Shown here: piece after piece, positions 1 to 64,000 of the stretch
Layout: each line of letters begins with the position of its first letter
Numbering within the stretch: position 1 is the stretch's first letter
The notes under the pieces: model-generated
What the model was told of the DNA's origin: nothing
Seen by the model: the letters and a program-made list of their open reading frames with translations, nothing else
Databases searched by the model: none
Assembly: GCA_949282385.1 (NCBI GenBank)
Contig: CASDOP010000010.1
Span: forward strand, 1-64,000
Direction of reading: 5' to 3'
Length of the DNA: 64,000 nucleotides
Source: an uncultured Clostridia bacterium
Lineage (GTDB): Bacteria > Bacillota > Clostridia > Christensenellales > Borkfalkiaceae
Program-made: the position numbers and the translations under genes

Positions 1-433
1 GGCTCAGGGTGTGGCGTGTAAGGCGATTTTCCGGGGAGCACATGTGCTTTTTCCGAAAGGGGGAGCACCGCGCCCCGGAGGGGCGCAAACTCACAACTAC
101 AAATAAGCCGCGCAGCGTCATCATCCGTTCCTGCAAATTCATACAGCATTTAAGGTGACGTGCGCCCTGCGGCCGACAACGTCCGCAGACAAAAAAGCCG
201 CAAGCGGCATGCGGCGGGAAGTGTCTGAACGCCGCCACAGGCGGCATTGCTGATAAAGGAAAAAGTCCGCATTTGCGAACTTTTTTTATGGGAGTAAACG
301 GGCTTTTGTTTTTGGGGGCGTACGGGGGAAGAACTTAAAAATAGCAAAAAAATGGCGTTTTTTTGCTTAAAATCACTAAAAATCGCGTGGTTTTTGAAGT
401 CATTTTTGGGTTCGACTCCCGTCGCCTCGACCA
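1..433 (+). ncRNA. Structured RNA region ending in a tmRNA/tRNA-like 3' end
   Basis: The last 30 or so bases look like the 3' end of a tmRNA or tRNA: T-loop TTCGACT at 411-417, T-stem strand CCCGT, acceptor strand CGCCTCG at 423-429, discriminator A and encoded CCA at 431-433. The TTCGACT loop is usual in tmRNA, and a T at acceptor position 70 would allow the G3-U70 alanine identity pair. The 5' T-stem strand is poor (TTGGG), and no matching acceptor 5' strand (like CGAGGCG) occurs in the window. Upstream are two adjacent strong hairpins (about 52-76 and 73-90) and a hairpin followed by T's at 260-287. Either a long tmRNA starts before the window, or a 3'-end fragment was left by an integration event. 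A reverse-strand frame through 150-437 reads the tRNA tail backwards and is probably not a gene. Confidence 0.35.
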
Positions 434-434
434 A

Positions 435-462
435 CAAAACAGCAGGGTAACCTGCTGTTTTG
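435..462 (+). terminator. Hairpin terminator after the tRNA-like 3' end
   Basis: A perfect 12-bp stem (CAAAACAGCAGG and its complement) with loop GTAA starts two bases after the CCA. The stem itself ends in T's. It supports real transcription of the RNA-like feature just upstream. Confidence 0.7.
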
Positions 463-565
463 CATTAACTGAATAATATGTACAGATTAAGCGCGGGCAC
501 AAACTGTGCCCGCGCTTTTCTTTTTGAAATTCCGATTTCAGTAAAATATTATGCGTAGCTTTAAA

Positions 566-1939
566 TCAATTTCCGACGGAGGGAAGGCTTGCAAAGCCTC
601 TTTCAAGATCCTTTTCGGTGGGGATGTAATCTTTCATCGTGCCTTCGTTGAACTGCTTGTATGCGGCGAGGTCGAAATAGCCCGTGCCCGTCAGACCAAA
701 GAGAATGACCTTCTTTTCGCCCGTCTCTTTGCACTTTATAGCTTCATCCATCGCAACTTTGATTGCGTGGCTCGATTCGGGGGCGGGGAGTATGCCTTCG
801 CAGCGCGCGAACTCTTCCGCGGCCTTGAAAACTTCGCTCTGTTTTACGGCTCTTACTTCCATGTAACCGTCGTGGTAGAGCTTGGAAAGCACGGGGCTCA
901 TGCCGTGATATCTCAGACCGCCTGCGTGGTCGGGGGAGGGCATGAATTCGCAGCCGAGAGTGTACATTTTTGCAAGCGGTGTAATCTTTGCGCTGTCGCA
1001 GAAGTCGTAAGCGTACTTGCCGCGGGACATCGAAGGGCAGCTTGCAGGCTCGACGCCGATAAATCTTATATTGTTCTTGCCCTGAAGTTTTTCAGCCATG
1101 TAAGGCGCTATAAGTCCGCCGTAGTTGGAGCCGCCACCCATGCAGCCTATGACCATATCGGGCGTTACGCCGTACTTGTCGAGCGCGGTTTTGCTTTCGA
1201 GACCTATTATCGACTGGTGCATGAGCACGTGGTCGAGGACTGAACCCAATACATAGCGGCAGTCGGGAGTTTTAATCGCCGTTTCAACGGCTTCGGCTAT
1301 AGCGCAGCCGAGCGAACCGCCCGTGCCGGGGAATTCTTTCAGAATCTTTCTGCCCGCCTCGGTGGTGTCGGAGGGGGAAGCTATTATGTCGGCGCCGTAG
1401 GTGCGTATTACTTCCTTGCGGTAAGGTTTTTGTTCGTAGGAAGTCTTGACCATGAAAACTTTGAGGTCAAGTCCGTAGAAAGCCGCAGCCATGGCGAGCG
1501 CCGTACCCCACTGACCTGCGCCCGTTTCGGTGGTTATGCTTTTAAGTCCCTGCTTTTTTGCGTAGTATGCCTGAGCGGCAGCCGAGTTGAGCTTGTGCGA
1601 GCCAGAGGTGTTGTTGCCTTCGAACTTGTAGTAAATTTCGGCGGGAGTGTCGAGCATTTTTTCGAGGAAATATGCCCTGATGAGGGGAGAGGGGCGGAAG
1701 TTGGTATAGAAATTGCGTATTCCTTCTGGAATTTCGATTTCCTTGTCGGTGCAGTTAAGCTCCTGTTCGACGCACTCTTTGCAGAAAACCTGTTCAAGTT
1801 CTTCTGCGGTGCAGGGTTTGCCCGTAGCGGGGTTTAAGAAAGGTTCGTGCTGTTCTTTCATGAAGGCTTTCAGGTTGAGCCACGTTTTAGGCATTTCCTC
1901 TTCGGTAAGATAGGTTTTGTAAGGGATTTTTGCAGACAT
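566..1939 (-). CDS. trpB: TrpB2-type tryptophan synthase beta chain
   Basis: A 457-residue PLP enzyme of the TrpB2 family, which condenses indole with serine to make tryptophan. The PLP lysine is K116 in SGSHK, the catalytic glutamate lies in TETGAGQWG (about 137-145) and the PLP-phosphate loop is GGGSN near 268-272. The N-terminal extension of about 70 residues is normal for TrpB2 and longer than TrpB1. The start follows a good ribosome site (GGAGGTAAT). No trpA or other trp gene is next to it, so it stands alone behind its own Trp-type T-box. TrpB2 proteins often work without TrpA, salvaging indole. The family call is firm; use of free indole is inferred. Confidence 0.93.
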   Translation of the reverse strand: MSAKIPYKTYLTEEEMPKTWLNLKAFMKEQHEPFLNPATGKPCTAEELEQVFCKECVEQELNCTDKEIEIPEGIRNFYTNFRPSPLIRAYFLEKMLDTPAEIYYKFEGNNTSGSHKLNSAAAQAYYAKKQGLKSITTETGAGQWGTALAMAAAFYGLDLKVFMVKTSYEQKPYRKEVIRTYGADIIASPSDTTEAGRKILKEFPGTGGSLGCAIAEAVETAIKTPDCRYVLGSVLDHVLMHQSIIGLESKTALDKYGVTPDMVIGCMGGGSNYGGLIAPYMAEKLQGKNNIRFIGVEPASCPSMSRGKYAYDFCDSAKITPLAKMYTLGCEFMPSPDHAGGLRYHGMSPVLSKLYHDGYMEVRAVKQSEVFKAAEEFARCEGILPAPESSHAIKVAMDEAIKCKETGEKKVILFGLTGTGYFDLAAYKQFNEGTMKDYIPTEKDLERGFASLPSVGN

Positions 1940-1984
1940 AATTATTACCTCCGTATGTCCGTTTGAGAATTTTTAATAGCCTGA

Positions 1985-2265
1985 AAACCGTTAAAAAAAC
2001 AAAACACGGGTAAATCCGTTTGGGACGAATTTATCCGTGTTGCCACCCAATTTCACAGCTTAGGAGCCGTCTTATTAACAGGCATCTGACAATGCCCTCT
2101 TTCTGTAACGGGAAAGCCCCGTCGGACGCTACGCAGGCGAAAGCCCTTCACATCCGCTCTCAGTAACCCATTCATCCGCAACAACCGCAACGCTTCCACC
2201 GTCCGTCGCTCTCTTGACAGGTTGCTATCCGCGAATTACTTTTTACTTCAACGATTTAGTCTATT
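1985..2265 (-). promoter_or_regulatory. T-box leader, tryptophan type
   Basis: Read on the minus strand, the leader has the T-box core GGGTGGCAACACGG around 2035-2050, an AGAGAG motif in stem I near 2208-2215, and a terminator just after the T-box. The 3' side of the stem I base reads GAATGGGTTACT and can pair with AAGTAA on the 5' side, which puts TGG (Trp) in the specifier loop. That fits the downstream trpB. Uncharged tRNA-Trp should stabilise the antiterminator and switch the gene on. Stem boundaries were read by eye. Confidence 0.9.
1993..2043 (-). terminator. Regulated terminator of the T-box leader
   Basis: On the minus strand, AACACGG(A/G)TAAAT and its complement form the stem, followed by TTTTGTTTTTTT. 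The 5' arm overlaps the T-box sequence, so the antiterminator and terminator exclude each other. Confidence 0.85.
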
Positions 2266-2276
2266 AAATTACCGTT

Positions 2277-2305
2277 ATTATACTATCAAAAAAAATGCTT
2301 GTCAA
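2277..2305 (-). promoter_or_regulatory. Promoter of the T-box/trpB unit
   Basis: On the minus strand, TTGACA (2305-2300), a 17-base spacer and TATAAT (2282-2277). This is a consensus housekeeping promoter placed just before the leader. Confidence 0.85.
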
Positions 2306-2490
2306 ATGTTTTAATGCAATTTTTTTGCATATTTATGAAATTTTTTTGCATACGCGTGCGCGCATATGTAAATATATACAAGTATATACAGGGATATTTA
2401 TAATTCTGTCAGACGCGCGGTAAAGATTAGAAGCCGCGCGGCAAAAATTTTTTGTTCAAAACTTTTCGCGGCAGGCGCGATAAAAAGTAA

Positions 2491-2520
2491 GGGCGGGCGC
2501 AAATGCGCCCGCCCTCGTTA
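2491..2520 (-). terminator. Terminator of the hydrogenase gene
   Basis: GGGCGGGCGC and its complement form a 10-bp stem around a short AAAT loop. On the minus strand it is followed by a T-rich run (TTACTTTTTA). Confidence 0.75.
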
Positions 2521-2547
2521 TTTTGTTCTGTGCTTTTTTTTGAGCAT

Positions 2548-4062
2548 TTATTGCATTTTTGTAAGCCTTTCCGCGGTTTCTTCGAGTTCCTTGGGGGGAA
2601 TGTTGTCTTCCGAATTCTTCACCGCCATGTCTACGAAAACTTTCGCCTTTACGGGATCGATTATCGTGCCGACGCCCGCAACGCAGCCGCCGGGGCAGCC
2701 CATGCCCTCAATCATATAACCGTTATACTTGCCCGCCTTTGCGAGGGTGAGTATCTTTTTGCAGTCCGAAAGTCCCTCGGCGTGGGCGATTTTGACGTCC
2801 GTTTCGGGGAAGTATTCCTTGATGCACTTTTCAATCGCGCAAGCGACGCCGCCCGATACCGCATAGCCGCGTCCCGCGCCGGAAGCGTCGGTGTTGAGTT
2901 CGCCGTCTTCCATTGCCGCGGGGTCTATGCCGCGCGCCGAGAACATGGCATTAAGTTCTTCAAATGTAAGCACGAAATCGACGAAGCTTCTTATGGTGCG
3001 TCTCGACGCTTCGAGCTTTTTAGCCGCGCACGGACCTATGAATACGACGCGCGCCTGTTCGTCCTTTTCCTTGATTTTTCTCGCCGTGGCGACCATGGGG
3101 GTAAGCTCCTGCGAAACTTCTGCGGCGAGGTCGGGGAACTGCTTTTTGGCGAGAACCGCCCATGCGGGGCAGCAGGAGGTGAGCAGGAAGGGCAGTTTGC
3201 CCGTTACCACTTCGTGAACGTAGTGATGAGCTTCGGCAATGCAACCCATGTCCGCGCCTTCGGCAACTTCGTAAACGTCGGCAAAGCCGAGCTTTTTGAG
3301 CGCCGTCTTGATTTTTGCGAGGTTTGCCTTGGGACCGAACTGACCTGCTATGGCGGGAGCGACTGCGGCTACTACCTTATCGCCCTGCTTAATTGCCTGA
3401 ACGAGCTGGAATATCTGCGATTTATCTGCAATCGCGCCGAAGGGGCAGGCGGACATGCACTGACCGCAGGCTACGCATTTATCGTTGTCTATGTGCGCTC
3501 TGCCGAACTCGTCGGAAGAGATGGCGTTAATTCCGCACGCGCTCGCGCAGGGGCGTATCTTGTGCGAAATGGCGTCGTAAGGGCAGGCGGCTTTGCATCT
3601 GCCGCATTTGATGCACTTGCTCTGGTCGATGAACGACTTGCCGTTGACAATCGAAATCGCGCCCTTGGGGCAGCTCTTTATGCAGGAATGCGCAACGCAG
3701 TTGCGGCACATATTTGTAACTTCGTATTCGTTGTCGGGGCATTTGTCGCATGCCGATGGTATGACCTGCATGAGGGGCGGTTCGTAATATTTGTCGGCTA
3801 TATTCGTGCCCGCAACGCCTGCCGTAACATGCACGGGTTTGTTCGCGGGGCGGAGGGAAAGTCCCATTGCAAGGCGCACGCGCTCTGCGGCTATCTGCCT
3901 TTCGCGGTAAACGCTCTCGCGGTAGATGGGTTCTTCGTTGGGCGTTATTATGTAGGGAATGGCTTCGATGTCGCTCAGGATGTCCTCGGAATCGAATGCA
4001 ACTTTAGTTACTTCTTCAAAAATCTTTTTGCGAAGGTCGGTAACTACGCTCTGACTTTTCAT
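2548..4062 (-). CDS. [FeFe] hydrogenase, monomeric ferredoxin-type
   Basis: A 504-residue [FeFe] hydrogenase that should make or consume H2 with electrons from ferredoxin in the cytoplasm. The N-terminal half has several 4Fe-4S cysteine sets, including CIKCGRCKAACP and CVACGQCMSACP, plus an additional CASACG motif. The H-cluster motifs are all present: TSCCPAW, GPCAAKKLE and EGMGCPGGCVAG. PAW rather than PGW in the first motif, together with PCASACG, resembles group B enzymes more than the classical group A type; that subgroup call is tentative. The start was set at 4062, where CGGAG lies nine bases upstream; a frame extension to 4104 has no ribosome site. The gene is alone, with its own promoter and terminator. 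Maturases HydEFG are not in the window. Confidence 0.93.
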   Translation of the reverse strand: MKSQSVVTDLRKKIFEEVTKVAFDSEDILSDIEAIPYIITPNEEPIYRESVYRERQIAAERVRLAMGLSLRPANKPVHVTAGVAGTNIADKYYEPPLMQVIPSACDKCPDNEYEVTNMCRNCVAHSCIKSCPKGAISIVNGKSFIDQSKCIKCGRCKAACPYDAISHKIRPCASACGINAISSDEFGRAHIDNDKCVACGQCMSACPFGAIADKSQIFQLVQAIKQGDKVVAAVAPAIAGQFGPKANLAKIKTALKKLGFADVYEVAEGADMGCIAEAHHYVHEVVTGKLPFLLTSCCPAWAVLAKKQFPDLAAEVSQELTPMVATARKIKEKDEQARVVFIGPCAAKKLEASRRTIRSFVDFVLTFEELNAMFSARGIDPAAMEDGELNTDASGAGRGYAVSGGVACAIEKCIKEYFPETDVKIAHAEGLSDCKKILTLAKAGKYNGYMIEGMGCPGGCVAGVGTIIDPVKAKVFVDMAVKNSEDNIPPKELEETAERLTKMQ

Positions 4063-4092
4063 ATTATATGCTCCGTGTTTTTTGATGGCAGA

Positions 4093-4121
4093 ATTATACC
4101 ACACGCAGAGCGCATTTTCAA
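4093..4121 (-). promoter_or_regulatory. Promoter of the hydrogenase gene
   Basis: On the minus strand, TTGAAA (4121-4116), a 17-base spacer and TATAAT (4098-4093), about 30 bases before the hydrogenase start. Confidence 0.8.
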
Positions 4122-4177
4122 CCCTTTGCGCAGGTTTATTGAATAAAATTATACTTATATGCCCAATTTATTTTTTA

Positions 4178-4252
4178 TTACATTTTTTTTACAATCTTAT
4201 TGCCCGCGCGTTACTTTGCAGGGTTGTAAAATGGCGCAAAGCATGGTAAAAT
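4178..4252 (+). promoter_or_regulatory. Pho-box-like repeats and promoter of phoB
   Basis: TTACA occurs at 4178 and 4189, and TTACT at 4211: direct repeats in an 11-bp register (0, 11, 33), with the 22 position missing. They lie before a TTGTAA (4224-4229), a 17-base spacer and TAAAAT (4247-4252). PhoB/PhoP boxes are direct repeats of this type and spacing. The same arrangement occurs before pstS, which suggests that the regulator controls its own gene. Confidence 0.6.
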
Positions 4253-4283
4253 TGAGTTAATAGAAATTGAAAGGAGAGTTTGC

Positions 4284-4934
4284 ATGAACGCAAGGGTTTA
4301 CATACTCGAAGACGACGCGTCGATAAGCGGACTTGTAAAGGTTGCGCTCGAAATGAACGGTACCGACTGCCGCACGTTTGCCACCTGCCGCGAATTTGTT
4401 TCCGCCCTCGGGGAGGGGTTGCCCGATATTGCCCTTCTGGACGTAATGCTTCCCGACGGAAACGGCTTCGACGTCCTGCGTTCGGTAAAGTCAAAATATC
4501 CTTCGGTCTGCTGCATAATGCTCTCCGCCCTGGGCAAGGAGGAGGACAAGGTGAACGGGCTCAATCTGGGTGCGGACGACTATGTTTCCAAGCCCTTTTC
4601 CGTATTGGAGCTGACGGCGAGGGTAAACGCCGCTCTTCGCCGCGTCAAGCGCTCTTCCTGTCTGCAGTGCGGCAACTTAAGACTGGACTGCGACACCATG
4701 AAGGCTTACGTCGACGATAAACCGCTCGATTTGAACCGCAAGGAATTCGAGCTTTTGAAATACTTTATGCAAAACCCCGGCAGGGTGCTTTCGCGCGAGA
4801 CGCTTTTGACCGAAATATGGGGCTACGAAGCGGGCGAAACGCGCACCCTCGACAACCACGTGGCAAGGCTGAGAAAGATGGGAATAACCAACCTCGAAAC
4901 CGTGTTCGGCGTGGGATATAAGCTGAGTAACTGA
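4284..4934 (+). CDS. phoB: PhoB/PhoP-like response regulator
   Basis: A 216-residue OmpR-family regulator. The receiver domain (1 to about 115) has the acidic pair EDD near residues 9-11, phospho-acceptor D53 in LLDVMLP and the conserved lysine in SKPF. The C-terminal winged helix runs from about 125 to 216, ending in the family signature ETRTLDNHVARLRK and GVGYKL. The link between recognition helix and wing is a few residues shorter than in typical PhoB. AAAGGAGA precedes the start. Next to a sensor kinase and the pst genes, it is probably the phosphate-starvation regulator. The family is certain; the phosphate role rests on context and on the Pho-box-like repeats. Confidence 0.88.
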   Translation: MNARVYILEDDASISGLVKVALEMNGTDCRTFATCREFVSALGEGLPDIALLDVMLPDGNGFDVLRSVKSKYPSVCCIMLSALGKEEDKVNGLNLGADDYVSKPFSVLELTARVNAALRRVKRSSCLQCGNLRLDCDTMKAYVDDKPLDLNRKEFELLKYFMQNPGRVLSRETLLTEIWGYEAGETRTLDNHVARLRKMGITNLETVFGVGYKLSN

Positions 4935-4947
4935 TTTTTTATGTGCT

Positions 4948-4980
4948 TAAGCGCCCGCCGCTCTGCGGCGGGCGCTTTAA
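4948..4980 (+). terminator. Terminator after phoB
   Basis: An 11-bp stem GCGCCCGCCGC with loop TCT, flanked by TTAA and TTTAAAAA. It separates phoB from phoR, so the kinase is probably expressed partly by read-through or from its own promoter. Confidence 0.75.
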
Positions 4981-5154
4981 AAATAAATGCACTTCTGACC
5001 ATTGCCGTCCGCACGGCGGAATAAGGATTGCGCGGTAAGGTTTTCCGCTTCGCGTCGGACGGTTTTTGATATAAATTTTGTGCTCAAACGCCGCTGTGCG
5101 GCTTATTGAATTAATCTTTAAAACACATGCGCCGCTTGCGGCGGGGAGGATTTT

Positions 5155-6516
5155 ATGCGCTTTCGCATACTCTGGATTTCCCTTCTCATAACAACGTTTG
5201 CAATAATACTTTATTCGCTCGTTTCCACGCAGATATTTTACAATCTTTCCGTGGAAAATTCGGAGCGCGCCCTTATAGTTTACATGAACGCCTTCGACGG
5301 CGAAAAATATACCGCCGACGACGAGGGGGCAAAGGCGTTTTCGCTGTCGCTCGGCGGCGCGAGAGTAACGATTTTAGACGGCGAGGGTAACGTTCTCGGC
5401 GAGAGCGAGGTGGACAGCATAGAGCGCGACCACTCACAAAGGGAAGAGGTCAAAGAGGCTATGGAGAGCGGCGAAGGTTTCGCCGTGCGCTCTTCGGACA
5501 CTCTCAATAAAAACATGGTTTACTATTGCCGCGCCGTTGATGCGGACGGCGAAATTCTCCTCGTGCGCATAGCGCAATTTTCCGAAAGCGAGTGGGCTAT
5601 GTACGTTCAGTCCCTGCCGTCGGTTGCGGCATATATGGTTTTCGACGTTCTGGGCTGTCTTGTATTCACCTATATAGCAACCTACTTTATAATGCGACCC
5701 GTCGAAGGTCTGACGCGCGAAGCGGCAGCGGGCGGCAGGGTGCAGACAAAATATACCGAACTTCGTTCGATTGCCGAAATACTCAACGAGCGAAACCGCG
5801 ACATAGAGCTTAAAGTTTCCGAACTGGAGGAAGAGCGGCGGCTGGTGGAAAGGGCGCAAAGCTCCAAGGACGAGTTTATTGCCAACATCACGCACGAAAT
5901 GAATACGCCGCTCACTTCCATAAAGGGGTATGCCGAGTTGCTCGCCTCGGGGCTTATGGACGAGGAACACAAAAAGCAGGCGTACGCCACTATTGTTTCG
6001 CAGGCGGACAGGCTGACAAATCTCATATCCTGCATAATAAATTACAGCGAAATAGACAGCGACGATCTGCCCTCTTACGAGGTCAACCTTACGGACGCCG
6101 CGCGCGAGATGATAGCCGTGCTTTCGCCCGAGGCGGAAAAGAAGGGCGTTAAGTTCATAGACGAAACGCAGGACGGCGTCAAAATAATGAGCAGGCACGA
6201 GCGCATAACCCAGCTTCTGGGCAACCTCATGCGCAATGCCGTAAGATACAACAAAGAGGGCGGCACGGTTACCGTGCGTCTGGACTGCGGCAGGCTGGAA
6301 ATCGAAGATACGGGCATAGGCATCGCGCCCGAGTACATGGACAAAGTCTTTTCGCGCTTCTTCACGGTGGACAAGTCGCACAGCGGCAAAAACGGAGGTT
6401 TCGGTCTGGGACTTGCCGTATGCAAAAAGATATGCACGCGCGCGGGCTGGCGCATAAGCGTGCAGAGCGAGCTGGGCAAGGGCAGTAAATTTACCGTCGA
6501 TTTCGGTTTAAGATAG
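5155..6516 (+). CDS. phoR: PhoR-like sensor histidine kinase
   Basis: A 453-residue membrane histidine kinase. TM1 is at about 5-25, followed by an extracytoplasmic sensor region, TM2 at about 157-180, and a short HAMP-like linker and coiled coil. The HisKA box is FIANITHEMNTPLTSIKGY, with phospho-acceptor H247. The ATPase domain has an N-box (LMRNAVRYN), G1 (EDTGIGIAPEY) and G2 (GGFGLGLAV). The start follows GGGGAGG. It lies 220 bases after phoB, beyond a terminator-like hairpin, and before pstS, so it is taken as the partner kinase. In known systems PhoR senses phosphate through the Pst transporter, usually via PhoU, which is not seen here. Confidence 0.87.
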   Translation: MRFRILWISLLITTFAIILYSLVSTQIFYNLSVENSERALIVYMNAFDGEKYTADDEGAKAFSLSLGGARVTILDGEGNVLGESEVDSIERDHSQREEVKEAMESGEGFAVRSSDTLNKNMVYYCRAVDADGEILLVRIAQFSESEWAMYVQSLPSVAAYMVFDVLGCLVFTYIATYFIMRPVEGLTREAAAGGRVQTKYTELRSIAEILNERNRDIELKVSELEEERRLVERAQSSKDEFIANITHEMNTPLTSIKGYAELLASGLMDEEHKKQAYATIVSQADRLTNLISCIINYSEIDSDDLPSYEVNLTDAAREMIAVLSPEAEKKGVKFIDETQDGVKIMSRHERITQLLGNLMRNAVRYNKEGGTVTVRLDCGRLEIEDTGIGIAPEYMDKVFSRFFTVDKSHSGKNGGFGLGLAVCKKICTRAGWRISVQSELGKGSKFTVDFGLR

Positions 6517-6567
6517 CCTTCGGGTGCAAATAATAACTTTGGAATACATTCTAAAAAAATCTTTAGT

Positions 6568-6622
6568 TTTACATTTTTGTTACAACACTTTGTAAAAGTT
6601 TGTTACAAGCGGTTGTTACTAT
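6568..6622 (+). promoter_or_regulatory. Pho-box-like repeats before pstS
   Basis: TTACA at 6569, 6580 and 6603 and TTACT at 6615 form a set of direct repeats with an 11-12 bp register; an inverted TGTAA sits near the vacant 6591 position. TACTAT at 6617-6622 could be the -10 box, with the repeats replacing a -35 box as in PhoB-activated promoters. Confidence 0.65.
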
Positions 6623-6672
6623 GTGCATGACATCAGGAATGAATAAGATTTTTAAAGGAGTATAAAAAAGTT

Positions 6673-7488
6673 ATGAAAAAACTGACAAAGGTAATTTTAA
6701 GTTCTGCCGCAGTTGCGGCGCTCGGTTGCTCTATGGCGTTTTCGCTTACGGCGTGCGGAGGGGGAGAGACGATAACCATCACCGGTTCTTCCTCGGTTAC
6801 GCCCATAATGCAGGCGCTTGCCGCTGAGTACGAAAAGGATCACGACGTAAGAATAAACGTTTCGCAGTCTGACTCGGGCGCAGGCGTAAAGGATACGATA
6901 GACGGCAATAACGACTTCGGCATGGCTTCCCGTCTGCTCAAGGACAGCGAAATTTCGCAGGGCGTCAGGGGCGAAACGCTGTGCAACGACGGTCTTGCTC
7001 TCGTCGTGGGCAAAAACTGCTCCGCAACGAATATTACTACGAACGAAGTTTACGAACTTTACAAGAACAACACCGCGGCTTGCAACGGCGCAATAACCAG
7101 CGCAATCGGACGCGGAGCGGGTTCGGGTACGCGCTCTTACTTCGACGAACATTTCGGTCTGGAAGACGGCTATCACTCCGCCGTAGGCACTCAGCAGGAA
7201 ACGGGCAACGTGATAGAAGCTCTCAACGGAACTACTGCGACCATAGGATATATTTCATACGCTTCGCTCGCGGCAAACACAAATACCATAAAGGCTCTTT
7301 CGCTCGACGGCATTGCTTGCACGCTGGAAAATATTTTGAGCGGCAGCTATGCTCTGCAGAGACCTTTCGTCATCGTCCTCAGCGAAAACAGACAGCTTTC
7401 TGAAGCGGCTCAGGGATTTTACGATTTCATTATGAGTGACGAAGCTCAGGCGGTTATAACTGCGGAAGGTTGCATTTCCATAAAATAA
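6673..7488 (+). CDS. pstS: Phosphate-binding lipoprotein PstS
   Basis: A 271-residue phosphate-binding protein of the Pst ABC importer. It has a lysine-rich signal peptide and the lipobox LTAC with C28 as lipid anchor, so it should sit on the outer face of the membrane. The mature protein begins with the PstS hallmark GSSSVTPIM, and later GRGAGSGTRSYF forms the second phosphate-binding segment. AAAGGAG precedes the start. It is the first gene of pstS-pstCA-pstB, under the Pho-box-like promoter. Confidence 0.93.
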   Translation: MKKLTKVILSSAAVAALGCSMAFSLTACGGGETITITGSSSVTPIMQALAAEYEKDHDVRINVSQSDSGAGVKDTIDGNNDFGMASRLLKDSEISQGVRGETLCNDGLALVVGKNCSATNITTNEVYELYKNNTAACNGAITSAIGRGAGSGTRSYFDEHFGLEDGYHSAVGTQQETGNVIEALNGTTATIGYISYASLAANTNTIKALSLDGIACTLENILSGSYALQRPFVIVLSENRQLSEAAQGFYDFIMSDEAQAVITAEGCISIK

Positions 7489-7509
7489 CAGAGGCGACGG
7501 TAAATTCTG

Positions 7510-9351
7510 ATGAAAATTACAGATGTCAGAGAAGGCGCCGCCGCAATCTTTTGTAAGGAAAATATCGCAAAGGCAATATTTGTCGCCTTTGCGGCATTTT
7601 CCATTGCGGCGGTATTTCTGATAATAGGATACCTGCTCTATTCGAGCATTCCCGCCTTCAGCGAAACAGGCTTTTTGCACTTTATTTTCGGTCAGACGTG
7701 GAATGCCGACAAGAAAATTTACGGCGTTCTGTGCATGATTGCAGGCACGCTCGTTTTAACGCTCTGCTCAGTGCTTGTCGGCGGCTTTTTAGCTGTATTC
7801 ACCGCCGTATGGCTGGTGTTCTACTGCCCGAAAAAATTAAAAAAATTCTACACGCAGATAATTAACCTGCTTGCGGGCATACCTTCCATAGTTTACGGTC
7901 TGTTCGGCTACAGAATTCTGCTGCCCGTCCTGCGCGCGATGGGCGCGCCCGAACCCGGCACGGGATTGCTCGCTTCGACCATAATACTTTCGGTTATGAT
8001 ACTGCCCACCATTACTTCCATAACCAAAAACAGCCTCGAAAACGTGCCGATGAACTATTACGAAGGCGCGCTCGCGCTCGGCTGCACCAAGAACCAGGCG
8101 GTGTGGAAGGCGCTGCTGCCCGCTGCGAAGAGCGGCGTCATTTCGGCGATAATCCTCGGCATAGGCAGGGCGGTCGGCGAAACCATGGCGGTGCAGATGC
8201 TCGTCGGCAACGGCTCGGGTTATCCTTCGGGTTTCTTTACGCCGTTTACAACCCTTTCTTCCAACATAGTTCAGAACTGGGGATACGCAGAGGTGTGGAA
8301 CGGCGACTTTTCCGCGCCCACGCAGCGCAATTACCTGTTTGCCTGCGGTTTTATATTGCTCGTCATAATACTTATTCTGAACCTCGCGCTGCTCCTCACC
8401 AAGAAGAACAGCAATGCGGGCAACCGCTGGTTCTCGCGCCGCTTCCGCGAAGGCAACATGCCCGAAAACCAGCTTAAAAATTACAAGCGTACGGGCAGCG
8501 TGCAGGACGCTTTATGGATAGTTTCGTGGATAGTTTCCGTTTTCGTGGCGTTCGCCTTGGTCGCAATAATAGTTTTAGTGTTCGTCGGTGCAATCGCGCC
8601 CTCGGCCCTGCCAGGGGGAAGCGGCGAAAGCGCGCTGACATTAAAATTCCTCTTCGGCAAGAGCAGCAACGCGCAGATAACCCTCGTTCCCGCAACGGTA
8701 GCCACGCTCATGCTCATAGGTCTTGCCCTGTTAATTTCCCTGCCTCTCGGCATTGGCGCGGCAATATTCCTCAACGAATACGCTAAAAAGGGCAGTAAGT
8801 TTGTAAAGACGGTCAGGCTTTTCATAGATACCCTCGCGGGCATTCCGTCCATTGTCTTCGGCATATTCGGCTATGTAATGTTCTGTTCGTCCATGAATAT
8901 GGGCTACAGCCTGACGGCGGGCGGAATTACTCTTGCGATAATAGTTCTGCCCACCATAATACGCTCGACAGAACAATCGCTCTCCGAAGTTCCCGACAGC
9001 ATGAGGGAGGCGAGCTACGCTCTCGGCGCGGGCAAACTCAGAACCATTTTCCTCGTCGTTCTGCCCCAGGCGATTGCGGGCATAATAACCGCCATTATAC
9101 TTTCGATAGGCAGAATAATCAACGAGAGCGCCGCTCTCATCTTTACGGTGGGCAGCGCCGCAACATTCGTGCCGCTCGGTTACGGCGACAGCTCGGCAAG
9201 CCTTGCCGTGCTTGTGTGGAGGTTCATGAGCAACGGTCTCAACGCAAACGAAGCGTTCGCCACTTCCGCGGTGTTGCTGGTGCTCGTCATAATACTCAAC
9301 GTACTCGTTACGCTCGTAGAGTGGGCGTACAGAAAGAAGAACAAGGTGTAA
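7510..9351 (+). CDS. pstCA: PstC-PstA fusion, phosphate permease
   Basis: One 613-residue frame holds both Pst permease subunits. Residues 1 to about 300 match PstC: TM1 near 20-45, then NLLAGIPSIVYGLFGY, and the EAA loop near NYYEGALALGCTK. Residues about 325-613 match PstA, with TM1 near 327-350, TLAGIPSIVFGIFGY and an EAA loop at MREASYALGAGK. The linker is about 25 charged residues (GNRWFSRRFREGNMPENQ). The reading frame is continuous with no internal ribosome site seen, so this is a true fusion rather than two overlapping genes. With PstS and PstB it should form the phosphate channel. Confidence 0.92.
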   Translation: MKITDVREGAAAIFCKENIAKAIFVAFAAFSIAAVFLIIGYLLYSSIPAFSETGFLHFIFGQTWNADKKIYGVLCMIAGTLVLTLCSVLVGGFLAVFTAVWLVFYCPKKLKKFYTQIINLLAGIPSIVYGLFGYRILLPVLRAMGAPEPGTGLLASTIILSVMILPTITSITKNSLENVPMNYYEGALALGCTKNQAVWKALLPAAKSGVISAIILGIGRAVGETMAVQMLVGNGSGYPSGFFTPFTTLSSNIVQNWGYAEVWNGDFSAPTQRNYLFACGFILLVIILILNLALLLTKKNSNAGNRWFSRRFREGNMPENQLKNYKRTGSVQDALWIVSWIVSVFVAFALVAIIVLVFVGAIAPSALPGGSGESALTLKFLFGKSSNAQITLVPATVATLMLIGLALLISLPLGIGAAIFLNEYAKKGSKFVKTVRLFIDTLAGIPSIVFGIFGYVMFCSSMNMGYSLTAGGITLAIIVLPTIIRSTEQSLSEVPDSMREASYALGAGKLRTIFLVVLPQAIAGIITAIILSIGRIINESAALIFTVGSAATFVPLGYGDSSASLAVLVWRFMSNGLNANEAFATSAVLLVLVIILNVLVTLVEWAYRKKNKV

Positions 9352-9366
9352 GTCAACGGTAATAAT

Positions 9367-10254
9367 ATGAATTTCAATTTTTTAAGACGCAAAACCTCGC
9401 CGTCGGACGGCGCAACGGGAGCAGAAATAAAAGGCACATCCGCGGACGGCGGAAGCGGAACGGCTAAATCAAAGAGAATAGAGCCTTTCGACATAGGCGA
9501 CGAAACAGCCATTTCCATAAGGAACATGAACCTCTATTACGGCAACTTCCATGCCCTTAAGGATATAAACATGGATTTCCCCGTAAAACAGCTCACCGCG
9601 CTCATAGGTCCGTCGGGTTGCGGCAAGTCGACGCTTATAAAGTCGCTCAACCGCATGAACGACCTCGTGGAAGGCTGTAAAATCACTGGCGAGATAAAGG
9701 TGGGCGAAAGCGACATTTACGATAAAAAAGCCGACCTTTCGAGGCTCAGAAAAAATGTAGGCATGGTCTTCCAGCGCCCCAATCCGCTCGCCATGAGCGT
9801 TTACGACAACATAGCTTACGGTCCGAGGACTTTCGGCATACGCGCCAAGAGCGAGCTGGACGGCATAGTAGAAAAATCGCTGCGCGGCGCTGCGATGTGG
9901 GAGGAGATGAAGGACCGCCTTGGAAAATCTGCCTTAGGTCTTTCGGGCGGACAGCAGCAGAGGCTGTGCATAGCCCGCGCTCTCGCCGTCGAACCGCAGA
10001 TACTTCTGATGGACGAACCGACTTCCGCGCTCGACCCCATTTCTACGGGCAAGATAGAGGAATTGTGCCTGCAGCTCAAAAACAGCATGACGATAATTAT
10101 GGTAACGCACAACATGCAGCAGGCTTTCAGAATTGCGGACAAAACGGCATATTTCCTGCTCGGCGAGATGATTGAAATGGACGATACGAAGGTTATTTTC
10201 TCACGCCCCAAAAACAGAAAGACGTCAGACTATATCAACGGAAGATTTGGTTGA
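9367..10254 (+). CDS. pstB: Phosphate importer ATPase PstB
   Basis: A 295-residue ABC ATPase powering phosphate import. Walker A is GPSGCGKST, signature LSGGQQQR, Walker [14 protein letters not shown], and the H-loop MVTHNMQQ. The core matches PstB from about residue 46 ([10 protein letters not shown]), so the first 45 residues, rich in Gly, Ser and Lys, are an unusual extension. A later start lacks a ribosome site, although the one at 9367 is weak too. It ends the operon; no phoU follows before the terminators. Confidence 0.92.
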
Positions 10255-10364
10255 TTTGTTTCATGGCGGCACGCCCCACTTGTCGGTGAGGTCGGCGCGG
10301 TCAAAAAGGTTGAGCGCAAGCAGCACAGTCTGTCGGCAATTTAATTTACGAAAAAACTTAATGT

Positions 10365-10405
10365 GCGGGAGCGCTTTCCGACGGGAAAGCGCTCCCGCTT
10401 TTATT
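10365..10405 (+). terminator. Terminator of the pst operon
   Basis: A 15-bp stem GCGGGAGCGCTTTCC with a four-base loop, followed by TTTTATTTTT. Confidence 0.9.
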
Positions 10406-10436
10406 TTTCGTCGCGACGGGGAAAGCTCAATTAATC

Positions 10437-10479
10437 CGCCGCCCGCCTAAAAAGCGGGCGGCGGAAATCGGTTTTTTTT
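10437..10479 (+). terminator. Second hairpin terminator before ppdK
   Basis: CCGCCGCCCGC pairs with GCGGGCGGCGG around TAAAAA, followed by a T run (10470-10478). Its duplication of the previous terminator isolates ppdK from the pst operon. Confidence 0.75.
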
Positions 10480-10585
10480 ACGCCCCGCCCGCCTCCGCGC
10501 CCCGTAGCACGGAGGCGCGCGAAACTAAATTGATATTTTTTTATCATTTTAACGCAAATGTGCAATTATTTTTTCGGGAAAGAGC

Positions 10586-10614
10586 TTGAAAAGTTTAAAA
10601 AAGTATATTACAAT
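10586..10614 (+). promoter_or_regulatory. Promoter of ppdK
   Basis: TTGAAA (10586-10591), 17 bases, TACAAT (10609-10614). Confidence 0.75.
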
Positions 10615-10659
10615 ATAGTAGTTGAGTATATATGCAATTCAAGGAGGAAATTGTTTTCT

Positions 10660-13308
10660 ATGGCAAAAAAGTATTGCTATCTCTTCAGCGAAGGCAACGC
10701 AGGCATGAGGGAGCTTCTCGGCGGCAAGGGCGCAAACCTTGCGGAAATGACTAAAATAGGTCTTCCCGTTCCTCAGGGCTTTACAATCTCTACGGAAGCC
10801 TGCACGCAGTACTATGAAGACGGCAGAGTAATCAATGCAGATATTCAGAAAGAAATAATGGATTACATCGACAAGATGGAAAATATCTGCGGCAAGAAGT
10901 TCGGCGACAAGGAAAATCCCCTGCTCGTTTCCGTTCGTTCGGGCGCACGCGCATCCATGCCCGGCATGATGGATACCATTTTAAATCTCGGTCTCAACGA
11001 AGACGTGGTCGAATCGCTCGCAAAGCGTTCGGGCAATCCCCGTTGGGCATGGGACTGCTACAGAAGATTTATTCAGATGTTCTCCGACGTCGTTATGGAA
11101 GTCGGCAAGAAATATTTTGAAAAACTCATCGACAAGATGAAGGAAGAAAAGGGCGTTGAGTATGACGTGGAACTCACCGCGGACGACCTTAAAACGCTTG
11201 CAAACCAGTTCAAGGCAGAATACAAAGCTCAGATAGGCAGGGATTTCCCCTCCGACCCCAAGGAACAGCTCTTTGAAGCCGTCAAAGCCGTATTCCGCAG
11301 CTGGGACAACCCCCGCGCAAACATTTACCGCATGGACCACGACATTCCCTACTCGTGGGGTACTGCAGTCAACGTTCAGATGATGGCGTTCGGCAATATG
11401 GGCGACGATTGCGGCACGGGCGTTGCGTTCACGCGTAACCCCGCTACGGGCGAAAAAGGACTTATGGGCGAATTCCTCATGAATGCCCAGGGCGAAGACG
11501 TCGTTGCAGGCGTGCGCACGCCTATGCCTATTTCCGAAATGGCTAAGGTTCAGCCCGAAGTGTACAACCAGTTCCTCAAAGTCTGCGATATTCTCGAAGA
11601 GCATTACCGCGACATGCAGGATATGGAATTTACCATAGAAAAAGGCAAACTTTATATGCTCCAGACGCGCAACGGCAAGCGCACCGCCGCCGCTGCGATA
11701 AAGATAGCTTGCGACCTCATCGACGAGGGCATGATTACCGAACAGCAGGCGCTCATGCAGATAGACGCAAAGTCGCTCGACATGCTCCTTCATCCCCAGT
11801 TCGACGCAAAGGCTTTGAAGGAAGCCGATAAGAACAATATCGTCGGCAAGGGTATAGCCGCTTCCCCCGGCGCCGCTGCGGGCGAAATCGTGTTCACCGC
11901 AGAAGACGCGGTCGAAAAGGGCAAGAAGGGCAAGAAGGTCGTTCTCGTCCGCCTCGAAACCTCTCCCGAGGATATCGAGGGCATGAAGTACGCGCAGGGC
12001 ATTCTTACCGTGCGCGGCGGTCAGACCTCTCACGCGGCAGTCGTTGCCCGCGGCATGGGAACGTGCTGCGTATCGGGCTGCGGCGACATTAAGATGGATG
12101 AAGAGAACAAGTGCTTCACCCTCGCAGGCAAAGTTTTCAAAGAGGGCGACAGCCTCTCGCTCGACGGCTCTACGGGTAATATTTACGATTGCCTCATCGC
12201 AACCGTTCCCGCAGACCCCAACTCCGGTTACTTCGGCAGAATTATGGAGCTTGCCGATAAATATAAGGCTCTCGGCGTAAGAACTAACGCAGATACCCCC
12301 AAGGACGCAAAGCAGGCAGCCGCATTCGGTGCGCAGGGCATCGGTCTTTGCCGTACCGAGCATATGTTCTTCGATACCGACAGAATAGGCGCTTTCCGCG
12401 AAATGATCTGCTCGGATACCAAGGCAGAGCGCGAAGCGGCGCTTGAAAAGATAGAGCCTATGCAGCAGGCAGACTTCGAAGGACTTATGGAAGCCCTGGA
12501 AGGACAGCCCGTAACCATTCGTTTCCTCGATCCCCCTCTTCATGAGTTCGTGCCCACCGAAGAGGCAGACATAAAGGCTCTCGCAAAGGCGCAGGGCAAG
12601 ACGGTTGCGCAGATTAAGCAGATTATCTCTGACCTTCACGAGTTCAACCCCATGATGGGACACCGCGGATGCCGCCTTACGGTAACCTATCCCGAAATCG
12701 CCGTCATGCAGACCAAAGCTGTCATAAAGGCAGCCATTGCCGTTCAGAAGCGTCATCCCGACTGGAAAGTCGTTCCCGAAATCATGATACCTTTAGTAGG
12801 CGAAGTTAAGGAATTCGACTTTGTCAAGAAGACCGTCGTAGAAACGGCGGATAAGGTCATTGCCGAAGCGGGCGTACAGCTCAGATACGAAGTCGGCACC
12901 ATGATAGAAATTCCCCGTGCCGCTCTCACGGCAGATGAAATCGCAAAGCATGCAGATTTCTTCTGCTTCGGCACAAACGATTTGACGCAGATGACCTTCG
13001 GCTTCTCGCGCGACGACGCAGGCAAATTCCTGCCTTCGTACTATGCAAACAAGATTTACGAGTTCGACCCGTTCGCAAAGCTCGACACGATCGGCGTAGG
13101 CAAGCTGATGGATATGGCAGTCAAGCTCGGCAAGGGCGCAAACTTCTCGCTTCACTGCGGTATATGCGGCGAACACGGCGGCGATCCTTCGTCCATCGAG
13201 TTCTGCCATGCAATCGGTCTGGACTATGTTTCCTGCTCGCCCTACCGTGTACCCATTGCCCGCCTTGCAGCTGCCCAGGCCAACATTCGTTCGCCACGCA
13301 ATAAATAA
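10660..13308 (+). CDS. ppdK: Pyruvate phosphate dikinase
   Basis: An 882-residue enzyme interconverting pyruvate, ATP and phosphate with PEP, AMP and PPi. The N-terminal ATP-grasp domain runs to about 340. The swivelling domain carries phospho-histidine H458 in GGQTSHAAV. The C-terminal TIM barrel binds PEP/pyruvate and has the catalytic C836 in GICGEHGG. Length matches the family. The start at 10660 follows AAGGAGG; an upstream frame extension has no ribosome site. The last codons (IRSPRNK) are not the native ones: the integrated element supplies them, while the original end (IKNPRK) lies at 20803-20823. The enzyme is expected to remain complete. Confidence 0.96.
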   Translation: MAKKYCYLFSEGNAGMRELLGGKGANLAEMTKIGLPVPQGFTISTEACTQYYEDGRVINADIQKEIMDYIDKMENICGKKFGDKENPLLVSVRSGARASMPGMMDTILNLGLNEDVVESLAKRSGNPRWAWDCYRRFIQMFSDVVMEVGKKYFEKLIDKMKEEKGVEYDVELTADDLKTLANQFKAEYKAQIGRDFPSDPKEQLFEAVKAVFRSWDNPRANIYRMDHDIPYSWGTAVNVQMMAFGNMGDDCGTGVAFTRNPATGEKGLMGEFLMNAQGEDVVAGVRTPMPISEMAKVQPEVYNQFLKVCDILEEHYRDMQDMEFTIEKGKLYMLQTRNGKRTAAAAIKIACDLIDEGMITEQQALMQIDAKSLDMLLHPQFDAKALKEADKNNIVGKGIAASPGAAAGEIVFTAEDAVEKGKKGKKVVLVRLETSPEDIEGMKYAQGILTVRGGQTSHAAVVARGMGTCCVSGCGDIKMDEENKCFTLAGKVFKEGDSLSLDGSTGNIYDCLIATVPADPNSGYFGRIMELADKYKALGVRTNADTPKDAKQAAAFGAQGIGLCRTEHMFFDTDRIGAFREMICSDTKAEREAALEKIEPMQQADFEGLMEALEGQPVTIRFLDPPLHEFVPTEEADIKALAKAQGKTVAQIKQIISDLHEFNPMMGHRGCRLTVTYPEIAVMQTKAVIKAAIAVQKRHPDWKVVPEIMIPLVGEVKEFDFVKKTVVETADKVIAEAGVQLRYEVGTMIEIPRAALTADEIAKHADFFCFGTNDLTQMTFGFSRDDAGKFLPSYYANKIYEFDPFAKLDTIGVGKLMDMAVKLGKGANFSLHCGICGEHGGDPSSIEFCHAIGLDYVSCSPYRVPIARLAAAQANIRSPRNK
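13276..13287 (+). repeat. Left attachment site (attL) in ppdK
   Basis: CAGGCCAACATT, coding for QANI of PpdK. It matches the right copy in 11 of 12 bases. Sequence to the left is ppdK; sequence to the right belongs to the element. Confidence 0.75.
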
Positions 13309-13324
13309 AATTTCATAAACAGAC

Positions 13325-13362
13325 AAAAAAGGCTGTTTTCTCGCGAAAACAGCCTTTTTTTC
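13325..13362 (+). terminator. Element-supplied terminator of ppdK
   Basis: AAAAAAGGCTGTTTTC pairs with its complement around TCG and ends in a T run. It lies inside the element, so the element brings both a replacement ppdK end and a replacement terminator. Confidence 0.88.
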
Positions 13363-13594
13363 TCTAATTTTAATGAAGTTAGGCGTATTTAATGTTGATA
13401 TTTTAACGGAATAAATTACATGTCTTGCATCGCTTGATACTGAAAAATGCTTTTTTACTGCTATTGAAAAGCGTTAAAAAGTATGGTATTATTGTCTCGT
13501 CGCAGTATGAGAGCGGCAAGGTATGTAACACGTTTGGTTGAGTGGAAATGTCTTCTTTGATAATGTATGTTTTAAATCAAAGGAGGTATTTCAA

Positions 13595-15316
13595 ATGAAA
13601 ATTTTTATTGAAAACAAGCAGGAGAGGCGACGCAGAACGGTTGCGTTTTACGGAAGAGTATCCACCGAGCATGAAGAGCAAGTCAATGCTCTCAAAAATC
13701 AGATGCAGTGGTACGACGAGCTTGCCCGCTCCTTTCCGGAATGGGATATAATTGAGAGGTATGTGGATGAAGGCATTACCGGTACGCAGGCAAATAAACG
13801 ACCTGAGTTTATGCGGATGATAGCCGATGCCGTTGCCGGCAAATTTGATTTGATAGTTACCCGCGAAGTATCGCGTTTTGCAAGAAACACAATCGATTGC
13901 CTTGATATGACAAGGCGGTTGAAGAATTATAATGTTGAAGTATTTTTTGTACAGGAGGGGATTTGGACTATGGACAATGAAGGGGAAATGAATCTTACAA
14001 TTAGAGCGATGGTCGCGCAAGAAGAGAGCAGAAAAATGTCGGAACGCGTGAAGGCGGGGCAGGAAATCAGTCGTGCCAACGGTGTGCTATACGGCAACGG
14101 CAATGTATTGGGCTATGACAGGGTAGGCAGTACATATGTGATCAATGAAGATCAAGCAGAAACAGTGCGAATGATTTACAATTTATATGAGTCCGGGCTG
14201 GGTATGCAGGCTATCCGCGATGAGTTGATACGTGCAGGGCGCAAGTGTGCCAGCGGTACGGTAGACTGGGATGTTACCAAAATTCAGCGTTGCCTTAAGA
14301 ACACCATTTACAAGGGCGTGATGGGATATAAAAAGTCATACAGGAACAACTACCTTGACCAGAAGACGATTATCAATCACGACGAAAGTACCTATATGTA
14401 TGTTCAGGGGAATTTTGAACCGATAATTTCGGAAGAACAGTGGGAGCATTGCCGTCAGATACGTGAAAGTCGGACGCGGGTGCGCGTGGTCGAAAAGGAC
14501 GGCAAGTTGGTTTCTGAAAAGAAGGGTGTCAACCAGGTACAGGATGTCTGGACTCGTAAGCTGCGCTGCGCATGCGGCTCTTCCATGAGGAGGAATAAAT
14601 GGCGTGTAAGAAAGGACGGAACCAGACCAGTCGGGTACAGGTGCTACAGCCAACTCAATAAAGGAGCGAATAAGATTTTGGAAGGAAGTGTGGGCTATTG
14701 CAATATCCATTCGGTATGTGGCTGGAAATTGGAGCTGATGGCGGAAATGATTTTCAAAAAAATTTTGAAGGCTGAAAAGCTTTTCGGTATGGCGGTAAAA
14801 GGGTTTATGAAAAGCAGCAAAATGAGCGCGGACGAAGCGAAGCATATGAGAATACGCTATCAGGCTGAAGTCAAGGCAATATCGGGTAAGATAAGCCGGC
14901 TTATCGAAATGCGCATCAATGGCGAACTGAATAAAGAAGAGTATCTCGATATGCGTAAAAAGTTTGAGGAAGAAAAACAACAGGCAGAGCAGTATTTACT
15001 TGAGTATGATAAGCAATCGTCGCCGAAAGCCTGTCCGATAACTGATGCGGAAGCAAAAGAAAGATTACGCGCAATGATAAAAGCCGGTGGCGAGTTTGTA
15101 GAAGAGCTTGTCGGTATATTTGTCTCCAAAATACGGGTTGTCAATGAAACGCAATGCGAATGGTACTTGTCTTTTGACAGTAAAGATGATATAATGGAAG
15201 AAAATAGTTTTAATTTAGCAGTTAAGTATAAAGATGCCTTAGCTTTCCGCAAAAAGCGCAAAGAACTTCTCCGCCAAAACCAGTGGAGCGATTTGAAAGT
15301 GGAAGTGTATTATTGA
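13595..15316 (+). CDS. Large serine recombinase (integrase)
   Basis: A 573-residue large serine recombinase. The N-terminal resolvase domain has the catalytic serine S23 in YGRVSTEHEEQ and the conserved VTREVSRFARN block. A recombinase domain follows (about 170-290), then a zinc ribbon with CACGSS as its first cysteine pair, and a long charged coiled coil near 420-490. The start follows AAAGGAGG at 13580; a longer frame lacks a ribosome site. Such enzymes integrate elements at a short attB core without host factors. Placed next to the left att site, it is the likely integrase of the element. A directionality factor is not evident, unless it is the small ORF at 20268. Confidence 0.93.
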   Translation: MKIFIENKQERRRRTVAFYGRVSTEHEEQVNALKNQMQWYDELARSFPEWDIIERYVDEGITGTQANKRPEFMRMIADAVAGKFDLIVTREVSRFARNTIDCLDMTRRLKNYNVEVFFVQEGIWTMDNEGEMNLTIRAMVAQEESRKMSERVKAGQEISRANGVLYGNGNVLGYDRVGSTYVINEDQAETVRMIYNLYESGLGMQAIRDELIRAGRKCASGTVDWDVTKIQRCLKNTIYKGVMGYKKSYRNNYLDQKTIINHDESTYMYVQGNFEPIISEEQWEHCRQIRESRTRVRVVEKDGKLVSEKKGVNQVQDVWTRKLRCACGSSMRRNKWRVRKDGTRPVGYRCYSQLNKGANKILEGSVGYCNIHSVCGWKLELMAEMIFKKILKAEKLFGMAVKGFMKSSKMSADEAKHMRIRYQAEVKAISGKISRLIEMRINGELNKEEYLDMRKKFEEEKQQAEQYLLEYDKQSSPKACPITDAEAKERLRAMIKAGGEFVEELVGIFVSKIRVVNETQCEWYLSFDSKDDIMEENSFNLAVKYKDALAFRKKRKELLRQNQWSDLKVEVYY

Positions 15317-15340
15317 TTTTATAAGATAAAGGTGATAAGT

Positions 15341-18300
15341 ATGCCAAGGATAACAGAAGAACTGCTTAACAGGCATTTGAAGACTCATTGTGAAAGAGCT
15401 GTTGAGGACAGAGAAGCCATTTCTGTTTTAGTAAATTTTTTGCGTTCAGGCGGGAAGATTAACACTAATTTTGCATGCAATGACAAATGGCCCAATATTG
15501 ATGGAACATTTGAGTTTGTTTCTAATCCCGATGCTTCAAGGCAGCCTGAGCAGAATTTTGTAGTTCAGATAAAAGGGACGCGTGATAATTATACAGAGAA
15601 AGACGGAATAGTAAATTTCCGTCTGCAAAGTCTGGCTTTCCCCGTCTATTTGCTAAAGGAAGTTACGGCAGATCCAGGAATACTTTTTATCGTTTTGCAT
15701 CCTTCAGATCGAGATAAAGAAAGGGTGTTTTGGAAGTATATGTCGGTGGAATTTCTCTCTTCTATTGACTATAGCCACGATAGTTGCGTGATTTCTTTTA
15801 CAAAAGAGGAAGAAATTAAAAATACAAATGAAAGTATTAACAAATTTTGTAAGCAACTTGAGGAAATAAGTAAATTGCATTCTTTTGTTAAGAAGTTGGA
15901 AGATAGGGAGTATTCTGAATCAGATATTATAAAAATTGTCGAAAGATGCAATGATGAAATAACTGAGAGCATAGAAAGACTTGATATTTACAACGATACT
16001 CGAGATGATGTTTCAAGAAGAATCATATCCAGGCTCGAAGAACTTTGTGTGTCGGCACTTTTACTTAATGCTACAAAAATAGGTGAGAAATCAGTAGGAC
16101 TGCCGCTGGCTTTTGAGTTGTCTTTATTAGATAGAAAGACCAAGTATCTCAGCAGCTTTTTGCGTATGCTGATATATATTGGACATCGTATACCGGATGA
16201 TGGACAGTCTGAAAGATTAATGCTAAAGTATTACGACTTTATGTGGCAAATTCGTGATGACTTTAGGCGAAATGGAATAAAAATTCTTTCTAATTTAGAG
16301 AAATTCCCTATAGAGATAAATCAGGTAGATAAATCTTATTACGAAATTGTTGCGCGGGCTATAGAAAGGCATACGAATGACAGAAGTTATTTAAGAAAAT
16401 CAAGATACTATATTGAAAAGCAGACGCCATTCTACGTCAATGGAAAACGGTATTATGAGACGACATTGCAATTAGCCGGTATATATGCTACAAAATTTAA
16501 TCGTATCACAGTATACGCAAAAGAATTTATTCCTTCAAGCTATTCGATTCAGATAGGCTATGATGAATTGGATATTGTGCTCTGGGATGTAAATGCTCAA
16601 ATTAAATTAATTACTAGCTGGAAAGTATCAATTGAACCTGCTTGCCTTAACAAATTGGCTAAAATTTTGATGATTCCTGCTAGGGTTTCCTCAAATTATG
16701 GTGAATACGATGCATTAATGGCGTATCTTACTAAAACAGGAATAAATCTACTGGATTTTATTGATTTTGAGGAAATAGATTTTAATCATGAAATTGATTT
16801 AATTTATGAAAATTCAAATACGAGTAACTTTAAAAAGGTATTGCATAAATTAAGGAATGATTTTAAATCAAATTCCAATGCAATGGGAGGCAATACTATA
16901 CGTTATTTGCTTATAGGAATGAGGGAAGAATCAATTGAAGCGGTTATGCCTGATAATGATGCTTGTTTGCGAAACAGCAAGGCATATTTAAGCAGTAAGT
17001 GTTTTCCCTTTGAAAAGAACCCATTTATTTCTAATTTTGCAGGTAGTAAAACAAGCAAATATACTATAGCCAGGGATGTTGTTCGAGCGGTCGGATATGA
17101 TAAAATTTCAAAAGCGCGGCCTTATTTGACTATAAAGAAATTAATTGGAGAAACTGGAGAAATCTATTTTGATGATAGTGTTATAGAAGAAACACCAAAG
17201 AGTATTGATAGCTTTAATCAAAGTTTGGATTATTGGGAAAAAAGCCAGGGCTTTTCCATTGAGCATAAGAATAAGTTAGTATATATTGATTCATTTGAAA
17301 GGGATACTATCTCTATAATGAAGTATCTTATGATGCTTTCAGTATCCAGTAATAAGGGACAGGAGGCAATCAATAAGAAATATATCAAGGAGCATGAAGG
17401 CCAACTTACCGATACGTTAAAGAAAAAAGCCTTAATGAATGTGTTCGTATCTTCCAGAGTTATGCTTATATATGGCGCTGCTGGCACGGGTAAAACAACG
17501 CTTATAAATCATATCTCTAACCTGATGAGAAATCGGAAAAAACTTTTTTTAACAAAGACTCATGCGGCTCTGCAAAATTTACAGAGGGCAATAGAAAGTC
17601 CGGGTGCAGATTCTGATTTCGTGAGCATAGATAGCTTTACTAGAAAAATACAATTGCAAGATTATGATGTGATTTTTGTTGATGAGTGTAGTACTATAGA
17701 TAATCGCACCATGTCTAAATTTTTTGAAAAGATTGATCCGGATACATTTGTCGTATTGGTGGGAGATACATATCAGCTGGAAGCAATTGATTTTGGGAAC
17801 TGGTTTTCTTATGCAAAAGAGTTGATGCCAGATAATGCAAAAATTGAATTGCTAAATACATGGAGAACTAAACAGCCGAACCTAATAAGTCTTTGGAACG
17901 AGGTGCGCAAAAGAGGTATATTGGTTCGTGAGAAACTTGCAATGGATGGACCTTTTTCTGCGGAAATAGGAAATATAGTTCTTCAAAATTTTTCCGATGA
18001 CGAGGATGAGGTTGTATTGTGTCTGAATTATGATGGTAAATTTGGTTTGAATAACATCAATGCGCTTTTTCAAGCAAATAACTGTAACGTAGCATATACC
18101 TGGCAAGAATGGACTTATAAAGTTGGTGATCATATCCTTTTTACTGAACCGAAGAAAAGGTTTCAGACTGTTTTTTACAATAACTTGAAAGGTAAAATAG
18201 TTGGTATTGAAAAGGATGCGTCAAGCATTACATTTACAATAGATATTGACAGGTTGCTTTCTGAAAGTGATTGTGCAGATGAAGTTGAATACATTGATAC

Positions 18301-18652
18301 GTTTGATGATGCAACTCGTGTTAGATTCACAGTATATGAAGATGATGGCGGTGGTACTGATGAAGAACGTGCGGAGTCTAGAATAAAGTCGGTCGTGCCA
18401 TTTCATTTAGCTTATGCCGTTTCAATTCACAAGGCCCAAGGATTGGAATATAATTCTATTAAGATAATTATACCGGACAGCACTGCGGAAAAAATAACGC
18501 ATGGGATTTTTTATACGGCAATTACAAGGGCAAAAGAGAATTTGAAAATATATTGGAGTCCCGAAACAATGGATTTGATTTTGAAAAATATCATGGAGGA
18601 GCAGAAAGAAAAGAAGAGTTTAGAAATTATAAGAGAAAAACTTTTTAATTAA
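15341..18652 (+). CDS. DUF4365 nuclease / SF1 helicase fusion, candidate defence protein
   Basis: A 1,103-residue protein. The N-terminal region (about 10-160) resembles DUF4365, a PD-(D/E)XK nuclease-like fold, with the acidic WPNIDGTFEF segment and QIKGT as the catalytic Q-x-K. A middle region of about 550 residues has no family I recognise. The C-terminal third is an SF1 helicase: Walker A GAAGTGKTT near 711, Walker B FVDECS, VGDTYQLEAI, and a UvrD_C-type end with HKAQGLEYNSI and FYTAITRAKENLK. A start at 15341 is preceded by AAAGGTG. It lies 24 bases after the integrase gene and may be co-transcribed with it. The architecture recalls single-protein nuclease-helicase immunity enzymes such as Nhi, but homology cannot be tested here. 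Cargo status and architecture suggest anti-phage function (inference). Confidence 0.8.
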   Translation: MPRITEELLNRHLKTHCERAVEDREAISVLVNFLRSGGKINTNFACNDKWPNIDGTFEFVSNPDASRQPEQNFVVQIKGTRDNYTEKDGIVNFRLQSLAFPVYLLKEVTADPGILFIVLHPSDRDKERVFWKYMSVEFLSSIDYSHDSCVISFTKEEEIKNTNESINKFCKQLEEISKLHSFVKKLEDREYSESDIIKIVERCNDEITESIERLDIYNDTRDDVSRRIISRLEELCVSALLLNATKIGEKSVGLPLAFELSLLDRKTKYLSSFLRMLIYIGHRIPDDGQSERLMLKYYDFMWQIRDDFRRNGIKILSNLEKFPIEINQVDKSYYEIVARAIERHTNDRSYLRKSRYYIEKQTPFYVNGKRYYETTLQLAGIYATKFNRITVYAKEFIPSSYSIQIGYDELDIVLWDVNAQIKLITSWKVSIEPACLNKLAKILMIPARVSSNYGEYDALMAYLTKTGINLLDFIDFEEIDFNHEIDLIYENSNTSNFKKVLHKLRNDFKSNSNAMGGNTIRYLLIGMREESIEAVMPDNDACLRNSKAYLSSKCFPFEKNPFISNFAGSKTSKYTIARDVVRAVGYDKISKARPYLTIKKLIGETGEIYFDDSVIEETPKSIDSFNQSLDYWEKSQGFSIEHKNKLVYIDSFERDTISIMKYLMMLSVSSNKGQEAINKKYIKEHEGQLTDTLKKKALMNVFVSSRVMLIYGAAGTGKTTLINHISNLMRNRKKLFLTKTHAALQNLQRAIESPGADSDFVSIDSFTRKIQLQDYDVIFVDECSTIDNRTMSKFFEKIDPDTFVVLVGDTYQLEAIDFGNWFSYAKELMPDNAKIELLNTWRTKQPNLISLWNEVRKRGILVREKLAMDGPFSAEIGNIVLQNFSDDEDEVVLCLNYDGKFGLNNINALFQANNCNVAYTWQEWTYKVGDHILFTEPKKRFQTVFYNNLKGKIVGIEKDASSITFTIDIDRLLSESDCADEVEYIDTFDDATRVRFTVYEDDGGGTDEERAESRIKSVVPFHLAYAVSIHKAQGLEYNSIKIIIPDSTAEKITHGIFYTAITRAKENLKIYWSPETMDLILKNIMEEQKEKKSLEIIREKLFN

Positions 18653-19343
18653 ATTAATGATTTAGGTTGTTGACGAGATACTATTAGCACGTCGTTCTAT
18701 ATATACATGGGAAACAAAATTATCTCGTTATCATGTGTTCGGTGAAAGATAATCAACTAAATGATTATCAAAATTTTTATTGGGCTTTTTGGAGATATGA
18801 TTGCGAACTGTTTGAGATGAGAAAACTTCCATCTGGTATGTTATCGACGTTGTTGAAATTTGGCTAAAAGCAAGGACCAAGGTTGTATTGGGTGTCTATA
18901 AGATACAGCAATTCTTCAGTTGATTGCAATCTGTAAACAACTTAAATTGACCGCGAAAGGCGGGAAAATTAAATAACTGTATTGTGGACGAGGATGGCGT
19001 AAATGCCGTAATTTCCATAATAATAGCAAAAAGACGCTTGTGCATGATTTTGATAAGTGTACTAAAGGGATTGGAACCTCAATCGATAATAAGAGCAATC
19101 TAGAGTGGATTGAGAAAGTATTCTTAAAAAAATATAAAATCTCTTTTTTGCCTTAAGTTTTAAAATGATGTGGGCGTGGTATAATTATAATAGGGAAATA
19201 TTATGGCGTTGGGATTGTTACAGCGAAAAAATATGTAAGAGTAGGGAAAATTTATTATGAAATCTTGCATTGTTTACAATTATGTGCTACAATAATTATG
19301 ACATACACGGATGAGTTGATAACAGGCACTAAGGAGACTTGCA
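18653..19343 (+). other. AT-rich gap with broken or tiny reading frames
   Basis: No gene with start and ribosome site is seen in these 690 bases. The forward strand has several short frames with protein-like composition: 18733-18867 (44 residues, from MCSVKDNQLN to LLKFG, no ribosome site) and an open frame from about 18979 to 19156 containing CGRGWRKCRNFHNN. They are out of frame with each other and may be remains of one or two decayed genes. A promoter for the kinase downstream probably lies near 19180-19320. Confidence 0.35.
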
Positions 19344-20255
19344 ATGACTGGGATTTCAAGACCTCTCTTTGATTTTAAACAGATTCATCCTTTCCTTATA
19401 GAGACATTACAGATGGATACGTTTCTTATGGGGGAAGGATTGTCCGCTGAAGATATTAAAGTGAGGATTTCAGAATATGAAATGATTATTAAAGAGGCAA
19501 ATACTGATTTGTATAAGGTTTTAAAATATAATACTTACGATTGTAAAAAATATAGAATTAATTTTAAAACAGATAGACAAAGAGAGGAATTGCGCAATAA
19601 CATAAAAAAACAATTAATACAATTTATAAGACCCGATGACGATGATGACATATCTTATAATGTAGGGGGCATGCTTCCGAAGTCTGGTTATGTATCGGAG
19701 AATAGGGAAGTTTATATAGTAATAGGACTGCCGGCATCTGGGAAGTCTCATATTGCTGCATTAATAAGTGATGCAACCAATTCAAAATTAATTGATTCTG
19801 ATTTTGTTAAACGTAAATTTCCAGAATTTGTTAAAGTTAATGGGGCATCTTTAGTGCATAAAGAATCAAAAATGATAGCTTCTGAGATTCGTCAGGAAGC
19901 TATAGATAAAGGTGAGAATATAGTTATTCCTATAATTGGAGATGATTTTAATGAACTTGTTGAATTAATAAAAGCATTTAAGACTAGAAGATATAAACCT
20001 TTTGTTATATTAGTAGAATTAGATCGAATTAAAGCTGCTCAACGTGCATTGTTGCGGTTTGCAAAAACAAAACGGTATATACCGTTAAACAATATTGTTG
20101 ATGGATACGCGCAAAATCCAGCGCTTACATATTATAAATTAAGAGAATTCTATCCAAAAGAAAGATGTATGTTGATAGATACTGATGTTGATTTTGCTAT
20201 TCGATATAAAAAGGTTTCATATCACAATTGTAAAGAACTATATGAGATGATTTAA
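19344..20255 (+). CDS. Zeta-toxin-like P-loop kinase
   Basis: A 303-residue protein with a zeta-toxin domain in its C-terminal part: Walker A GLPASGKS (G128-S135), then DSDFVKRKFPEF with the likely catalytic aspartate, and GASLVHKESKMIASEIRQEA, which matches the substrate-binding helix of zeta toxins. Zeta toxins phosphorylate UDP-N-acetylglucosamine and block wall synthesis; related members have other substrates. The N-terminal 125 residues, charged and including a DDDDD run, are an extra domain I do not recognise. AAGGAGA precedes the start. There is no epsilon-like antitoxin upstream; a 59-residue ORF follows 12 bases downstream. The gene is very AT-rich, as expected of transferred DNA. 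Confidence 0.75.
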   Translation: MTGISRPLFDFKQIHPFLIETLQMDTFLMGEGLSAEDIKVRISEYEMIIKEANTDLYKVLKYNTYDCKKYRINFKTDRQREELRNNIKKQLIQFIRPDDDDDISYNVGGMLPKSGYVSENREVYIVIGLPASGKSHIAALISDATNSKLIDSDFVKRKFPEFVKVNGASLVHKESKMIASEIRQEAIDKGENIVIPIIGDDFNELVELIKAFKTRRYKPFVILVELDRIKAAQRALLRFAKTKRYIPLNNIVDGYAQNPALTYYKLREFYPKERCMLIDTDVDFAIRYKKVSYHNCKELYEMI

Positions 20256-20267
20256 GGAGAAAGTAAC

Positions 20268-20447
20268 ATGATAATAACAAATAAATCAAAAAAGAAATGT
20301 TCAGTTAATTTACAATATATTACGAAATGTAAAGTTGTATTAAATCATGAACCTTATGAATCTGCTAAAGATATAATAGCATCGGTTCAGAAAAAGCCTA
20401 ATATAAAGACTTCTCAACACTCGAAAAAATCAATTGCGGTTAGTTGA
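20268..20447 (+). CDS. Small basic protein, possible antitoxin
   Basis: A 59-residue ORF from ATG 20268 to TGA 20447, preceded by AAGGAGA at 20254-20260 with good spacing. It begins MIITNKSKKKCSVNLQYITK and is lysine-rich, with no recognised domain. It follows the zeta-like kinase by 12 bases, so the two are probably one operon. Antitoxin, recombination directionality factor and unrelated small protein are all possible; nothing in the sequence decides. Confidence 0.6.
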   Translation: MIITNKSKKKCSVNLQYITKCKVVLNHEPYESAKDIIASVQKKPNIKTSQHSKKSIAVS

Positions 20448-20793
20448 CATTATAGTAATCATTCTTATACAATATTATTTTGATTAATTCCAATTGAAAA
20501 TTATAAATATTTTCAAAACAAATTAAATCAAATAAAGTGGTATGGAAGATATTATAAAACCTAGTAAATAAAAGTGGTGTAATATTGATAGTTACATGAT
20601 ACTAGTTTGAAACGAATATGGATTTACTCTAAAAAATATTCATGCCATATATTCTATGTGGTATTGCAAACATTAGATATTAAGAGTAATAAAGTTTAAT
20701 ACTCTTTCATCAAATCAGTGAAGAGGTATTTTTTGATTAAAAAGTGGTATTTTAATTGATTTCGCGACCGACCCTTAACCTCATATGACAGTA
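20448..20793. other. AT-rich right end of the element, no gene seen
   Basis: No reading frame with start and ribosome site is seen. AAAGTGGT recurs (near 20536, 20572 and 20742), a loosely spaced direct repeat that could be part of the recombinase attP arm. The function of the segment is unknown. Confidence 0.4.
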
Positions 20794-20823
20794 CAGGCTA
20801 ACATTAAGAACCCCAGAAAGTAA
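20794..20823 (+). pseudogene. ppdK: Displaced native 3' end of ppdK with attR
   Basis: Reads CAG GCT AAC ATT AAG AAC CCC AGA AAG TAA, which codes for QANIKNPRK and a stop. This matches the usual PpdK C-terminus and parallels QANIRSPRNK at 13276-13308. There is no similarity to ppdK upstream of this fragment. CAGGCTAACATT (20794-20805) is the right attachment site. It shows where the chromosome resumes after the element. Confidence 0.85.
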
Positions 20824-20886
20824 GCTGAAAGTTTTGCGGGTTGACGGCAAAAATATTTGCCGACGCATAAAATTTAAAATAAATGC

Positions 20887-20926
20887 AAACAGGGCTTATC
20901 CCGTCGCGGGATAAGCCCTGTTTATG
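20887..20926 (+). terminator. Original ppdK terminator, now orphaned
   Basis: A 17-bp perfect stem AAACAGGGCTTATCCCG with loop TCG, ending in TTT. It lies 60 bases after the displaced ppdK stop and has no other gene to serve on the plus strand. Confidence 0.85.
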
Positions 20927-21048
20927 TTAAAAATACGCCACTTTCGCGCGATATATACAGATTATGCACGGTACGCTATTTATGCAGGTATAAATAATAT
21001 TCCGATTGAGCAGCATATATGCCTTAATCAATGTTTTTTGTATGAAAA

Positions 21049-21081
21049 TGCTGCGCCGTCCTGTAATGGACGGCGCAGCAT
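21049..21081 (-). terminator. Terminator of the YeiH-like gene
   Basis: GCTGCGCCGTCC pairs with GGACGGCGCAGC around TGTAAT; on the minus strand it is followed by a T-rich stretch. Confidence 0.7.
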
Positions 21082-21111
21082 ACATCATAAGCAAATAAAT
21101 TTAATTTTAAA

Positions 21112-22293
21112 TTACCACATTCCGAGCGCGAGCTGAACGCCAATGCTGACGAGGGCGATTGTTATCCAGCATACAAGACCGGATAAAATGGGTTTCCAAC
21201 CCGACTTTACCAGTTTGACGACATTTGTATTAAGTCCTATTGCCGCCATGGCGAGGGTAATCATAAATTTACCTACGTCGGAGAGGAAGGAGGACACGTT
21301 TCCGCCTATATGCAGCACGGGGAAGAGCCATGTGTTTACAACTGCCGCAACGAGGAAGAAAATTACGAACCAGGGGAAAACCTTTACAAAGCTGAAAGTA
21401 AAGCCTTCTTCTCCGCCTCCGTTTTTGGCAGATTTCTTTGCCTTGACAAGCTGAAAAATTGCAAGAGCCAGAGTTATGGGAATTATTGCAAGCGTCCTTG
21501 TAAGTTTGACTATGGTCGCATACTGCAGGGCAACGTCGCTACCCGTCATGCTTTCCCAGCTCTGACCTGCGGCGACGACGGAGGAAGTGTCGTTTATAGC
21601 CGTGCCTGCCCACATTCCGAAGCCTGTGTCCGACATGCCGAGCGCCTGACCGATAGCGGGGAATGTGAATGCGGCAATGACGTTGAAGAGGAAAATTACC
21701 GAAATCGATGTGGCGACTTCGCTGTCTTTTGCGCGAATGACGGGTGCGGTTGCGGCTATTGCAGAGCCGCCGCAAATGGATGACCCAACGCCCACGAGAG
21801 TGGCGGTGTTGGAGGGCAGCTTAAGGATTTTAGCCATTAAAAACGCCATGACGAGCGAGGTGGTTATTGTCGAAAGGATTATAAGCAGGGAATTTCCGCC
21901 GACTTCCAAGACGGTTATAAAGTTCATTCCGAAGCCGAGGAAGACTATGCTCGTCTGCAATATCTTTTTAGATGTGAATTTAATGCCGCCTTCAAGCCAT
22001 TTCGGTCTTTTGAAAAAAGCTATAATCATGCCGAACACAATGGCAAAAATCGCGCTGCCTATTACGGGTACGAGCTTGCCCAAAAACCATGCGGGTACGG
22101 CTATTACTGCGCAGAGCAATAGTCCCGGCGCAATGCTTTTTACTGTATCGAGTACTTTATTAAAAAATTTGCCCGCTTTCGACGGTTCGTTTAAGTTTGT
22201 ATCGGCAGTAGTGCATTCTTCGCTCGCTGCTGCCGCACTTTCGTCTTCTGCTGGAAAGCTTTCGGGCTGTTTTTCTTCTCTCTGTTCTTCCAT
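21112..22293 (-). CDS. YeiH/UPF0324 family putative sulfate exporter
   Basis: A 393-residue polytopic membrane protein of the YeiH (UPF0324, Cons_hypoth698) family. About 45 acidic N-terminal residues precede ten or so membrane segments. Family landmarks include SSICGGSAIAATAPVI and GTAINDTSSVVAAG. These proteins are annotated as putative sulfate exporters, but the substrate is not firmly known for most. Gene stands alone, just downstream of the site where the ppdK end was displaced. AAAGAGAGAA before the start acts as a weak ribosome site. Confidence 0.85.
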   Translation of the reverse strand: MEEQREEKQPESFPAEDESAAAASEECTTADTNLNEPSKAGKFFNKVLDTVKSIAPGLLLCAVIAVPAWFLGKLVPVIGSAIFAIVFGMIIAFFKRPKWLEGGIKFTSKKILQTSIVFLGFGMNFITVLEVGGNSLLIILSTITTSLVMAFLMAKILKLPSNTATLVGVGSSICGGSAIAATAPVIRAKDSEVATSISVIFLFNVIAAFTFPAIGQALGMSDTGFGMWAGTAINDTSSVVAAGQSWESMTGSDVALQYATIVKLTRTLAIIPITLALAIFQLVKAKKSAKNGGGEEGFTFSFVKVFPWFVIFFLVAAVVNTWLFPVLHIGGNVSSFLSDVGKFMITLAMAAIGLNTNVVKLVKSGWKPILSGLVCWITIALVSIGVQLALGMW

Positions 22294-22558
22294 ATTATTC
22301 TCTCTTTGTATATTTTTGCCTCAGGCGGTAGGTGTTGTAGCAAAATAATGCACCGTTGTCAATTTTTTCAAAAAAAGGCGCAAAATGCAGGAAAAAATTT
22401 CAGTTATTTTCATGCGCCTTTAAATATTAACAAAATAAAACCTGTTGATTAATAATAGTCATAAACTCTTCTGGGTGCGGACGGAGGGCAAAAATAAACT
22501 TGATAGTCCGCTGAAAATGGTGTATAGTAATAAAAACTCGATTAAAGGAAAAAAATAT
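22294..22558. other. Divergent promoter region
   Basis: 265 AT-rich bases between the divergently transcribed YeiH-like and GNAT genes. It must hold both promoters. No operator or RNA element is obvious. Confidence 0.4.
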
Positions 22559-23035
22559 ATGGACGGCGAAGAAATAATAAGATTGGCAAAAGAGGGGGAT
22601 ATTGCCCGAATAGAGGAACTTTTAAGGCAGGTTCACGGCGTGCATGCGGGTTTGCGACCCGATTTATTTATCGCGGGAATGCAAAAGTACGACAAAGCGC
22701 AGCTTTCCGACATAATAGAGGACAAAAATGCGCCCGTATTTGTCTATGAAGAGAACGGGTGCGCAGAGGGGTATGTGTTCTGTCGCATACTGCGCGAAAC
22801 TGCGCCCTCAAAGACTAAAATCATTACTCTTTATATAGACGATTTATGTGTGGACGAAAATGTGCGTTCGCGCGGGATTGGCAGAAAGCTGTTTGACTAT
22901 GTCTGCGAGTTTGCAAAGAGCATAGGCGCATACAATGTAACTTTGCATGTCTACGGCGGCAACGAGCGCGCGGAAATGTTTTATAAATCAATGGGGCTTT
23001 TGCCGCAATATACGGCGCTTGAAAAAATTCTTTGA
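22559..23035 (+). CDS. GNAT-family N-acetyltransferase
   Basis: A 158-residue single-domain GNAT acetyltransferase. The acetyl-CoA loop is VDENVRSRGIGRKLFDYV, a clear R/Q-x-x-G-x-G/A motif A, followed by the usual C-terminal block NERAEMFYKSMGL. The start was placed at 22559, after AAAGGA; an upstream extension of 38 residues lacks a ribosome site. The acceptor substrate is unknown. It stands alone and is closed by a terminator. Confidence 0.87.
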   Translation: MDGEEIIRLAKEGDIARIEELLRQVHGVHAGLRPDLFIAGMQKYDKAQLSDIIEDKNAPVFVYEENGCAEGYVFCRILRETAPSKTKIITLYIDDLCVDENVRSRGIGRKLFDYVCEFAKSIGAYNVTLHVYGGNERAEMFYKSMGLLPQYTALEKIL

Positions 23036-23042
23036 TTTAATG

Positions 23043-23078
23043 CGCGGGTTGCCAATTGCAACCCGCGCCCTCTTTTTT
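23043..23078 (+). terminator. Terminator of the GNAT gene
   Basis: GCGCGGGTTGC pairs with GCAACCCGCGC, followed by CCTCTTTTTTT. Confidence 0.85.
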
Positions 23079-23156
23079 TATTGTCTTATTGGTGCGAAAA
23101 TTTGCGCGTATAAGGCGTTGCAGGCTGGGCGTTTTATGCGTGCAGAATTAATACAA

Positions 23157-23196
23157 CGAGCGGTTGCCCGCGGCATATGCCGCGGGCAACCGCGTT
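23157..23196. other. Second GC-rich hairpin in the 340-base gap
   Basis: GCGGTTGCCCGCGGC pairs with GCCGCGGGCAACCGC around ATAT. It lies 80 bases beyond the GNAT terminator with no gene in between. The rest of the 23036-23377 gap holds only the promoter of the next gene. Confidence 0.6.
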
Positions 23197-23377
23197 TTAA
23201 TATTTATTTATGCGCCGAAGAAAGGGGGTATTGAGCGGGCGGCGCGTTTTATTGCCCGCAGATTAATATTGCTGTTGCAAGGGCATAAAATATCTGGTAT
23301 AATATAAGCGCGGCGCGATATGATTGAGTTCGGACAAAGTTGCGCCTTATTAAGTATATAAAGGGAAGCGGCTATAT

Positions 23378-24169
23378 ATGGTTGGCGACATAATTTTTTG
23401 TTTTCTCATGCAGATGGCTTTTTCGTTGGGCGCGATACTTATTTTCGGCTTGCTCATCGGCTACTGCAACAAGGGCTTTTACAAAAATTTCGGTTCGGAC
23501 GCCCGCAAAATCTGCTATGTAACGGGCGCGCTCGGCACGCCCGTGCATGAACTTTGCCATGTGGCGTTCTGCCTGCTGTTCGGACACAAAATAATAAAGA
23601 TAAAGCTGTACAGCGTCAACTCGCTCGACGGTACGCTCGGCTATGTCTGGCACACATACAATCCCAGGAATTTTTATCAAAAAACGGGCAACTTCTTCAT
23701 AGGCGTTGCGCCGATTATTGGCATTTCCGCGCTGCTGGCGCTCTTTTCGTACATTTTGCTGCCCGATATGTTTTCAGCCGTGGCTGCCAACATGACAGCC
23801 GTCAGCATAGACGGCGGCGCAGGTCAGATATTTTTGCAGTTCGGCAAAACTTTCGTCTGCATTTTTTCCTACTGGAACAGGTGGGAGTGGTGGATTTTTA
23901 TACTCATCAGCATAATCTTTTCGCTGCACATGACGCTCAGTACGGCGGATTTAAAGGGCGCGATGAGCGGACTTTTGCTGATTTTATTCGTCTTCGTCCT
24001 CGTAGATATAATTCTCGGCGCAGTAAATATTGCTCTTTTATATATCTTTACGCAGGGGTTTGTGTATGCCTGCTGCTTCATGCTCTGCTTTTTCATGCTC
24101 GCCCTCGCGGTGTCCCTGATTGCGCTGGCAATTTCTTTTATCATAAAAAAGCTGATTTTAAAGAAATAA
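23378..24169 (+). CDS. Membrane protein with HExxH motif, unknown role
   Basis: A 263-residue protein with about seven predicted membrane helices. PVHELCHVAFCLLFGHK near 55-71 holds an HExxH zinc motif (H57, E58, H61) inside the second hydrophobic segment, as in site-2-type membrane proteases. I see no NPDG-type second motif, so a protease role is unproven; DUF3267-like membrane proteins are an alternative. The start follows AAGGGAAG. It stands alone between terminators. Confidence 0.65.
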   Translation: MVGDIIFCFLMQMAFSLGAILIFGLLIGYCNKGFYKNFGSDARKICYVTGALGTPVHELCHVAFCLLFGHKIIKIKLYSVNSLDGTLGYVWHTYNPRNFYQKTGNFFIGVAPIIGISALLALFSYILLPDMFSAVAANMTAVSIDGGAGQIFLQFGKTFVCIFSYWNRWEWWIFILISIIFSLHMTLSTADLKGAMSGLLLILFVFVLVDIILGAVNIALLYIFTQGFVYACCFMLCFFMLALAVSLIALAISFIIKKLILKK

Positions 24170-24188
24170 AACAAAGTTTAATCGTTTA

Positions 24189-24223
24189 CAAAGGCGGCAA
24201 CCGCGCGGTTGCCGCCTTTTCAA
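24189..24223 (+). terminator. Terminator of the HExxH gene
   Basis: AAAGGCGGCAACCGC pairs with GCGGTTGCCGCCTTT; the stem itself ends in T's. Confidence 0.8.
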
Positions 24224-24364
24224 CCGCTTCAGGAAAAGCTAAAACGCGATAATATTGACAATTGACATTTGCCTGTTCATGGTATAAAATTATGTTATAA
24301 TTTTAATGCGCGAGGCATTTTGCTTAATCGCGTTCGGCATCTGTAAGGCGGAAAGGCGAAAATT

Positions 24365-25069
24365 ATGGAACATTACATAGAGCTTTCGGGCGTAAAAAAA
24401 ATATACAGCATGGGCGAAGTGAAAATCGAAGCGCTTTCGGGCATGGATTTTTACATTGAAAAGGGCGAATTCGTCGTCATCGTCGGTCCGAGCGGCGCGG
24501 GCAAGACCACAGTTTTGAACATTCTCGGCGGCATGGATACCGCAACCGAAGGCAAGGTAATTGTTGACGGCGAGGAAGTCAGCGCGCTGCGCGGCAAAAA
24601 GCTCGTGCGTTTCCGCCGCGAGGAAGTTGGGTTCGTCTTTCAGTTTTATAACCTCATGCAGAACCTCACCGCGCTCGAAAACGTCGAACTTGCTTTGCAG
24701 ATAAGCAAAAAGCCGCTCGACGCGTCCGTCGTTCTGGACGAAGTGGGACTTACCGACAGAAAAAACAACTTCCCTTCCCAGCTTTCGGGCGGCGAACAGC
24801 AGAGGGTGGCTATAGCGCGCGCCCTCGCGAAAAATCCCAAACTGCTTTTGTGCGACGAACCTACGGGCGCGCTCGACTACGTTACGGGCAAAGCCGTTTT
24901 AAAGCTACTGCAGGACACCTGCCGCGAGCGCGGAATGACGGTCATCATAATCACCCACAACAGCGCTCTCACGCCCATGGCGGACAGAGTTATTCACATC
25001 AAAAACGGCAGGGCGGAAAGCTGCGAAACCAATCCTCAGCCCCTGCCCGTCGAACAGATAGAGTGGTAA
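24365..25069 (+). CDS. MacB/LolD-type ABC transporter ATPase
   Basis: A 234-residue ATPase with intact motifs: Walker [11 protein letters not shown]-loop VFQFYNLM, signature [14 protein letters not shown], Walker [13 protein letters not shown] and H-loop [13 protein letters not shown] and the PSQLSGGE context are typical of FtsX-partner ATPases (MacB, LolD, YtrE, BceA types). It is followed 12 bases later by a large FtsX permease, so the two form one mechanotransmission-type ABC system. Substrate is not evident; peptide resistance or lipoprotein/envelope roles are common in this group. Confidence 0.93.
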
Positions 25070-25081
25070 ATCGGGGGCGGT

Positions 25082-27586
25082 ATGAAACCTTTATATAAAG
25101 ATTTTTTCAGGGGAATGCTCAAAAATAAAGGTAAATTTATTTCGGTATTCTTCATAATCATGCTGGGCGCGGCGTTCTTTTCGGGTCTGCGCTCGAGCAA
25201 GACCGACATGCTCGTTTCCGCCGAAAATTATTACGACGCGCAGAACCTTTTCGATATATCGGTTGTAAGCACGGCGGGACTGACGGGCGAGGACGTGGAC
25301 TTGCTGCAGTCTTTAAACGAGGTGAGCTGTGCCGAGGGCGCATATTCCCTCGACGTGCTTTGCAATACCGAAGACAGGCGCGCCGTCAAGCTGCTTTCGC
25401 TTTCCGAAAACATAAATATTCCCGTAGTGGAAGGCTCGCTGCCGCAAAACAAAGACGAATGCCTTCTGGATAACCTTCTTCTCGAACTCGGCAAATACAG
25501 CGTGGGCGATAAAATTCAGTTCCTTTCTGGCGGAGAGGGCGACCTTTCCGAAAGCCTTTACACAACTGAATATACTATTACGGGTTTTGCCGACCTGCCG
25601 CAGTATATGGACCTCAACAGAGGCACGGGCAGCGTGGGCAACGGCGAAATAGACGGCTTTGTGCTTATCAGACCCGATGCGTTCAGGATGGATTATTTTA
25701 CGCAGATAAATATCCTCGTCGAGGGCGCGGAGGGCATGGACAGCTTTGAAGAGGAATACGACGCCGTCATCGAAAACGCGACTGCGAGCATAAATTCGGT
25801 TGCGGAGGAAGCCTGCGCAAGGCGGTACGACGAACTCTTAGATAAAATTTTAAACGACTACGGCGCGGCTTTGCCTCCCGAGATGATTGAGCAGCTTGTA
25901 CCCGTTCCCGAGTGGTACGTCGTCGGGCGCGAAACGGTATTTTCCTACGTCAATTTCCGCAGCGACGCCGACAGAATTGCCAGCCTCGGCGAGCTTCTGC
26001 CCATAGTTTTCTTCCTCGTTGCGGCGCTCGTCAGCCTTACGGCTATGACGCGCATGGTGGAGGAGGAACGCCAGCAGATAGGCACGCTCAAGGCACTCGG
26101 CTGCGGCAACGGCTCGGTACTCGCAAGGTACCTGCTGTATGCGCTCATACCCACGCTTTTAGGCTCGGTTGCGGGCGTGCTTGTGGGCGAAAAGGTCTTT
26201 CCGCTCGCCATAATGAACACTTATGCCATGCTCTATCAGGGGCTTAAAACTTTCGTTTTGCCGTATAACTTTGTGGAGGGCGCGATAGCCGTCGCGGCGA
26301 GCGTTCTTTCCACGGGAGTTGCCACTATTGTGGCGTGCCTGAGCATTTCCCGCTCCTGCCCCGCGCAGATAATGCGCCCCGAAGCGCCCAAGCCCGGCAA
26401 GAGGGTGCTTATCGAGCGCATTACGCCCGTCTGGAAGAGACTCAGCTTTACGCAGAAATCTACAATACGCAACATGTTCCGCAACAAGAAACGCTTTTTA
26501 ATGACTATTATCGGCGTTGCGGGCTGCATGGGGCTCGTGCTCGTCGGTCTGGGTCTGCACGATTCGATTATGGACGTTGTGGATTTGCAGTACACCGACC
26601 TTACCCATTACAAGGCATCCGTTTCCGTGCAGGAAGACATTTCGTCTGAGGACAGGGAACAGCTTATCGTCGGCATAGAGGGTATCGACGAGGGTGTTCA
26701 GGCGTTTACGCTCTACCAGAAATCTGTGGACATTCAGGGCAAGGACGGCATTCAGACGGTTACGCTGTGCGTTCCTCAAACGCTCGACGGAATAGAAAAT
26801 TACTTCACCTTCCGCGAAAGGGAGGGCAAAAACGGAGTATCGATTTGTGCCGACGGCGGCATAATGAGCGAAAAAACTGCGCGCACGCTCGGCGTTTCGG
26901 AGGGGGACACTGTTACTTTCAAGGACGGCAATTCGGACACGGTAACGGTTAAAATTACGGCGATTTACGAAAATTACATAGGGCATTTCCTGTTCATAGA
27001 CAACTCGCTTTATACTCAGCTTTTCGACGGAGAGCCTCATTATAATCAGATACTTTTAACCTATCCCGACGCTTCCGAAAGTTTCCAGAGCGAGCTGGGA
27101 AGTTATATTCTCTCAAACGAGGCGGTGCAGGGCGTATCTTTCACTTCGGCGCTTGTTGACTGGGCTAACGACACTCTCTCGTCGCTCAATACCATAGTTA
27201 TTATAGTGCTCGCCGCGGCGGCTCTTTTGGCGATAGTCGTGCTGTACAACCTCAACAGCATAAACATTGCCGAACGCAAGAGGGAGCTTGCCACGCTAAA
27301 AGTGCTCGGCTTCTACGACAAGGAAGTCGCAACCTACGTCTATAAGGAAAATGTGCTTTTAACCATAATAGGTATACTGTTGGGCGTGGGGCTGGGCGTG
27401 CTTCTGCACCAGTATGTCATACGCTCGATCGAAGTCGACCTCATAATGTTCGGCAGGAGCATTTATTGGTACAGCTACATAATAGGCGGTCTTATGACGC
27501 TCGGTTTCTCGGTTATAATCAATCTTATAATGTACCGCAGTCTGCAGCGCATAGACATGATAGAAAGCCTCAAGAGCATAGAATGA
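25082..27586 (+). CDS. FtsX/MacB-family ABC permease
   Basis: An 834-residue permease with TM1 near 13-33, a large outside domain (about 35-300), three TM helices near 310-440 (first FtsX domain), then a second TM/outside domain (about 480-700) and three final TM helices (710-820) with the second FtsX domain. The duplicated layout is that of YtrF/YknZ-like long permeases in Firmicutes. Pairs with the ATPase upstream. There is no two-component system or membrane-fusion protein next to it to hint at the substrate. Confidence 0.9.
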   Translation: MKPLYKDFFRGMLKNKGKFISVFFIIMLGAAFFSGLRSSKTDMLVSAENYYDAQNLFDISVVSTAGLTGEDVDLLQSLNEVSCAEGAYSLDVLCNTEDRRAVKLLSLSENINIPVVEGSLPQNKDECLLDNLLLELGKYSVGDKIQFLSGGEGDLSESLYTTEYTITGFADLPQYMDLNRGTGSVGNGEIDGFVLIRPDAFRMDYFTQINILVEGAEGMDSFEEEYDAVIENATASINSVAEEACARRYDELLDKILNDYGAALPPEMIEQLVPVPEWYVVGRETVFSYVNFRSDADRIASLGELLPIVFFLVAALVSLTAMTRMVEEERQQIGTLKALGCGNGSVLARYLLYALIPTLLGSVAGVLVGEKVFPLAIMNTYAMLYQGLKTFVLPYNFVEGAIAVAASVLSTGVATIVACLSISRSCPAQIMRPEAPKPGKRVLIERITPVWKRLSFTQKSTIRNMFRNKKRFLMTIIGVAGCMGLVLVGLGLHDSIMDVVDLQYTDLTHYKASVSVQEDISSEDREQLIVGIEGIDEGVQAFTLYQKSVDIQGKDGIQTVTLCVPQTLDGIENYFTFREREGKNGVSICADGGIMSEKTARTLGVSEGDTVTFKDGNSDTVTVKITAIYENYIGHFLFIDNSLYTQLFDGEPHYNQILLTYPDASESFQSELGSYILSNEAVQGVSFTSALVDWANDTLSSLNTIVIIVLAAAALLAIVVLYNLNSINIAERKRELATLKVLGFYDKEVATYVYKENVLLTIIGILLGVGLGVLLHQYVIRSIEVDLIMFGRSIYWYSYIIGGLMTLGFSVIINLIMYRSLQRIDMIESLKSIE

Positions 27587-27593
27587 CTTAATT

Positions 27594-27635
27594 GCGCCGT
27601 CCCGCCGCTTTAGCGGCGGGACGGCGCTCGGTTTA
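27594..27635 (+). terminator. Terminator of the ABC exporter operon
   Basis: GCGCCGTCCCGCCGC pairs with GCGGCGGGACGGCGC around TTTA. Confidence 0.8.
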
Positions 27636-27678
27636 TAATAAACATCGTGCGCAGTTTCGGAGCGTAAACAGGTAAAAA

Positions 27679-27724
27679 ATCGCATTCGCCCGCACATATA
27701 TGCGGGCGAATGCGGTTTTTTTCA
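27679..27724 (+). terminator. Second terminator after the ABC operon
   Basis: CGCATTCGCCCGC pairs with GCGGGCGAATGCG around ACATATAT, followed by GTTTTTTT. Confidence 0.8.
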
Positions 27725-27800
27725 TAAATCTTATTAAATAAATGCGTATTGGCGCAAGCATGGGCGAATAATTGCACAAAATATGCGCGGAGGAATTTTT

Positions 27801-28751
27801 ATGTGCACAGCGGCAAGTTTCAGAAAGGGCGGACTGTATTTCGGCAGAACGCTCGATCATAATTTATCTTACGGAGAGGAGGTGGTAATTGCGCCCCGCG
27901 GGTTCGACTTCGGTTTCGGCGGGAAGTTCGCCGTCGTCGGAATGGCGCTCGTCGCCGAAGGCTATCCGCTTTTTTACGACGCCATGAACGAAAAAGGTCT
28001 GTGCATGGCGGGGCTTAATTTTGTGGGCAACGCGCATTACAGTCAGCCTTCGGGCGACAAAAACGAAGTGGCGCAATATCAGTTTATCCCGCATATTCTT
28101 TCGCGTTTCACAAATGTCGACGAGGCGGAGGAAGAAATTAAAAAGATAAAACTTACAAACCGCCCATTCAGCGACAGCCTGCCCTGCGCCGAGCTTCACT
28201 GGATGATTTCGGACGAGAAGAGGGATATTGTGGTAGAAAGTATGCGCGGGGGTATGAATATTTACGATAACCGCGCGGGCGTTCTAGCCAACAATCCGCC
28301 CTTTGCCGAACAGATGCTCAACCTCAGCGATTACATGCACCTTTCCGCAGCGCAGCCGCGCAACTCGCTCTGTCCGTCGGCAGATTTGCAGCGTTACAGC
28401 CTGGGCATGGGCGCAATCGGGCTGCCGGGCGACCTTTCTTCGCGTTCGCGCTTCGTGCGTGCGGCGTTCGTAAGAAATAATTGCGTTTGCGGCGGGGAAA
28501 AGTACGGCGGCGTCAACGCCCTTTTCAACATTCTCGGCAGCGTGCGGCAGGTGCGCGGATGCAACGCGTTCGAAGACGGCTATGAAACCACGCTTTACAC
28601 CTCTTGTTGCGACGCTTCGGCGGGCGTTTATTACTACACTCTGTACGAAAATCACGCCATAACGGGCGTAGACATGCGCTCGCGCGACCTCGCTTCGTCC
28701 GCACTCATGCGTTTCCCCCTCGAAAGGGAGGAAAGAATAACTCTGCAGTGA
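27801..28751 (+). CDS. Choloylglycine hydrolase family protein (bile salt hydrolase or penicillin acylase)
   Basis: A 316-residue N-terminal nucleophile hydrolase. It starts MCTAAS, so removal of Met exposes the catalytic Cys2. Other conserved residues are visible: GRTLD (Arg and Asp of the active site), the asparagine in AGLNFVG, the Asn pair in LANNPPF and the arginine in SSRSRFVRA. The start at 27801 follows GGAGGA. The family includes bile salt hydrolases, which release glycine or taurine from bile acids, and penicillin V acylases; sequence reading alone does not separate them. No signal peptide, so cytoplasmic. A gut habitat would favour the bile salt role. Confidence 0.88.
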   Translation: MCTAASFRKGGLYFGRTLDHNLSYGEEVVIAPRGFDFGFGGKFAVVGMALVAEGYPLFYDAMNEKGLCMAGLNFVGNAHYSQPSGDKNEVAQYQFIPHILSRFTNVDEAEEEIKKIKLTNRPFSDSLPCAELHWMISDEKRDIVVESMRGGMNIYDNRAGVLANNPPFAEQMLNLSDYMHLSAAQPRNSLCPSADLQRYSLGMGAIGLPGDLSSRSRFVRAAFVRNNCVCGGEKYGGVNALFNILGSVRQVRGCNAFEDGYETTLYTSCCDASAGVYYYTLYENHAITGVDMRSRDLASSALMRFPLEREERITLQ

Positions 28752-28798
28752 GATTATGTCTTAATCATAATTTTTCGCGCATAATAATTGCCGCATAA

Positions 28799-28836
28799 TA
28801 ATTGCCGCTCGCGAGAGCGGCAAAAACTATTTTTTA
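28799..28836 (+). terminator. Terminator of the choloylglycine hydrolase gene
   Basis: TTGCCGCTC pairs with GAGCGGCAA around GCGA, followed by AAACTATTTTTT. A second palindrome (CGCCGCAATGCG and its complement) lies at 28850-28883. Confidence 0.65.
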
Positions 28837-28983
28837 GTGAACATACAACGCGCCGCAATGCGAATTAGTGCGCATTGCGGCGCATTATGCACATTTTACA
28901 AATTTTTTGCCGCTACGCACTTTTTTTGCGGCGGCATTTGTGGTATAATATTAAGCGTAAAATAATCTGTATACGGTGAAGAC

Positions 28984-30051
28984 ATGAAAATCGGTATTTT
29001 GACAAGCGGCGGCGACTGCGCAGGGTTGAACGCCGTCATAAGGGCGGCGGGAATTTCCGTTTTCCGCAACATAAAGGGCGCAGAACTTATCGGCATACCC
29101 GAAGGCTACGGCGGACTTATAAGCGGCGAAAGCGTAAAACTGCGCGAAAGCGACATATGCGGCATTCTTTCCGAGGGCGGAACTATTCTCGGCTCTTCCC
29201 GTCAGCCTTTCAAGCAGATGCAGGTAATGGGCGACGCCGGAAAAACCAAACTTGACAAAATGGTTTCCAACTATAAAAAAATGGGACTTGATTGCCTCAT
29301 AGCGATAGGCGGCGCTGGCACGCATAAAAATGCCGCCCTGCTCATGCGCGAGGGCTGCAACGTCATCGGCGTTCCCAAGACGATAGACAACGACATATGG
29401 GGTACGGACGTAACTTTCGGTTTCCAGACGGCGGTAGAGGTAGCATGTTCCTGCATGGACAGAATACGCACCACCGCCGACAGTCATGCGAGGGTTATGC
29501 TCGTCGAAATTATGGGCAACAAGGCGGGCTGGCTCGCTCTTCATTCTGGCATTGCCGCTGGCGCGGACGCCATTCTCATACCTGAAATGCCATTTTTTGA
29601 GGACGAATTGTGCAAATTTATAAGCGATAAGAAAAAGAAGGGTGCACGCAGCGTGCTCATAGCCGTTGCCGAGGGCGCGCATATACGCGCAGAGGCTGGG
29701 CTTAAGCGCAAACAGCGCTCGTTTGCCCGCGCAGAGCTTGGCGAAAAGACGATAACCAACCATCTGGCGGAATACATCGAACAGCATACGGGTTACGCCG
29801 CGCGCACTTCTGTTTTGGGCTATGTCCAGAGGGGCGGCGCGCCCTGCGCTTACGACAGATTGCTCTGCACCCGTCTCGGGGAGCAGGCTGCATACCTCGC
29901 CGCCGAGGGCAAGTTCGGCGTAACGATTGCGGTTAAGGGCAATTCCCTCGCCGTAAACAAACTTGAAGATATTGCAGGCAAATATAAATACGTCACCCGC
30001 GGCGACAGAATGGTCAGGTGCGCGGAGGAGCTGGGAATTTTTCTCGGCTGA
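28984..30051 (+). CDS. pfkA: 6-phosphofructokinase, group III type
   Basis: A 355-residue phosphofructokinase. It has GGDCAGLNAVIR at the N terminus, the catalytic TIDND (D135) and K132 in PKTIDND. The stretch RTTADSHARVMLVEIMGNKAGWLALHSG matches actinobacterial-type (group III) enzymes. Position 112 is Gly, as in ATP users, but the preceding metal/ATP-site residue is Ala (GGAGT) where Asp or Glu is usual (GGDGS, GGEGT). K132 is shared with PPi-dependent forms. Glycolytic function is likely; phosphoryl donor is uncertain. GGTGAAG precedes the start, and a TATAAT lies at 28944. Confidence 0.88.
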   Translation: MKIGILTSGGDCAGLNAVIRAAGISVFRNIKGAELIGIPEGYGGLISGESVKLRESDICGILSEGGTILGSSRQPFKQMQVMGDAGKTKLDKMVSNYKKMGLDCLIAIGGAGTHKNAALLMREGCNVIGVPKTIDNDIWGTDVTFGFQTAVEVACSCMDRIRTTADSHARVMLVEIMGNKAGWLALHSGIAAGADAILIPEMPFFEDELCKFISDKKKKGARSVLIAVAEGAHIRAEAGLKRKQRSFARAELGEKTITNHLAEYIEQHTGYAARTSVLGYVQRGGAPCAYDRLLCTRLGEQAAYLAAEGKFGVTIAVKGNSLAVNKLEDIAGKYKYVTRGDRMVRCAEELGIFLG

Positions 30052-30162
30052 GCATAACCTTACAAAACAATAAAGTCGTTTGCCCGCAACAAAGGGAACA
30101 ATATCAAAGACGGTCTATTAAGTTGCGCTCGACAAAAAAGAGCGGACGAAGAGGAGAATGCT

Positions 30163-32238
30163 ATGTCCGGCGATAAAGGCAAAGTTAAAAAATCTTTCAT
30201 AAAAGGCATATACGTCAACAGGGAATACAGCTGGCTGCTGTTCAACAACCGCGTTCTCGACCAGGCTTCGGACGAGGTCAATCCGCTGCTGGAGAGGGCG
30301 AAATTCCTCGCAATTTCAGCTTCCAACCTCGACGAATTTTTTATGGTCAGAGTGGGCAGCCTGTATAACGAACTCGCGTCTTCCCCGCAGGAGCGCGAAA
30401 ACAAGACGGGACTTACCGCGCAGAAACAGCTCGACGGAATAAGCAAAGTGGTAAGGGAATATTATTCTGCGCGTTCGGCGTGCTACGTCGCGCTCAACAA
30501 AGCCCTCGCCGAAAAGGGCGTTCGCATAGTCAAAGTCGCCCGCCTTTCGCCCAAGCGCGCAAAGGAGTGCGAAGCGCTGTTCAAAAACAACGTTCTGCCT
30601 ATGCTGTCTATGATGGTGCTGGACGCGAAACACCCCATGATGCAGTTTGAAAACAAGCGCAACTACATGCTTTACGACCTCGTAAAGGGGGACAGGAGAA
30701 TGGTGGGAGTGATGGCGCTCAACGACAATCTTCCCAAGATTTACCGCATAGGTTCGGGCGAAAACATTAAACTCGTTACTCTCGAAGAGCTTGTGCGCGC
30801 TTTCGGACACACGGCGTTCACGGGCTACGAGGTAAAGGACAGCATGCTCATGCGCGTAACGCGCAACGCCGATTTCGATACTTTTATAGACGACGGCGAC
30901 GTGGAGCACGACTTTTCGCAGATTATGAAAAGCAAAGTCGCTTCCCGCGCGAGAATGAACATCGTGCGCCTCGAAACCGACAAGGAAGACAGCAGACTTA
31001 AAGAATTTGCGCTCAAACTAATAAAAATTTCGCCCGATTTCTGTTTTTGCGACAAAAGGGTTTTCGACTATAAATTCCTCTTTTCGCTCGATAAATTTCT
31101 GCCAGAAGAGCTTGCGGCTCAGCTAAAGTATAAGCCGTTCAAAGGCGGCGTGGACGAAAAACTTTTATCCTGTCCGTCGCTTATCGACGAAGTGCGCTCG
31201 CGCGATATTTTCCTTTCCTACCCCTACGACGCGATGACGCCGCTTGAGGACCTGCTTGAAGAATGCTCGCGCGACAGGCGCGTCAGTTCTATAGCCATAA
31301 CCATTTACCGCCTGGCGCACCACTCGCGCATAGCCGACATTCTGTGCCGCGCCAGCGAAAACGGCAAGCTCGTTACTGTAGTCATCGAGCTTTGCGCTCG
31401 CTTCGACGAGGAAAACAACATGTACTTCGCGCGCAAACTGCAGGAGGCGGGCTGTACTATTATTTACGGAATGGAAAATTTCAAGGTTCATTCCAAAATA
31501 ATTTCTATCGTCATGCAGGGCGAAGATGGCATAAGCTACATAACTCATCTCGGCACGGGCAACTACAACGAAGCAACGAGCAAGCAGTACACCGACCTCA
31601 ACATTATTACTGCCGACAGGGAAATCGGCGAGGACGCGGCGGCGTTCTTCCGCAACATATCCATCTGCAACACCGACTTCAGATATAAAAGACTGCTCGT
31701 CGCGCCCGAAACGCTCAAGACGGGCATAATAGCCTGCATAGACCGCGAAACCGAACGCGCGAAGGCGGGCAAGGGCGGGTTTATCCTCGCAAAGATGAAT
31801 AGTCTTACGGATAAGGCGATAATCGATAAACTGTGCGAAGCGAGCAAGGCGGGCGTGCGCATACGCCTCATCGTGCGCGGCATATGCTGCATTCTTCCCG
31901 AGGTTGCGGGCAAGACGGAAAATATAACCGTGATAAGCATAGTCGGCAGGTTCCTCGAACATTCGAGGGTGTATTCCTTCGGCAGGGGAAGGGACAGAAT
32001 AACTTACATCTCTTCAGCCGACCTGATGACGCGCAATGTCGACAAGCGCGTGGAAATTGCCGCGCCCGTGCTCGATAAGGGCATAGAGGAAAAAATAATA
32101 AACATGCTCGAAACGATGTATAAAGACAATGTCAGGGCGAGAAAACTGTGCCCGGACGGCAAATACCGCCCCGTCGAGGGAGAACCTCCGCTCGACAGTC
32201 AGCAGTATTTTCTCGGGGGCGATGGCTCGGAACAATGA
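30163..32238 (+). CDS. ppk1: Polyphosphate kinase 1
   Basis: A 691-residue Ppk1, which reversibly makes polyphosphate from ATP. The N and H domains start with VNREYSWLLFNNRVL and SNLDEFFMVRVG. The two catalytic-domain histidines are H443 in FKVHSKI (the autophosphorylated one) and H600 in FLEHSRVYSFG. Length is normal. AGAGGAGA precedes the start. It follows pfkA by 110 bases with no terminator seen, so co-transcription is possible. It links to the phosphate regulon upstream by function, although no Pho-box-like repeat is seen before it. Confidence 0.95.
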   Translation: MSGDKGKVKKSFIKGIYVNREYSWLLFNNRVLDQASDEVNPLLERAKFLAISASNLDEFFMVRVGSLYNELASSPQERENKTGLTAQKQLDGISKVVREYYSARSACYVALNKALAEKGVRIVKVARLSPKRAKECEALFKNNVLPMLSMMVLDAKHPMMQFENKRNYMLYDLVKGDRRMVGVMALNDNLPKIYRIGSGENIKLVTLEELVRAFGHTAFTGYEVKDSMLMRVTRNADFDTFIDDGDVEHDFSQIMKSKVASRARMNIVRLETDKEDSRLKEFALKLIKISPDFCFCDKRVFDYKFLFSLDKFLPEELAAQLKYKPFKGGVDEKLLSCPSLIDEVRSRDIFLSYPYDAMTPLEDLLEECSRDRRVSSIAITIYRLAHHSRIADILCRASENGKLVTVVIELCARFDEENNMYFARKLQEAGCTIIYGMENFKVHSKIISIVMQGEDGISYITHLGTGNYNEATSKQYTDLNIITADREIGEDAAAFFRNISICNTDFRYKRLLVAPETLKTGIIACIDRETERAKAGKGGFILAKMNSLTDKAIIDKLCEASKAGVRIRLIVRGICCILPEVAGKTENITVISIVGRFLEHSRVYSFGRGRDRITYISSADLMTRNVDKRVEIAAPVLDKGIEEKIINMLETMYKDNVRARKLCPDGKYRPVEGEPPLDSQQYFLGGDGSEQ

Positions 32239-32383
32239 GCTTCAAAGCGCGTAAATTTACCCTCGGGCTGTATTAAAAGCGCGATTTTGTCAATAAATTT
32301 ACCGTTACGCGCTATGAGATAAGCCGTTTTCGGCGGCGAAAAACGGAAAATTTATGTAATAAAAAATTTTTTTGTAATAATTA

Positions 32384-32413
32384 TTTACAATTTGCCTTTA
32401 GGCGTGATATAAT
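32384..32413 (+). promoter_or_regulatory. Promoter of the CvpA-like gene
   Basis: TTTACA (32384-32389), 18 bases, TATAAT (32408-32413). Confidence 0.7.
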
Positions 32414-32447
32414 ATAAAGCGCATAAACAGATAGGGAGGTAGTGCTA

Positions 32448-33014
32448 ATGCTTCTGGCCGATTGGATAGCCGTCGCAGTTCTCGCGGTTGCGCTTCTATT
32501 AGGGCTTATAGCGGGTTTCGCCGGCGGTCTGAAGTTTTTCACCGGCGGTATATTCGGCATAATCATTTCGATAATAGTATGCTATTTCCTTTACGGCGTC
32601 GTTTCCGACTGGGCTTTCGTCAACGACCTGCTCGTAAAGCTGTCGGGCAGCGTGGCTTCGGGCGGCAACGCTTTCACCGATTTCCTCGTTAATATTCATT
32701 TTGAAGCCGTTCTGCTCTGCATAATAATGTTCGTGGTAGTGCAGATTTTGCGCATCATAATCGTAAAAATTATTGCAGGCGTTCTCGAAATAAACAACAC
32801 CGCTTTAAAGGTAATAAACAAATTGCTCGGCATGGTTTTAATGGTTGCCGTGGCTTTCATGGTAGGACTTATAGCCTTCCAGATTATCTACTGGGTAGGC
32901 GGCGAGAGCGCGCAGCAGGTTTCTGACGCTTTCAACGGCAGCGTGCTCAAACTTGACTGGCTGTACGAAAATAACCCTCTGCGCAGCATGGTTCATTATT
33001 TTTCGCTTGCGTGA
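32448..33014 (+). CDS. CvpA-family membrane protein
   Basis: A 188-residue protein with four hydrophobic segments (about 5-22, 28-50, 82-105 and 125-150), in the order and length of the CvpA/colicin V production family. The start at ATG 32448 follows GGGAGGT seven bases upstream; the GTG six bases earlier is too close. CvpA proteins affect envelope integrity; the molecular role is not known. Confidence 0.7.
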   Translation: MLLADWIAVAVLAVALLLGLIAGFAGGLKFFTGGIFGIIISIIVCYFLYGVVSDWAFVNDLLVKLSGSVASGGNAFTDFLVNIHFEAVLLCIIMFVVVQILRIIIVKIIAGVLEINNTALKVINKLLGMVLMVAVAFMVGLIAFQIIYWVGGESAQQVSDAFNGSVLKLDWLYENNPLRSMVHYFSLA

Positions 33015-33040
33015 AATTAAAATGTAATATTACTTTGCGT

Positions 33041-33073
33041 GCGGCGGGCAACTATCGGTTGCCCGCCGCATAA
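33041..33073 (+). terminator. Hairpin after the CvpA-like gene
   Basis: GCGGCGGGCAAC pairs with GTTGCCCGCCGC around TATCG. No long T run follows, so termination may be partial and the PRC-barrel gene may share the transcript. Confidence 0.55.
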
Positions 33074-33082
33074 CATTATACT

Positions 33083-33412
33083 ATGGAACTTTCGTATAAT
33101 GTCATTAAAAAGCTGGACGTCGTCTGCCTCAACGACGGCAAAAACCTCGGCAGGGTGTGCGATCTGGTATTTCTTTATCCCGAAAACCGCGTAAAAGGTT
33201 TTTTCGTTACTGGCGGAAAAGGCTTCAGGTTTTCGCGTCAGGAGGAGTTTATTCCCATAACATCCGTAACTAAAATCGGCGAGGACGTGATTTTGGTCAA
33301 ACGCGAGGAAAAGAAAGAAAAATGTCCGCCCCGCCGCGAAAGGAACTGTTGTCCTCCGCCCTTTGTGCGCGACGGCGGCGACGATAGGCGCGACACTGGC
33401 GAATACGAATGA
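33083..33412 (+). CDS. YlmC/YmxH-like PRC-barrel protein
   Basis: A 109-residue protein. Residues 1-75 are a PRC barrel, as in the YlmC/YmxH sporulation-linked family (ELSYNVIKKLDVVCLNDGKNLGRVCDLVF, then FIPITSVTKIGEDVILV). The tail is a charged, Cys/Pro/Arg-rich segment (CPPRRERNCCPPP) not usual for the family. Ribosome site is poor. In spore formers this family is annotated as sporulation-related; function is not established. Confidence 0.78.
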   Translation: MELSYNVIKKLDVVCLNDGKNLGRVCDLVFLYPENRVKGFFVTGGKGFRFSRQEEFIPITSVTKIGEDVILVKREEKKEKCPPRRERNCCPPPFVRDGGDDRRDTGEYE

Positions 33413-33569
33413 TATTCCCCGGCAGCGCATCCCGAGAAGACAGCGAATAAATTTTTAAAAACCGTGCAATTATTCTTATAAAACAGTTTACAAACGCAAT
33501 AAATATTAATATAATGTTAGCACTTGGCAGAAGTGCTGATTACTTAGTATGTGAACGGGAGAAAATCGT

Positions 33570-34079
33570 ATGGTAAGATATATCAAATGTCCGAGGTGCG
33601 AACTCAACTATATCGACGCCGACAAGCAGGAATACTGCGACGTGTGCATTGCCGAAATGAAGGGCAACAAGCTTCAGTTTGCCGACCTCGAGGACGAGGA
33701 GCTGGAAGAAGAGCTTGAAGCAGAAAACACCGAGCTTTGCCCCGTGTGCGGCGTAAACCGCATGCGCTACGGCGAGAAGATGTGCGAAGCTTGCCGTCGC
33801 AAGTCCGAATACGACGAGGAAGAGGAAATCGACCCCGAGAAGGACGAGGAATGGAAGAGCTATCTCGACGACGAAATGGACGATCTGACCATTGACGACG
33901 AAGACCTCGAAGAGGAGCTTAAAAAAGACCTCGACGGAGAGGACGAAGAAGAGGAAGAGAGCGAAGAAAACTCCGACGACTTCTTCGACGAAGATGTCGA
34001 TTCGCTTTCCGACCTCGAGGACGAAGAGTTCGACGACGATGACGACGATGATGACGACGATGACGACGACTTATTCTGA
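33570..34079 (+). CDS. Acidic zinc-ribbon protein, function unknown
   Basis: A 169-residue protein I cannot name. It has two pairs of CxxC knuckles: CPRCELNYIDADKQEYCDVC (7-26) and CPVCGVNRMRYGEKMCEAC (57-75), each a likely zinc ribbon. From about 80 on it is nearly all Asp and Glu, ending in ten or more Asp and LF. The tail resembles that of RNA polymerase delta (RpoE) in charge only. CGGGAGAA precedes the start, and a strong terminator follows. A nucleic-acid mimic, chaperone-like or polymerase-binding role is imaginable but not shown. Confidence 0.75.
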   Translation: MVRYIKCPRCELNYIDADKQEYCDVCIAEMKGNKLQFADLEDEELEEELEAENTELCPVCGVNRMRYGEKMCEACRRKSEYDEEEEIDPEKDEEWKSYLDDEMDDLTIDDEDLEEELKKDLDGEDEEEEESEENSDDFFDEDVDSLSDLEDEEFDDDDDDDDDDDDDLF

Positions 34080-34094
34080 TTAATCTTAATTTTT

Positions 34095-34130
34095 GCGCCG
34101 TGCGCTTTTGCGCACGGCGCATTTTTTTCC
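34095..34130 (+). terminator. Terminator of the acidic protein gene
   Basis: GCGCCGTGCG pairs with CGCACGGCGC around CTTTTG, followed by ATTTTTTT. Confidence 0.9.
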
Positions 34131-34152
34131 TTTTTTTGTCAATAATTATATT

Positions 34153-34398
34153 ATGATTAAGGCAGATAATACTATAAGTTCAATAAAGCAGTGCGTGCGC
34201 GAACTGAGCAATAACCGCATAATAGTAAAACTCAATCTCGGCAGAAACAAATATGTAACCTATCCCGCAACCCTTTCGGGCGTGTACCCTTCCATTTTCA
34301 CCGTTCAGCCCGAGGACGCCAATTTTATAGGTAAAACTTCCTTTTCTTATTCGGAAATTCTCTGCGGCAGAGTGAGGATAACCAAGGACATAAAGTAA
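34153..34398 (+). CDS. veg: Veg family protein
   Basis: An 81-residue Veg (DUF1021) protein: ISSIKQCVRELSNNRIIVKLNLGRNK, then SGVYPSIFTVQ and TSFSYSEILCGRVRI, the standard blocks. Veg in Bacillus is linked to biofilm formation; it is conserved across Firmicutes. The Met at 34153 gives the family's usual length. No Shine-Dalgarno is seen: the sequence is AAT-rich right up to the start, so a leaderless or weakly initiated message is possible. The order veg, SipL-like gene, ispE is common in Clostridia. Confidence 0.88.
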   Translation: MIKADNTISSIKQCVRELSNNRIIVKLNLGRNKYVTYPATLSGVYPSIFTVQPEDANFIGKTSFSYSEILCGRVRITKDIK

Positions 34399-34480
34399 CG
34401 CGGGATTATAAGGGGCAATAAGTAATAATTGTCTTTCGCGGGGCATATTATACCTTGTAACAAAACAAGGAGTGCAAAAT

Positions 34481-35956
34481 ATGATAAACCCCCAAACAAG
34501 TTCTCTCGCATATACGAGGCAGGTCGCCGCTCTCGCACCGCAGTCTGTGGCGGAAACAAAATTCACCGCGTCCGAATTCGCGGGCGAAGTTCTGGCGGTA
34601 TGCCCTCAGGTCAGCCTTTTGTCCTGCGAAGCGGCTTCCGGCAGGGTAAATTACAGCGGAAAACTCATAATAACCGTCGTCTATGCGGATGAGGAGGGCA
34701 AAATGTGCCGCATACAGAAGGGCGCGGAATTTTCCCACTTCTGCGACGACGAAAACCTCGCTCCTGCCCAGACGACAATCTGCGCGCTCTCCTGCGACAA
34801 GGTGTCCGTCCGCCGCGAAGGTTCGTCCTTTATCGTAAGCGCCGTAATTTCGGCTCATATAGACGTCTTTGCCCCCGCGGAACGCACCTATATTTCCGCC
34901 TGCGACGGCGCATATCTCAAAACAAAGACTTGCGAGCTGTGCTCGTGCATAACTTTTTCGGGCGAATGCGAAGTGGAGGATGATTTCGACGCCGACGGAG
35001 TGGAAGACATTCTTCTGCCCGCCGCGACAGCCATAGTTACTTCCGCAGAGTGCGGCACGGGCGAAATTAACGTGTCGGGCGACATCAATCTTTCCATGCT
35101 CGCCATGCGCCGCTCCTCGCCCGCCAGCATGGAGAGGTTAATTCCCTTCTCCTGCACAATCCCCTGCGAAGACAGCCCCGCGGGCGCGCTTCCTCTCGTC
35201 AACGCCGAGGTGCGCGACATGACGGTCAACGCAACCGTCGACAGCGAAAGGGGCAAATGCAGGGTGGAATTTTCCTGTACGCTTGCCGTGAACGGCAACT
35301 TCGTGCTTAAAAACGAGATTGCCCTGCCTTGCGACGCGTTCAGTTGCGCAAATAAACTTTCAACGCGCACGGAGAGCGAAAAATTCATGTTCGCAGGCGA
35401 AAGAAAGCTGCTTTCCGAACGCATATCTTCAGCCGCCGCGACGAGCGCAAAACTTGATTTCACCTGCCGCTTTCTGGCAGTCGCTCTGCCTTCGGCGGAA
35501 TACGAATACTGCATTTCGAGCGGTGCGGCGGAGGGCAGCGCAAACGCCGTTTTAATCTATGAACAGGGCGGCGAAATAAGGTCTTCGGAAGTAAAAATTC
35601 CCTTCGCGGTGCGCGTCGGTGCGCCCGATTGCGGCGATATAAAGGTAGATGTGGCGGTGTGCGGCGTCAGCGTAAAACAGCCCGTCGAAGGTCAGCTCGA
35701 GGGCGAAGCGCTCTTAAAAATTTCCGTCTGCTACATGAAAGAGGCTCGCGCGGAGTACCTCGTTTCGGTCGAAGAGGGCGAAGAAATTCTTCCTTCGGAC
35801 AGTGCAATCAGCGTGCTTTTGCCCTCGCAGGGCGATGGCTTGTGGGACGCGGCTAAAAAACTCAACTGTCCGCCCGAAGAGATTGCCGCTGCCAATCCCG
35901 ACCTCAAATATCCCCTTTCGGGCAAGGAACGCCTTTTGATTTATCGCTTAAAATGA
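34481..35956 (+). CDS. sipL: SipL-like DUF3794/LysM spore protein
   Basis: A 491-residue protein with repeated DUF3794 (SPOCS-type) domains, seen as recurring segments such as SGKLIITVVYADEEG near 70 and SGDINLSMLAM near 210, and a C-terminal LysM-like domain (about 435-491; GDGLWDAAKKLNCPPEEIAAANPDL). This matches SipL, which binds the coat morphogen SpoIVA in C. difficile. ATG 34481 is preceded by AAGGAG. Position between veg and ispE fits clostridial gene order. Confidence 0.85.
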   Translation: MINPQTSSLAYTRQVAALAPQSVAETKFTASEFAGEVLAVCPQVSLLSCEAASGRVNYSGKLIITVVYADEEGKMCRIQKGAEFSHFCDDENLAPAQTTICALSCDKVSVRREGSSFIVSAVISAHIDVFAPAERTYISACDGAYLKTKTCELCSCITFSGECEVEDDFDADGVEDILLPAATAIVTSAECGTGEINVSGDINLSMLAMRRSSPASMERLIPFSCTIPCEDSPAGALPLVNAEVRDMTVNATVDSERGKCRVEFSCTLAVNGNFVLKNEIALPCDAFSCANKLSTRTESEKFMFAGERKLLSERISSAAATSAKLDFTCRFLAVALPSAEYEYCISSGAAEGSANAVLIYEQGGEIRSSEVKIPFAVRVGAPDCGDIKVDVAVCGVSVKQPVEGQLEGEALLKISVCYMKEARAEYLVSVEEGEEILPSDSAISVLLPSQGDGLWDAAKKLNCPPEEIAAANPDLKYPLSGKERLLIYRLK

Positions 35957-36110
35957 GCATGACGGTCTGCGGGCAGGACTGCAAAATGCAGAACGTTAGA
36001 AAAGCGAAAAAGGTTTTTATGCGCTTCATAATTGCCGACACGACAAGCCGGCAGGAATAAGGCAACAGACGGGCGGATAATCTGAAAAAATATACGGTAA
36101 AAAAATTTAC

Positions 36111-36150
36111 GCCGCGGCGCGCATTTTTGTGCGCGCCGCGGCTTTTTTTA
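36111..36150 (+). terminator. Terminator of the veg-sipL region
   Basis: GCCGCGGCGCGC pairs with GCGCGCCGCGGC around ATTTTTGT, followed by TTTTTT. Confidence 0.9.
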
Positions 36151-36197
36151 AATAACCTTTAAATTGTCGCGCTTGGGCAAATTTTTTATTCAAATAA

Positions 36198-36226
36198 TTG
36201 AAAACGCCTGCCGTTCGTGTTATAAT
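36198..36226 (+). promoter_or_regulatory. Promoter of ispE, apparently leaderless
   Basis: TTGAAA (36198-36203), 17 bases, TATAAT (36221-36226), then only six bases before the ATG at 36233. Transcription should start at or within a base of the ATG. No Shine-Dalgarno is present. Confidence 0.75.
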
Positions 36227-36232
36227 TGCTCT

Positions 36233-37096
36233 ATGGACAGTATCCGCGTAAAGTCGTACGCAAAAATCAATTTGAGCCTTGATATTCTCGGCGTTAAGGA
36301 CGGGTATCACGCCATTGACAGCGTGGTTACCAATATCGACGTGTTCGACGTAGTCAGGGTATGCAAGCGCAAGAAGGACAAGCTCGTAAACGTCTTCATG
36401 CGAGGCATGGGCAGCGAGCTTATCCCCGCCGAAAGCAACAACGCCGCAATTGCGGCGGAAATGTTCGTCCAAAAATATGGCGTTTGCGGCGCGGATATAT
36501 ATATAGATAAAAACATTCCCATGGGCGCGGGGCTGGGCGGTTCTTCCGCGGACGCCGCGGGCGTATTGAACGCGCTTTCGGCTCTGCACGGCATAGACGA
36601 TTTTGATGGCGTAAAGTCCTTAGCCGACGCCACCGGCAGCGACACGGGTTATATGTTGAGCGGCGGATATGCCCGAATTACCGACAGGGGACAGGTTGTT
36701 CAGCCTCTCGATTGCAGGCTGAGGCTCGACTTAATTTTGCTGCTTCCCAAGGAAGGCGTGTCCACGGGCAGGTGCTATGCGTTGAGCGATGAGATGCCCG
36801 CTCTTCCGCGGACGAGCGACGGCGTGGAACGCGCTCTCTGCTCGGGTGACAGGCGCGCTCTGGGCGCGGCTCTTTCAAACGGACTTTTCCCCGCGGCGGC
36901 AAGGCTCAATCCGCAGGTTGCGCGGGCGGCGGAGGAGCTTTCTCGGTTTGCGCCTTTGGGCGTAAATATGTCGGGTTCGGGCAGCTGCGTTTACGCTCTG
37001 TTCGAAAACGACAGCTTTTCGTCCTACGCGCTCAGCAGATACAAAGGCGATTGCCGCGCCATGCAGGTTAAAACTTATATTCCCAAGAGGAGTTGA
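36233..37096 (+). CDS. ispE: 4-diphosphocytidyl-2-C-methyl-D-erythritol kinase
   Basis: A 287-residue GHMP kinase of the non-mevalonate isoprenoid pathway. SYAKINLSLDIL is the substrate-binding N-terminal block, PMGAGLGGSSADAA the ATP-binding motif 2, and GVNMSGSGSCVYALF motif 3. The Met at 36233 gives the normal family start (about eight residues before SYAKINL). It has a leaderless-type promoter and is followed by a two-TM protein gene with a ribosome site overlapping its end. Confidence 0.94.
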   Translation: MDSIRVKSYAKINLSLDILGVKDGYHAIDSVVTNIDVFDVVRVCKRKKDKLVNVFMRGMGSELIPAESNNAAIAAEMFVQKYGVCGADIYIDKNIPMGAGLGGSSADAAGVLNALSALHGIDDFDGVKSLADATGSDTGYMLSGGYARITDRGQVVQPLDCRLRLDLILLLPKEGVSTGRCYALSDEMPALPRTSDGVERALCSGDRRALGAALSNGLFPAAARLNPQVARAAEELSRFAPLGVNMSGSGSCVYALFENDSFSSYALSRYKGDCRAMQVKTYIPKRS

Positions 37097-37098
37097 AT

Positions 37099-37983
37099 AT
37101 GGCAGAAGAAAGACTTATCGACGACGATAAAGACAAAAAATATCGCTTCCGCATAAACGAAAAAGGCGAAGAAGAGCTGATAATAGACGACGGCGAAAAT
37201 GAGGATGTCCCCGCGGAAGAGGCGGAAATATCCTTCGACGAAGCCGCTTCGGAATATCAGTTTTCCGACGACGGGACGGAGGGTGAAGAGATTACCGCCG
37301 CCCGGCGTGAAAAGCTTAGCGCTCTTTTGGACAGCGCCAGGGCAGACGTCGAGGAGGGCAGGTATTCCACCGCGCTCGAAAGCATAGAGACCGCGCGCGC
37401 AATTCTTCCCGAAGACGGCGAACTTTGCGCGCTCCGACTGGAGGCGTACACCTGCAGATTTACAGAATATCCCGACAGAATTCTCCCGGACGCAGCCGAT
37501 GCGGCTAGGGATGTAAAAAAATATTCTTCGGCGCAGGCAAAAAAGGATATGTTCTCCCGTGCGGGCGGCAAGCTCAGGGCGATGATTGCGCAGCTGAAGG
37601 AGCAGGCGCAGGAAGTTTCCGCAGTTAACGAGCAGAAAAAAGCCGAGCGTGCGGAAATCTTTCTCGCGGACAGAAAAAAAGCGCTCGTCAGATTTATCTG
37701 CGCCGTCGTTCCGTTTGTGGCGTTCCTCGTTCTCGCGTGCGTGTTTTCCACAATGCTCTTTGCCGACATGACGGGCAGATTTATCGTCCTCACCGCGGTT
37801 TTCGGCGGGCTTGCGTTTATTTCTTTTATAATACTGGCGTTTATGTCGCGTTTTCTCAATATAGCCGCGCGCAGGGTGCGCCTTAACCGCGATAATTCCC
37901 GTACGGAAATAGGCAGAAAATACCTTGCCATCAGCGGCAGGCTGGATGCTTTGCAGGAGATTTATGACTGCTTATCAGAATGA
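37099..37983 (+). CDS. Two-TM protein with acidic N terminus, unknown
   Basis: A 294-residue protein I do not recognise. Residues 1-70 are acidic and low-complexity, about 75-130 look like a TPR-type helical pair (ADVEEGRYSTALESIETARAILP), and two membrane helices follow at about 197-220 and 226-250. The rest is charged and helical. AAGAGGAGTTGAAT precedes ATG 37099, two bases after ispE. Its end overlaps the cysteine desulfurase start by 20 bases, so ispE, this gene and the desulfurase gene are probably one operon. Confidence 0.7.
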   Translation: MAEERLIDDDKDKKYRFRINEKGEEELIIDDGENEDVPAEEAEISFDEAASEYQFSDDGTEGEEITAARREKLSALLDSARADVEEGRYSTALESIETARAILPEDGELCALRLEAYTCRFTEYPDRILPDAADAARDVKKYSSAQAKKDMFSRAGGKLRAMIAQLKEQAQEVSAVNEQKKAERAEIFLADRKKALVRFICAVVPFVAFLVLACVFSTMLFADMTGRFIVLTAVFGGLAFISFIILAFMSRFLNIAARRVRLNRDNSRTEIGRKYLAISGRLDALQEIYDCLSE

Positions 37984-39115
37984 AAAAATTTACCTCGATC
38001 ACGCCGCGACCACGCCGCTCGACGAGGATATATTTAAAAAAATGACGCCCTTTTTCAAGGGCGTTTTCGGCAATGCTTCCTCGCAGCACTCTTTCGGTCG
38101 CGAGGTGGCAAACGCGCTTACTTGCGCGCGCGACGACGTCGCGCGCGCCATCGGCGTTCCTTCAAAGGAAATTTACTTCACCTGCGGCGGAACCGAGGCG
38201 GACAACCTCGGCATAAAGGGCATAAGTCTTGCAAACGCGGAAAAGGGCAAGCACATCGTGGTTTCGGCAATCGAGCATCCCGCCGTACTTGAAAGCGCTT
38301 ACAGCTTAAGGCAGTTTGGCTACGAAATAACCGAAGTAAACCCCGACGGCGACGGCGTTATCCGCCCAGAAAGCATAGAAAAAGCCCTGCGCCCCGACAC
38401 CGTGCTTGTAGCCGTAATGTCTGCGAACAACGAAACGGGCGTAATTCAGCCCATAAAAGAAATTTATGAGCGAGTGCATGCCGCGGGCGCGTACCTTTGG
38501 TGCGACTGCGTTCAGTCGGCGGGCGCGTTGCCTTTTTCGCTCTTTCCCGCGGACGGCTGGGCGATTTCCGCACATAAATTCAACGGTCCTAAGGGCGTCG
38601 GCGTCGCCAGAATTAAGTCGGGCGTGCGCTTTTTGCCCCAGATGTGCGGCGGACACCAGGAGCGCGGTCTGCGCGGAGGCACTATCAATACGCCGTCTAT
38701 AGTCGGCTGCGCGGAAGCGCTCTGCAAGGCGCAGAAAAACTGCGACGAGGTCAACGCGTATGTATCTTCGCTTCGCAACGAGTTCGAAAAGCGCGTTGTC
38801 GCGCTTATCGACGGCGTGCATATCAACGGAAAAAACGCGCAGAGACTGCCATCGCACAGCGATCTGAGCATATCGGGCTGCGAAGGTCAGAATATCGTCA
38901 TGCTGCTGGATATGAAGGGCGTGGCGGCTTCCACGGGTGCGGCTTGCTCGTCCGGCGCGACTACGCCGTCCCACGTTTTAACCGCAATGGGACTGAGTGC
39001 CGAGTGCGTTTCGGGCGGCGTAAGATTTTCTTTCGGCAAGGATAACACTCCGAGCGAGGCTCAGATCGCCGCGCAAATTCTTTCCGAAGTGGTTTCGTCC
39101 ATACGCTCAAAATAA
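37964..39115 (+). CDS. Cysteine desulfurase (NifS/IscS family)
   Basis: A 383-residue PLP enzyme that takes sulfur from cysteine for Fe-S clusters or tRNA thiolation. YLDHAATTP is the N-terminal hallmark, the PLP lysine is K205 in SAHKFNG, and the catalytic cysteine is C328 in GAACSSG. ATG 37964 follows CAGGAG; longer frames overlap the previous gene without a ribosome site. No iscU or thiI is adjacent, so the partner is unknown. Confidence 0.92.
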   Translation: MTAYQNEKIYLDHAATTPLDEDIFKKMTPFFKGVFGNASSQHSFGREVANALTCARDDVARAIGVPSKEIYFTCGGTEADNLGIKGISLANAEKGKHIVVSAIEHPAVLESAYSLRQFGYEITEVNPDGDGVIRPESIEKALRPDTVLVAVMSANNETGVIQPIKEIYERVHAAGAYLWCDCVQSAGALPFSLFPADGWAISAHKFNGPKGVGVARIKSGVRFLPQMCGGHQERGLRGGTINTPSIVGCAEALCKAQKNCDEVNAYVSSLRNEFEKRVVALIDGVHINGKNAQRLPSHSDLSISGCEGQNIVMLLDMKGVAASTGAACSSGATTPSHVLTAMGLSAECVSGGVRFSFGKDNTPSEAQIAAQILSEVVSSIRSK

Positions 39116-39185
39116 AAATCCCTTTAAAAATTCACCTTTAAATTTTTAAATTAAAAATATTTTACGAATAATTTACGTTAAATGT

Positions 39186-39232
39186 CTGACCGACGGGCGA
39201 ATTAAATTGCACCGTCGGTCAATTTTTTGCGC
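39186..39232 (+). terminator. Terminator of the desulfurase operon
   Basis: GACCGACGG pairs with CCGTCGGTC around a 15-base loop, followed by AATTTTTT. Confidence 0.75.
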
Positions 39233-39655
39233 TATATACAGCTATAACAGTTCCGGCATTCGGTCGGCGGACGAAAAATTGCTTTTGCAGAGTGGCATGA
39301 ATTTAACCGCGTGTCGTAACGCGCTGATAATAGTAACGCGCTTATGATTTGAAATTTTTTATGGAAGTTTTCAGCCGTCTGCGCAGACGGCTGAATTATT
39401 GACTTAAAAGCCCGACTAAAGGTTTCCGCCGTCTGCGTGCGCAGCAAGGAGCTTTCATGGTGTTTGCTTGAAACAGCGTGATCGAATTTATAGGTAGCCT
39501 GCGCGCGGGCGGCAGGTTTTTGAATGTCCGTGCCGTCATGTATATGCTTTAAATTTTTTAAGGCGGCTTTCAGGCTCGGGCAAGTGTGCGGAGCGTCATA
39601 GGGGCGGCATAAATTTAATTCCGTCGGATATAGAGGCTGTCTTTTGTTTTGCAAT
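39233..39655. other. 420-base gap, no convincing gene
   Basis: A reverse frame of 140 codons crosses this stretch, but it has no ribosome site and no recognisable domain. One hairpin is visible (CAGCCGTCTGC and its complement at 39371-39393). A related CCGTCTGCG recurs at 39429. Confidence 0.4.
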
Positions 39656-39693
39656 AAAAAACTCCCGCACGGAAAATCCGTGCGGGAGTTTTT
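39656..39693 (-). terminator. Terminator of the GntR gene
   Basis: AAAAACTCCCGCACGG pairs with its complement around AAAA; flanked by A's and T's, so it can act on both strands. Confidence 0.88.
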
Positions 39694-39717
39694 ATTTAAA
39701 AGGGAGAGGTAAAAAAA

Positions 39718-40056
39718 TTATTCCTGCGCAAAAATCATATCTACGGCATTTATAATTTCCTGTCTGGAAAAACCTGCGCTTTTGAGTTCGGAAATTCTCG
39801 CTATGGCGAGTTGGCTGCGATCGGGCATTTTTTTGCCGCTCGATACAAAAACGCCCTTTTTCGCAATCGTGAACACTACGCCGTTGTCTTCTAAAAGGGT
39901 GTATGCGCGCTGAACGGTGTTGGGGTTTACGCCGAGTTCTGCGGCATAATCGCGGCAGCTGGGCAGTTTGTCGCCGTCTGCAAGCACGCCCGCAGCTATC
40001 TTTCGCCTTATGTTTTCGGCTATGACCAGGTATAAGCTCATTTTCTGTTCTTTCAT
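39718..40056 (-). CDS. YtrA-type GntR repressor
   Basis: A 112-residue GntR regulator: winged helix in residues 1-75 with the GDKLPSCRDYAAELGVNPNTVQRAYTLLEDNG signature, and a short YtrA-like C-terminal helix rather than a ligand domain. AAGGA precedes the start. YtrA regulators normally precede the ABC transporter they control; here none follows, and the flanking genes point away, so its target is elsewhere or is itself. A 14-bp inverted repeat lies in its promoter. Confidence 0.88.
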   Translation of the reverse strand: MKEQKMSLYLVIAENIRRKIAAGVLADGDKLPSCRDYAAELGVNPNTVQRAYTLLEDNGVVFTIAKKGVFVSSGKKMPDRSQLAIARISELKSAGFSRQEIINAVDMIFAQE

Positions 40057-40081
40057 GTCTTTGTCCTTATGTATTAACTGT

Positions 40082-40142
40082 ATTTATTGTATTAACTATA
40101 TACCAAAAGTTGCCATTTGTCAATACAATTAATACAATAAAT
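40082..40142 (-). promoter_or_regulatory. Likely GntR operator
   Basis: ATTTATTGTATTAA (40082-40095) and its exact inverted copy TTAATACAATAAAT (40129-40142) flank the promoter; GTATTAA recurs at 40072. TGTATTAA/TTAATACA half-sites resemble YtrA operators. Suggests autoregulation. Confidence 0.7.
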
Positions 40143-40376
40143 CGCATTAAAAATTGTAAATATGTACAGCTGTGCAGTTGTACAGACATTGAAACGATGA
40201 AAATTTGCCCGCCGACAGCAAAAATTGAGGTCGCAATGACTTTTAGTTTAACTTTTTTCGCAATGGGTTCGTTTTTTTTGGCGCATCGGACGAGATAAGT
40301 TTATATGAGCGGAGGGATTAAGGGATTATGTATTCGTTGCGGCGGTGGGATTAGTTTTTGATATAAGTTCATGCTG

Positions 40377-40512
40377 CGTCGCGGCTCATATTGTCGGCGG
40401 TTTATGCCGTCGATGTGCTTATAAAGTCGTCGTGGCTCATTCTTTCGGCGGCTCATGCTGTCGGTGCTATTATAAAGTCGGCGCTCATTATGTTGTCGGC
40501 GCGCTGCCGACA
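40377..40512. repeat. Imperfect 50-bp tandem repeat, about 2.6 copies
   Basis: Each unit reads roughly GTCG..GGCTCAT..T.TCGGCGG, then .TATGC.GTCG.TG...TTATAAA. Copies begin near 40377, 40424 and 40475; the last is partial. On the reverse strand it reads as a 17-residue repeat rich in Arg (RRxxNEPRRLY), but no ribosome site supports translation. Confidence 0.7.
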
Positions 40513-40547
40513 TTTGCTTTTGAGTACAACAATTTTTAAAATAAAAG

Positions 40548-40577
40548 AAATGACACAAGCCGTAGCTTGTGCCATTT
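40548..40577. other. Hairpin next to the tandem repeat
   Basis: AAATGACACAAGC pairs with GCTTGTGCCATTT (one mismatch) around CGTA. It could be a terminator on either strand. Confidence 0.5.
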
Positions 40578-40897
40578 CTATATGATAAGGGGGAAAATGA
40601 TGAGCAAGAATTAAATCAATTCGGGTAAGCTCCCGCAACCGATTACACTAATAATTATATAGAAATTTTTGATAAAGTAAAATATTTTGTCGAAAAAAAT
40701 AATTCAGGGCAATATTTTTTAATATTATTCAAATTTTGAAAACGCATAACAATTTATCTGAGCGCCGCAAATTTGCTTTTTTGCCGAACGGAGGGCGAAT
40801 TTTGCCGCCAATTTATCTTTTTCGCCGTAAAACATATTATTTTTCGACAATAAAGAATATTTTTCGGATGTGCGTTTTATTGTTTGCCTGAGGCATT

Positions 40898-41401
40898 TTA
40901 CATAAATCTGCAAAGCAGGCAGGAAAGCACGGTGCTTAAAAAAGCCGAAATAAGCACTATTGCAAGGGGCAGAACGGGCGGGCGCTGCCTGCATTTTGAA
41001 AAATAGACGGCAAAGACGTAAAAGACCGTCTCGCTCGAGGCGTAAATCGTGCATGCGCAGCGCGATATATAGCTGTCCGCGCCGTATTTTTCCAGCACTT
41101 CGGTAAGAAGGGTCAAAGAACCGCTTCCCGAAAAGGGTTTTATCAGCATTAATTTTGTCAGCTCTTCGGGTATGCCGAGCGCGGCGGTTGCAGGGCGTAG
41201 GGCGCGCGTAAGCGCTTCGGATATGCCGGAAACTTCAAACAGACTGCACATCATGAAAACGCACGCGAGAAGGGGCAGAAGGGATAGGGCAAACTTCATT
41301 CCCTCCTCCGCTCCGCCGCAAAAGGATGAAAACACATTTACCTTTTTTGCCGCGGCAACGATGAAAATTATTACAAAGATTACAGGAATTATCAGCGCCA
41401 T
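40898..41401 (-). CDS. spmB: Spore maturation protein B
   Basis: A 167-residue integral membrane protein with nucleoside-recognition (Gate) domain features and about four TM helices. KPFSGSGSLTLLTEVLEKYGADSYISRCACTIYASSETVFYV is the SpmB signature region. SpmA and SpmB are needed for spore core dehydration in Bacillus and Clostridium. Its start overlaps the end of spmA by 10 bases. Confidence 0.92.
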   Translation of the reverse strand: MALIIPVIFVIIFIVAAAKKVNVFSSFCGGAEEGMKFALSLLPLLACVFMMCSLFEVSGISEALTRALRPATAALGIPEELTKLMLIKPFSGSGSLTLLTEVLEKYGADSYISRCACTIYASSETVFYVFAVYFSKCRQRPPVLPLAIVLISAFLSTVLSCLLCRFM

Positions 41402-41943
41402 ATCTTTTCCGCCAGAATGTAAAGTATAATAGCCGTCGCAGTACAGACCGCGGTTGAAATGAGCGAGGGCACAAATATGTCCGCCGCTGCAGAGCTTGCA
41501 TAGGAAGCCCTGAGCGCAATAACGGTGGAGGGAACTAACTGTATGGAAGTGGCGTTAACGATAAAGAGCAGATTTTTGCCGGATTTGTTACCCTCTTTAT
41601 CGAGTTCTTCCATGGCTTTAACGCCGTAAGGCGTCGCAGCTCCGCCAAGACCGAGCAGATTGCATGTCAGGTTCATGGCGATATACTGCCCGCCCGTCTG
41701 ACTTTTTGTCTTAAAAAATTTAGTGCATGCGGGTTGCAGTTTTTTTGCTATCGCCCTGTTTATTCCCGCGTCCTCCGAAAGGCGCGAAAGCCCCGTCCAC
41801 ACGGCGTAAATGCAAAAAAGAGTAACAAACGCCGTCGTCGCCTGTCTGCCGCCGTCGAGCAGGGCTGGCAGAAACTTATCGGGCGCGGTAAAGCACAAAA
41901 TTATTGCCGAAGCGAGCATTATTGCCGTAAAAATTGCATTCAT
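41392..41943 (-). CDS. spmA: Spore maturation protein A
   Basis: A 183-residue membrane protein of the SpmA family: WTGLSRLSEDAGI, then NLTCNLLGLGGAATPYGVKAMEEL and IVNATSIQLVPSTVIALRA are typical. About four TM helices. First gene of a two-gene spmAB operon; no dacB precedes it, unlike Bacillus. Confidence 0.92.
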   Translation of the reverse strand: MNAIFTAIMLASAIILCFTAPDKFLPALLDGGRQATTAFVTLFCIYAVWTGLSRLSEDAGINRAIAKKLQPACTKFFKTKSQTGGQYIAMNLTCNLLGLGGAATPYGVKAMEELDKEGNKSGKNLLFIVNATSIQLVPSTVIALRASYASSAAADIFVPSLISTAVCTATAIILYILAEKIWR

Positions 41944-42066
41944 CGGTTATTATTATTTTTCTGCGCAGCGTAATATGCCTTTAATCAATTTACTTTTAAG
42001 TTAAAATATGGTATATTTTAATGGTAAACAAGCGGCGTTTCGCCGCACATTCAAGGAGTACGCTCT

Positions 42067-44064
42067 ATGGCGCAGAAATTTTACATTACCACGGCTATAA
42101 CTTACACATCGGGTAAGCCTCACATAGGCAACACCTACGAAATAATTTTGTCCGACGCAATCGCCCGCATGAAGAGAATGCAGGGCTACGACGTATTTTT
42201 TATGACAGGCACTGACGAACACGGTCAGAAAGTCGAACTTAAAGCTGCAGAAAAGGGCGTAACGCCCAAGCAGTTCGTCGACGGCGTAGCCGCGGAAATC
42301 AGGCGCATATGGGATCTTATGGATACGTCCTACGATAAATTCATACGCACCACGGACGACTATCACTGCGCCCAGGTTCAGAAGATTTTTAAAAAGTTTT
42401 ACGAAAACGGCGACATATACAAGGGCTCTTACAAGGGGCTTTACTGCACGCCCTGCGAAAGTTTCTGGACTGAAAGTCAGCTCGTAAACGGCAAATGCCC
42501 CGACTGCGGCAGGGAAGTCAAGCCCGCCGAGGAGGAGGCGTACTTCTTCAGAATGGGCAGGTATGCCGACAGGCTCGTCAAGCACATAGTAACTCATCCG
42601 CAGTTCATTCAGCCCGTTGCGAGAAAGAACGAGATGATGAACAACTTCCTGCTCGCCGACGAATTCATAGGAAAGAGCGACGAAGAAATTCTTTCCGCCG
42701 TCGAAAACGGCACGCTTAAGACAAAATTGCAGGATCTGTGCGTGTCGCGCACCTCGTTCAAGTGGGGAATACCTGTCGACTTCGACCCTAAACATGTTGT
42801 TTATGTCTGGCTGGACGCGCTCACAAACTATATAACGGGCATAGGCTTCGACGGCGAAAACCCTCAGGAAAGATTCAAAAAATACTGGCCTGCCGACGTG
42901 CATGTCATCGGCAAGGATATAATCCGCTTCCACACCATATATTGGCCCATATTCCTAATGGCTCTGGGAGTGGAACTGCCCGAAAAGGTGTTCGGTCATC
43001 CCTGGCTTTTGCAGGGCGGCGACAAGATGTCCAAGTCCAAGGGCAACGTTATGTATGCCGACGACCTCGCATCCGTCTACGGCGTGGACAGCGTGAGGTA
43101 CTTCGTTCTGCATGAAATGCCCTTCCTCAACGACGGCATAATAACTTGGGAACTTATGACCGACAGACACAATTCCGATCTTGCAAATACTCTGGGCAAC
43201 CTCGTCAAGCGCACCGTCGCCATGGCAAACCAGTATTTCGGCGGTAAGGTAACAAAGACCGACGCTTGCGAAGCCGTCGACGACGACCTTTCTTCTCTCG
43301 TCTGCGGCATACGCGACAAAGTTGCCGCAAAGATGGACGAATACAAGGTTGCCGACGCCCTCGACGAGCTGTGGCAGCTCTTCCGAAGGGCAAACAAATA
43401 TATCGACGAAACAACCCCCTGGGTGCTTGCAAAGCAGGAAGATAAGAAAGCCCGTCTGGAGAGGGTGCTTTACAACCTCCTCGAGGCAATAACCGTGGGC
43501 GCAAACCTTTTAAAGCCCTTCATGCCCTCAACTTCGGATAAAATTCTTTCAGAGACGGGAGGTGCGCGCAGAGAGTATAATGACCTCGATAAATTCGGAT
43601 TGACCGCGGAATATGCCGTAACGAACGCGCCCGAACAGCTGTTTGCAAGACTCAAGAACGAGGACATCGCGCCCATAATAAAGCAGATAGAACAAAAACA
43701 GAAGGCTCAGGCCGCTCCCGCAAAGGAACAAAAGGAATTCGCGCCCATAACAATAGACGATTTTGCAAAGGTAAGAATGCAGGTCGGCACGGTGGTGGCG
43801 TGCGAGGCGGTCAAAAAGAGCAAACTCCTGCACGAAACGGTAAACATAGGCGATAAGACCATTTCCGTTCTTTCGGGCATAGCGGGACATTACACCGCGG
43901 AAGAGATGGTGGGCAAGAGGGTTATAGTCGTTACCAATCTTCCCCCCAGACAGATGAAAGGTCTTGTGAGCGAAGGCATGATAATCTGCGCGGAAGCGTC
44001 CGACGGCACGCTCTCGCTCGTCTGCCCCGAAAAGAACCTGCCCGACGGCAGCATTCTCTCGTGA
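42067..44064 (+). CDS. metG: Methionyl-tRNA synthetase
   Basis: A 665-residue class I synthetase. PHIGNTYE is the HIGH motif near residue 18, the zinc knuckle is CTPCESFW...CPDCGRE (about 128-150), and KMSKS is near 321. The C-terminal 110 residues form a Trbp111-like tRNA-binding domain (FAKVRMQVGTVV). CAAGGAG precedes the start. First gene of metG-tatD, with rsmA after a terminator. Confidence 0.96.
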   Translation: MAQKFYITTAITYTSGKPHIGNTYEIILSDAIARMKRMQGYDVFFMTGTDEHGQKVELKAAEKGVTPKQFVDGVAAEIRRIWDLMDTSYDKFIRTTDDYHCAQVQKIFKKFYENGDIYKGSYKGLYCTPCESFWTESQLVNGKCPDCGREVKPAEEEAYFFRMGRYADRLVKHIVTHPQFIQPVARKNEMMNNFLLADEFIGKSDEEILSAVENGTLKTKLQDLCVSRTSFKWGIPVDFDPKHVVYVWLDALTNYITGIGFDGENPQERFKKYWPADVHVIGKDIIRFHTIYWPIFLMALGVELPEKVFGHPWLLQGGDKMSKSKGNVMYADDLASVYGVDSVRYFVLHEMPFLNDGIITWELMTDRHNSDLANTLGNLVKRTVAMANQYFGGKVTKTDACEAVDDDLSSLVCGIRDKVAAKMDEYKVADALDELWQLFRRANKYIDETTPWVLAKQEDKKARLERVLYNLLEAITVGANLLKPFMPSTSDKILSETGGARREYNDLDKFGLTAEYAVTNAPEQLFARLKNEDIAPIIKQIEQKQKAQAAPAKEQKEFAPITIDDFAKVRMQVGTVVACEAVKKSKLLHETVNIGDKTISVLSGIAGHYTAEEMVGKRVIVVTNLPPRQMKGLVSEGMIICAEASDGTLSLVCPEKNLPDGSILS

Positions 44065-44065
44065 T

Positions 44066-44845
44066 ATGTACACGGACGTACATTGCCACCTGAATTTTAA
44101 AGATTACGGCGGACTGGACGAACTTATAGAAAACTGCCTTTCATGCGGCGTAGACCTGATTATTACCGCAGGGTTCGACATTCCCTCCTCGGAAGAGGGC
44201 ATGCGTATAGCCGAAAAATATAAAAATGTGTTTTTCACGGCGGGACTTCACCCCACGGAGCTTAAAGGGTACGCGCCCTGCGACCTTAAAAGGGTGGAGG
44301 AGCTGTGCGCTCATCCCAAGTGCGTCGCCCTCGGCGAAATAGGACTTGACTATCATTATCCCGACACGGACAAAGAGAAGCAGATGCTCTTTTTCGAAGA
44401 GCAGATTGCTCTCGCGGCGCAGCTGGTCATGCCCGTGCAGATACATTCGCGCGATTGCGCGGCGGATATGCTGACTTTTCTGACTTCCCGCATTCAGCTT
44501 TTAAAGAGCGGAGCGTTGCTGCATTGCTATTCGCATTCGCCCGAAATGGCGGAGGAATTTGAAAAACTCGGCTTGTATTTTTCTTTCGGCGGCACTTCGA
44601 CCTATAAAAGGAGCAAAAAACCCAGGCGCGCGGTGCAGGCTCTGCCTGCGGAAAGGCTGCTTACCGAAACGGACAGCCCTTATCTTCCGCCGTCGTCCAT
44701 GTATGGTCAATTCCCCAATACACCCGCAAGTATCCCCGAAATAACGGCTTCCATGGCTCAGATAAAGGGGCTGGAAACGGAAGAAATGTGCAAAATAATA
44801 AGGTCAAACGCCTTAAAGTTGTTTCCTAAACTCAATAACATGTAA
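44066..44845 (+). CDS. tatD: TatD-family metal-dependent hydrolase
   Basis: A 259-residue TIM-barrel deoxyribonuclease/hydrolase. Metal ligands are visible: DVHCHLN at the N terminus, GEIGLDYH near 92, the histidine in QIHSRDC, LHCYSH, and the final TETDSPYL. One base separates it from metG. The order metG-tatD-(rnmV)-rsmA is common in Firmicutes; rnmV is absent here. Confidence 0.93.
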   Translation: MYTDVHCHLNFKDYGGLDELIENCLSCGVDLIITAGFDIPSSEEGMRIAEKYKNVFFTAGLHPTELKGYAPCDLKRVEELCAHPKCVALGEIGLDYHYPDTDKEKQMLFFEEQIALAAQLVMPVQIHSRDCAADMLTFLTSRIQLLKSGALLHCYSHSPEMAEEFEKLGLYFSFGGTSTYKRSKKPRRAVQALPAERLLTETDSPYLPPSSMYGQFPNTPASIPEITASMAQIKGLETEEMCKIIRSNALKLFPKLNNM

Positions 44846-44849
44846 AAGG

Positions 44850-44893
44850 CGGGGGCGGCAGACTTCGCGTCTGCCGCCCCTTTAATCTTTTGT
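44850..44893 (+). terminator. Terminator of metG-tatD
   Basis: GGGGCGGCAGAC pairs with GTCTGCCGCCCC around TTCGC, followed by TTTAATCTTTT. Confidence 0.88.
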
Positions 44894-44979
44894 GAGGCGA
44901 AGGCAGGGGTTGCCCCGCGTTCACGATAATATTATCCGCAACGATATAAAAAGTTATGTCGGCGCGCGCAAGGTAAATT

Positions 44980-45813
44980 ATGGAAGATAAAAATGTTAAA
45001 AGCGTGCTTTCAGAGTGCGGTTTTTCATTCAAAAAGCAGTTCGGACAGAACTTCATAACCGACGACGCCCTGCTCGACAACATTGTCGAAAGCTCGGGCG
45101 CGGAGGGCAGCTTCGTAGTGGAAATTGGTTGCGGGGCGGGTACGCTCACGCGCGCGCTCGCTCGCAGAGCGCAGTTTGTTCGAGGCTATGAAATTGATAA
45201 AAGCCTGCGCCCCGTGCTTTCGCGCACGCTGGCGGGCGTGGAAAACGCCGAAGTAATATTTGCCGACTTTTTAAAGCTCCGCCTGGACGAAATAGAAAAG
45301 GATTTGCCGCCTTACAGGGTGGTTGCCAATCTTCCTTACTACATCACTACGCCGCTCATTATGATGATTGCAGAACATTCCAAAAAGTGCCTTTCCATGA
45401 CGGTTATGGTGCAGGAGGAGGTCGCCGACAGGCTGTGCGCTTCGGCTGGCACGCCCGAATACGGCGCAATTACCGCTTCCGTCGCGCTGTGCGCAACCTG
45501 CCGCAAGGTCATGCGCGTCGGCAGGGAAAAATTTTTCCCCAGCCCCAACGTGGACAGCGCCGTCGTGCGCATAGATTTCGAGCGCGGCAGACTTTCCGTC
45601 GCGGACGAGAATATGTACAAGCGCACCGTGCGCGCGGCTTTTTCTTCGCGCAGAAAGACGCTCGAAAATAACCTTTGCAAGGAATTTTCCCTGTCCCGCG
45701 AGCAGGTCAGGGATGTGTTTTCCGCCTGCCAAATAGATGCGATGACGCGCGGCGAAAAACTTTCGCCCGAACAGTTCGCCGTCCTTTCCGCCGCGATAGC
45801 AAAGATTATTTAA
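44980..45813 (+). CDS. rsmA: 16S rRNA dimethyladenosine transferase RsmA/KsgA
   Basis: A 277-residue SAM-dependent enzyme that dimethylates the two adenines in the 16S 3'-terminal hairpin. KKQFGQNFITD opens the domain, EIGCGAGTLTRAL is SAM motif I, and NLPYYITTP is motif IV. The end (MTRGEKLSPEQFAVLS) is typical. Ribosome site is weak (AAGG). Own transcript after the tatD terminator. Confidence 0.95.
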   Translation: MEDKNVKSVLSECGFSFKKQFGQNFITDDALLDNIVESSGAEGSFVVEIGCGAGTLTRALARRAQFVRGYEIDKSLRPVLSRTLAGVENAEVIFADFLKLRLDEIEKDLPPYRVVANLPYYITTPLIMMIAEHSKKCLSMTVMVQEEVADRLCASAGTPEYGAITASVALCATCRKVMRVGREKFFPSPNVDSAVVRIDFERGRLSVADENMYKRTVRAAFSSRRKTLENNLCKEFSLSREQVRDVFSACQIDAMTRGEKLSPEQFAVLSAAIAKII

Positions 45814-45971
45814 TAAGTTCCTACGCAAAAAACTATTTTTTGCCGCCATCATTGCCATTAATTTCATTGCCAGACCGCGCCTTGGGTAGGGCAACTATTG
45901 ATAGGATAATTATCAATTCTGCGCTTGCGGCAGAATAATTATTAATAAGGTATAATGTTTAAGCAATTTCA

Positions 45972-46008
45972 AGCCGCCCCGCTTTTTTAAAAAGCGGGGC
46001 GGCGGTTT
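45972..46008 (+). terminator. Terminator of rsmA
   Basis: GCCGCCCCGCTTTTT pairs with AAAAAGCGGGGCGGC. It lies in a 358-base gap (45814-46171) that otherwise holds only the promoter of the next gene. Confidence 0.75.
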
Positions 46009-46171
46009 ATTGTTTGGTTGCATAGCCTTATATGCGGCAACGCCCTGCCGCGCATGCGGAAAAAGGCGGAAAATTTAATATTTTGAAACAAAAAGTCGCA
46101 CCGTTTTTTTATTGTTCTATTCGGCTTGTCCTAAACGTATAATGGAGTATAGCTCAAAGATGGAGGCAGAT

Positions 46172-46912
46172 ATGGATAATCTGGAATACGCCGAAATGCT
46201 CGAAATACCCGTAAATACCGTAAACGTGGTCAAAAAAAAGAGCCTTTTCAGGCGCAAAGGACAGCAAAAAGAAGACCTTAAAGAAGACGTTTTGGAAAAC
46301 GTTAACAGCAGGCTGGAAGACGAGCAGGAATTTTCGCCCAGAGCCGATTTCATACAGACTGAAAACCTCAACGAGCCGCAGATAAAGGTTACAAAAAAGC
46401 GCGACGGGCTTAATACCATTCTCATAGCCGAAGCCGTTGCCGCCTGCCTGCTTGCAGGGGGAATATTCGTAACCAATGCGCTCGTGGACAATACGGCGTT
46501 GAACAACCTCGTTTCGGGCTTCACCCAGACGACTGCGGAGGAGGCGGAGTACTACGATTTCACCCTGTCGCCAGTGGTAAGCGCGCTTTCGGACGCGGAA
46601 GTTACCGTAACGGACGGCGGCGTGCTCTGCTTTACCGACCAAACCGCAGTATATCCCGTTTGCGAGGGTAAAATTGCTTCGGTTACTTCCACCGACGGAC
46701 TTTATACCGTTACCATAGAACACACATCTACTTTTTCTAGCGTGTTCACAGGGCTAAGCGCCGTCTATTGCCACGTTGGCGACAGCGTCAAAGCCAACAT
46801 TCCCTTCGCTTATTCGGACGGACAGAGCGAAGTGCGCGTAAGCATGTACGACGGTCAGACGCTGCTCAGCGGTTACACGCTTTCTGGCGCCGTTCCGGTC
46901 TGGAATTCGTGA
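46172..46912 (+). CDS. spoIVFA: SpoIVFA-like, degenerate M23-type membrane protein
   Basis: A 246-residue protein. Residues 1-95 are charged and cytoplasmic, a single TM lies at about 106-127, and the C-terminal part (about 150-240) has the M23/LytM beta fold pattern (VYPVCEGKIASV, TVTIEHTSTFSSVFTGLSAVYCHVGDSV) without the zinc ligands, as in SpoIVFA. In Bacillus, SpoIVFA holds the SpoIVFB protease inactive in the forespore membrane. ATG 46172 follows GGAGG. The spoIVFB start overlaps its stop, which supports the call; SpoIIQ-like is the alternative. Confidence 0.72.
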   Translation: MDNLEYAEMLEIPVNTVNVVKKKSLFRRKGQQKEDLKEDVLENVNSRLEDEQEFSPRADFIQTENLNEPQIKVTKKRDGLNTILIAEAVAACLLAGGIFVTNALVDNTALNNLVSGFTQTTAEEAEYYDFTLSPVVSALSDAEVTVTDGGVLCFTDQTAVYPVCEGKIASVTSTDGLYTVTIEHTSTFSSVFTGLSAVYCHVGDSVKANIPFAYSDGQSEVRVSMYDGQTLLSGYTLSGAVPVWNS

Positions 46913-47703
46913 AAATAAGCGTACATCCGCTGTTCTTCGCCGTCATAATTTTCTGCGCGTTTTTCGGCGGATTTTTCATAAGTATAATATTTGCCCTGAC
47001 CGCCCTCCTGCACGAGTGCGGTCATGCTTTTTGCGCGGCTAAAATGGGATACAGGTGTACGCAGATAAAGCTCATGCCCTACGGCGCGGCGGCGGTGTGC
47101 GATATAGAAGGAATTACCGCGCGCGACGAAATCGCGCTCGCCCTCGCAGGACCTGCCGTCAATGCCGCAATCTGCGTGGCTAATGCTGGACTGTGGTGGT
47201 TTTTCCCCCAGACTTACGCATATACGGATACCGTCATGGCGGCTTCGCTCGCCATGCTCATTGTAAATTTGCTGCCCGCCTATCCACTGGACGGAGGCAG
47301 GGTTGCGCGCTGTGCGCTCAGCCGTCTTTTTTCCCAAAGGGTGGCAGATATTACGCTGAAAGTTGTAAACGGCTTGCTCGCCGCCGCGCTTTTTGCTCTC
47401 TTTTTCGTCAGCGGGTACAACATAACTTATATCTTTTTTGCTCTCTTTCTGGTGTGTTCGGCTTTCGAGAAAAGTCCGCCCGCCGCGAGAATAAATTTTT
47501 CTTCCGCATCTTCGCTTAAAAGGGGGGTGGAAGTAAAGTGCGTACTCGTGGACGAGGATCTGACTTTTCGTCGGGCGCTGCGCTATCTCGACGACAGGCG
47601 CTACCTTGTAATAAAGTGCGCCGCGGACGGCAGGGAAATCACTCAGGACGAACTCTACGAAAAAATGTGTCAGAAAAATTACAACGACCGCGTCTTCGGC
47701 TGA
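46909..47703 (+). CDS. spoIVFB: SpoIVFB-like site-2 membrane protease
   Basis: A 264-residue M50B protease. HECGH (H35, H39) lies in a TM helix, and the second motif is NLLPAYPLDGGR with D128 as third zinc ligand. About six TM helices and a C-terminal CBS-like stretch follow. In spore formers SpoIVFB cleaves pro-sigma-K in the mother cell. The start is GTG 46909, overlapping the previous stop (GTGA), which implies translational coupling. Confidence 0.87.
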   Translation: MKISVHPLFFAVIIFCAFFGGFFISIIFALTALLHECGHAFCAAKMGYRCTQIKLMPYGAAAVCDIEGITARDEIALALAGPAVNAAICVANAGLWWFFPQTYAYTDTVMAASLAMLIVNLLPAYPLDGGRVARCALSRLFSQRVADITLKVVNGLLAAALFALFFVSGYNITYIFFALFLVCSAFEKSPPAARINFSSASSLKRGVEVKCVLVDEDLTFRRALRYLDDRRYLVIKCAADGREITQDELYEKMCQKNYNDRVFG

Positions 47704-48038
47704 GCGCCTTTCAGCCTCATTTCGCTTACTTTAGCGTGCCGTGTTTTTAATTTTTGCATGCCGCACAAAATCTAAAAGTTTTAATAATTGGCGCGACAAA
47801 AGCGCAATACAAAAAACAAGAGCATTAACATAATATGCCCGCGCACGCTTTTACGTGCGCGGGCATATTTTTTTCACTTATTCATTTTAGAGCTAAAATA
47901 CCCATTGCTCCGCGGTTCTCAATTAAGGATGTAAACGCATTGCGGTGCGGTTATGCTTTGATGACGGGCAACGCCTTGCGACAGAGTGCTTATTTGGGCG
48001 CGTCTTTTGCGCCGTTGAGCTGTGAGGAGGTGAATAAC
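47704..48038. other. 335-base gap with terminator
   Basis: Between convergent genes. It contains a strong hairpin at 47834-47867 and no convincing frame. Confidence 0.5.
47834..47875 (+). terminator. Terminator of spoIVFAB
   Basis: TATGCCCGCGCAC pairs with GTGCGCGGGCATA, followed by TTTTTTT. Confidence 0.88.
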
Positions 48039-48734
48039 TTAATTTTCCGCAAGCAGTCTTTGTTTGTTGAGGAAGGGCAGGGAAAAAACTTCGTCCCGTA
48101 TGTCTTTTTCCAGCATGCAGATAACCGCCTTTATGCCCAGCTCCACAGCGCTGTCAATAAGCGGGTTGAGCGAGGAATAGTCATATTCGTACTTGTAACT
48201 TTGTCGTTTTTTTGCGTAGACGGCGCGGGAGTAGGCAAAAAACCTTTTAAGGCAGCGCTCCGCGCCTGAAAGCGTAATATTTTCGTTTATCAGAGATATT
48301 GCGTCGTAAACGGCAAATGTCGCGCCCGTAACGTCTTCCCTCGGCATTATCTTGCGCGGAGTGGCAAATCTGCGGGAAACGTAAAGTCCCAGATCCTTTT
48401 CGAAATTCAGGTGCGCGAAGGGCGAGTTTTTATTTTCCGCAAAGGCGTAGACGGCGGGGTGAAGGGTGCAGTCGAGGGCGTAATGCGCGGCAAAGCCTGC
48501 GGCATACGAAGGCTGCGCCCCGCACAGCGCTAAAAATAGCCCTTTCGGCTCGCAGCGGTGCAGCTTTTTGCCCTCGTTTTCGTGCGAAAAATCTGCCCTG
48601 TAAAAGAAAAACACGTCTCCGCCATGCGCGCCGAGATTATAAAGTTTTTTATCCGTTATTAGTTCTCTGTAATTTTTAGGCAGTTTTTCGTAAATGTAAT
48701 CGGCAATGATCGAGTGGGTGAAATAGTCGGGCAT
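48039..48734 (-). CDS. Zinc-dependent phospholipase C-like protein
   Basis: A 231-residue protein of the clostridial zinc-dependent phospholipase C-like family, recognised by MPDYFTHSIIADYIYEKLP at the N terminus. Histidines and aspartates suited to metal binding recur (NLGAHGGDVFFF, FAAHYALDCTLHP, FAHLNFEKDL). No signal peptide, unlike secreted alpha-toxins, so it is probably cytoplasmic and its substrate is unknown. ATG 48734 follows the stop of the glycosylase gene at once, so the two are coupled. Confidence 0.68.
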   Translation of the reverse strand: MPDYFTHSIIADYIYEKLPKNYRELITDKKLYNLGAHGGDVFFFYRADFSHENEGKKLHRCEPKGLFLALCGAQPSYAAGFAAHYALDCTLHPAVYAFAENKNSPFAHLNFEKDLGLYVSRRFATPRKIMPREDVTGATFAVYDAISLINENITLSGAERCLKRFFAYSRAVYAKKRQSYKYEYDYSSLNPLIDSAVELGIKAVICMLEKDIRDEVFSLPFLNKQRLLAEN

Positions 48735-48735
48735 A

Positions 48736-49557
48736 TTACAAGTTTGACCTTTTGGCATAAAATAAATACTGTTGTATGTAACCCGAATATTCGCCGAACA
48801 AATGCGTGAAGTATGCGTTTATTTTCTGCCTGTCGGCGGGTTGCCCGCAAAAATCTTCGAGATAGAGTTTTTCTATCCAGGTGTCTACGGGGAAGCACGC
48901 CCTTCTGCCGAAGCCGAAAAGACTTATGCAGTCCGCAACCTTCGGACCTATTCCGCGGTAGCTTAAAAGCTCGCGCTTAAGCTCGCAGTCGGACAGGTCT
49001 TTGAGGTGACTTATGCCCTCGTCCGCAATGCGCCGCGCCGTCTGGCAAATAAATGCGTCGCGGTAGCCCGCGCCCAGAGATTTGTAGTAATCGGCGTCTT
49101 TCTGCGCGAGCGCAGAGGCGGACGGGAAGGCGTAAAAATCGCCTCTCGGGTTGCTGATATTTTGTCCTACACCCTCACATATGCGCGAGATAATGCCCTT
49201 TATCCTCGGTATATTATTATTCTGCGAAATAATAAAGGAAAATATCATTTCCTCTTCGTTCTGGTTCAAAAGTCGTAGTCCGCGCGCTTTGTCGCACGCT
49301 TCGTCAAGCACTTTCACGCCGAACTCTTTGGCTTTTTCTATAATCTTGCCGTAGTCGCGGGCAAGGTCGAAATAGTTGTAAAAATAATCTCCGTCCTCGC
49401 TGTCGGCAACCGTCTTTACGCCGTCGGAATAAATGTAACATTCCTTGTCTGCGGAAAAAACTCTGTAACCCTGTTCGTACGGATAAAAGCGAAAAACCTG
49501 ACCGCACTCCAGCACGTCGCGGGGATTAAAATATTGAGCGTCGTAATCGAATTTCAT
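48736..49557 (-). CDS. 8-oxoguanine DNA glycosylase (OGG1 family)
   Basis: A 273-residue DNA-repair enzyme that excises 8-oxoguanine and nicks the strand. The N-terminal part matches the OGG domain (FNPRDVLECGQVFRF, with CGQ/FRF). The helix-hairpin-helix is LLSYRGIGPKVADCI, with catalytic lysine in GPKVADC; the catalytic aspartate follows in PVDTW. ATG 49557 was preferred (GGTG seven bases upstream) to GTG 49566. Own promoter at 49589-49617. Confidence 0.9.
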   Translation of the reverse strand: MKFDYDAQYFNPRDVLECGQVFRFYPYEQGYRVFSADKECYIYSDGVKTVADSEDGDYFYNYFDLARDYGKIIEKAKEFGVKVLDEACDKARGLRLLNQNEEEMIFSFIISQNNNIPRIKGIISRICEGVGQNISNPRGDFYAFPSASALAQKDADYYKSLGAGYRDAFICQTARRIADEGISHLKDLSDCELKRELLSYRGIGPKVADCISLFGFGRRACFPVDTWIEKLYLEDFCGQPADRQKINAYFTHLFGEYSGYIQQYLFYAKRSNL

Positions 49558-49588
49558 CTTTCGCACCGTAAAAAAATTTCTCTACTGC

Positions 49589-49617
49589 ATTGTAACATTT
49601 ATTTTTTTTCAAGTCAA
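49589..49617 (-). promoter_or_regulatory. Promoter of the glycosylase gene
   Basis: On the minus strand, TTGACT (49617-49612), 17 bases, TACAAT (49594-49589). Confidence 0.8.
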
Positions 49618-49702
49618 TGCCTGCGAGCTTCGCCTGCCTGACGTTCAGAGCCTTTGCCTCAAACGAATGCCTGCTTTAAAGGCGGAAAAGAGCTATAAAT
49701 TA

Positions 49703-49740
49703 AGCCCCGCCCGCCGCAATTTTGCGGCGGGCGGGGCGTC
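49703..49740 (-). terminator. Hairpin terminator of the PadR/HAAS operon
   Basis: A 15-bp stem GCCCCGCCCGCCGCA with loop ATTT. Its core is also found in the hairpin at 57659. Confidence 0.8.
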
Positions 49741-49762
49741 TTGGAGGGTAGAAATTAATCGA

Positions 49763-50746
49763 TTATTTAGAAAAACTTACCGAAAGCGAGCCGAAACTTA
49801 CTCGCGCGGTCAGACTTCTGTCTACGGGCGATTGAGAGCTTTTTATATTGCACGAGCCGAGGGTTTTGGTTATATCTATGTCATAATCTTCCTTTTTGCC
49901 GCTCATCGTAATGCTTGCTGCGCCCGCGCTCACATTTACGGAAGTGCGGCGGCAGTCGAAGGAATTCACCGTCGCCTTGCCCGCGTTTACGCTCAGTTTG
50001 GCGTCGCTCGCGCAGACCTGGGCAATTTCCGCCTTGCCCGCGTTCACCTCGCTTTCAAACCTGTGGCAGATTATGCTGCCCGCCGTCAGCGCGCCCGCGT
50101 CGAGGTTGAGCCTCATGTCCGAGCAGGTAATTTCGCGCATATCCGCGCAACCTGCGTTGATTTTTCCCGTGATATTTCCGTATTCGCCGCTTTCGAGACA
50201 GAGTGTGCCTGCCGAAACTTCAAATTCGCAGTCGGCTGTAAGTCCGCGCGGCATTTCTATGATTATGTCGGGTACTTTTTTGCTCTTCAAGGAAAAAGTC
50301 TTTATGTTCGCCTTGCACTTTATCGATATGCTTCCGCCTTTCTGTTCCACGGAGTAAGCAAGCAGGGAGGTGGCGGGGTATTCGACTTTTACCTTATCTC
50401 CGTCCCAAAAGCGCATATATGCCCTGCCTACCGCGCATGCGAGCTTTATGCAGTCGACGCTGCCTTCGGAAATGAAAGTTAAAACTTTGTTTTCCTCTTT
50501 TTCCTCGTTTTCCTTGCCGTCTTCGGTGCGTTCTTTCTTTTCCTCCTCCGCAGGTTCTTCGTCCAGAATTTTTCTCGCCGCGTCATAAGGTGCGCCGAAC
50601 TGCGCCACGGCTTCGTCTTCGCTAAGACCCGCGTCGCGCTTGTCGGCATACATCTCGCTGTAATAGTCCAAAACGCGCCTTCTTTCGTCCTCGCTCACGC
50701 CGCTGAGAAAGCGTTCAAGTTCGTCCCGCCAGTCAATGTATTTCAT
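49763..50746 (-). CDS. HAAS-domain / DUF4097 protein
   Basis: A 327-residue protein. Residues 1-65 are a HAAS/DUF1700 helical domain (WRDELERFLSGVSEDERRRVLDYYSEMYADKRDAG), and a Glu/Lys-rich linker runs to about 88. The rest is a DUF4097-type repeat of beta strands (GSISIKCKANIKT, TADCEFEVSAGTLCLESGEY, LNLDAGALTAG, SEVNAGKAEIA, LSVNAGKATV). No TM helix is seen between the two parts, unlike many relatives. The start overlaps padR by 4 bases (ATGA). PadR-HAAS-DUF4097 sets are common envelope-stress modules in Firmicutes; function is not known. Confidence 0.82.
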   Translation of the reverse strand: MKYIDWRDELERFLSGVSEDERRRVLDYYSEMYADKRDAGLSEDEAVAQFGAPYDAARKILDEEPAEEEKKERTEDGKENEEKEENKVLTFISEGSVDCIKLACAVGRAYMRFWDGDKVKVEYPATSLLAYSVEQKGGSISIKCKANIKTFSLKSKKVPDIIIEMPRGLTADCEFEVSAGTLCLESGEYGNITGKINAGCADMREITCSDMRLNLDAGALTAGSIICHRFESEVNAGKAEIAQVCASDAKLSVNAGKATVNSFDCRRTSVNVSAGAASITMSGKKEDYDIDITKTLGSCNIKSSQSPVDRSLTARVSFGSLSVSFSK

Positions 50747-51054
50747 AATCGTTCTCCAAAAATTTTTTTATAGATAGATATAAGCTCCTCAAAGTCGTAG
50801 CGGTATTCTTCAAGTTTCTGCCTGCCCGCGTCCGTAATGGAATAGTACTTTCGCAGCCTGCCGTTAAACTCTTCCGCGCGCGTTCTGAGCGCGCCTACGC
50901 CTTCAAGCCTCTTCAAAATGGGGTAAAGCGTGCTTTCCGAAACTGCAATTATGCCTTTCAAGTCGCTTATTATCTTGTAGCCGTAGCTCTCTCCGCCGCG
51001 CAGCGCGTACAGCACGCAGGCGTCGAGTATGCCCTTTTTAATCTGTGCGTCCAA
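50743..51054 (-). CDS. PadR-family repressor
   Basis: A 103-residue PadR regulator: winged helix with LYALRGGESYGYKIISDL and ESTLYPILKRLEGVGAL, then RKYYSITDAGRQKLEEY. Short class with one C-terminal helix. A 7-7-7 palindrome in its promoter suggests self-repression together with the HAAS gene it overlaps. Confidence 0.92.
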   Translation of the reverse strand: MDAQIKKGILDACVLYALRGGESYGYKIISDLKGIIAVSESTLYPILKRLEGVGALRTRAEEFNGRLRKYYSITDAGRQKLEEYRYDFEELISIYKKIFGERL

Positions 51055-51076
51055 AATTGATACCTCGTTTCGTCTA

Positions 51077-51097
51077 ATACTATATAATACATAGTAT
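51077..51097 (-). promoter_or_regulatory. Likely PadR operator
   Basis: ATACTAT, seven bases, ATAGTAT: a perfect inverted repeat 23 bases before the padR start, overlapping an AT-rich -10-like sequence. Confidence 0.7.
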
Positions 51098-51503
51098 GCT
51101 TTGTCAAGTATTATTTAAAAATTTCTGCAAAAAATATTTTAAAGGCTCAAGCGTGCAAAGGGGGAAGCGGCAAAAGGGTTTGTTGGGTGAAAGGTTTGGG
51201 GATGGCAAAAGGGTTTGTTGGGTGAAAGGTTTGGGGATGGCAAAAAGTTTTTCGGCAGAGCAAAGATATTAGCTAGTGCGAAAAAACGGCTTTTGTCGGT
51301 GCGAGGGCGGTTGGGTTTTCGGAAAAAAGCCTTTCGGTAACGGAAAGTAGCGCGAGTGAGACAAAAGGACTTGTCGGTAACGGCGAGAGGTTGCGCAGGC
51401 ATTATACCGCGGCGCACGAGCAAGGGGGCAAAAAAAGGTTTTGTGCGGAGCAATGGCGGCGGCAGGGATATTTGGTTTTGATTACATAACTAAAGGGGGA
51501 AGA
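51098..51503. other. 400-base gap with tandem repeat
   Basis: No convincing gene; a reverse 104-codon frame is made by the repeat and lacks a ribosome site. The gerA promoter must lie near 51400-51490. Confidence 0.45.
51169..51238. repeat. Perfect 35-bp tandem duplication
   Basis: Two identical 35-bp units (51169-51203 and 51204-51238), each starting GGCAAAAGGG and ending GGTTTGGGGAT; a partial third copy (GGCAAAAAG) follows. Confidence 0.92.
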
Positions 51504-52937
51504 ATGGGTAATTTACAGCAGACAACGGAAAAAATCAAGAGCGCGCTTACCTCGCCCGACATCATAACCTTTGAGTTTGCCTCGCTCGACGGCAAAAAGT
51601 TTGCGGCGGTCTACCTTGACGGCGTTACGGACAAACATCTTCTGGGCGAACTCGTGGTAAAGCCTCTGCGCGCGGCGAAGGTGGGGGACGGGGCGGGCAA
51701 AGTCGCCTCTTTGCTGGCTTCGCCCGAGGTTACCGAAGGGCAGGATTTAAACGACGCCGTCGCGCAGATACTCGACGGAAACGCCGCTCTGTTTATTGAC
51801 GGAGAGGACGCGTTTTATATTATCGGACTTAAAAATCCTCCCGGCAGGACGGTTGCCGAACCGCCCACGCAGATTGCGATAAAGGGACCGAGGGAGGGCT
51901 TCACCGAGGATATAAAGACAAATTTAGGACTTGTCAGGAAGAGGCTCAAGAGCGAGAGGTTGCAGGTAAAAATGCTCAAATGCGGCAGGCAGAGCGCAAC
52001 TTCGATAGCTCTGTGCTACCTTGACGGAGTATGCCCGCAGAGCGTGCCGCGCGAAATTGAAAAGCAGATTGCCGCAAACGAGATAGACATTGTGCCCGAT
52101 TCTTCGTATATTTCTTCCTTTATATCTGGAAGACCGCGCTCGCTCTTCAAGCGGTGCGGAACGAGCGAAAAACCCGATATTTTCTGCGCAAAACTGTGCG
52201 AAGGCAGAGCGGGACTTATAGTGGACGGCTCGCCCATAGCCATAACCGCGCCGTATATGATTGTGGAAGATTTTCAGTCGGCGGAGGACTATTATATAAC
52301 CTCTTTCCGTGCCTCGGTGATAAGAGCGCTGAGGCTCATTGCCGTGCTGGTCGGCGTGCTGCTGCCATCGATTTATATCTGCGCGCAGCTCTTTAAAATT
52401 CAGCTCATACCCGTAAAACTTTTATTCAAAATAGCAAGTTCCGTTTCGGGCATTCCCCTTTCGCCCAGCGTGGAAATGTTTTTTACGCTGTTCGTGCTCG
52501 AGGTGCTGAACGAAGCCTCCGTGCGCATGCCGAAATATGTGGGGCTTGCCCTTTCGGTAGTGGGCGCGCTGGTGCTGGGCGATACCGCCGTAAAGGCGGG
52601 AATAATTTCCACGCCTGCCGTGATAATAGTGGCGTTTTCCGCCATTTGTCTGTACACCGTTCCCGACCTTGTGGAAACGACTACGACGCTCAGACTTTTG
52701 TACCTCATAGTCGGCGGCTCGATAGGCATTTTCGGCATAGTTCTTTTGTCGGCGTTCATTATGTGCTATCTCTGCACCGAACAGTCCTACGGCGTGCCGC
52801 TTTTATCGCCCTTTTCACCGCTCGTGGCGGGGGATATGCGCGACGCCCTTTTAAAGAGCAATTTGTATTCGCTCGGCAGGCGACCGAAAACTTTGAAATC
52901 TTCAAACAAGACGAGGCTTAAAGGCGATGACAGATAA
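51504..52937 (+). CDS. gerAA: Spore germination protein GerAA-type
   Basis: A 477-residue GerA/SpoVAF-family subunit of a spore germinant receptor in the inner spore membrane. Residues 1-270 are the cytoplasmic domain, with GLVRKRLKSERLQVKMLKCGRQS; four to five TM helices run from about 275 to 440, with LSPSVEMFFTLFVLEVLNEASVRMPKYVG as signature. AAAGGGGGA precedes ATG 51504; an upstream extension is unlikely. First of three overlapping ger genes. Confidence 0.92.
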   Translation: MGNLQQTTEKIKSALTSPDIITFEFASLDGKKFAAVYLDGVTDKHLLGELVVKPLRAAKVGDGAGKVASLLASPEVTEGQDLNDAVAQILDGNAALFIDGEDAFYIIGLKNPPGRTVAEPPTQIAIKGPREGFTEDIKTNLGLVRKRLKSERLQVKMLKCGRQSATSIALCYLDGVCPQSVPREIEKQIAANEIDIVPDSSYISSFISGRPRSLFKRCGTSEKPDIFCAKLCEGRAGLIVDGSPIAITAPYMIVEDFQSAEDYYITSFRASVIRALRLIAVLVGVLLPSIYICAQLFKIQLIPVKLLFKIASSVSGIPLSPSVEMFFTLFVLEVLNEASVRMPKYVGLALSVVGALVLGDTAVKAGIISTPAVIIVAFSAICLYTVPDLVETTTTLRLLYLIVGGSIGIFGIVLLSAFIMCYLCTEQSYGVPLLSPFSPLVAGDMRDALLKSNLYSLGRRPKTLKSSNKTRLKGDDR

Positions 52938-54012
52938 AATAAGCGTAAGACAAATCTGCATAATCATGTGCTGCCTGAGCGGTGCGCTCAGGCTAATGCT
53001 CTATCCCACGACTATGGCGGCGGCGTGCGGAAACGCGCTCTGGCTGCCGATACTTGCCGATACCGCAATGGAGACGCTGTGTGTCTGGGCGGTTTCTTTG
53101 CTCTGCTCAAGAACGAATAAAACGCTGTTTGAGCTGATAGAGGGCGCTTTGGGCAGGTGGGCGGCAAGGGCGGTGTATGCGCTTTTCGCGCTCTATTTCA
53201 TCGCCAGCACATTTGTGCCGATGTCCGAACAGCAGCTCATGGTACACGAAGTTTTTTACGATACAATACCTTCTTTGCTCGTCTTTCTGCCCTTCTTTGT
53301 CTTTGCCGCGTATGCGGGAGCAAAGAGCATGCTCAACTGGGGAAGAACGGCGGATATATGCCTGCCAGTCTTTGCAATTACCCTTTTGCTGCTCGTGATA
53401 ATGGGACTTTTCGAGAGTAACTTTTCTGAACTTCTGCCCTTTCTGAAACAGCCAGTGTCGGTGCTTTTTTCGGGCTGCGCTTCGGGTTTTTTCCGCTTCG
53501 GCAGCGGAGCGTACCTCATTATGTTCATGGGGCATTTCGACTATAAAAAGGGCGACTGCGCAAAACTTACGCTGTCGTGCGCGGCGGGCGGAATTATAGT
53601 CGCGTTTGTCGCCGCCGTGTTCTATGCGATTTACGGCAACCTCGCGCAGGTTCAGTACTTTGCCGTTACCAAAATTTCCATATTCTTTTCGGCTATAGCG
53701 CTGATAGGCAGAACCGACCTTTTCGCCGTGTATGCGCTGGATATAGTCATGCTGTTCGCGCTCGCTCTGAATGTTCAGCTTGCCTGCCACTGCGCGGAAA
53801 AGGCTGTCGGCAGGCGCGTGCGCCCGCTGTATTCGGTTATAGCAACGGCAATTCTGCTTGCGCTGGCGATTATTTTCAACAACAGATTTTCGCTCGTGCA
53901 GACGATTGGCTCACAAATTCTCGTCTACGCCGTCATAATTTTTGCCTATGTCATACCGATAGCGACGTGGGTGCTGTATATCATAAATAACTCAAAGGAG
54001 GGTGCGAAGTGA
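52927..54012 (+). CDS. gerAB: Spore germination permease GerAB-type
   Basis: A 361-residue APC-superfamily permease with about ten TM helices, the germinant-sensing B subunit of GerA receptors. Begins KISVRQICIIMCCLSGALRLMLYPT. Overlaps gerAA by 11 bases and gerAC by 4, so the three are translated as a unit. The germinant cannot be told from sequence. Confidence 0.88.
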   Translation: MTDKISVRQICIIMCCLSGALRLMLYPTTMAAACGNALWLPILADTAMETLCVWAVSLLCSRTNKTLFELIEGALGRWAARAVYALFALYFIASTFVPMSEQQLMVHEVFYDTIPSLLVFLPFFVFAAYAGAKSMLNWGRTADICLPVFAITLLLLVIMGLFESNFSELLPFLKQPVSVLFSGCASGFFRFGSGAYLIMFMGHFDYKKGDCAKLTLSCAAGGIIVAFVAAVFYAIYGNLAQVQYFAVTKISIFFSAIALIGRTDLFAVYALDIVMLFALALNVQLACHCAEKAVGRRVRPLYSVIATAILLALAIIFNNRFSLVQTIGSQILVYAVIIFAYVIPIATWVLYIINNSKEGAK

Positions 54013-55211
54013 GAGATTATTCCAAAAAATTGCGCCGCCTTTCGGCTTTGATTTACGCCGTCGCGATAATCGCCATGTCATTTTTGTTCTTCACCAACGA
54101 TTTCGGACTTGTGGACATAAGAAAAACTGCCGTAATTATAGGCGCGGGCATAGATTTAACTCAAAACGGCGTTGCCGTAACCGCGCAGATTGCCGTGCCG
54201 CAACCTTCCGAAAACGGCGAAAACACGCAGTTCATAGAGGTAGAGGGCGAGGGCGTCACCGTAGCAGACGCGCTCAACCAAGTCAATGCCAAGACGGGCT
54301 TTTTCCCCAAACTCGTGTTCTGCAAGCTGATAATTCTCGGCGAAAGTTGCCGCAACAAGAACATTTTTGAGATACTCGATTATTTTTATCGCGACGATTA
54401 CACCCAGCTTACGCCCATAATAGCCATGTGCAAGGGCAGCGCGGCGGAGCTTTTGTCCTCGCAGATGCGTTTCGGCAATACGGCGACCGTTTCCATAGAA
54501 CGCCTGCTTTCGGACGAGGCGAAAAAGAGCGGGAACGCCTCTACCGTCAACCTCAAAATGCTCGGAAAAGCGCAATATTCGCCCTCCAAGGCATGCTTTA
54601 TGCCCTATATCGAGAGCAGTTCCGCCGCCGTAGGACAGATAGGACAAGGCGAACAAGGCGGCTCAGGCGAACAGAGCGCGCAAGTCGGAAGTTCAGCGCA
54701 GGGTAAATCGGGCGGAGAGCAGGAATTTTTGTGCAACGGCACGGCGGTGTTCGCAGACGGAATGTTTGCGGGCGTACTGACGGCGGAGCAGACCTTTGCG
54801 CTCAACATTTTAACGAGCGAAGTGCGCCATGTCTTCGTCCCCTGCGAGGCGGAGGGGAAGACCTACGTTCTCGGGCTGAGGAATTGTCAAGGAAGCGTGG
54901 GCGCCGACGCGGCAAGCGGCAAAATAACCGCAGATTTTTCGGCTGTTGCGCAGATTTATGACGTAGCGCAACCGTCCGACCCGCAGTCTGCCGCCGAAGG
55001 CGTTGTTCCGCCCGAAGTGCTGAAAGGGGGCGAGGAGGAGGTCAGGCGCAGAATAATTTCACTCTTATCAACCCTCGCCGAGGCAGATTGCGACGCCCTG
55101 GGCATAAAGACAAAGCTTTTTAAATTTCATTATTCCGATTTCGGCAGGCTCAAGGACGTCATTCTGTCTTCGGAGGTAGAGGCAAACGTAAAACTGCGCT
55201 CTGCGGGATAA
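54009..55211 (+). CDS. gerAC: Spore germination protein GerAC-type
   Basis: A 400-residue Ger(x)C-family subunit. The fold is recognisable from DIRKTAVIIGAGIDLTQNGVAVTAQIAVP and from the FFPKLVFCKLIILGE segment. GerAC proteins are usually lipoproteins, but the N-terminal hydrophobic helix (about 13-33) contains no cysteine, so no lipobox: anchoring is by the helix alone. A Gly/Ser/Gln-rich insert lies near 205-240 (GQGEQGGSGEQSAQVG). Start is GTG 54009, overlapping the gerAB stop. Confidence 0.85.
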   Translation: MRDYSKKLRRLSALIYAVAIIAMSFLFFTNDFGLVDIRKTAVIIGAGIDLTQNGVAVTAQIAVPQPSENGENTQFIEVEGEGVTVADALNQVNAKTGFFPKLVFCKLIILGESCRNKNIFEILDYFYRDDYTQLTPIIAMCKGSAAELLSSQMRFGNTATVSIERLLSDEAKKSGNASTVNLKMLGKAQYSPSKACFMPYIESSSAAVGQIGQGEQGGSGEQSAQVGSSAQGKSGGEQEFLCNGTAVFADGMFAGVLTAEQTFALNILTSEVRHVFVPCEAEGKTYVLGLRNCQGSVGADAASGKITADFSAVAQIYDVAQPSDPQSAAEGVVPPEVLKGGEEEVRRRIISLLSTLAEADCDALGIKTKLFKFHYSDFGRLKDVILSSEVEANVKLRSAG

Positions 55212-55352
55212 ACATTCTTCGGTTAATGCGCTTGCGCGTTGCTTTTAAGGCGGCGCGGCTTGCCGCAAATCGGAACAGTGCCTTTGCGCGCGAATATTGA
55301 AAATTGTGCTGCTTGAGCTTTTCGGCGGGGGATACCCTGCAAATGCAAAAGA

Positions 55353-55390
55353 GAGCGGGGCGGGCATGCCGCCCGCCCCGCTCATTGTTT
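55353..55390. terminator. Terminator between gerAC and the TM protein gene
   Basis: GAGCGGGGCGGGC pairs with GCCCGCCCCGCTC around ATGCC (55353-55383), followed by ATTGTTTT. It serves convergent genes. Confidence 0.85.
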
Positions 55391-55947
55391 TACGATGAGG
55401 ATTGCACGTTTACGTGCGCCAGGGTTTCTATTATCAGTTTGGAAAGCAGGGTTATGTCCCTTTCGGTAACGCCCTCGCCCGTGTTTGATAAAAGAATTTC
55501 CGCCGTCTTTTTCGCGCCGTCGCCCGTAACGTCCTGTTCTATGGCTTCGGCAATGCGTTTTGCCACGCTTTCAACCTCGTCCGTAGGCACATATCCCTCA
55601 ATCAACGTCGAAATTATGCCTTCGTTGCGGCTCGCGCTGTCCTTGTTGCGTATGAACTGTTCGTACCACACGTAAACCACCGTAGACAGCGCGCCGACTG
55701 TAAAACCTCTTTCAGAAATTTCGTGAAAAGAGCTTAAAAGGCAGCTTATATCCAGCCTGCTTACGGCAAAATATATGGCGTAAAGCACCGTACCCGTGAT
55801 GAAGGGCGCGAAAGTAAGAATTTTTTTCTGGCAGTTTTTAAGAAAAGTCTTTTTCGCAATCTGCACTATGGCGCAGGTGGCGGCGGAAAGAAGGGCTATG
55901 TCCAGACCGTAAAACGTCAGGGTATTGACAATGTTGTAATAACTCAA
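55390..55947 (-). CDS. Membrane protein, unknown function
   Basis: A 185-residue protein I do not recognise. TM helices are at about 10-30 and 44-66, with a possible third near 85-105; the C-terminal 70 residues are charged and helical. A strong GGAGGTAAT lies before TTG 55947, which I take as start; ATG 56010 gives 21 more residues but a weak ribosome site. Small membrane proteins with this layout include holin-like and phage-related types, but nothing else here supports that. Confidence 0.55.
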   Translation of the reverse strand: MSYYNIVNTLTFYGLDIALLSAATCAIVQIAKKTFLKNCQKKILTFAPFITGTVLYAIYFAVSRLDISCLLSSFHEISERGFTVGALSTVVYVWYEQFIRNKDSASRNEGIISTLIEGYVPTDEVESVAKRIAEAIEQDVTGDGAKKTAEILLSNTGEGVTERDITLLSKLIIETLAHVNVQSSS

Positions 55948-56114
55948 ATAAATTACCTCCGAAATTTCGTCCCTCCCGACGCGCGAAGGGGTTGCGACCT
56001 TCAGAGACATAGTTTTACCCGACGGTTTATTTGTAATATAACGAGGTTAATTCTAAACGCCGGATGATAAAATAAAAATAAAATAAAAATGTGTCCGACG
56101 GGCGCGTTATTCAC

Positions 56115-56144
56115 TTGCACCGAGCGGTCGAAATATGGTAATAT
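56115..56144 (+). promoter_or_regulatory. Promoter of trmB, apparently leaderless
   Basis: TTGCAC (56115-56120), 18 bases, TAATAT (56139-56144), then six bases to ATG 56151. Same layout as ispE. Confidence 0.6.
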
Positions 56145-56150
56145 TTGTCT

Positions 56151-56822
56151 ATGAGAATGCACAAGAAAGGACACCTCGAAGAGCGCCTCGCCGCATGCGG
56201 CGATATTCTCACCGTGGCGGACCTCAGCCAAAAGAATATGAAGCTCGCCGCCGAGCAGAAAGAATATCTGCCGTTTACAGATATTTTCGGCAACGCGGGC
56301 GAGATACACCTCGAAATAGGTTGCGGAAAGGGCGCTTTCGTCAATACGATGGCTGCCCTTTATCCCGACGTGAATTTCGTAGCCGTCGAAAAAATTTCCA
56401 ACGTTCTGATAGAAGCGTGCGAAGCGACGGCGGAAAAGGGGCTTAAAAACGTGCATTATTTAAACTGCGCGGCGGAAGTTCTCAAAAAATACTTTCCCGA
56501 CGGCAGCGTTTCGCGCATTTATTTAAATTTTTCCAACCCTCTGCCCAAGCTCGGATATGTCAGACAGAGGCTCACCAACCCGAGATTTCTGAAAATTTAT
56601 GCCGATATTTTGAAGGAAGGCGGGGAAATATGGCAGAAGACGGACGACGAGGCGTTTTTCGATTACTCGCTGCAAAGCTACGAAGGGTGCGGCTACGAAA
56701 TTGTTTCCGTCTGCCGCGACCTCGCTTCCGAGCCTTTTGAGGGCAACGTCGTAACCGAGCATGAAAAGCGGTTCATGGCTGAAGGCAAAAAAATATTCAG
56801 GGCGGTGGTCAGAAAGGTATGA
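56151..56822 (+). CDS. trmB: tRNA (guanine-N7)-methyltransferase
   Basis: A 223-residue SAM-dependent enzyme that makes m7G46 in tRNA. SAM motif I is HLEIGCGKGAFV, and NFVAVEK and NCAAEVL follow. The usual catalytic NFSDPWPKKRH is NFSNPLPKLGY here: Asp to Asn, Trp to Leu and the His replaced. RLTNPRFL after it is normal. ATG 56151 has no Shine-Dalgarno and lies directly at the predicted transcription start. The stop overlaps the phosphoesterase gene. Confidence 0.85.
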   Translation: MRMHKKGHLEERLAACGDILTVADLSQKNMKLAAEQKEYLPFTDIFGNAGEIHLEIGCGKGAFVNTMAALYPDVNFVAVEKISNVLIEACEATAEKGLKNVHYLNCAAEVLKKYFPDGSVSRIYLNFSNPLPKLGYVRQRLTNPRFLKIYADILKEGGEIWQKTDDEAFFDYSLQSYEGCGYEIVSVCRDLASEPFEGNVVTEHEKRFMAEGKKIFRAVVRKV

Positions 56823-57625
56823 GCGCCGCGGAAATAGTAATAATCGTGTTTGTAAGCCTTGCGGCGGCGGGGGCAATAATCTTTTTCTGGTGGTTTTCCA
56901 ACAGCAAATTTTCGGTTACCGAATACGAGGTGGAGAGCCCCAAAATCAACTTGCCTTTCAGGATAGTTCACCTTTCCGACCTGCACGCAAAGCGCTTCGG
57001 AGCAAAAAACAAGCGACTTGTCGCGGCGGTTAAAAAGGCGCGCCCCGACATAATCGTCTTTACGGGCGACATAATTCACCTCTACCGCAAGCCGGGGGAG
57101 GAGGCAGCCATAGAGCTGGTGGAACAGCTCTCCTGCGTTGCGCCCTTTTACTATGTTTCTGGCAACCACGAAATGAGGTATAAAAACTACCGCGAATTTT
57201 CGGTGAAACTTGCCGACGCTGGCGCAGTCATTCTCGAAAACGAGTATGTCATGACGCACGGCGTCGCGCTCGTCGGACTGGGTTGCGCCAACCTCAAAAA
57301 CAACAAGATTTTTGAAATCACGCCCGAGTTCGACTGTTTCAAAATTCTGCTCGCGCACGAGCCTCAGTATCTCACGAGGTATGCGAGGGCGGGTTACGAC
57401 CTCGTGTTGAGCGGTCATGCCCACGGCGGTCAGTGGCGCATGCCATTTACGGGTCAGGGCGTGTACGCTCCCGGGCAGGGACTGCTGCCCGATCTGACTT
57501 CGGGCGAGCATATATGCGGGTCAACGCTGATGATAATCTCGCGCGGACTGGGAAATTCCGAATTTCCCCTGCGCATTTTCAACCGCCCCGAAGTGCTTGT
57601 GATAGATGTAAAAAAGCGCAACTGA
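56819..57625 (+). CDS. Membrane-anchored metallophosphoesterase
   Basis: A 268-residue calcineurin-like phosphoesterase of the YkuE/YaeI type. One TM helix at about 5-27, then the metal ligands in order: HLSDLHAKRFG, FTGDIIH, VSGNHEMRY, LAHEP and SGHAHGGQ. YaeI- and YkuE-type enzymes act on envelope lipid substrates; the substrate here is unknown. ATG overlaps the trmB stop by 4 bases (ATGA), so they are coupled. Confidence 0.9.
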   Translation: MSAAEIVIIVFVSLAAAGAIIFFWWFSNSKFSVTEYEVESPKINLPFRIVHLSDLHAKRFGAKNKRLVAAVKKARPDIIVFTGDIIHLYRKPGEEAAIELVEQLSCVAPFYYVSGNHEMRYKNYREFSVKLADAGAVILENEYVMTHGVALVGLGCANLKNNKIFEITPEFDCFKILLAHEPQYLTRYARAGYDLVLSGHAHGGQWRMPFTGQGVYAPGQGLLPDLTSGEHICGSTLMIISRGLGNSEFPLRIFNRPEVLVIDVKKRN

Positions 57626-57658
57626 AAACGCACGGAATAATATTTTTGAATATAAATG

Positions 57659-57698
57659 AGCCCCCGCCGCAATTTTGCGGCGGGGGCTTATTTTTTAT
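57659..57698 (+). terminator. Terminator of trmB-phosphoesterase
   Basis: AGCCCCCGCCGCA pairs with TGCGGCGGGGGCT around ATTT, followed by TATTTTTT. Confidence 0.9.
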
Positions 57699-57841
57699 AA
57701 ATTTTATTTGCTTCGCATTTTAATCAGGTTGGTTTGCGGTTGGGGCTATTTTATGTCGGGACTTAATCTTATAAAGTTAATATTTTGCAGAATTTAACCG
57801 CCGCGATTAAGCCGTTATGACAGTTACCGCGCGCTTTTGCG

Positions 57842-58780
57842 TCAGTCGATGAGCAGGGCTAAAATGCCCTTTATCGCATGCAGCTTGTTTTCAGCCTGTT
57901 CCATCACCGCGCTGTGCTTTCCGTCGATAATGTCTTCGGTAACTTCAATTCCGCGCGAAGCGGGCAGGGGGTGCATGAACATCGCGTCCTGCTTTGCGAC
58001 GGACATTATGGAATTATTTATCTTGTAGGGCGCCATTATTTCCATCTCTTCGGCGTCGGGCTTGGAATGATAGCGATAGCTGTCGGTGTAAACTATGTCG
58101 GCGTCCTTTGCGGCATAGTAAGGGTCGTCGGTCAGGGTTATGCAGCCGTACTGTTCCGCCCTGTAAACGTGTTCGCGCTTTATTCTGAACTCGTTGGGCG
58201 TTGCAACCGAAAGCTCCATTCCGCACTTTACCGCGCCCATAATCAGCGAAGCCGCAACGTGCGAACCCTTGCCTATGTACGCGATTTTAAGACCTTCCAG
58301 CTTTTTCTTCTTTTCCCATATGGTGAACAGGTCGCACACCGTCTGTATGGGGTCGAAGTCGTCGTTGGTGGAATTTATTATGGGAATGGGCGAAACGGCT
58401 ACGTAATCGTCAAGCTCTTTCTGCTTTATGCCGCGCGTAACCAGCGCGCCCACGCCGTAGCGCGCGAGAACGTTGACTATATCGGTTATGTTTTCGCCTG
58501 CGCGCATGTCCCTTTCGCTGTACGGAAGATTTATGCAGCTTCCGCCAAGCTGATTTACGCCTATTTCCAGCGCGGAGCGAGTGCGCAGCGAAGTGTCGCC
58601 GAAGAGCAGCGCAATCGTAATATCTCTGAAAATCCTCGTGTTTTCGTGAGCGATAAACTTTTCCTTCATCGCCTTTGCGGCATAGAGAAATTCAAAAATT
58701 TCCTCCGTGGAAAAGTCTGCAAGTTTGGTCATATGCTTGTAACTTACGCCGTATCTGGGCGAATAACGATTTATATCCAT
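57842..58780 (-). CDS. Ornithine carbamoyltransferase-like enzyme, substrate uncertain
   Basis: A 312-residue carbamoyltransferase. The carbamoyl-phosphate loop is SLRTR (64-68; usual STRTR). The amino-acid side differs from ornithine enzymes: HCLP is HPLP here (MHPLPA near 267), and the DxxxSMG loop is replaced by TDSYRYH. The end EQAENKLHAIKGIL is typical of the ornithine branch. So it is a transcarbamylase, but the acceptor may not be ornithine. No arginine or deiminase genes are adjacent. Confidence 0.75.
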   Translation of the reverse strand: MDINRYSPRYGVSYKHMTKLADFSTEEIFEFLYAAKAMKEKFIAHENTRIFRDITIALLFGDTSLRTRSALEIGVNQLGGSCINLPYSERDMRAGENITDIVNVLARYGVGALVTRGIKQKELDDYVAVSPIPIINSTNDDFDPIQTVCDLFTIWEKKKKLEGLKIAYIGKGSHVAASLIMGAVKCGMELSVATPNEFRIKREHVYRAEQYGCITLTDDPYYAAKDADIVYTDSYRYHSKPDAEEMEIMAPYKINNSIMSVAKQDAMFMHPLPASRGIEVTEDIIDGKHSAVMEQAENKLHAIKGILALLID

Positions 58781-58814
58781 AATTTTCCCTTAATATTTGT
58801 TTGAATTGATTATA

Positions 58815-59423
58815 TCATGCTCCACCGTCTTTTTCAAGTCCTTTTGAAAAGACGCAGCCGCAAAAATTCTGGCGATAGAGCGAGTATTCCTTGGAAAGAG
58901 TGCAGCTTCTCAAATAGCCGTCGCCCTTTTTGAAATCGCTCGAAAGCCATTTTACGCCGTTTTCTTCGGCGCATTTTTCGCCGATTTCGTTTATGGCGCG
59001 GGCGTTTTTGAGCGGACTTACCGTAAGGGTGGTGGTTATATAATCGTAACCTCTCTCCGCCGCGACGAGCGCCGTTTGCGAAAGGCGCAGCCTGAAACAT
59101 TCCATGCACCTCGCGCCGCCCTCTTTTTCCCTTTCAAGTCCTCTGACGGCGGAATAAAATTGTTTTTCGTCGTGTCCGCAGGGTTCGAGTTTCGCCCAGC
59201 CCGTCTGTGAGAGAAAGCGCTTCAGCTCGTCCAGGCGTTTAATATATTCCTCTCCCGCGATGTTGGGATTGTAAAAAAGCACGGAAATATCGAAAAAATC
59301 CTTTATTCTTTCCAGACAGGCGGTGGAGCAGGGCGCGCAGCATGCGTGCATGAGCAGTTTTTTGCCCTTTGCGCCCTCTTCAATTTCTCTGAACATTTTT
59401 TTGTTGTAATCTGTCGCGTTCAT
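58815..59423 (-). CDS. queH: Epoxyqueuosine reductase QueH
   Basis: A 202-residue QueH (DUF208) protein, the last step of queuosine formation in tRNA. HACCAPCS near 26-33 and GARCMECFRLRL supply the cysteine ligands, and further cysteines (CTLSKEY, FCGCVF) lie near the C terminus. QueH is the oxygen-insensitive-route alternative to QueG and common in anaerobes. No other que gene is in the window. Confidence 0.92.
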   Translation of the reverse strand: MNATDYNKKMFREIEEGAKGKKLLMHACCAPCSTACLERIKDFFDISVLFYNPNIAGEEYIKRLDELKRFLSQTGWAKLEPCGHDEKQFYSAVRGLEREKEGGARCMECFRLRLSQTALVAAERGYDYITTTLTVSPLKNARAINEIGEKCAEENGVKWLSSDFKKGDGYLRSCTLSKEYSLYRQNFCGCVFSKGLEKDGGA

Positions 59424-59559
59424 ACGCTAATAATTTACCACTTTGCGGACGATATTTCAAGAAAAAAATAAAAAATTAAAAAAATCGCCCTTTAAAGCCT
59501 TTGTAAAAGGCGAGCAAATATGTTATTATTGTATTATAAAACCTAAAAGAGGAATTATT

Positions 59560-60783
59560 ATGGCAAATCTTAAACTGAAGGGAGTAAACAAACTTTTTCC
59601 GTCCGGCACGCTCGCGCTGTGCAACGTCAGCCTCGAACTTTCCGATAAGGAATTCGTAGCCGTGGTCGGCGCGGAAAAGAGCGGAAAATCAACCCTTCTC
59701 CGCGTCATTGCAGGGCTGGAAGAAGCCACCGCGGGAGAAATTTATATCGGCGATAAGGAAGTTTCGTCCGTTTCGCCCAAGGAAAGGGACGTCGCCATGA
59801 TATTCCGCAACGATACGCTCTATCCCACGATAAACGTGTTCGAAAATATGGCTTTCGGTCTCAAACTGCGCAAAGCTCCCCATGCAGTAGTCGAGCAGAG
59901 GGTAAAGGTCGCGGCGGAAATGCTCGGACTTACAGATGTACTCAGCCGCAAACCCAAGCAGCTCACCGCTGAACAGCGCCAGAGGGTCGCCCTCGGCAGG
60001 GCGATTGTCAGAGAGCCCAAGCTCTATCTCTTCGACGACCCCATCGCAGGTCTCGACAGCAAGCTCAAGGCGCGCATGCGCAACATTATAATCAATCTTC
60101 AGGCGCGTATGGAAGGTACTTTCATTTACGCCACTAAAAACGTAAACGAAGCGCTCACCATGGCTACGCGCGTCATCGTTCTGCGCGAAGGCGTCGTTCA
60201 GCAGATAGACACCCCCGCAAACCTCTACGATTATCCCGCAAACGCGTACGTCGCATTCTATATCGGCTCGCCCACAATAAACTTCATCAACGGCGCGACG
60301 GTTGAAAAGCGCGACGAGGGCGTGTGCGTAGTTTATAAGGACGTCTGCATTCCCGTACCCGAAAAAATTCTCGCTCGCTTCGCCGCAAGCGAGGAATATA
60401 TCGGCACGGGCAAAAAGGTTATATTCGGTATCCGTCCCGAGGACGTGAAGTGCGCCGCGACGGGCGTTCTTTCGGGCGTAGTTTCGTCCAAAGCCAAGGA
60501 GGACGATAAAGTTTATGCCGACTGCAAGATTGCCGAAGGCGTTTCGCTGCTCGCATGCTGCGACGAAAGTCTGTCCAAGGGCGACGGCGTAAAGCTCGAT
60601 TGCGACCTCGAGCATATGTATCTCTTCGACGCGGAAACCCGCCTCACCATCCTCGAAAGGGACGATGGCTACAAAAAGACGGACTATGCCGACGCGGACG
60701 CACAGGCCATGGCTTATGACGAGGAAGAAAAGCTCAAGTCCGACCTCAAACCCGTAGCTCCTCCCACAAAGAAAAAGAGATAA
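59560..60783 (+). CDS. MsmX/UgpC-like ABC ATPase with degenerate catalytic motifs
   Basis: A 407-residue protein with the full length and two-domain layout (ATPase, then MalK-type OB fold) of the sugar ABC ATPases MsmX/UgpC. Walker A GAEKSGKST (37-45) keeps its lysine. The other key positions are changed together: Q-loop Gln is R83 (IFRNDTLYP), signature LSGGQ is LTAEQ (135-139), the Walker B glutamate is D160 (LFDDP) and the switch histidine is K193 (YATKN). The frame is intact and codon use is like that of its neighbours. It may bind ATP but hydrolyse it slowly or not at all. The last 30 residues are a Lys/Asp-rich tail. RBS GAGGAATT at 59546. Confidence 0.85.
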   Translation: MANLKLKGVNKLFPSGTLALCNVSLELSDKEFVAVVGAEKSGKSTLLRVIAGLEEATAGEIYIGDKEVSSVSPKERDVAMIFRNDTLYPTINVFENMAFGLKLRKAPHAVVEQRVKVAAEMLGLTDVLSRKPKQLTAEQRQRVALGRAIVREPKLYLFDDPIAGLDSKLKARMRNIIINLQARMEGTFIYATKNVNEALTMATRVIVLREGVVQQIDTPANLYDYPANAYVAFYIGSPTINFINGATVEKRDEGVCVVYKDVCIPVPEKILARFAASEEYIGTGKKVIFGIRPEDVKCAATGVLSGVVSSKAKEDDKVYADCKIAEGVSLLACCDESLSKGDGVKLDCDLEHMYLFDAETRLTILERDDGYKKTDYADADAQAMAYDEEEKLKSDLKPVAPPTKKKR

Positions 60784-60829
60784 TATTTTTAAGGCGCGCG
60801 CCGATTGAAATACCTCTTAAAAACGACAT

Positions 60830-60868
60830 ATAAACGCTCCCGCTTACAGAGAGGGGGCGTTTGCCTTT
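60830..60868 (+). terminator. Weak terminator after the ABC ATPase
   Basis: CGCTCCCGC pairs imperfectly with GGGGGCG, followed by TTTGCCTTT. A short direct repeat, TTTAAAACGGCG, follows at 60868 and 60889. Confidence 0.45.
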
Positions 60869-60949
60869 AAAACGGCGAAGTCTGCGTTTAAAACGGCGCA
60901 AAAAGACTATAATATTTTTATATACCCAAAGGACACGCAAATCTTTTTT

Positions 60950-61822
60950 ATGGAAGTAGTTTTAGACGCCCTGCTGGACACGCTCAAGGTGTTCCCGTTC
61001 ATACTTATAATTTATATACTTATCGAGCTTCTGGAACACCGCACGTCGTTCACAAAAAATCATAAGCTGTTGCAGGGCGGGCTTGCGCCTCTCGTAGGAA
61101 CGGTTACGGGCATTATCCCGCAGTGCGGCTTTTCTGTCATGGCGGCAAAGCTGTACGATAAAAATTTCATACGCACGGGCACGCTGCTCGCGGTATTCCT
61201 CGCAACCAGCGACGAAGCATTGATAATTCTCATTTCCAGCGGCGCGTCCGCCGCCGCGGTCATGCCGCTCATCGCAATTAAAATAGCGGTAGGGCTTGCC
61301 GTGGGCTATCTCGTCAACTTTTTGCTTTCGGGCGAAAAGCTCGCCGAACTTCAGGACGACGACCACGACGAAATTCACGGCTATTCGTGCGGCAGAGAGC
61401 ATGAGGGCAAGGCGGTCAAAGTTTACTTTGTCGAACCGCTCATTCACTCGCTCAAAATCGCGCTGTATATTCTCATTGTCAACCTAGTGTTCGGCTTCAT
61501 AGTCGAAGCCGTAGGCGAGGACGCAATTTCTTCCAGCCTCATTGGCGGACCTTACCTTCAGCCTTTGATAACTTCGGCGGTGGGACTTATTCCCAACTGC
61601 GCTTCGAGCACCATAATAACCCAGACCTACGTCGCGGGCGGAATAATGTTCGGCAGCATGGTTGCGGGACTTTGCTGCAACGCGGGACTGGGCTTTGTAA
61701 TTCTTTTAAAGAACACAAAAAAAATAAAGCGCAACATACTTTTGATAATAACGCTCTACGCCGTGTCGGTCGTAGTCGGAATTGCCGTAAACGGCGTCAT
61801 GGTCGCCTGCGGCATGGCATAA
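60950..61822 (+). CDS. Putative 10-TM heavy-metal exporter (ArsP_2-like)
   Basis: A 290-residue polytopic protein with about eight to ten helices. Two halves carry a related Pro-Cys motif: TGIIPQCGFSVMAA near 52 and VGLIPNCASSTI near 220, which is the pattern of the putative arsenic/heavy-metal efflux family (PF11449). A His/Asp/Glu-rich cytoplasmic loop (DDDHDEIHGYSCGREHEG, about 134-151) could bind metal. Ribosome site is far (AAAGGAC, 15 bases). No metal-responsive regulator is adjacent. Confidence 0.72.
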   Translation: MEVVLDALLDTLKVFPFILIIYILIELLEHRTSFTKNHKLLQGGLAPLVGTVTGIIPQCGFSVMAAKLYDKNFIRTGTLLAVFLATSDEALIILISSGASAAAVMPLIAIKIAVGLAVGYLVNFLLSGEKLAELQDDDHDEIHGYSCGREHEGKAVKVYFVEPLIHSLKIALYILIVNLVFGFIVEAVGEDAISSSLIGGPYLQPLITSAVGLIPNCASSTIITQTYVAGGIMFGSMVAGLCCNAGLGFVILLKNTKKIKRNILLIITLYAVSVVVGIAVNGVMVACGMA

Positions 61823-61865
61823 TTTCTTTGGCTGGAGTAATTGAGGCGGAGCATAAAAGCTTTTC

Positions 61866-61903
61866 AGGGCGCGGCAGGCTGTCGCCTGCCGCGCCCTATT
61901 TTT
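61866..61903 (+). terminator. Terminator of the heavy-metal exporter gene
   Basis: AGGGCGCGGCAGGC pairs with GCCTGCCGCGCCCT around TGTC, followed by ATTTTTG. Confidence 0.9.
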
Positions 61904-61983
61904 GTCTTCCGCAGGGCGGGGTTGCGGCGTATGCGCGACGATTAAAAAGACAAAAATTTTTTGTTTCGGCGGGGCGATTTAAG

Positions 61984-62013
61984 TTGACTTGCCTCGGCGG
62001 GCTTTGGTATAAT
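61984..62013 (+). promoter_or_regulatory. Promoter of rpsU
   Basis: TTGACT (61984-61989), 18 bases, TATAAT (62008-62013). Confidence 0.8.
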
Positions 62014-62063
62014 AATTAAGCATTTCAAAAATAACTGCGCAGGCGAAGGAGGGTAGAAAGAAC

Positions 62064-62240
62064 ATGTCCACGATTAAAGTCGGTGAAAACGAGTCGGTTG
62101 AAAGCGCGCTCAGAAGATTTAAGAGAAAGTGCTCGCGCGACGGCATAATAGGCGACCTCAGAAAGAAAGAGTTTTACGAATCTCCTTCCGTAAAGAGACG
62201 CAAGAAGTCCGAAGCGGCAAGAAAGCGCAGCAGAAACTAA
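62064..62240 (+). CDS. rpsU: 30S ribosomal protein S21
   Basis: A 58-residue basic protein, [19 protein letters not shown] then [20 protein letters not shown] and an Arg/Lys-rich end: the S21 pattern. S21 sits on the 30S platform near the anti-Shine-Dalgarno region. GAAGGAGGG precedes ATG 62064. It is closed by its own terminator; yqeY, the usual neighbour, is not next. Confidence 0.95.
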
Positions 62241-62248
62241 ATTAATCA

Positions 62249-62287
62249 AAACTCTACCAAACGGAAACGTTCGGTAGAGTTTTTTCT
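62249..62287 (+). terminator. Terminator of rpsU
   Basis: AACTCTACC(A/G)AACG pairs with its complement around GAAA, followed by TTTTTTC. Confidence 0.92.
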
Positions 62288-62316
62288 TTATAAAATAAGT
62301 CGAAAACGGGTGAATT

Positions 62317-62694
62317 ATGGAAGATTTGAAGAGCGCGGCGCGCAGCGCTAAAAAGCGGCTTAAAAGCGATTTCTGGCAAAAATGCAAAAAGGATGTGGAC
62401 GACGGCGCGGAGGCTGCGAGGGAAAAGGGGCTTAACGAAAGCAAGATAAAATCTAAACTGTACGGCAGAGTAAAACAGAGCATAAAGGGTGAAAAGCCTG
62501 ACGCGTTCTACCTTAAGGTAAAGGAACTTTTAGACACCTGCGGCGAGGTGTCCGATGCAATCGGCAGACTTACCGACAGGGAATACTACGAAAAGCTCTC
62601 CTACGACGAAAAACAGAGATATACGCTCGAGCTTTCGGAAAAGTACCTCGCCGCACTCGAAAAGTACCGCCGCGAAAAGGAAATGAACATTTAA
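62317..62694 (+). CDS. Small charged helical protein, unknown
   Basis: A 125-residue protein I do not recognise. It is Lys/Glu-rich, with no membrane helix and no motif; helices are likely throughout. It begins MEDLKSAARSAKKRLKSDFW. It occupies the place where yqeY often follows rpsU, but does not resemble YqeY. No good ribosome site, though codon use looks real and the frame is closed before the helicase promoter. Confidence 0.6.
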   Translation: MEDLKSAARSAKKRLKSDFWQKCKKDVDDGAEAAREKGLNESKIKSKLYGRVKQSIKGEKPDAFYLKVKELLDTCGEVSDAIGRLTDREYYEKLSYDEKQRYTLELSEKYLAALEKYRREKEMNI

Positions 62695-62783
62695 GCGTTT
62701 GCCTTTCCTCCCCCTCGCGTGGTATAATGTACAGGTACTTTAAAACGACGCAGGTTATTAATTTTTTACCGTAAGAAAAGGCT

Positions 62784-64000
62784 ATGGACGATATACTTTC
62801 ATCACTCAACCCCGAACAACTCAAACCCGTCTGCGACACCGAAGGACACGTTCTCGTCCTCGCGGGCGCGGGCAGCGGAAAGACGAGGGTGCTCACTTCG
62901 AGGATTGCTTACATACTCGAAAAAGGTCTGTGCGCGCCCTCGGGCATACTTGCAATAACTTTCACCAACAAGGCGGCGGGCGAAATGCGCGAACGCCTCG
63001 GCGGCATGCTCGGCGATGTTTCTTCCATGTGGATATGCACCATTCACGCAATGTGCGTGCGCATTTTGCGTCAGTTTGCAGAAAGCGCGGGACTTAAGAG
63101 CAATTTTTCAATTTATTCCGAAACGGAGCGCGCAAACGTCATTAAAAAGTCGTTCAAAGAGCTGGATTTCGATGAAGAAAAGTTGCTCAAGGACGCAAAA
63201 TATCACATTGCAAACGCAAAGATGCTCGGTCTCGAGCCGGATATTTACGGCTCGCGCTATGCCGACGTTCCGCATATGGACGAAATCGTCCTCATTTACG
63301 ACAAATACGAAAAACACCTCGCGTCGAACAACGCCCTCGACTTCGACGACCTGTTAATTCGCACTTTAAGGCTGCTTCGCGGCAACGAGGAGGCGCGCGA
63401 CTATCTTTCCGACAGGTTCAGATATATCCTCGTCGACGAGTTCCAGGATACGAACGCCGTTCAGTACAACATAATAAAACTGCTCGCGTCCAAGCATTGC
63501 AATCTGTTTGCCGTGGGCGACGACGACCAGTCCATTTACGGCTGGCGCGGTGCGGAAATCGAAAACATTCTTCGCTTCGACAAGGACTTCCCAGACGCAA
63601 AAGTCTATAAATTGGAGCGCAACTATCGTTCGACGAAGTCGATTTTGAAGTTTGCCAACGCCATAATAAAGAACAACGGCACACGCCGCGGCAAGACGCT
63701 GTGGACGGAGGCGGGGGACGGCGAAAATCCCGTCTTTTATCCCGCCGAAGAGGAGGCGGAAGAGGCACTCTTCGCTGCGCGCACGATAACCGCGGCTGTG
63801 GCGAGGGGCGAAAAGTTTTCTTCATTCGCCGTTTTAATGCGCATAAACGCGCTCACGCGCTCATACGAACAGGAGTTCACAAAATATTCCATACCTTATA
63901 AAGTTTTCGGCGGCTTCAAGTTCTTTGAAAGAAAGGAAATCAAGGACGTTCTGGCATATCTCCGCCTCATTTCCAACCCGTTCGACGACGAAGCGCTTTC
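62784..64000 (+). CDS. pcrA: UvrD/PcrA-type DNA helicase, 5' part
   Basis: The first 405 residues of an SF1A helicase, cut by the end of the window. LNPEQLKPV is the Q motif, AGAGSGKTRVL Walker A, ITFTNKAAGEM motif Ia, LVDEFQDTN motif II, GDDDQSIYGWRGAE motif III and ERNYRST motif IV. PcrA unwinds DNA in repair and plasmid replication. It is the closest family, but Rep cannot be excluded from the N-terminal half. Confidence 0.93.
   Translation, partial: MDDILSSLNPEQLKPVCDTEGHVLVLAGAGSGKTRVLTSRIAYILEKGLCAPSGILAITFTNKAAGEMRERLGGMLGDVSSMWICTIHAMCVRILRQFAESAGLKSNFSIYSETERANVIKKSFKELDFDEEKLLKDAKYHIANAKMLGLEPDIYGSRYADVPHMDEIVLIYDKYEKHLASNNALDFDDLLIRTLRLLRGNEEARDYLSDRFRYILVDEFQDTNAVQYNIIKLLASKHCNLFAVGDDDQSIYGWRGAEIENILRFDKDFPDAKVYKLERNYRSTKSILKFANAIIKNNGTRRGKTLWTEAGDGENPVFYPAEEEAEEALFAARTITAAVARGEKFSSFAVLMRINALTRSYEQEFTKYSIPYKVFGGFKFFERKEIKDVLAYLRLISNPFDDEAL

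Follow-up and report, generated by a model that had tools for sequence, protein, structure and literature searches.

The window, by which we mean the whole stretch of 64,000 nucleotides analysed here from an uncultured Clostridia bacterium, contains a long gene in which a nuclease-like N-terminus is joined to a helicase. This locus raises the question of whether the encoded protein (hereafter P0001) defends its host against phages and, if so, which part of it is new. The original prediction had placed the gene as the main cargo of a small integrase island devoid of transfer genes. The island held up as a 7.5-kb element between att-like repeats, integrated in the 3′ end of ppdK, and its features are the following:

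13276 to 13287, no strand: attL core CAGGCCAACATT in the ppdK 3′ end, by comparison with congeners.
13595 to 15316, forward strand: large serine recombinase, likely starting at the ATG at 13595 after AAAGGAGGT (Resolvase, E 2.8e-31; Recombinase, E 2.2e-19; CcrB-like NCBIfam match).
15341 to 18652, forward strand: nuclease-helicase gene P0001, 1,103 aa, matching PDC-S53 over residues 197-1100 (E 3.2e-274).
19344 to 20255, forward strand: second cargo gene, a zeta-toxin-like P-loop kinase of 303 aa (Pfam Zeta_toxin, E 1.4e-13).
20794 to 20805, no strand: attR core CAGGCTAACATT, followed by a native-type ppdK tail, AAGAACCCCAGAAAGTAA, which directly follows ppdK in congeners with a native-looking end.

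In many congeners, ppdK ends in ..CAGGCTAACATCAAGAACCCCAGAAAGTAA or a close variant. The ppdK end of the window is altered beyond CAGGCCAACATT, and CAGGCTAACATT recurs with the native-type tail at 20794. The inserted 7.5 kb have a GC content of 35.5%, against 52.0% and 49.8% in the flanks. Related recombinases sit at the same ppdK site in genomes G015 and G034, so that the ppdK 3′ end appears to be an integration hot spot. Duplicated tails or other recombinase elements were also observed at this site in L024 (2038/2184), L085 (1876/1938), and L096 (1877/1939).

The element contains the recombinase, P0001, and the kinase. P0001 is thus cargo as proposed, but it is not the only one. The N-terminal 120 aa of the kinase received no assignment, and its gene is followed by a 59-aa ORF (20268-20447), possibly forming a toxin-antitoxin pair. 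The 690 bp between the two cargo genes (18653-19343) hold no convincing gene, only short broken-looking ORFs. Location on the same strand within one element would fit P0001 and the kinase being a single two-gene system. We regard this as very improbable, since some 690 bp separate them and no such kinase adjoins the nuclease-bearing relatives of P0001 in ORF listings read by eye.

The P0001 reading frame is intact, with no internal stop codons. It starts with an ATG preceded by AAAGGTGAT, 24 bp after the stop codon of the recombinase gene. The predicted D-G...QIKGT motif is present as D54-G55 and Q76-I-K78-G-T, to which E18 can be added, and the complete SF1 helicase that had been claimed was borne out by all of the listed motifs: I (GAAGTGKT, residue 712, with Walker A lysine K718), II (DECS, 781), III (GDxYQ, 808), HKAQGLE (1030), and VI (TAITRAK, 1059). 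Together with structure prediction, these results divide the protein into four parts, all on the forward strand:

15341 to 15910, residues 1-190: DUF4365/DREN-type PD-(D/E)XK nuclease domain (DUF4365 match; E18, D54, Q76, K78).
15914 to 16279, residues 192-313: HEPN-like helical domain, apparently non-catalytic (AF2 model; HepT 7bxo, Z 10.9; Rx4-6H not conserved).
16373 to 16633, residues ~345-431: OB/SSB-like fold, tentative (SSB and MCM OB folds, Z 6-7.3).
17081 to 18649, residues 581-1103: RecD2-like SF1B helicase (3gp8, Z 22.4, 439 residues aligned; TIGR01448, 121 bits).

The N-terminal domain matched DUF4365 (PF14280) and nothing else in all five fused proteins, i.e., P0001 and the relatives that share its nuclease, with a best E of 7.6e-6. 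The match of P0001 itself is weak (E 6e-4, 20.3 bits against the Pfam gathering cut-off of 24.3), which counts against our interpretation; we therefore term the domain DUF4365-type instead of filing it as a DUF4365 member. E18, D54, Q76, and K78 are invariant in the alignment of the five fused proteins. DUF4365 has been classified as a RecB-like PD-(D/E)XK nuclease of the Mrr subfamily (PMC6299218). In the DUF4365-type nuclease DREN of SPARDA, residues D41, Q60, and K62, i.e., the same D..QxK pattern of an acidic residue followed by QxK, are needed for activity (PMC12205087). Hence, the P0001 N-terminus is predicted to be a nuclease of this type, although it is joined to a helicase, whereas DREN is joined to an APAZ protein that works with Argonaute. 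Profile searches of the three large proteins of the element found no match to Argonaute or APAZ. The full-length AlphaFold (AF2) model of P0001 is of good quality only beyond about residue 190, and the low confidence of its N-terminus likewise weighs against us. PDB sequence searches with the N-terminal and middle profiles returned nothing meaningful, and neither P0001 nor the N-terminal profile picked up a relative in scans of viral contigs. A DUF4365-type N-terminal module was also observed on a different protein of 542 aa (L144, 6578-8206, forward strand; profile E 2.6e-16).

The kinship with DREN brings in the main alternative, in which P0001 is also a defence protein but its nuclease, like that of SPARDA, acts as a collateral (abortive) effector: the helicase core would only sense foreign DNA, the complex would oligomerise, and the DREN domains would degrade all DNA of the cell. 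DREN, the characterised nuclease of this type, does act collaterally once it has tetramerised on a filament (PMC12205087). Yet a nuclease fused covalently to a translocating motor is equally compatible with processive cutting, and we rate the collateral reading as rather unlikely.

The middle of P0001 had been described as 550 unrecognised residues. It is in fact about 390 residues long (190-580), because the RecD2-like helicase spans residues 581-1103 by structure comparison (RecD2 3gp8, Z 22.4, rmsd 5.9, 439 residues). Modelled separately with AF2, the region 192-583 reached a pLDDT of 79.9 and a pTM of 0.80. Its first 120 residues resemble HepT 7bxo (Z 10.9, rmsd 3.4, 114 residues), a likeness that could be due to chance at Z below 13 in helical bundles, and the top rows of the structure comparison were mostly HEPN entries. 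The model suggests that the middle contains a HEPN-like domain (~192-313), which would be catalytically dead, and an OB fold (~345-431). Both assignments are tentative, because, by the aligner's own warning, chance alone can produce such Z-scores for helical bundles, and Foldseek returned no significant match for either part. No Rx4-6H HEPN motif is conserved, as any such site is common to at most 5 of the 18 sequences. Among the fused proteins, the motif occurs only in P0001, at a site common to no other sequence. We thus rejected an HEPN RNase activity.

Although residues 581-1103 are modelled with the fold of RecD2, P0001 scores only 121.3 bits against TIGR01448 (over residues 595-1090), far under the equivalog cut-off of 500 bits. 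This score, along with the patchy presence described below, rules out a housekeeping RecD2. To our knowledge, RecD2 has neither a nuclease domain nor an HEPN-like domain. Nhi is a single protein that combines a nuclease with an SF1 helicase. P0001 has only this general plan in common with it, and its helicase is of the RecD2 type. We found no further evidence of kinship, and no Nhi-named model was among the PADLOC matches to P0001 at E up to 1, in a library for which the presence of an Nhi model was not established.

The PADLOC model PDC-S53 (PDLC05035), a candidate single-gene defence, aligned almost end to end (positions 5-893 of 900) to residues 197-1100 of P0001 at the E-value given above, 3.2e-274. 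Because the match spans these residues, the helicase and most of the supposedly unrecognised middle belong to one catalogued candidate defence family. The middle thus offers no ground for an undescribed type: it is a conserved part of PDC-S53, found also in core-only proteins without the nuclease, one of them encoded by a second copy in the genome of P0001. What is new in P0001 is the DUF4365-type N-terminal nuclease of about 190 aa, which is confined to one clade. The name PDC-S53 was absent from the papers found in our literature search, and we know of no experimentally validated member, both of which count against a defence function. The nuclease-fused form is likewise described in none of the papers that we found.

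Four fused relatives (L023, L024, L052, and L053) share 50-57% identity, and a further one (G089) is cut by a contig end. In the tree, the fused proteins form one fully supported clade (100/100) on a long branch, and this clade is a new branch within an existing catalogued candidate family. Core-only relatives were found in other Bacillota, on a Phocaeicola plasmid, on actinobacterial plasmids, and in phages and prophages. Presence is patchy, with 9 of the 391 genomes of the class and 5 of the 398 genomes of the phylum, both counts including the genome of P0001. The second copy in this genome (L046, contig C12, 7717-10443) directly follows a HipA/HipB-like pair. In another relative of 1,133 aa (L048, 3408-6809, reverse strand), the N-terminal core region is apparently doubled.

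The neighbourhoods of the relatives were typed by profile matches where cited and otherwise read from ORFs, as a listing that carries no statistical background. Most relatives with chromosomal context adjoin restriction systems (type I, McrBC, LlaJI, and type II). Some adjoin Septu or TIR genes, and others are carried by prophages and plasmids. Type I restriction genes adjoin the fused relatives L023 and L052, the latter along with Septu PtuAB, and the core relatives L047, L054, L154, and L157. McrBC components adjoin L055 and, judging by gene order, L056. A C5 methylase and an SpbK-like TIR protein adjoin L050 and L153, a C5 methylase adjoins L156, and LlaJI-type genes adjoin L158. P0001 itself does not stand in such a defence locus but alone with the kinase in the integrated element. 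Two fused relatives also count against a defence function: no defence neighbour is visible beside L053, and only a PIN-type pair and Ku/LigD beside L024, as read by eye.

Most prophage cores come after a partner gene whose product is LmuA-like in its N-terminal part. These partners have a conserved C-terminal tail in common (..FPYDAFIDDWDDGEY), while the N-terminal part of the L063 partner differs. Upstream partner genes with a conserved C-terminus and a variable N-terminus were observed in L061, L062, L064-L066, L068, L051, L044, L045, and L063, and L062 shows an apparent internal duplication. The occurrence of the core with or near genes of the cell-killing type, such as these partners and the SpbK-like TIR of L050 and L153, speaks for the collateral reading. 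Nevertheless, TIR is ruled out as an obligatory partner, since type I restriction-modification genes take that place in L154, whose core is nearly identical.

Carriage by plasmids and by prophages, where core copies lie near replication genes, counts against defence and, along with the RecD2-like fold, would fit a RecD2-like repair or recombination enzyme that helps mobile elements or phages to replicate or recombine. We consider this improbable. Besides falling far short of a housekeeping RecD2, the family clusters with restriction systems on chromosomes, and its prophage copies lie with their partner gene on the strand opposite to the adjoining replication genes, like added accessory cassettes.

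The core gene of L158 is followed, 22 bp downstream, by a separate DUF4365 gene (E 4.7e-16) which also has the QIKGT motif. In a direct profile comparison, the D..QIKGT stretch of this protein aligned with that of the fused N-termini, with weak statistics. The L158 core falls beside the fused clade (83/96), a placement under a long-branch warning that counts against our interpretation, and L158 is likely a sister locus of this clade. With nuclease and core split into two genes, L158 provides the strongest independent evidence linking the DUF4365 nuclease type to the PDC-S53 helicase core.

Based on these findings, we lean towards P0001 being a candidate single-protein anti-phage or anti-plasmid helicase-nuclease of a nuclease-fused PDC-S53 branch, encoded in the cargo of a serine-recombinase element. 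An anti-phage function is plausible, if putative, and fits the PDC-S53 match, the patchy distribution, and the location of relatives in prophages, on plasmids, and in restriction-modification, Septu, and McrBC loci. In the mechanism that we propose, the OB fold and the RecD2-like SF1B motor would engage foreign DNA where it exposes single strands (at forks, ends, and gaps), and the motor would translocate 5′-3′, as RecD2 does. The HEPN-like domain, with no conserved RNase motif, may serve assembly or dimerisation, and the DREN-type PD-(D/E)XK domain would cut DNA during unwinding. In this scheme, the action of P0001 on DNA, the link between its unwinding and its cutting, its trigger, and any effect on phages are all inferred. 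Both processive and collateral cutting predict a need for D54, K78, and the Walker A lysine K718.

More speculatively, and with considerable doubt, PDC-S53 could be a modular immune platform, in which a sensor-motor core (HEPN-like/OB/RecD2) is combined with killing modules that can be swapped: a DREN-type nuclease, fused to the core or encoded next to it, or the LmuA-like prophage partners. With the DREN-type nuclease as the module of one lineage, the P0001 element would therefore carry the one-protein version of this platform.

These findings have implications for a family catalogued only as a candidate. The fused branch points out residues to mutate in PDC-S53, and P0001, as the self-contained single-gene cargo of an element, is easily cloned and tested. 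Together with the neighbouring nuclease gene of L158, the fused branch hints that the role of PDC-S53 may lie in attacking or sensing DNA.

What the first reader, a model, noticed from the sequence alone, without database searches (positions are those of the whole stretch)
19344..20447. Zeta-like kinase with a novel N-terminal domain and a 59-residue ORF behind it
Seen: GLPASGKS and the DSDF...GASLVHKES blocks of zeta toxins, a 125-residue N-terminal extension, no epsilon-like gene upstream, and a 59-residue basic ORF with a good ribosome site 12 bases downstream. Inference: a toxin-antitoxin pair in reversed order, or a toxin whose own N terminus is the antitoxin (fused type), with the small ORF serving another role.
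Basis: partly seen in the sequence, partly recalled or inferred. Interest (0 to 1): 0.7.

Follow-up and report, generated by a model that had tools for sequence, protein, structure and literature searches.

The report
Zeta-like kinase with conserved small partner
A mobile element inserted in a bacterial chromosome carries a toxin-like kinase followed by a gene for a tiny protein, and the same two-gene arrangement turns up in all 13 relatives found, in four bacterial phyla; it is probably an unnamed toxin-antitoxin or phage-defence pair with the toxin gene first.

Summary
The kinase (19344-20255) is an intact zeta-fold P-loop kinase (Pfam Zeta_toxin 51 bits; best solved match zeta, Z 15.5), and a 59-aa basic ORF follows 12 nt after its stop. 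The "novel 125-residue" N terminus is shared by twelve relatives, and about half of it corresponds to zeta's own N-terminal part; the real extra piece is about 60-68 residues, three helices. All 13 family members (Bacillota, Bacteroidota, Pseudomonadota, Fusobacteriota, a prophage contig) have a same-strand small ORF within -20..+62 nt of the stop, against 8 of 93 background genes. Ten of the 13 small proteins are detectably related; the window's own is not. The family is rare and sporadic, often beside integrases, in prophages or beside defence genes. In the window it sits in a 7.5-kb serine-recombinase element inserted in the 3' end of ppdK, with a PADLOC candidate defence helicase. Best reading: a toxin-first toxin-antitoxin (possibly anti-phage) module, laid out like AvrRxo1:Arc1, with the N-terminal helical domain as a second, built-in control. 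Toxicity, substrate, binding and defence are untested. New variant of a known kind.

The parts
19344..20255 (+). zeta-fold P-loop kinase, 303 aa (Walker K134, DSD 151-153, GA..VHKES 167-175)
   Evidence: AlphaFold2 pLDDT 88.8; best PDB match zeta 1gvn_B Z 15.5; 13-member family with K134, D151 and D153 invariant
19344..19547 (+). N-terminal helical domain, about residues 1-68 (helices 11-21, 24-30, 35-59): the part with no counterpart in zeta
   Evidence: secondary structure; block pLDDT 81-96 from residue 11 to 60; zeta alignment starts at residue 69; residues R6, F17, E46, T64 invariant in 13 members
20268..20447 (+). small basic protein, 59 aa, pI 9.9, SD AAGGAG, in the position of the family's conserved downstream partner
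   Evidence: shuffles 4/500; pairing 13/13 versus 8/93 background; sequence homology of this particular copy to the other partners not shown (334/1000 shuffles score as high)
15332..18652 (+). neighbour in the same element: PDC-S53 candidate phage-defence protein (SF1/RecD-like helicase), 1106 aa
   Evidence: PADLOC PDC-S53 E 3e-274; relatives lie beside restriction-type or other genes but not beside the kinase
13538..15316 (+). large serine recombinase/integrase of the element
   Evidence: Pfam Resolvase + Recombinase, phrog_95 integrase E 3e-100
13276..20805 (.). integrative element of about 7.5 kb inserted in the 3' end of ppdK; end cores CAGGCCAACATT (13276-13287) and CAGGCTAACATT (20794-20805)
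   Evidence: the native ppdK tail seen in congeners lies at the right end of the element; element GC 0.356 against 0.536 for ppdK

Best explanation
A mobile two-gene module. The first gene makes a zeta-fold kinase that, when unrestrained, phosphorylates a small cellular metabolite (probably a nucleotide-sugar or nucleotide, as zeta does with UDP-GlcNAc and AvrRxo1 with NAD) and stops growth. The second, closely spaced gene makes a short, fast-evolving, mostly basic helical protein that binds and restrains the kinase, i.e. a toxin-antitoxin pair with the toxin gene first, as in AvrRxo1:Arc1. The conserved N-terminal helical domain probably adds in-cis control or forms the docking face for the partner. 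The pair travels on integrative elements and prophages and most likely stabilises them or acts in abortive phage defence. Shown: the predicted fold, the invariant catalytic motifs, the conserved gene pair, relatedness of ten of the thirteen partners, the element around the window's copy. Inferred: toxicity, substrate, binding, antitoxin role, defence role.
For: Zeta fold: Zeta_toxin model matched by 11 of 11 members; best solved matches zeta Z 15.5, PezT 14.6, AvrRxo1 13.7. Walker K134 and the Asp of the DSD block (D153, aligned with zeta's DND) invariant in 13 members from four phyla. Downstream small ORF in 13 of 13 against 8 of 93 background genes and 1 of 5 other standalone zetas. Ten of 13 partners are related in leave-one-out profile tests, 0-18 of 1000 shuffles, with a shared hxxhYxxExxE helix. 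Mobile settings: serine-recombinase element, tyrosine integrase next door (L191) and P2-type tail/baseplate genes around the L203 copy. Defence neighbours: AbiEi/AbiEii upstream in L190, Cas9-Cas1-Cas2 downstream in L222, PDC-S53 in the window. Sporadic: only the window's own genome among 61; no second full-length case in 398 phylum genomes; none but the seed genome in 120 and 61 genomes of two other genera. Precedent for the gene order: PMC4938570.
Against: No toxicity data. The partner profile matches no epsilon, PezA or Arc1 chain among solved structures. The kinase fold is shared with harmless metabolite and RNA kinases (6-phosphofructo-2-kinase, polynucleotide kinase, Z about 12). The fused kinase-partner model leaves the partner at low confidence (pLDDT 37-67), so no docking is shown. 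The window's own partner is not demonstrably homologous, and its kinase has Ile where nearly all others have Lys197. Defence neighbours were seen in a few loci only and not tested statistically.
Confidence: 0.5

Rival explanations
1. Cis-regulated toxin: the N-terminal helical domain is the antitoxin (EzeT-type fused system) and the small ORF does something else, such as sensing a phage or repressing the operon.
For: The N-terminal region is present in all 13 members with 12 invariant residues up to position 110 and is modelled with high confidence. EzeT has an 83-residue N-terminal inhibitory domain with toxicity on its deletion (PMC4803016), about the size of the extra part here.
Against: EzeT needs no second gene, yet here a small partner is kept in 13 of 13 loci. 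The N-terminal region evolves only somewhat faster than the kinase domain (mean identity 34% versus 45%), while the partner evolves very fast, as antitoxins often do.
Confidence: 0.2
2. A non-toxic kinase with a small adaptor or substrate, e.g. a defence or RNA/nucleotide-modifying enzyme acting on phage products, with the small basic protein as a nucleic-acid- or phage-binding subunit.
For: Fold also close to polynucleotide kinases, PSTK and 6PF2K (Z about 12); partners are mostly basic, pI 9-11 in 11 of 13; defence neighbours in several loci; zeta-type domains with the same GA..VHEES block are common inside very long phage proteins.
Against: Zeta, PezT and AvrRxo1 rank above the other kinases (Z 15.5-13.6 versus 12.4 and below); partner charge is not conserved (L176 pI 5.2, L202 pI 6.7).
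Confidence: 0.2
3. The family is a real pair, but the window's copy is a decaying remnant: the kinase is the most divergent member and its small ORF is a degenerate or replaced partner.
For: Window kinase at most 37% identical to any other member while the others reach 44-55%; nearly invariant Lys197 replaced; small ORF shortest but one and without the partner motif.
Against: Intact ORF with all invariant catalytic residues, a well-predicted fold, a good ribosome site, a small ORF in the canonical place, and an otherwise intact element.
Confidence: 0.1

Closest known systems
AvrRxo1:Arc1 (zeta-fold toxin-antitoxin of plant-associated bacteria)
   Same: zeta-fold kinase with an N-terminal extension (VIA Z 13.7, model 61-298); toxin gene first with a short ORF immediately downstream (about 81-98 aa); low GC, sporadic, differing flanks (PMC4938570)
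   Different: about 15% identity in the structural alignment; AvrRxo1 is longer (about 378-421 aa); the partners found here show no sequence match to Arc1 in the PDB set; contexts here are integrative elements, prophages and defence genes in unrelated phyla
epsilon/zeta (pSM19035) and PezAT
   Same: kinase fold, Walker A, catalytic Asp block
   Different: antitoxin gene lies upstream in those systems; here none is upstream and a small gene follows; extra N-terminal three-helix part of about 60-68 residues; no match of the partner profile to epsilon or PezA chains
EzeT of E. coli
   Same: N-terminal extension of similar size on a zeta kinase (PMC4803016)
   Different: EzeT is solitary; this family always has a downstream small gene; EzeT's sequence was not compared here
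zeta-toxin domains of phage polyvalent/head proteins (e.g. HVTV-1 gp115, PHROG 2071/16619)
   Same: the D.D..K..PEF....GA..VHEES block
   Different: those domains mostly lie inside proteins of 400-2700 aa without this N-terminal domain or small partner

Membership tests
Zeta toxin family (PF06414) | profile match above curated cut-off | tested here: met
   51.2 bits against 22.3; all 11 members of A1 match the model at E up to 0.1
Zeta toxin family (PF06414) | zeta/PezT-like P-loop kinase fold | tested here: met
   1gvn_B Z 15.5, rmsd 3.3, 201 aligned; 2p5t_D Z 14.6
Zeta toxin family (PF06414) | Walker A lysine and catalytic aspartate kept in relatives | tested here: met
   K134, D151, D153 invariant in 13 members
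Zeta toxin family (PF06414) | growth arrest by phosphorylating UDP-GlcNAc (or another metabolite) | not testable with these tools
   needs expression and a kinase assay
epsilon/zeta or PezAT operon | epsilon/PezA antitoxin gene directly upstream | tested here: not met
   691 nt upstream hold no + strand ORF above 44 aa; the next gene is the PDC-S53 helicase
AvrRxo1:Arc1-type toxin-first module | short ORF immediately downstream in conserved pairing | tested here: met
   13 of 13 versus 8 of 93 background
AvrRxo1:Arc1-type toxin-first module | downstream protein homologous to Arc1 | tested here: inconclusive
   profile of 13 partners finds no Arc1 chain in the PDB set at E up to 5; fast-evolving small proteins, so absence is weak evidence
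AvrRxo1:Arc1-type toxin-first module | downstream protein binds the kinase and relieves toxicity | not testable with these tools
   fused model gives the partner pLDDT 37-67
EzeT-type fused toxin | N-terminal domain that inhibits the kinase in cis | not testable with these tools
   a conserved, well-predicted N-terminal helical domain exists; its function needs a deletion test
PADLOC-listed defence systems | match of kinase or small ORF to a PADLOC-DB model | tested here: not met
   kinase and small ORF: no match; family members: only single weak P-loop matches. Only the neighbour matches (PDC-S53)

The most novel reading that the evidence does not exclude
An unnamed, widely scattered two-gene anti-phage toxin-antitoxin system: a zeta-fold kinase with its own class of N-terminal helical domain, held in check by a fast-evolving small helical partner encoded downstream that may also be the phage trigger, carried on integrative elements together with other defence genes.
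Probability: 0.35. Interest if true: 0.7.

Novelty: new variant of a known kind. Interest (0 to 1): 0.55.

Why it matters
Zeta toxins are usually found with an upstream epsilon-type antitoxin or as orphans whose neutralisation is unexplained. This family gives a conserved second example of the toxin-first layout outside the AvrRxo1 lineage, with 13 natural pairs from four phyla to test, and a kinase that may carry both a built-in and a separate regulator. It also puts a pair with no listed defence model next to known and candidate defence genes on small integrative elements, so its effect on phages can be tested directly.

Tried and rejected
Single-sequence searches found no true relative: genome contigs and IMG/VR scans, relatives and class genomes (the class hits are shikimate kinases and noise), plasmids and phages (kinase domain only).

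The idea that the kinase is a fixed companion of PDC-S53 was rejected: the PDC-S53 loci read around the gene, including a second copy in the same genome, have restriction-type, HipBA or unrelated genes but no zeta kinase.

The PF06414 family search gave canonical or unrelated zetas in the class. Homology of the window's own small ORF to the other partners was tested twice and not shown. Small-ORF-only rows could not be aligned to the fused sequence, and the fused prediction says nothing on docking. Family members were not found in plasmids, phages or E. coli genomes. An empty-site comparison through the sulfate-exporter-like gene at 21112-22293 failed because it is not syntenic; ppdK worked. 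Promoter-like sites near the pair are no more frequent than in shuffles, and no Rfam RNA lies in the element. The N-terminal domain was not predicted and searched alone, so its fold relatives are untested.

Full report
What was claimed and what is there. The ORF 19344-20255 (+) encodes 303 aa with GLPASGKS, IDSDF and GASLVHKES, and a 59-aa ORF (20268-20447) begins 12 nt after its stop behind AAGGAG. Pfam calls the kinase Zeta_toxin at 51.2 bits, residues 121-253. An ORF as long as the small one arises in that position in 4 of 500 dinucleotide shuffles. The gap of 691 nt upstream holds no epsilon-like gene; the next gene is a 1106-aa helicase.

Fold. AlphaFold2 on the 11-member family alignment gives pLDDT 88.8 and pTM 0.87. 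The best solved matches are zeta (1gvn_B, Z 15.5, rmsd 3.3, 201 residues), PezT (14.6) and AvrRxo1 (13.7), ahead of 6-phosphofructo-2-kinase and polynucleotide kinases at about 12. The zeta alignment starts at model residue 69 and the AvrRxo1 alignment at 61, so the part with no counterpart in zeta is about 60-68 residues (helices 11-21, 24-30, 35-59), not 125.

Relatives. Single-sequence searches found none. A degenerate DNA pattern of the conserved block found 140 loci. Most are zeta domains inside phage proteins of 400-2700 aa, but eleven hits are full-length homologues with the same N-terminal domain (two of them copies of one locus), and two more members came from an alignment search of IMG/VR (L203) and from a genus search (L217). 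The family of 13: window, L200 Fusobacteriaceae, L186 Desulfosporosinus, L181 Clostridia, L190 Prevotella, L191 Methylomicrobium, L175 Burkholderia multivorans, L202 Bacteroidales, L197 Pygmaiobacter, L176 Gammaproteobacteria, L183 Alistipes, L217 (unnamed, same genus as L183), L203 (prophage contig). Forty-seven residues are invariant, including K134, D151, D153, H172 and E174 and, in the N-terminal region up to residue 110, R6, F17, E46, T64, R71, R80, L83, I87, R96, D100, G108 and G109. The window's kinase is the most divergent (31-37% to the rest, others up to 55%) and has Ile where nearly all others have Lys197.

The pair. Every one of the 13 has a same-strand ORF of 58-123 aa starting between -20 and +62 nt of the kinase stop. 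In the same loci, 8 of 93 other genes of at least 200 aa have such a neighbour, and 1 of 5 standalone zetas without the N-terminal domain does. Under that background rate 13 of 13 is out of reach of chance. The small proteins diverge fast, but in leave-one-out profile tests ten of 13 score above all or nearly all of 1000 shuffles (0-18 of 1000). L191, L175 and the window's own P0002 do not (138, 447 and 334 of 1000). The shared element is a C-terminal helix of the form hxxhYxxExxE. Eleven of 13 are basic. No Pfam family and no solved structure matches them convincingly. So the gene pairing is firm; the identity of the window's own small ORF as a partner rests on position.

Setting. The window's pair lies in an element of about 7.5 kb. 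In most of some twenty congeners ppdK ends in or near AAQANIKNPRK*; in the window the native tail DNA lies at 20794-20823 and ppdK carries a replaced tail, so the stretch between the cores CAGGCCAACATT (13276) and CAGGCTAACATT (20794) was inserted into the 3' end of ppdK. It holds a large serine recombinase, PDC-S53, the kinase and the small ORF. GC is 0.356 against 0.536 for ppdK. A congener (G015, L231) carries the left end of a similar element at the same place. PDC-S53 relatives elsewhere lack the kinase, so the two look like independent cargo. Other family loci: AbiEi/AbiEii upstream in Prevotella, Cas9-Cas1-Cas2 downstream in Bacteroidales, a tyrosine integrase and HTH/AAA genes in Methylomicrobium, a P2-type prophage between tail and baseplate genes (L203), and a recombinase-bearing virus contig for Pygmaiobacter. 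The family is sporadic: absent from 60 relatives, no second full-length case in 398 phylum genomes, none but the seed genome in 120 and 61 genomes of two genera, and one extra in a genus of 11.

Mechanism. Established knowledge: zeta toxins phosphorylate UDP-GlcNAc; AvrRxo1 phosphorylates NAD (PMC5491322, from its title and abstract) and is neutralised by Arc1, encoded downstream (PMC4938570); EzeT carries an N-terminal inhibitory domain of about 83 residues (PMC4803016). The anatomy here combines both features: a downstream small gene in every case and a conserved N-terminal helical domain. The best single reading is a toxin-first toxin-antitoxin module on mobile elements, with a likely stabilising or anti-phage role. 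The antitoxin role, substrate, toxicity and any defence role are inferences. A fused kinase-partner model did not place the partner with confidence, and no literature on this family was found in the library searched.

Verdict. It is a new variant of the zeta-type toxin-antitoxin kind, and no known family name fits it exactly.

Noticed in passing
window 13276-20823: The element inserted in the 3' end of ppdK swaps the tail of pyruvate phosphate dikinase (AAQANIRSPRNK* instead of AAQANIKNPRK*); the native tail is left at the right end. A congener (L231) has the left end of a similar element at the same site.
   Followed up: yes
L039 5717-9859 (own genome, contig C12): A second PDC-S53 copy in the same genome lies directly downstream of a HipA/HipB-type pair, so this candidate defence helicase sits beside a toxin-like kinase twice in one genome.
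   Followed up: partly
L190 127-1730: In Prevotella the kinase pair lies downstream of an AbiEi/AbiEii toxin-antitoxin pair.
   Followed up: partly
L222 7833-14752: In a Bacteroidales genome the kinase pair lies directly upstream of a Cas9-Cas1-Cas2 operon.
   Followed up: partly
L063-L174 (IMG/VR loci): Zeta-type kinase domains with the same GA..VHEES block are embedded in phage proteins of 400-2700 aa in over 100 virus contigs; their role is unexplained.
   Followed up: no
window 20444-20473: An 11-of-12 sigma-70 promoter-like site overlaps the stop of the small ORF and points to a stretch with no long ORF before the element end.
   Followed up: no
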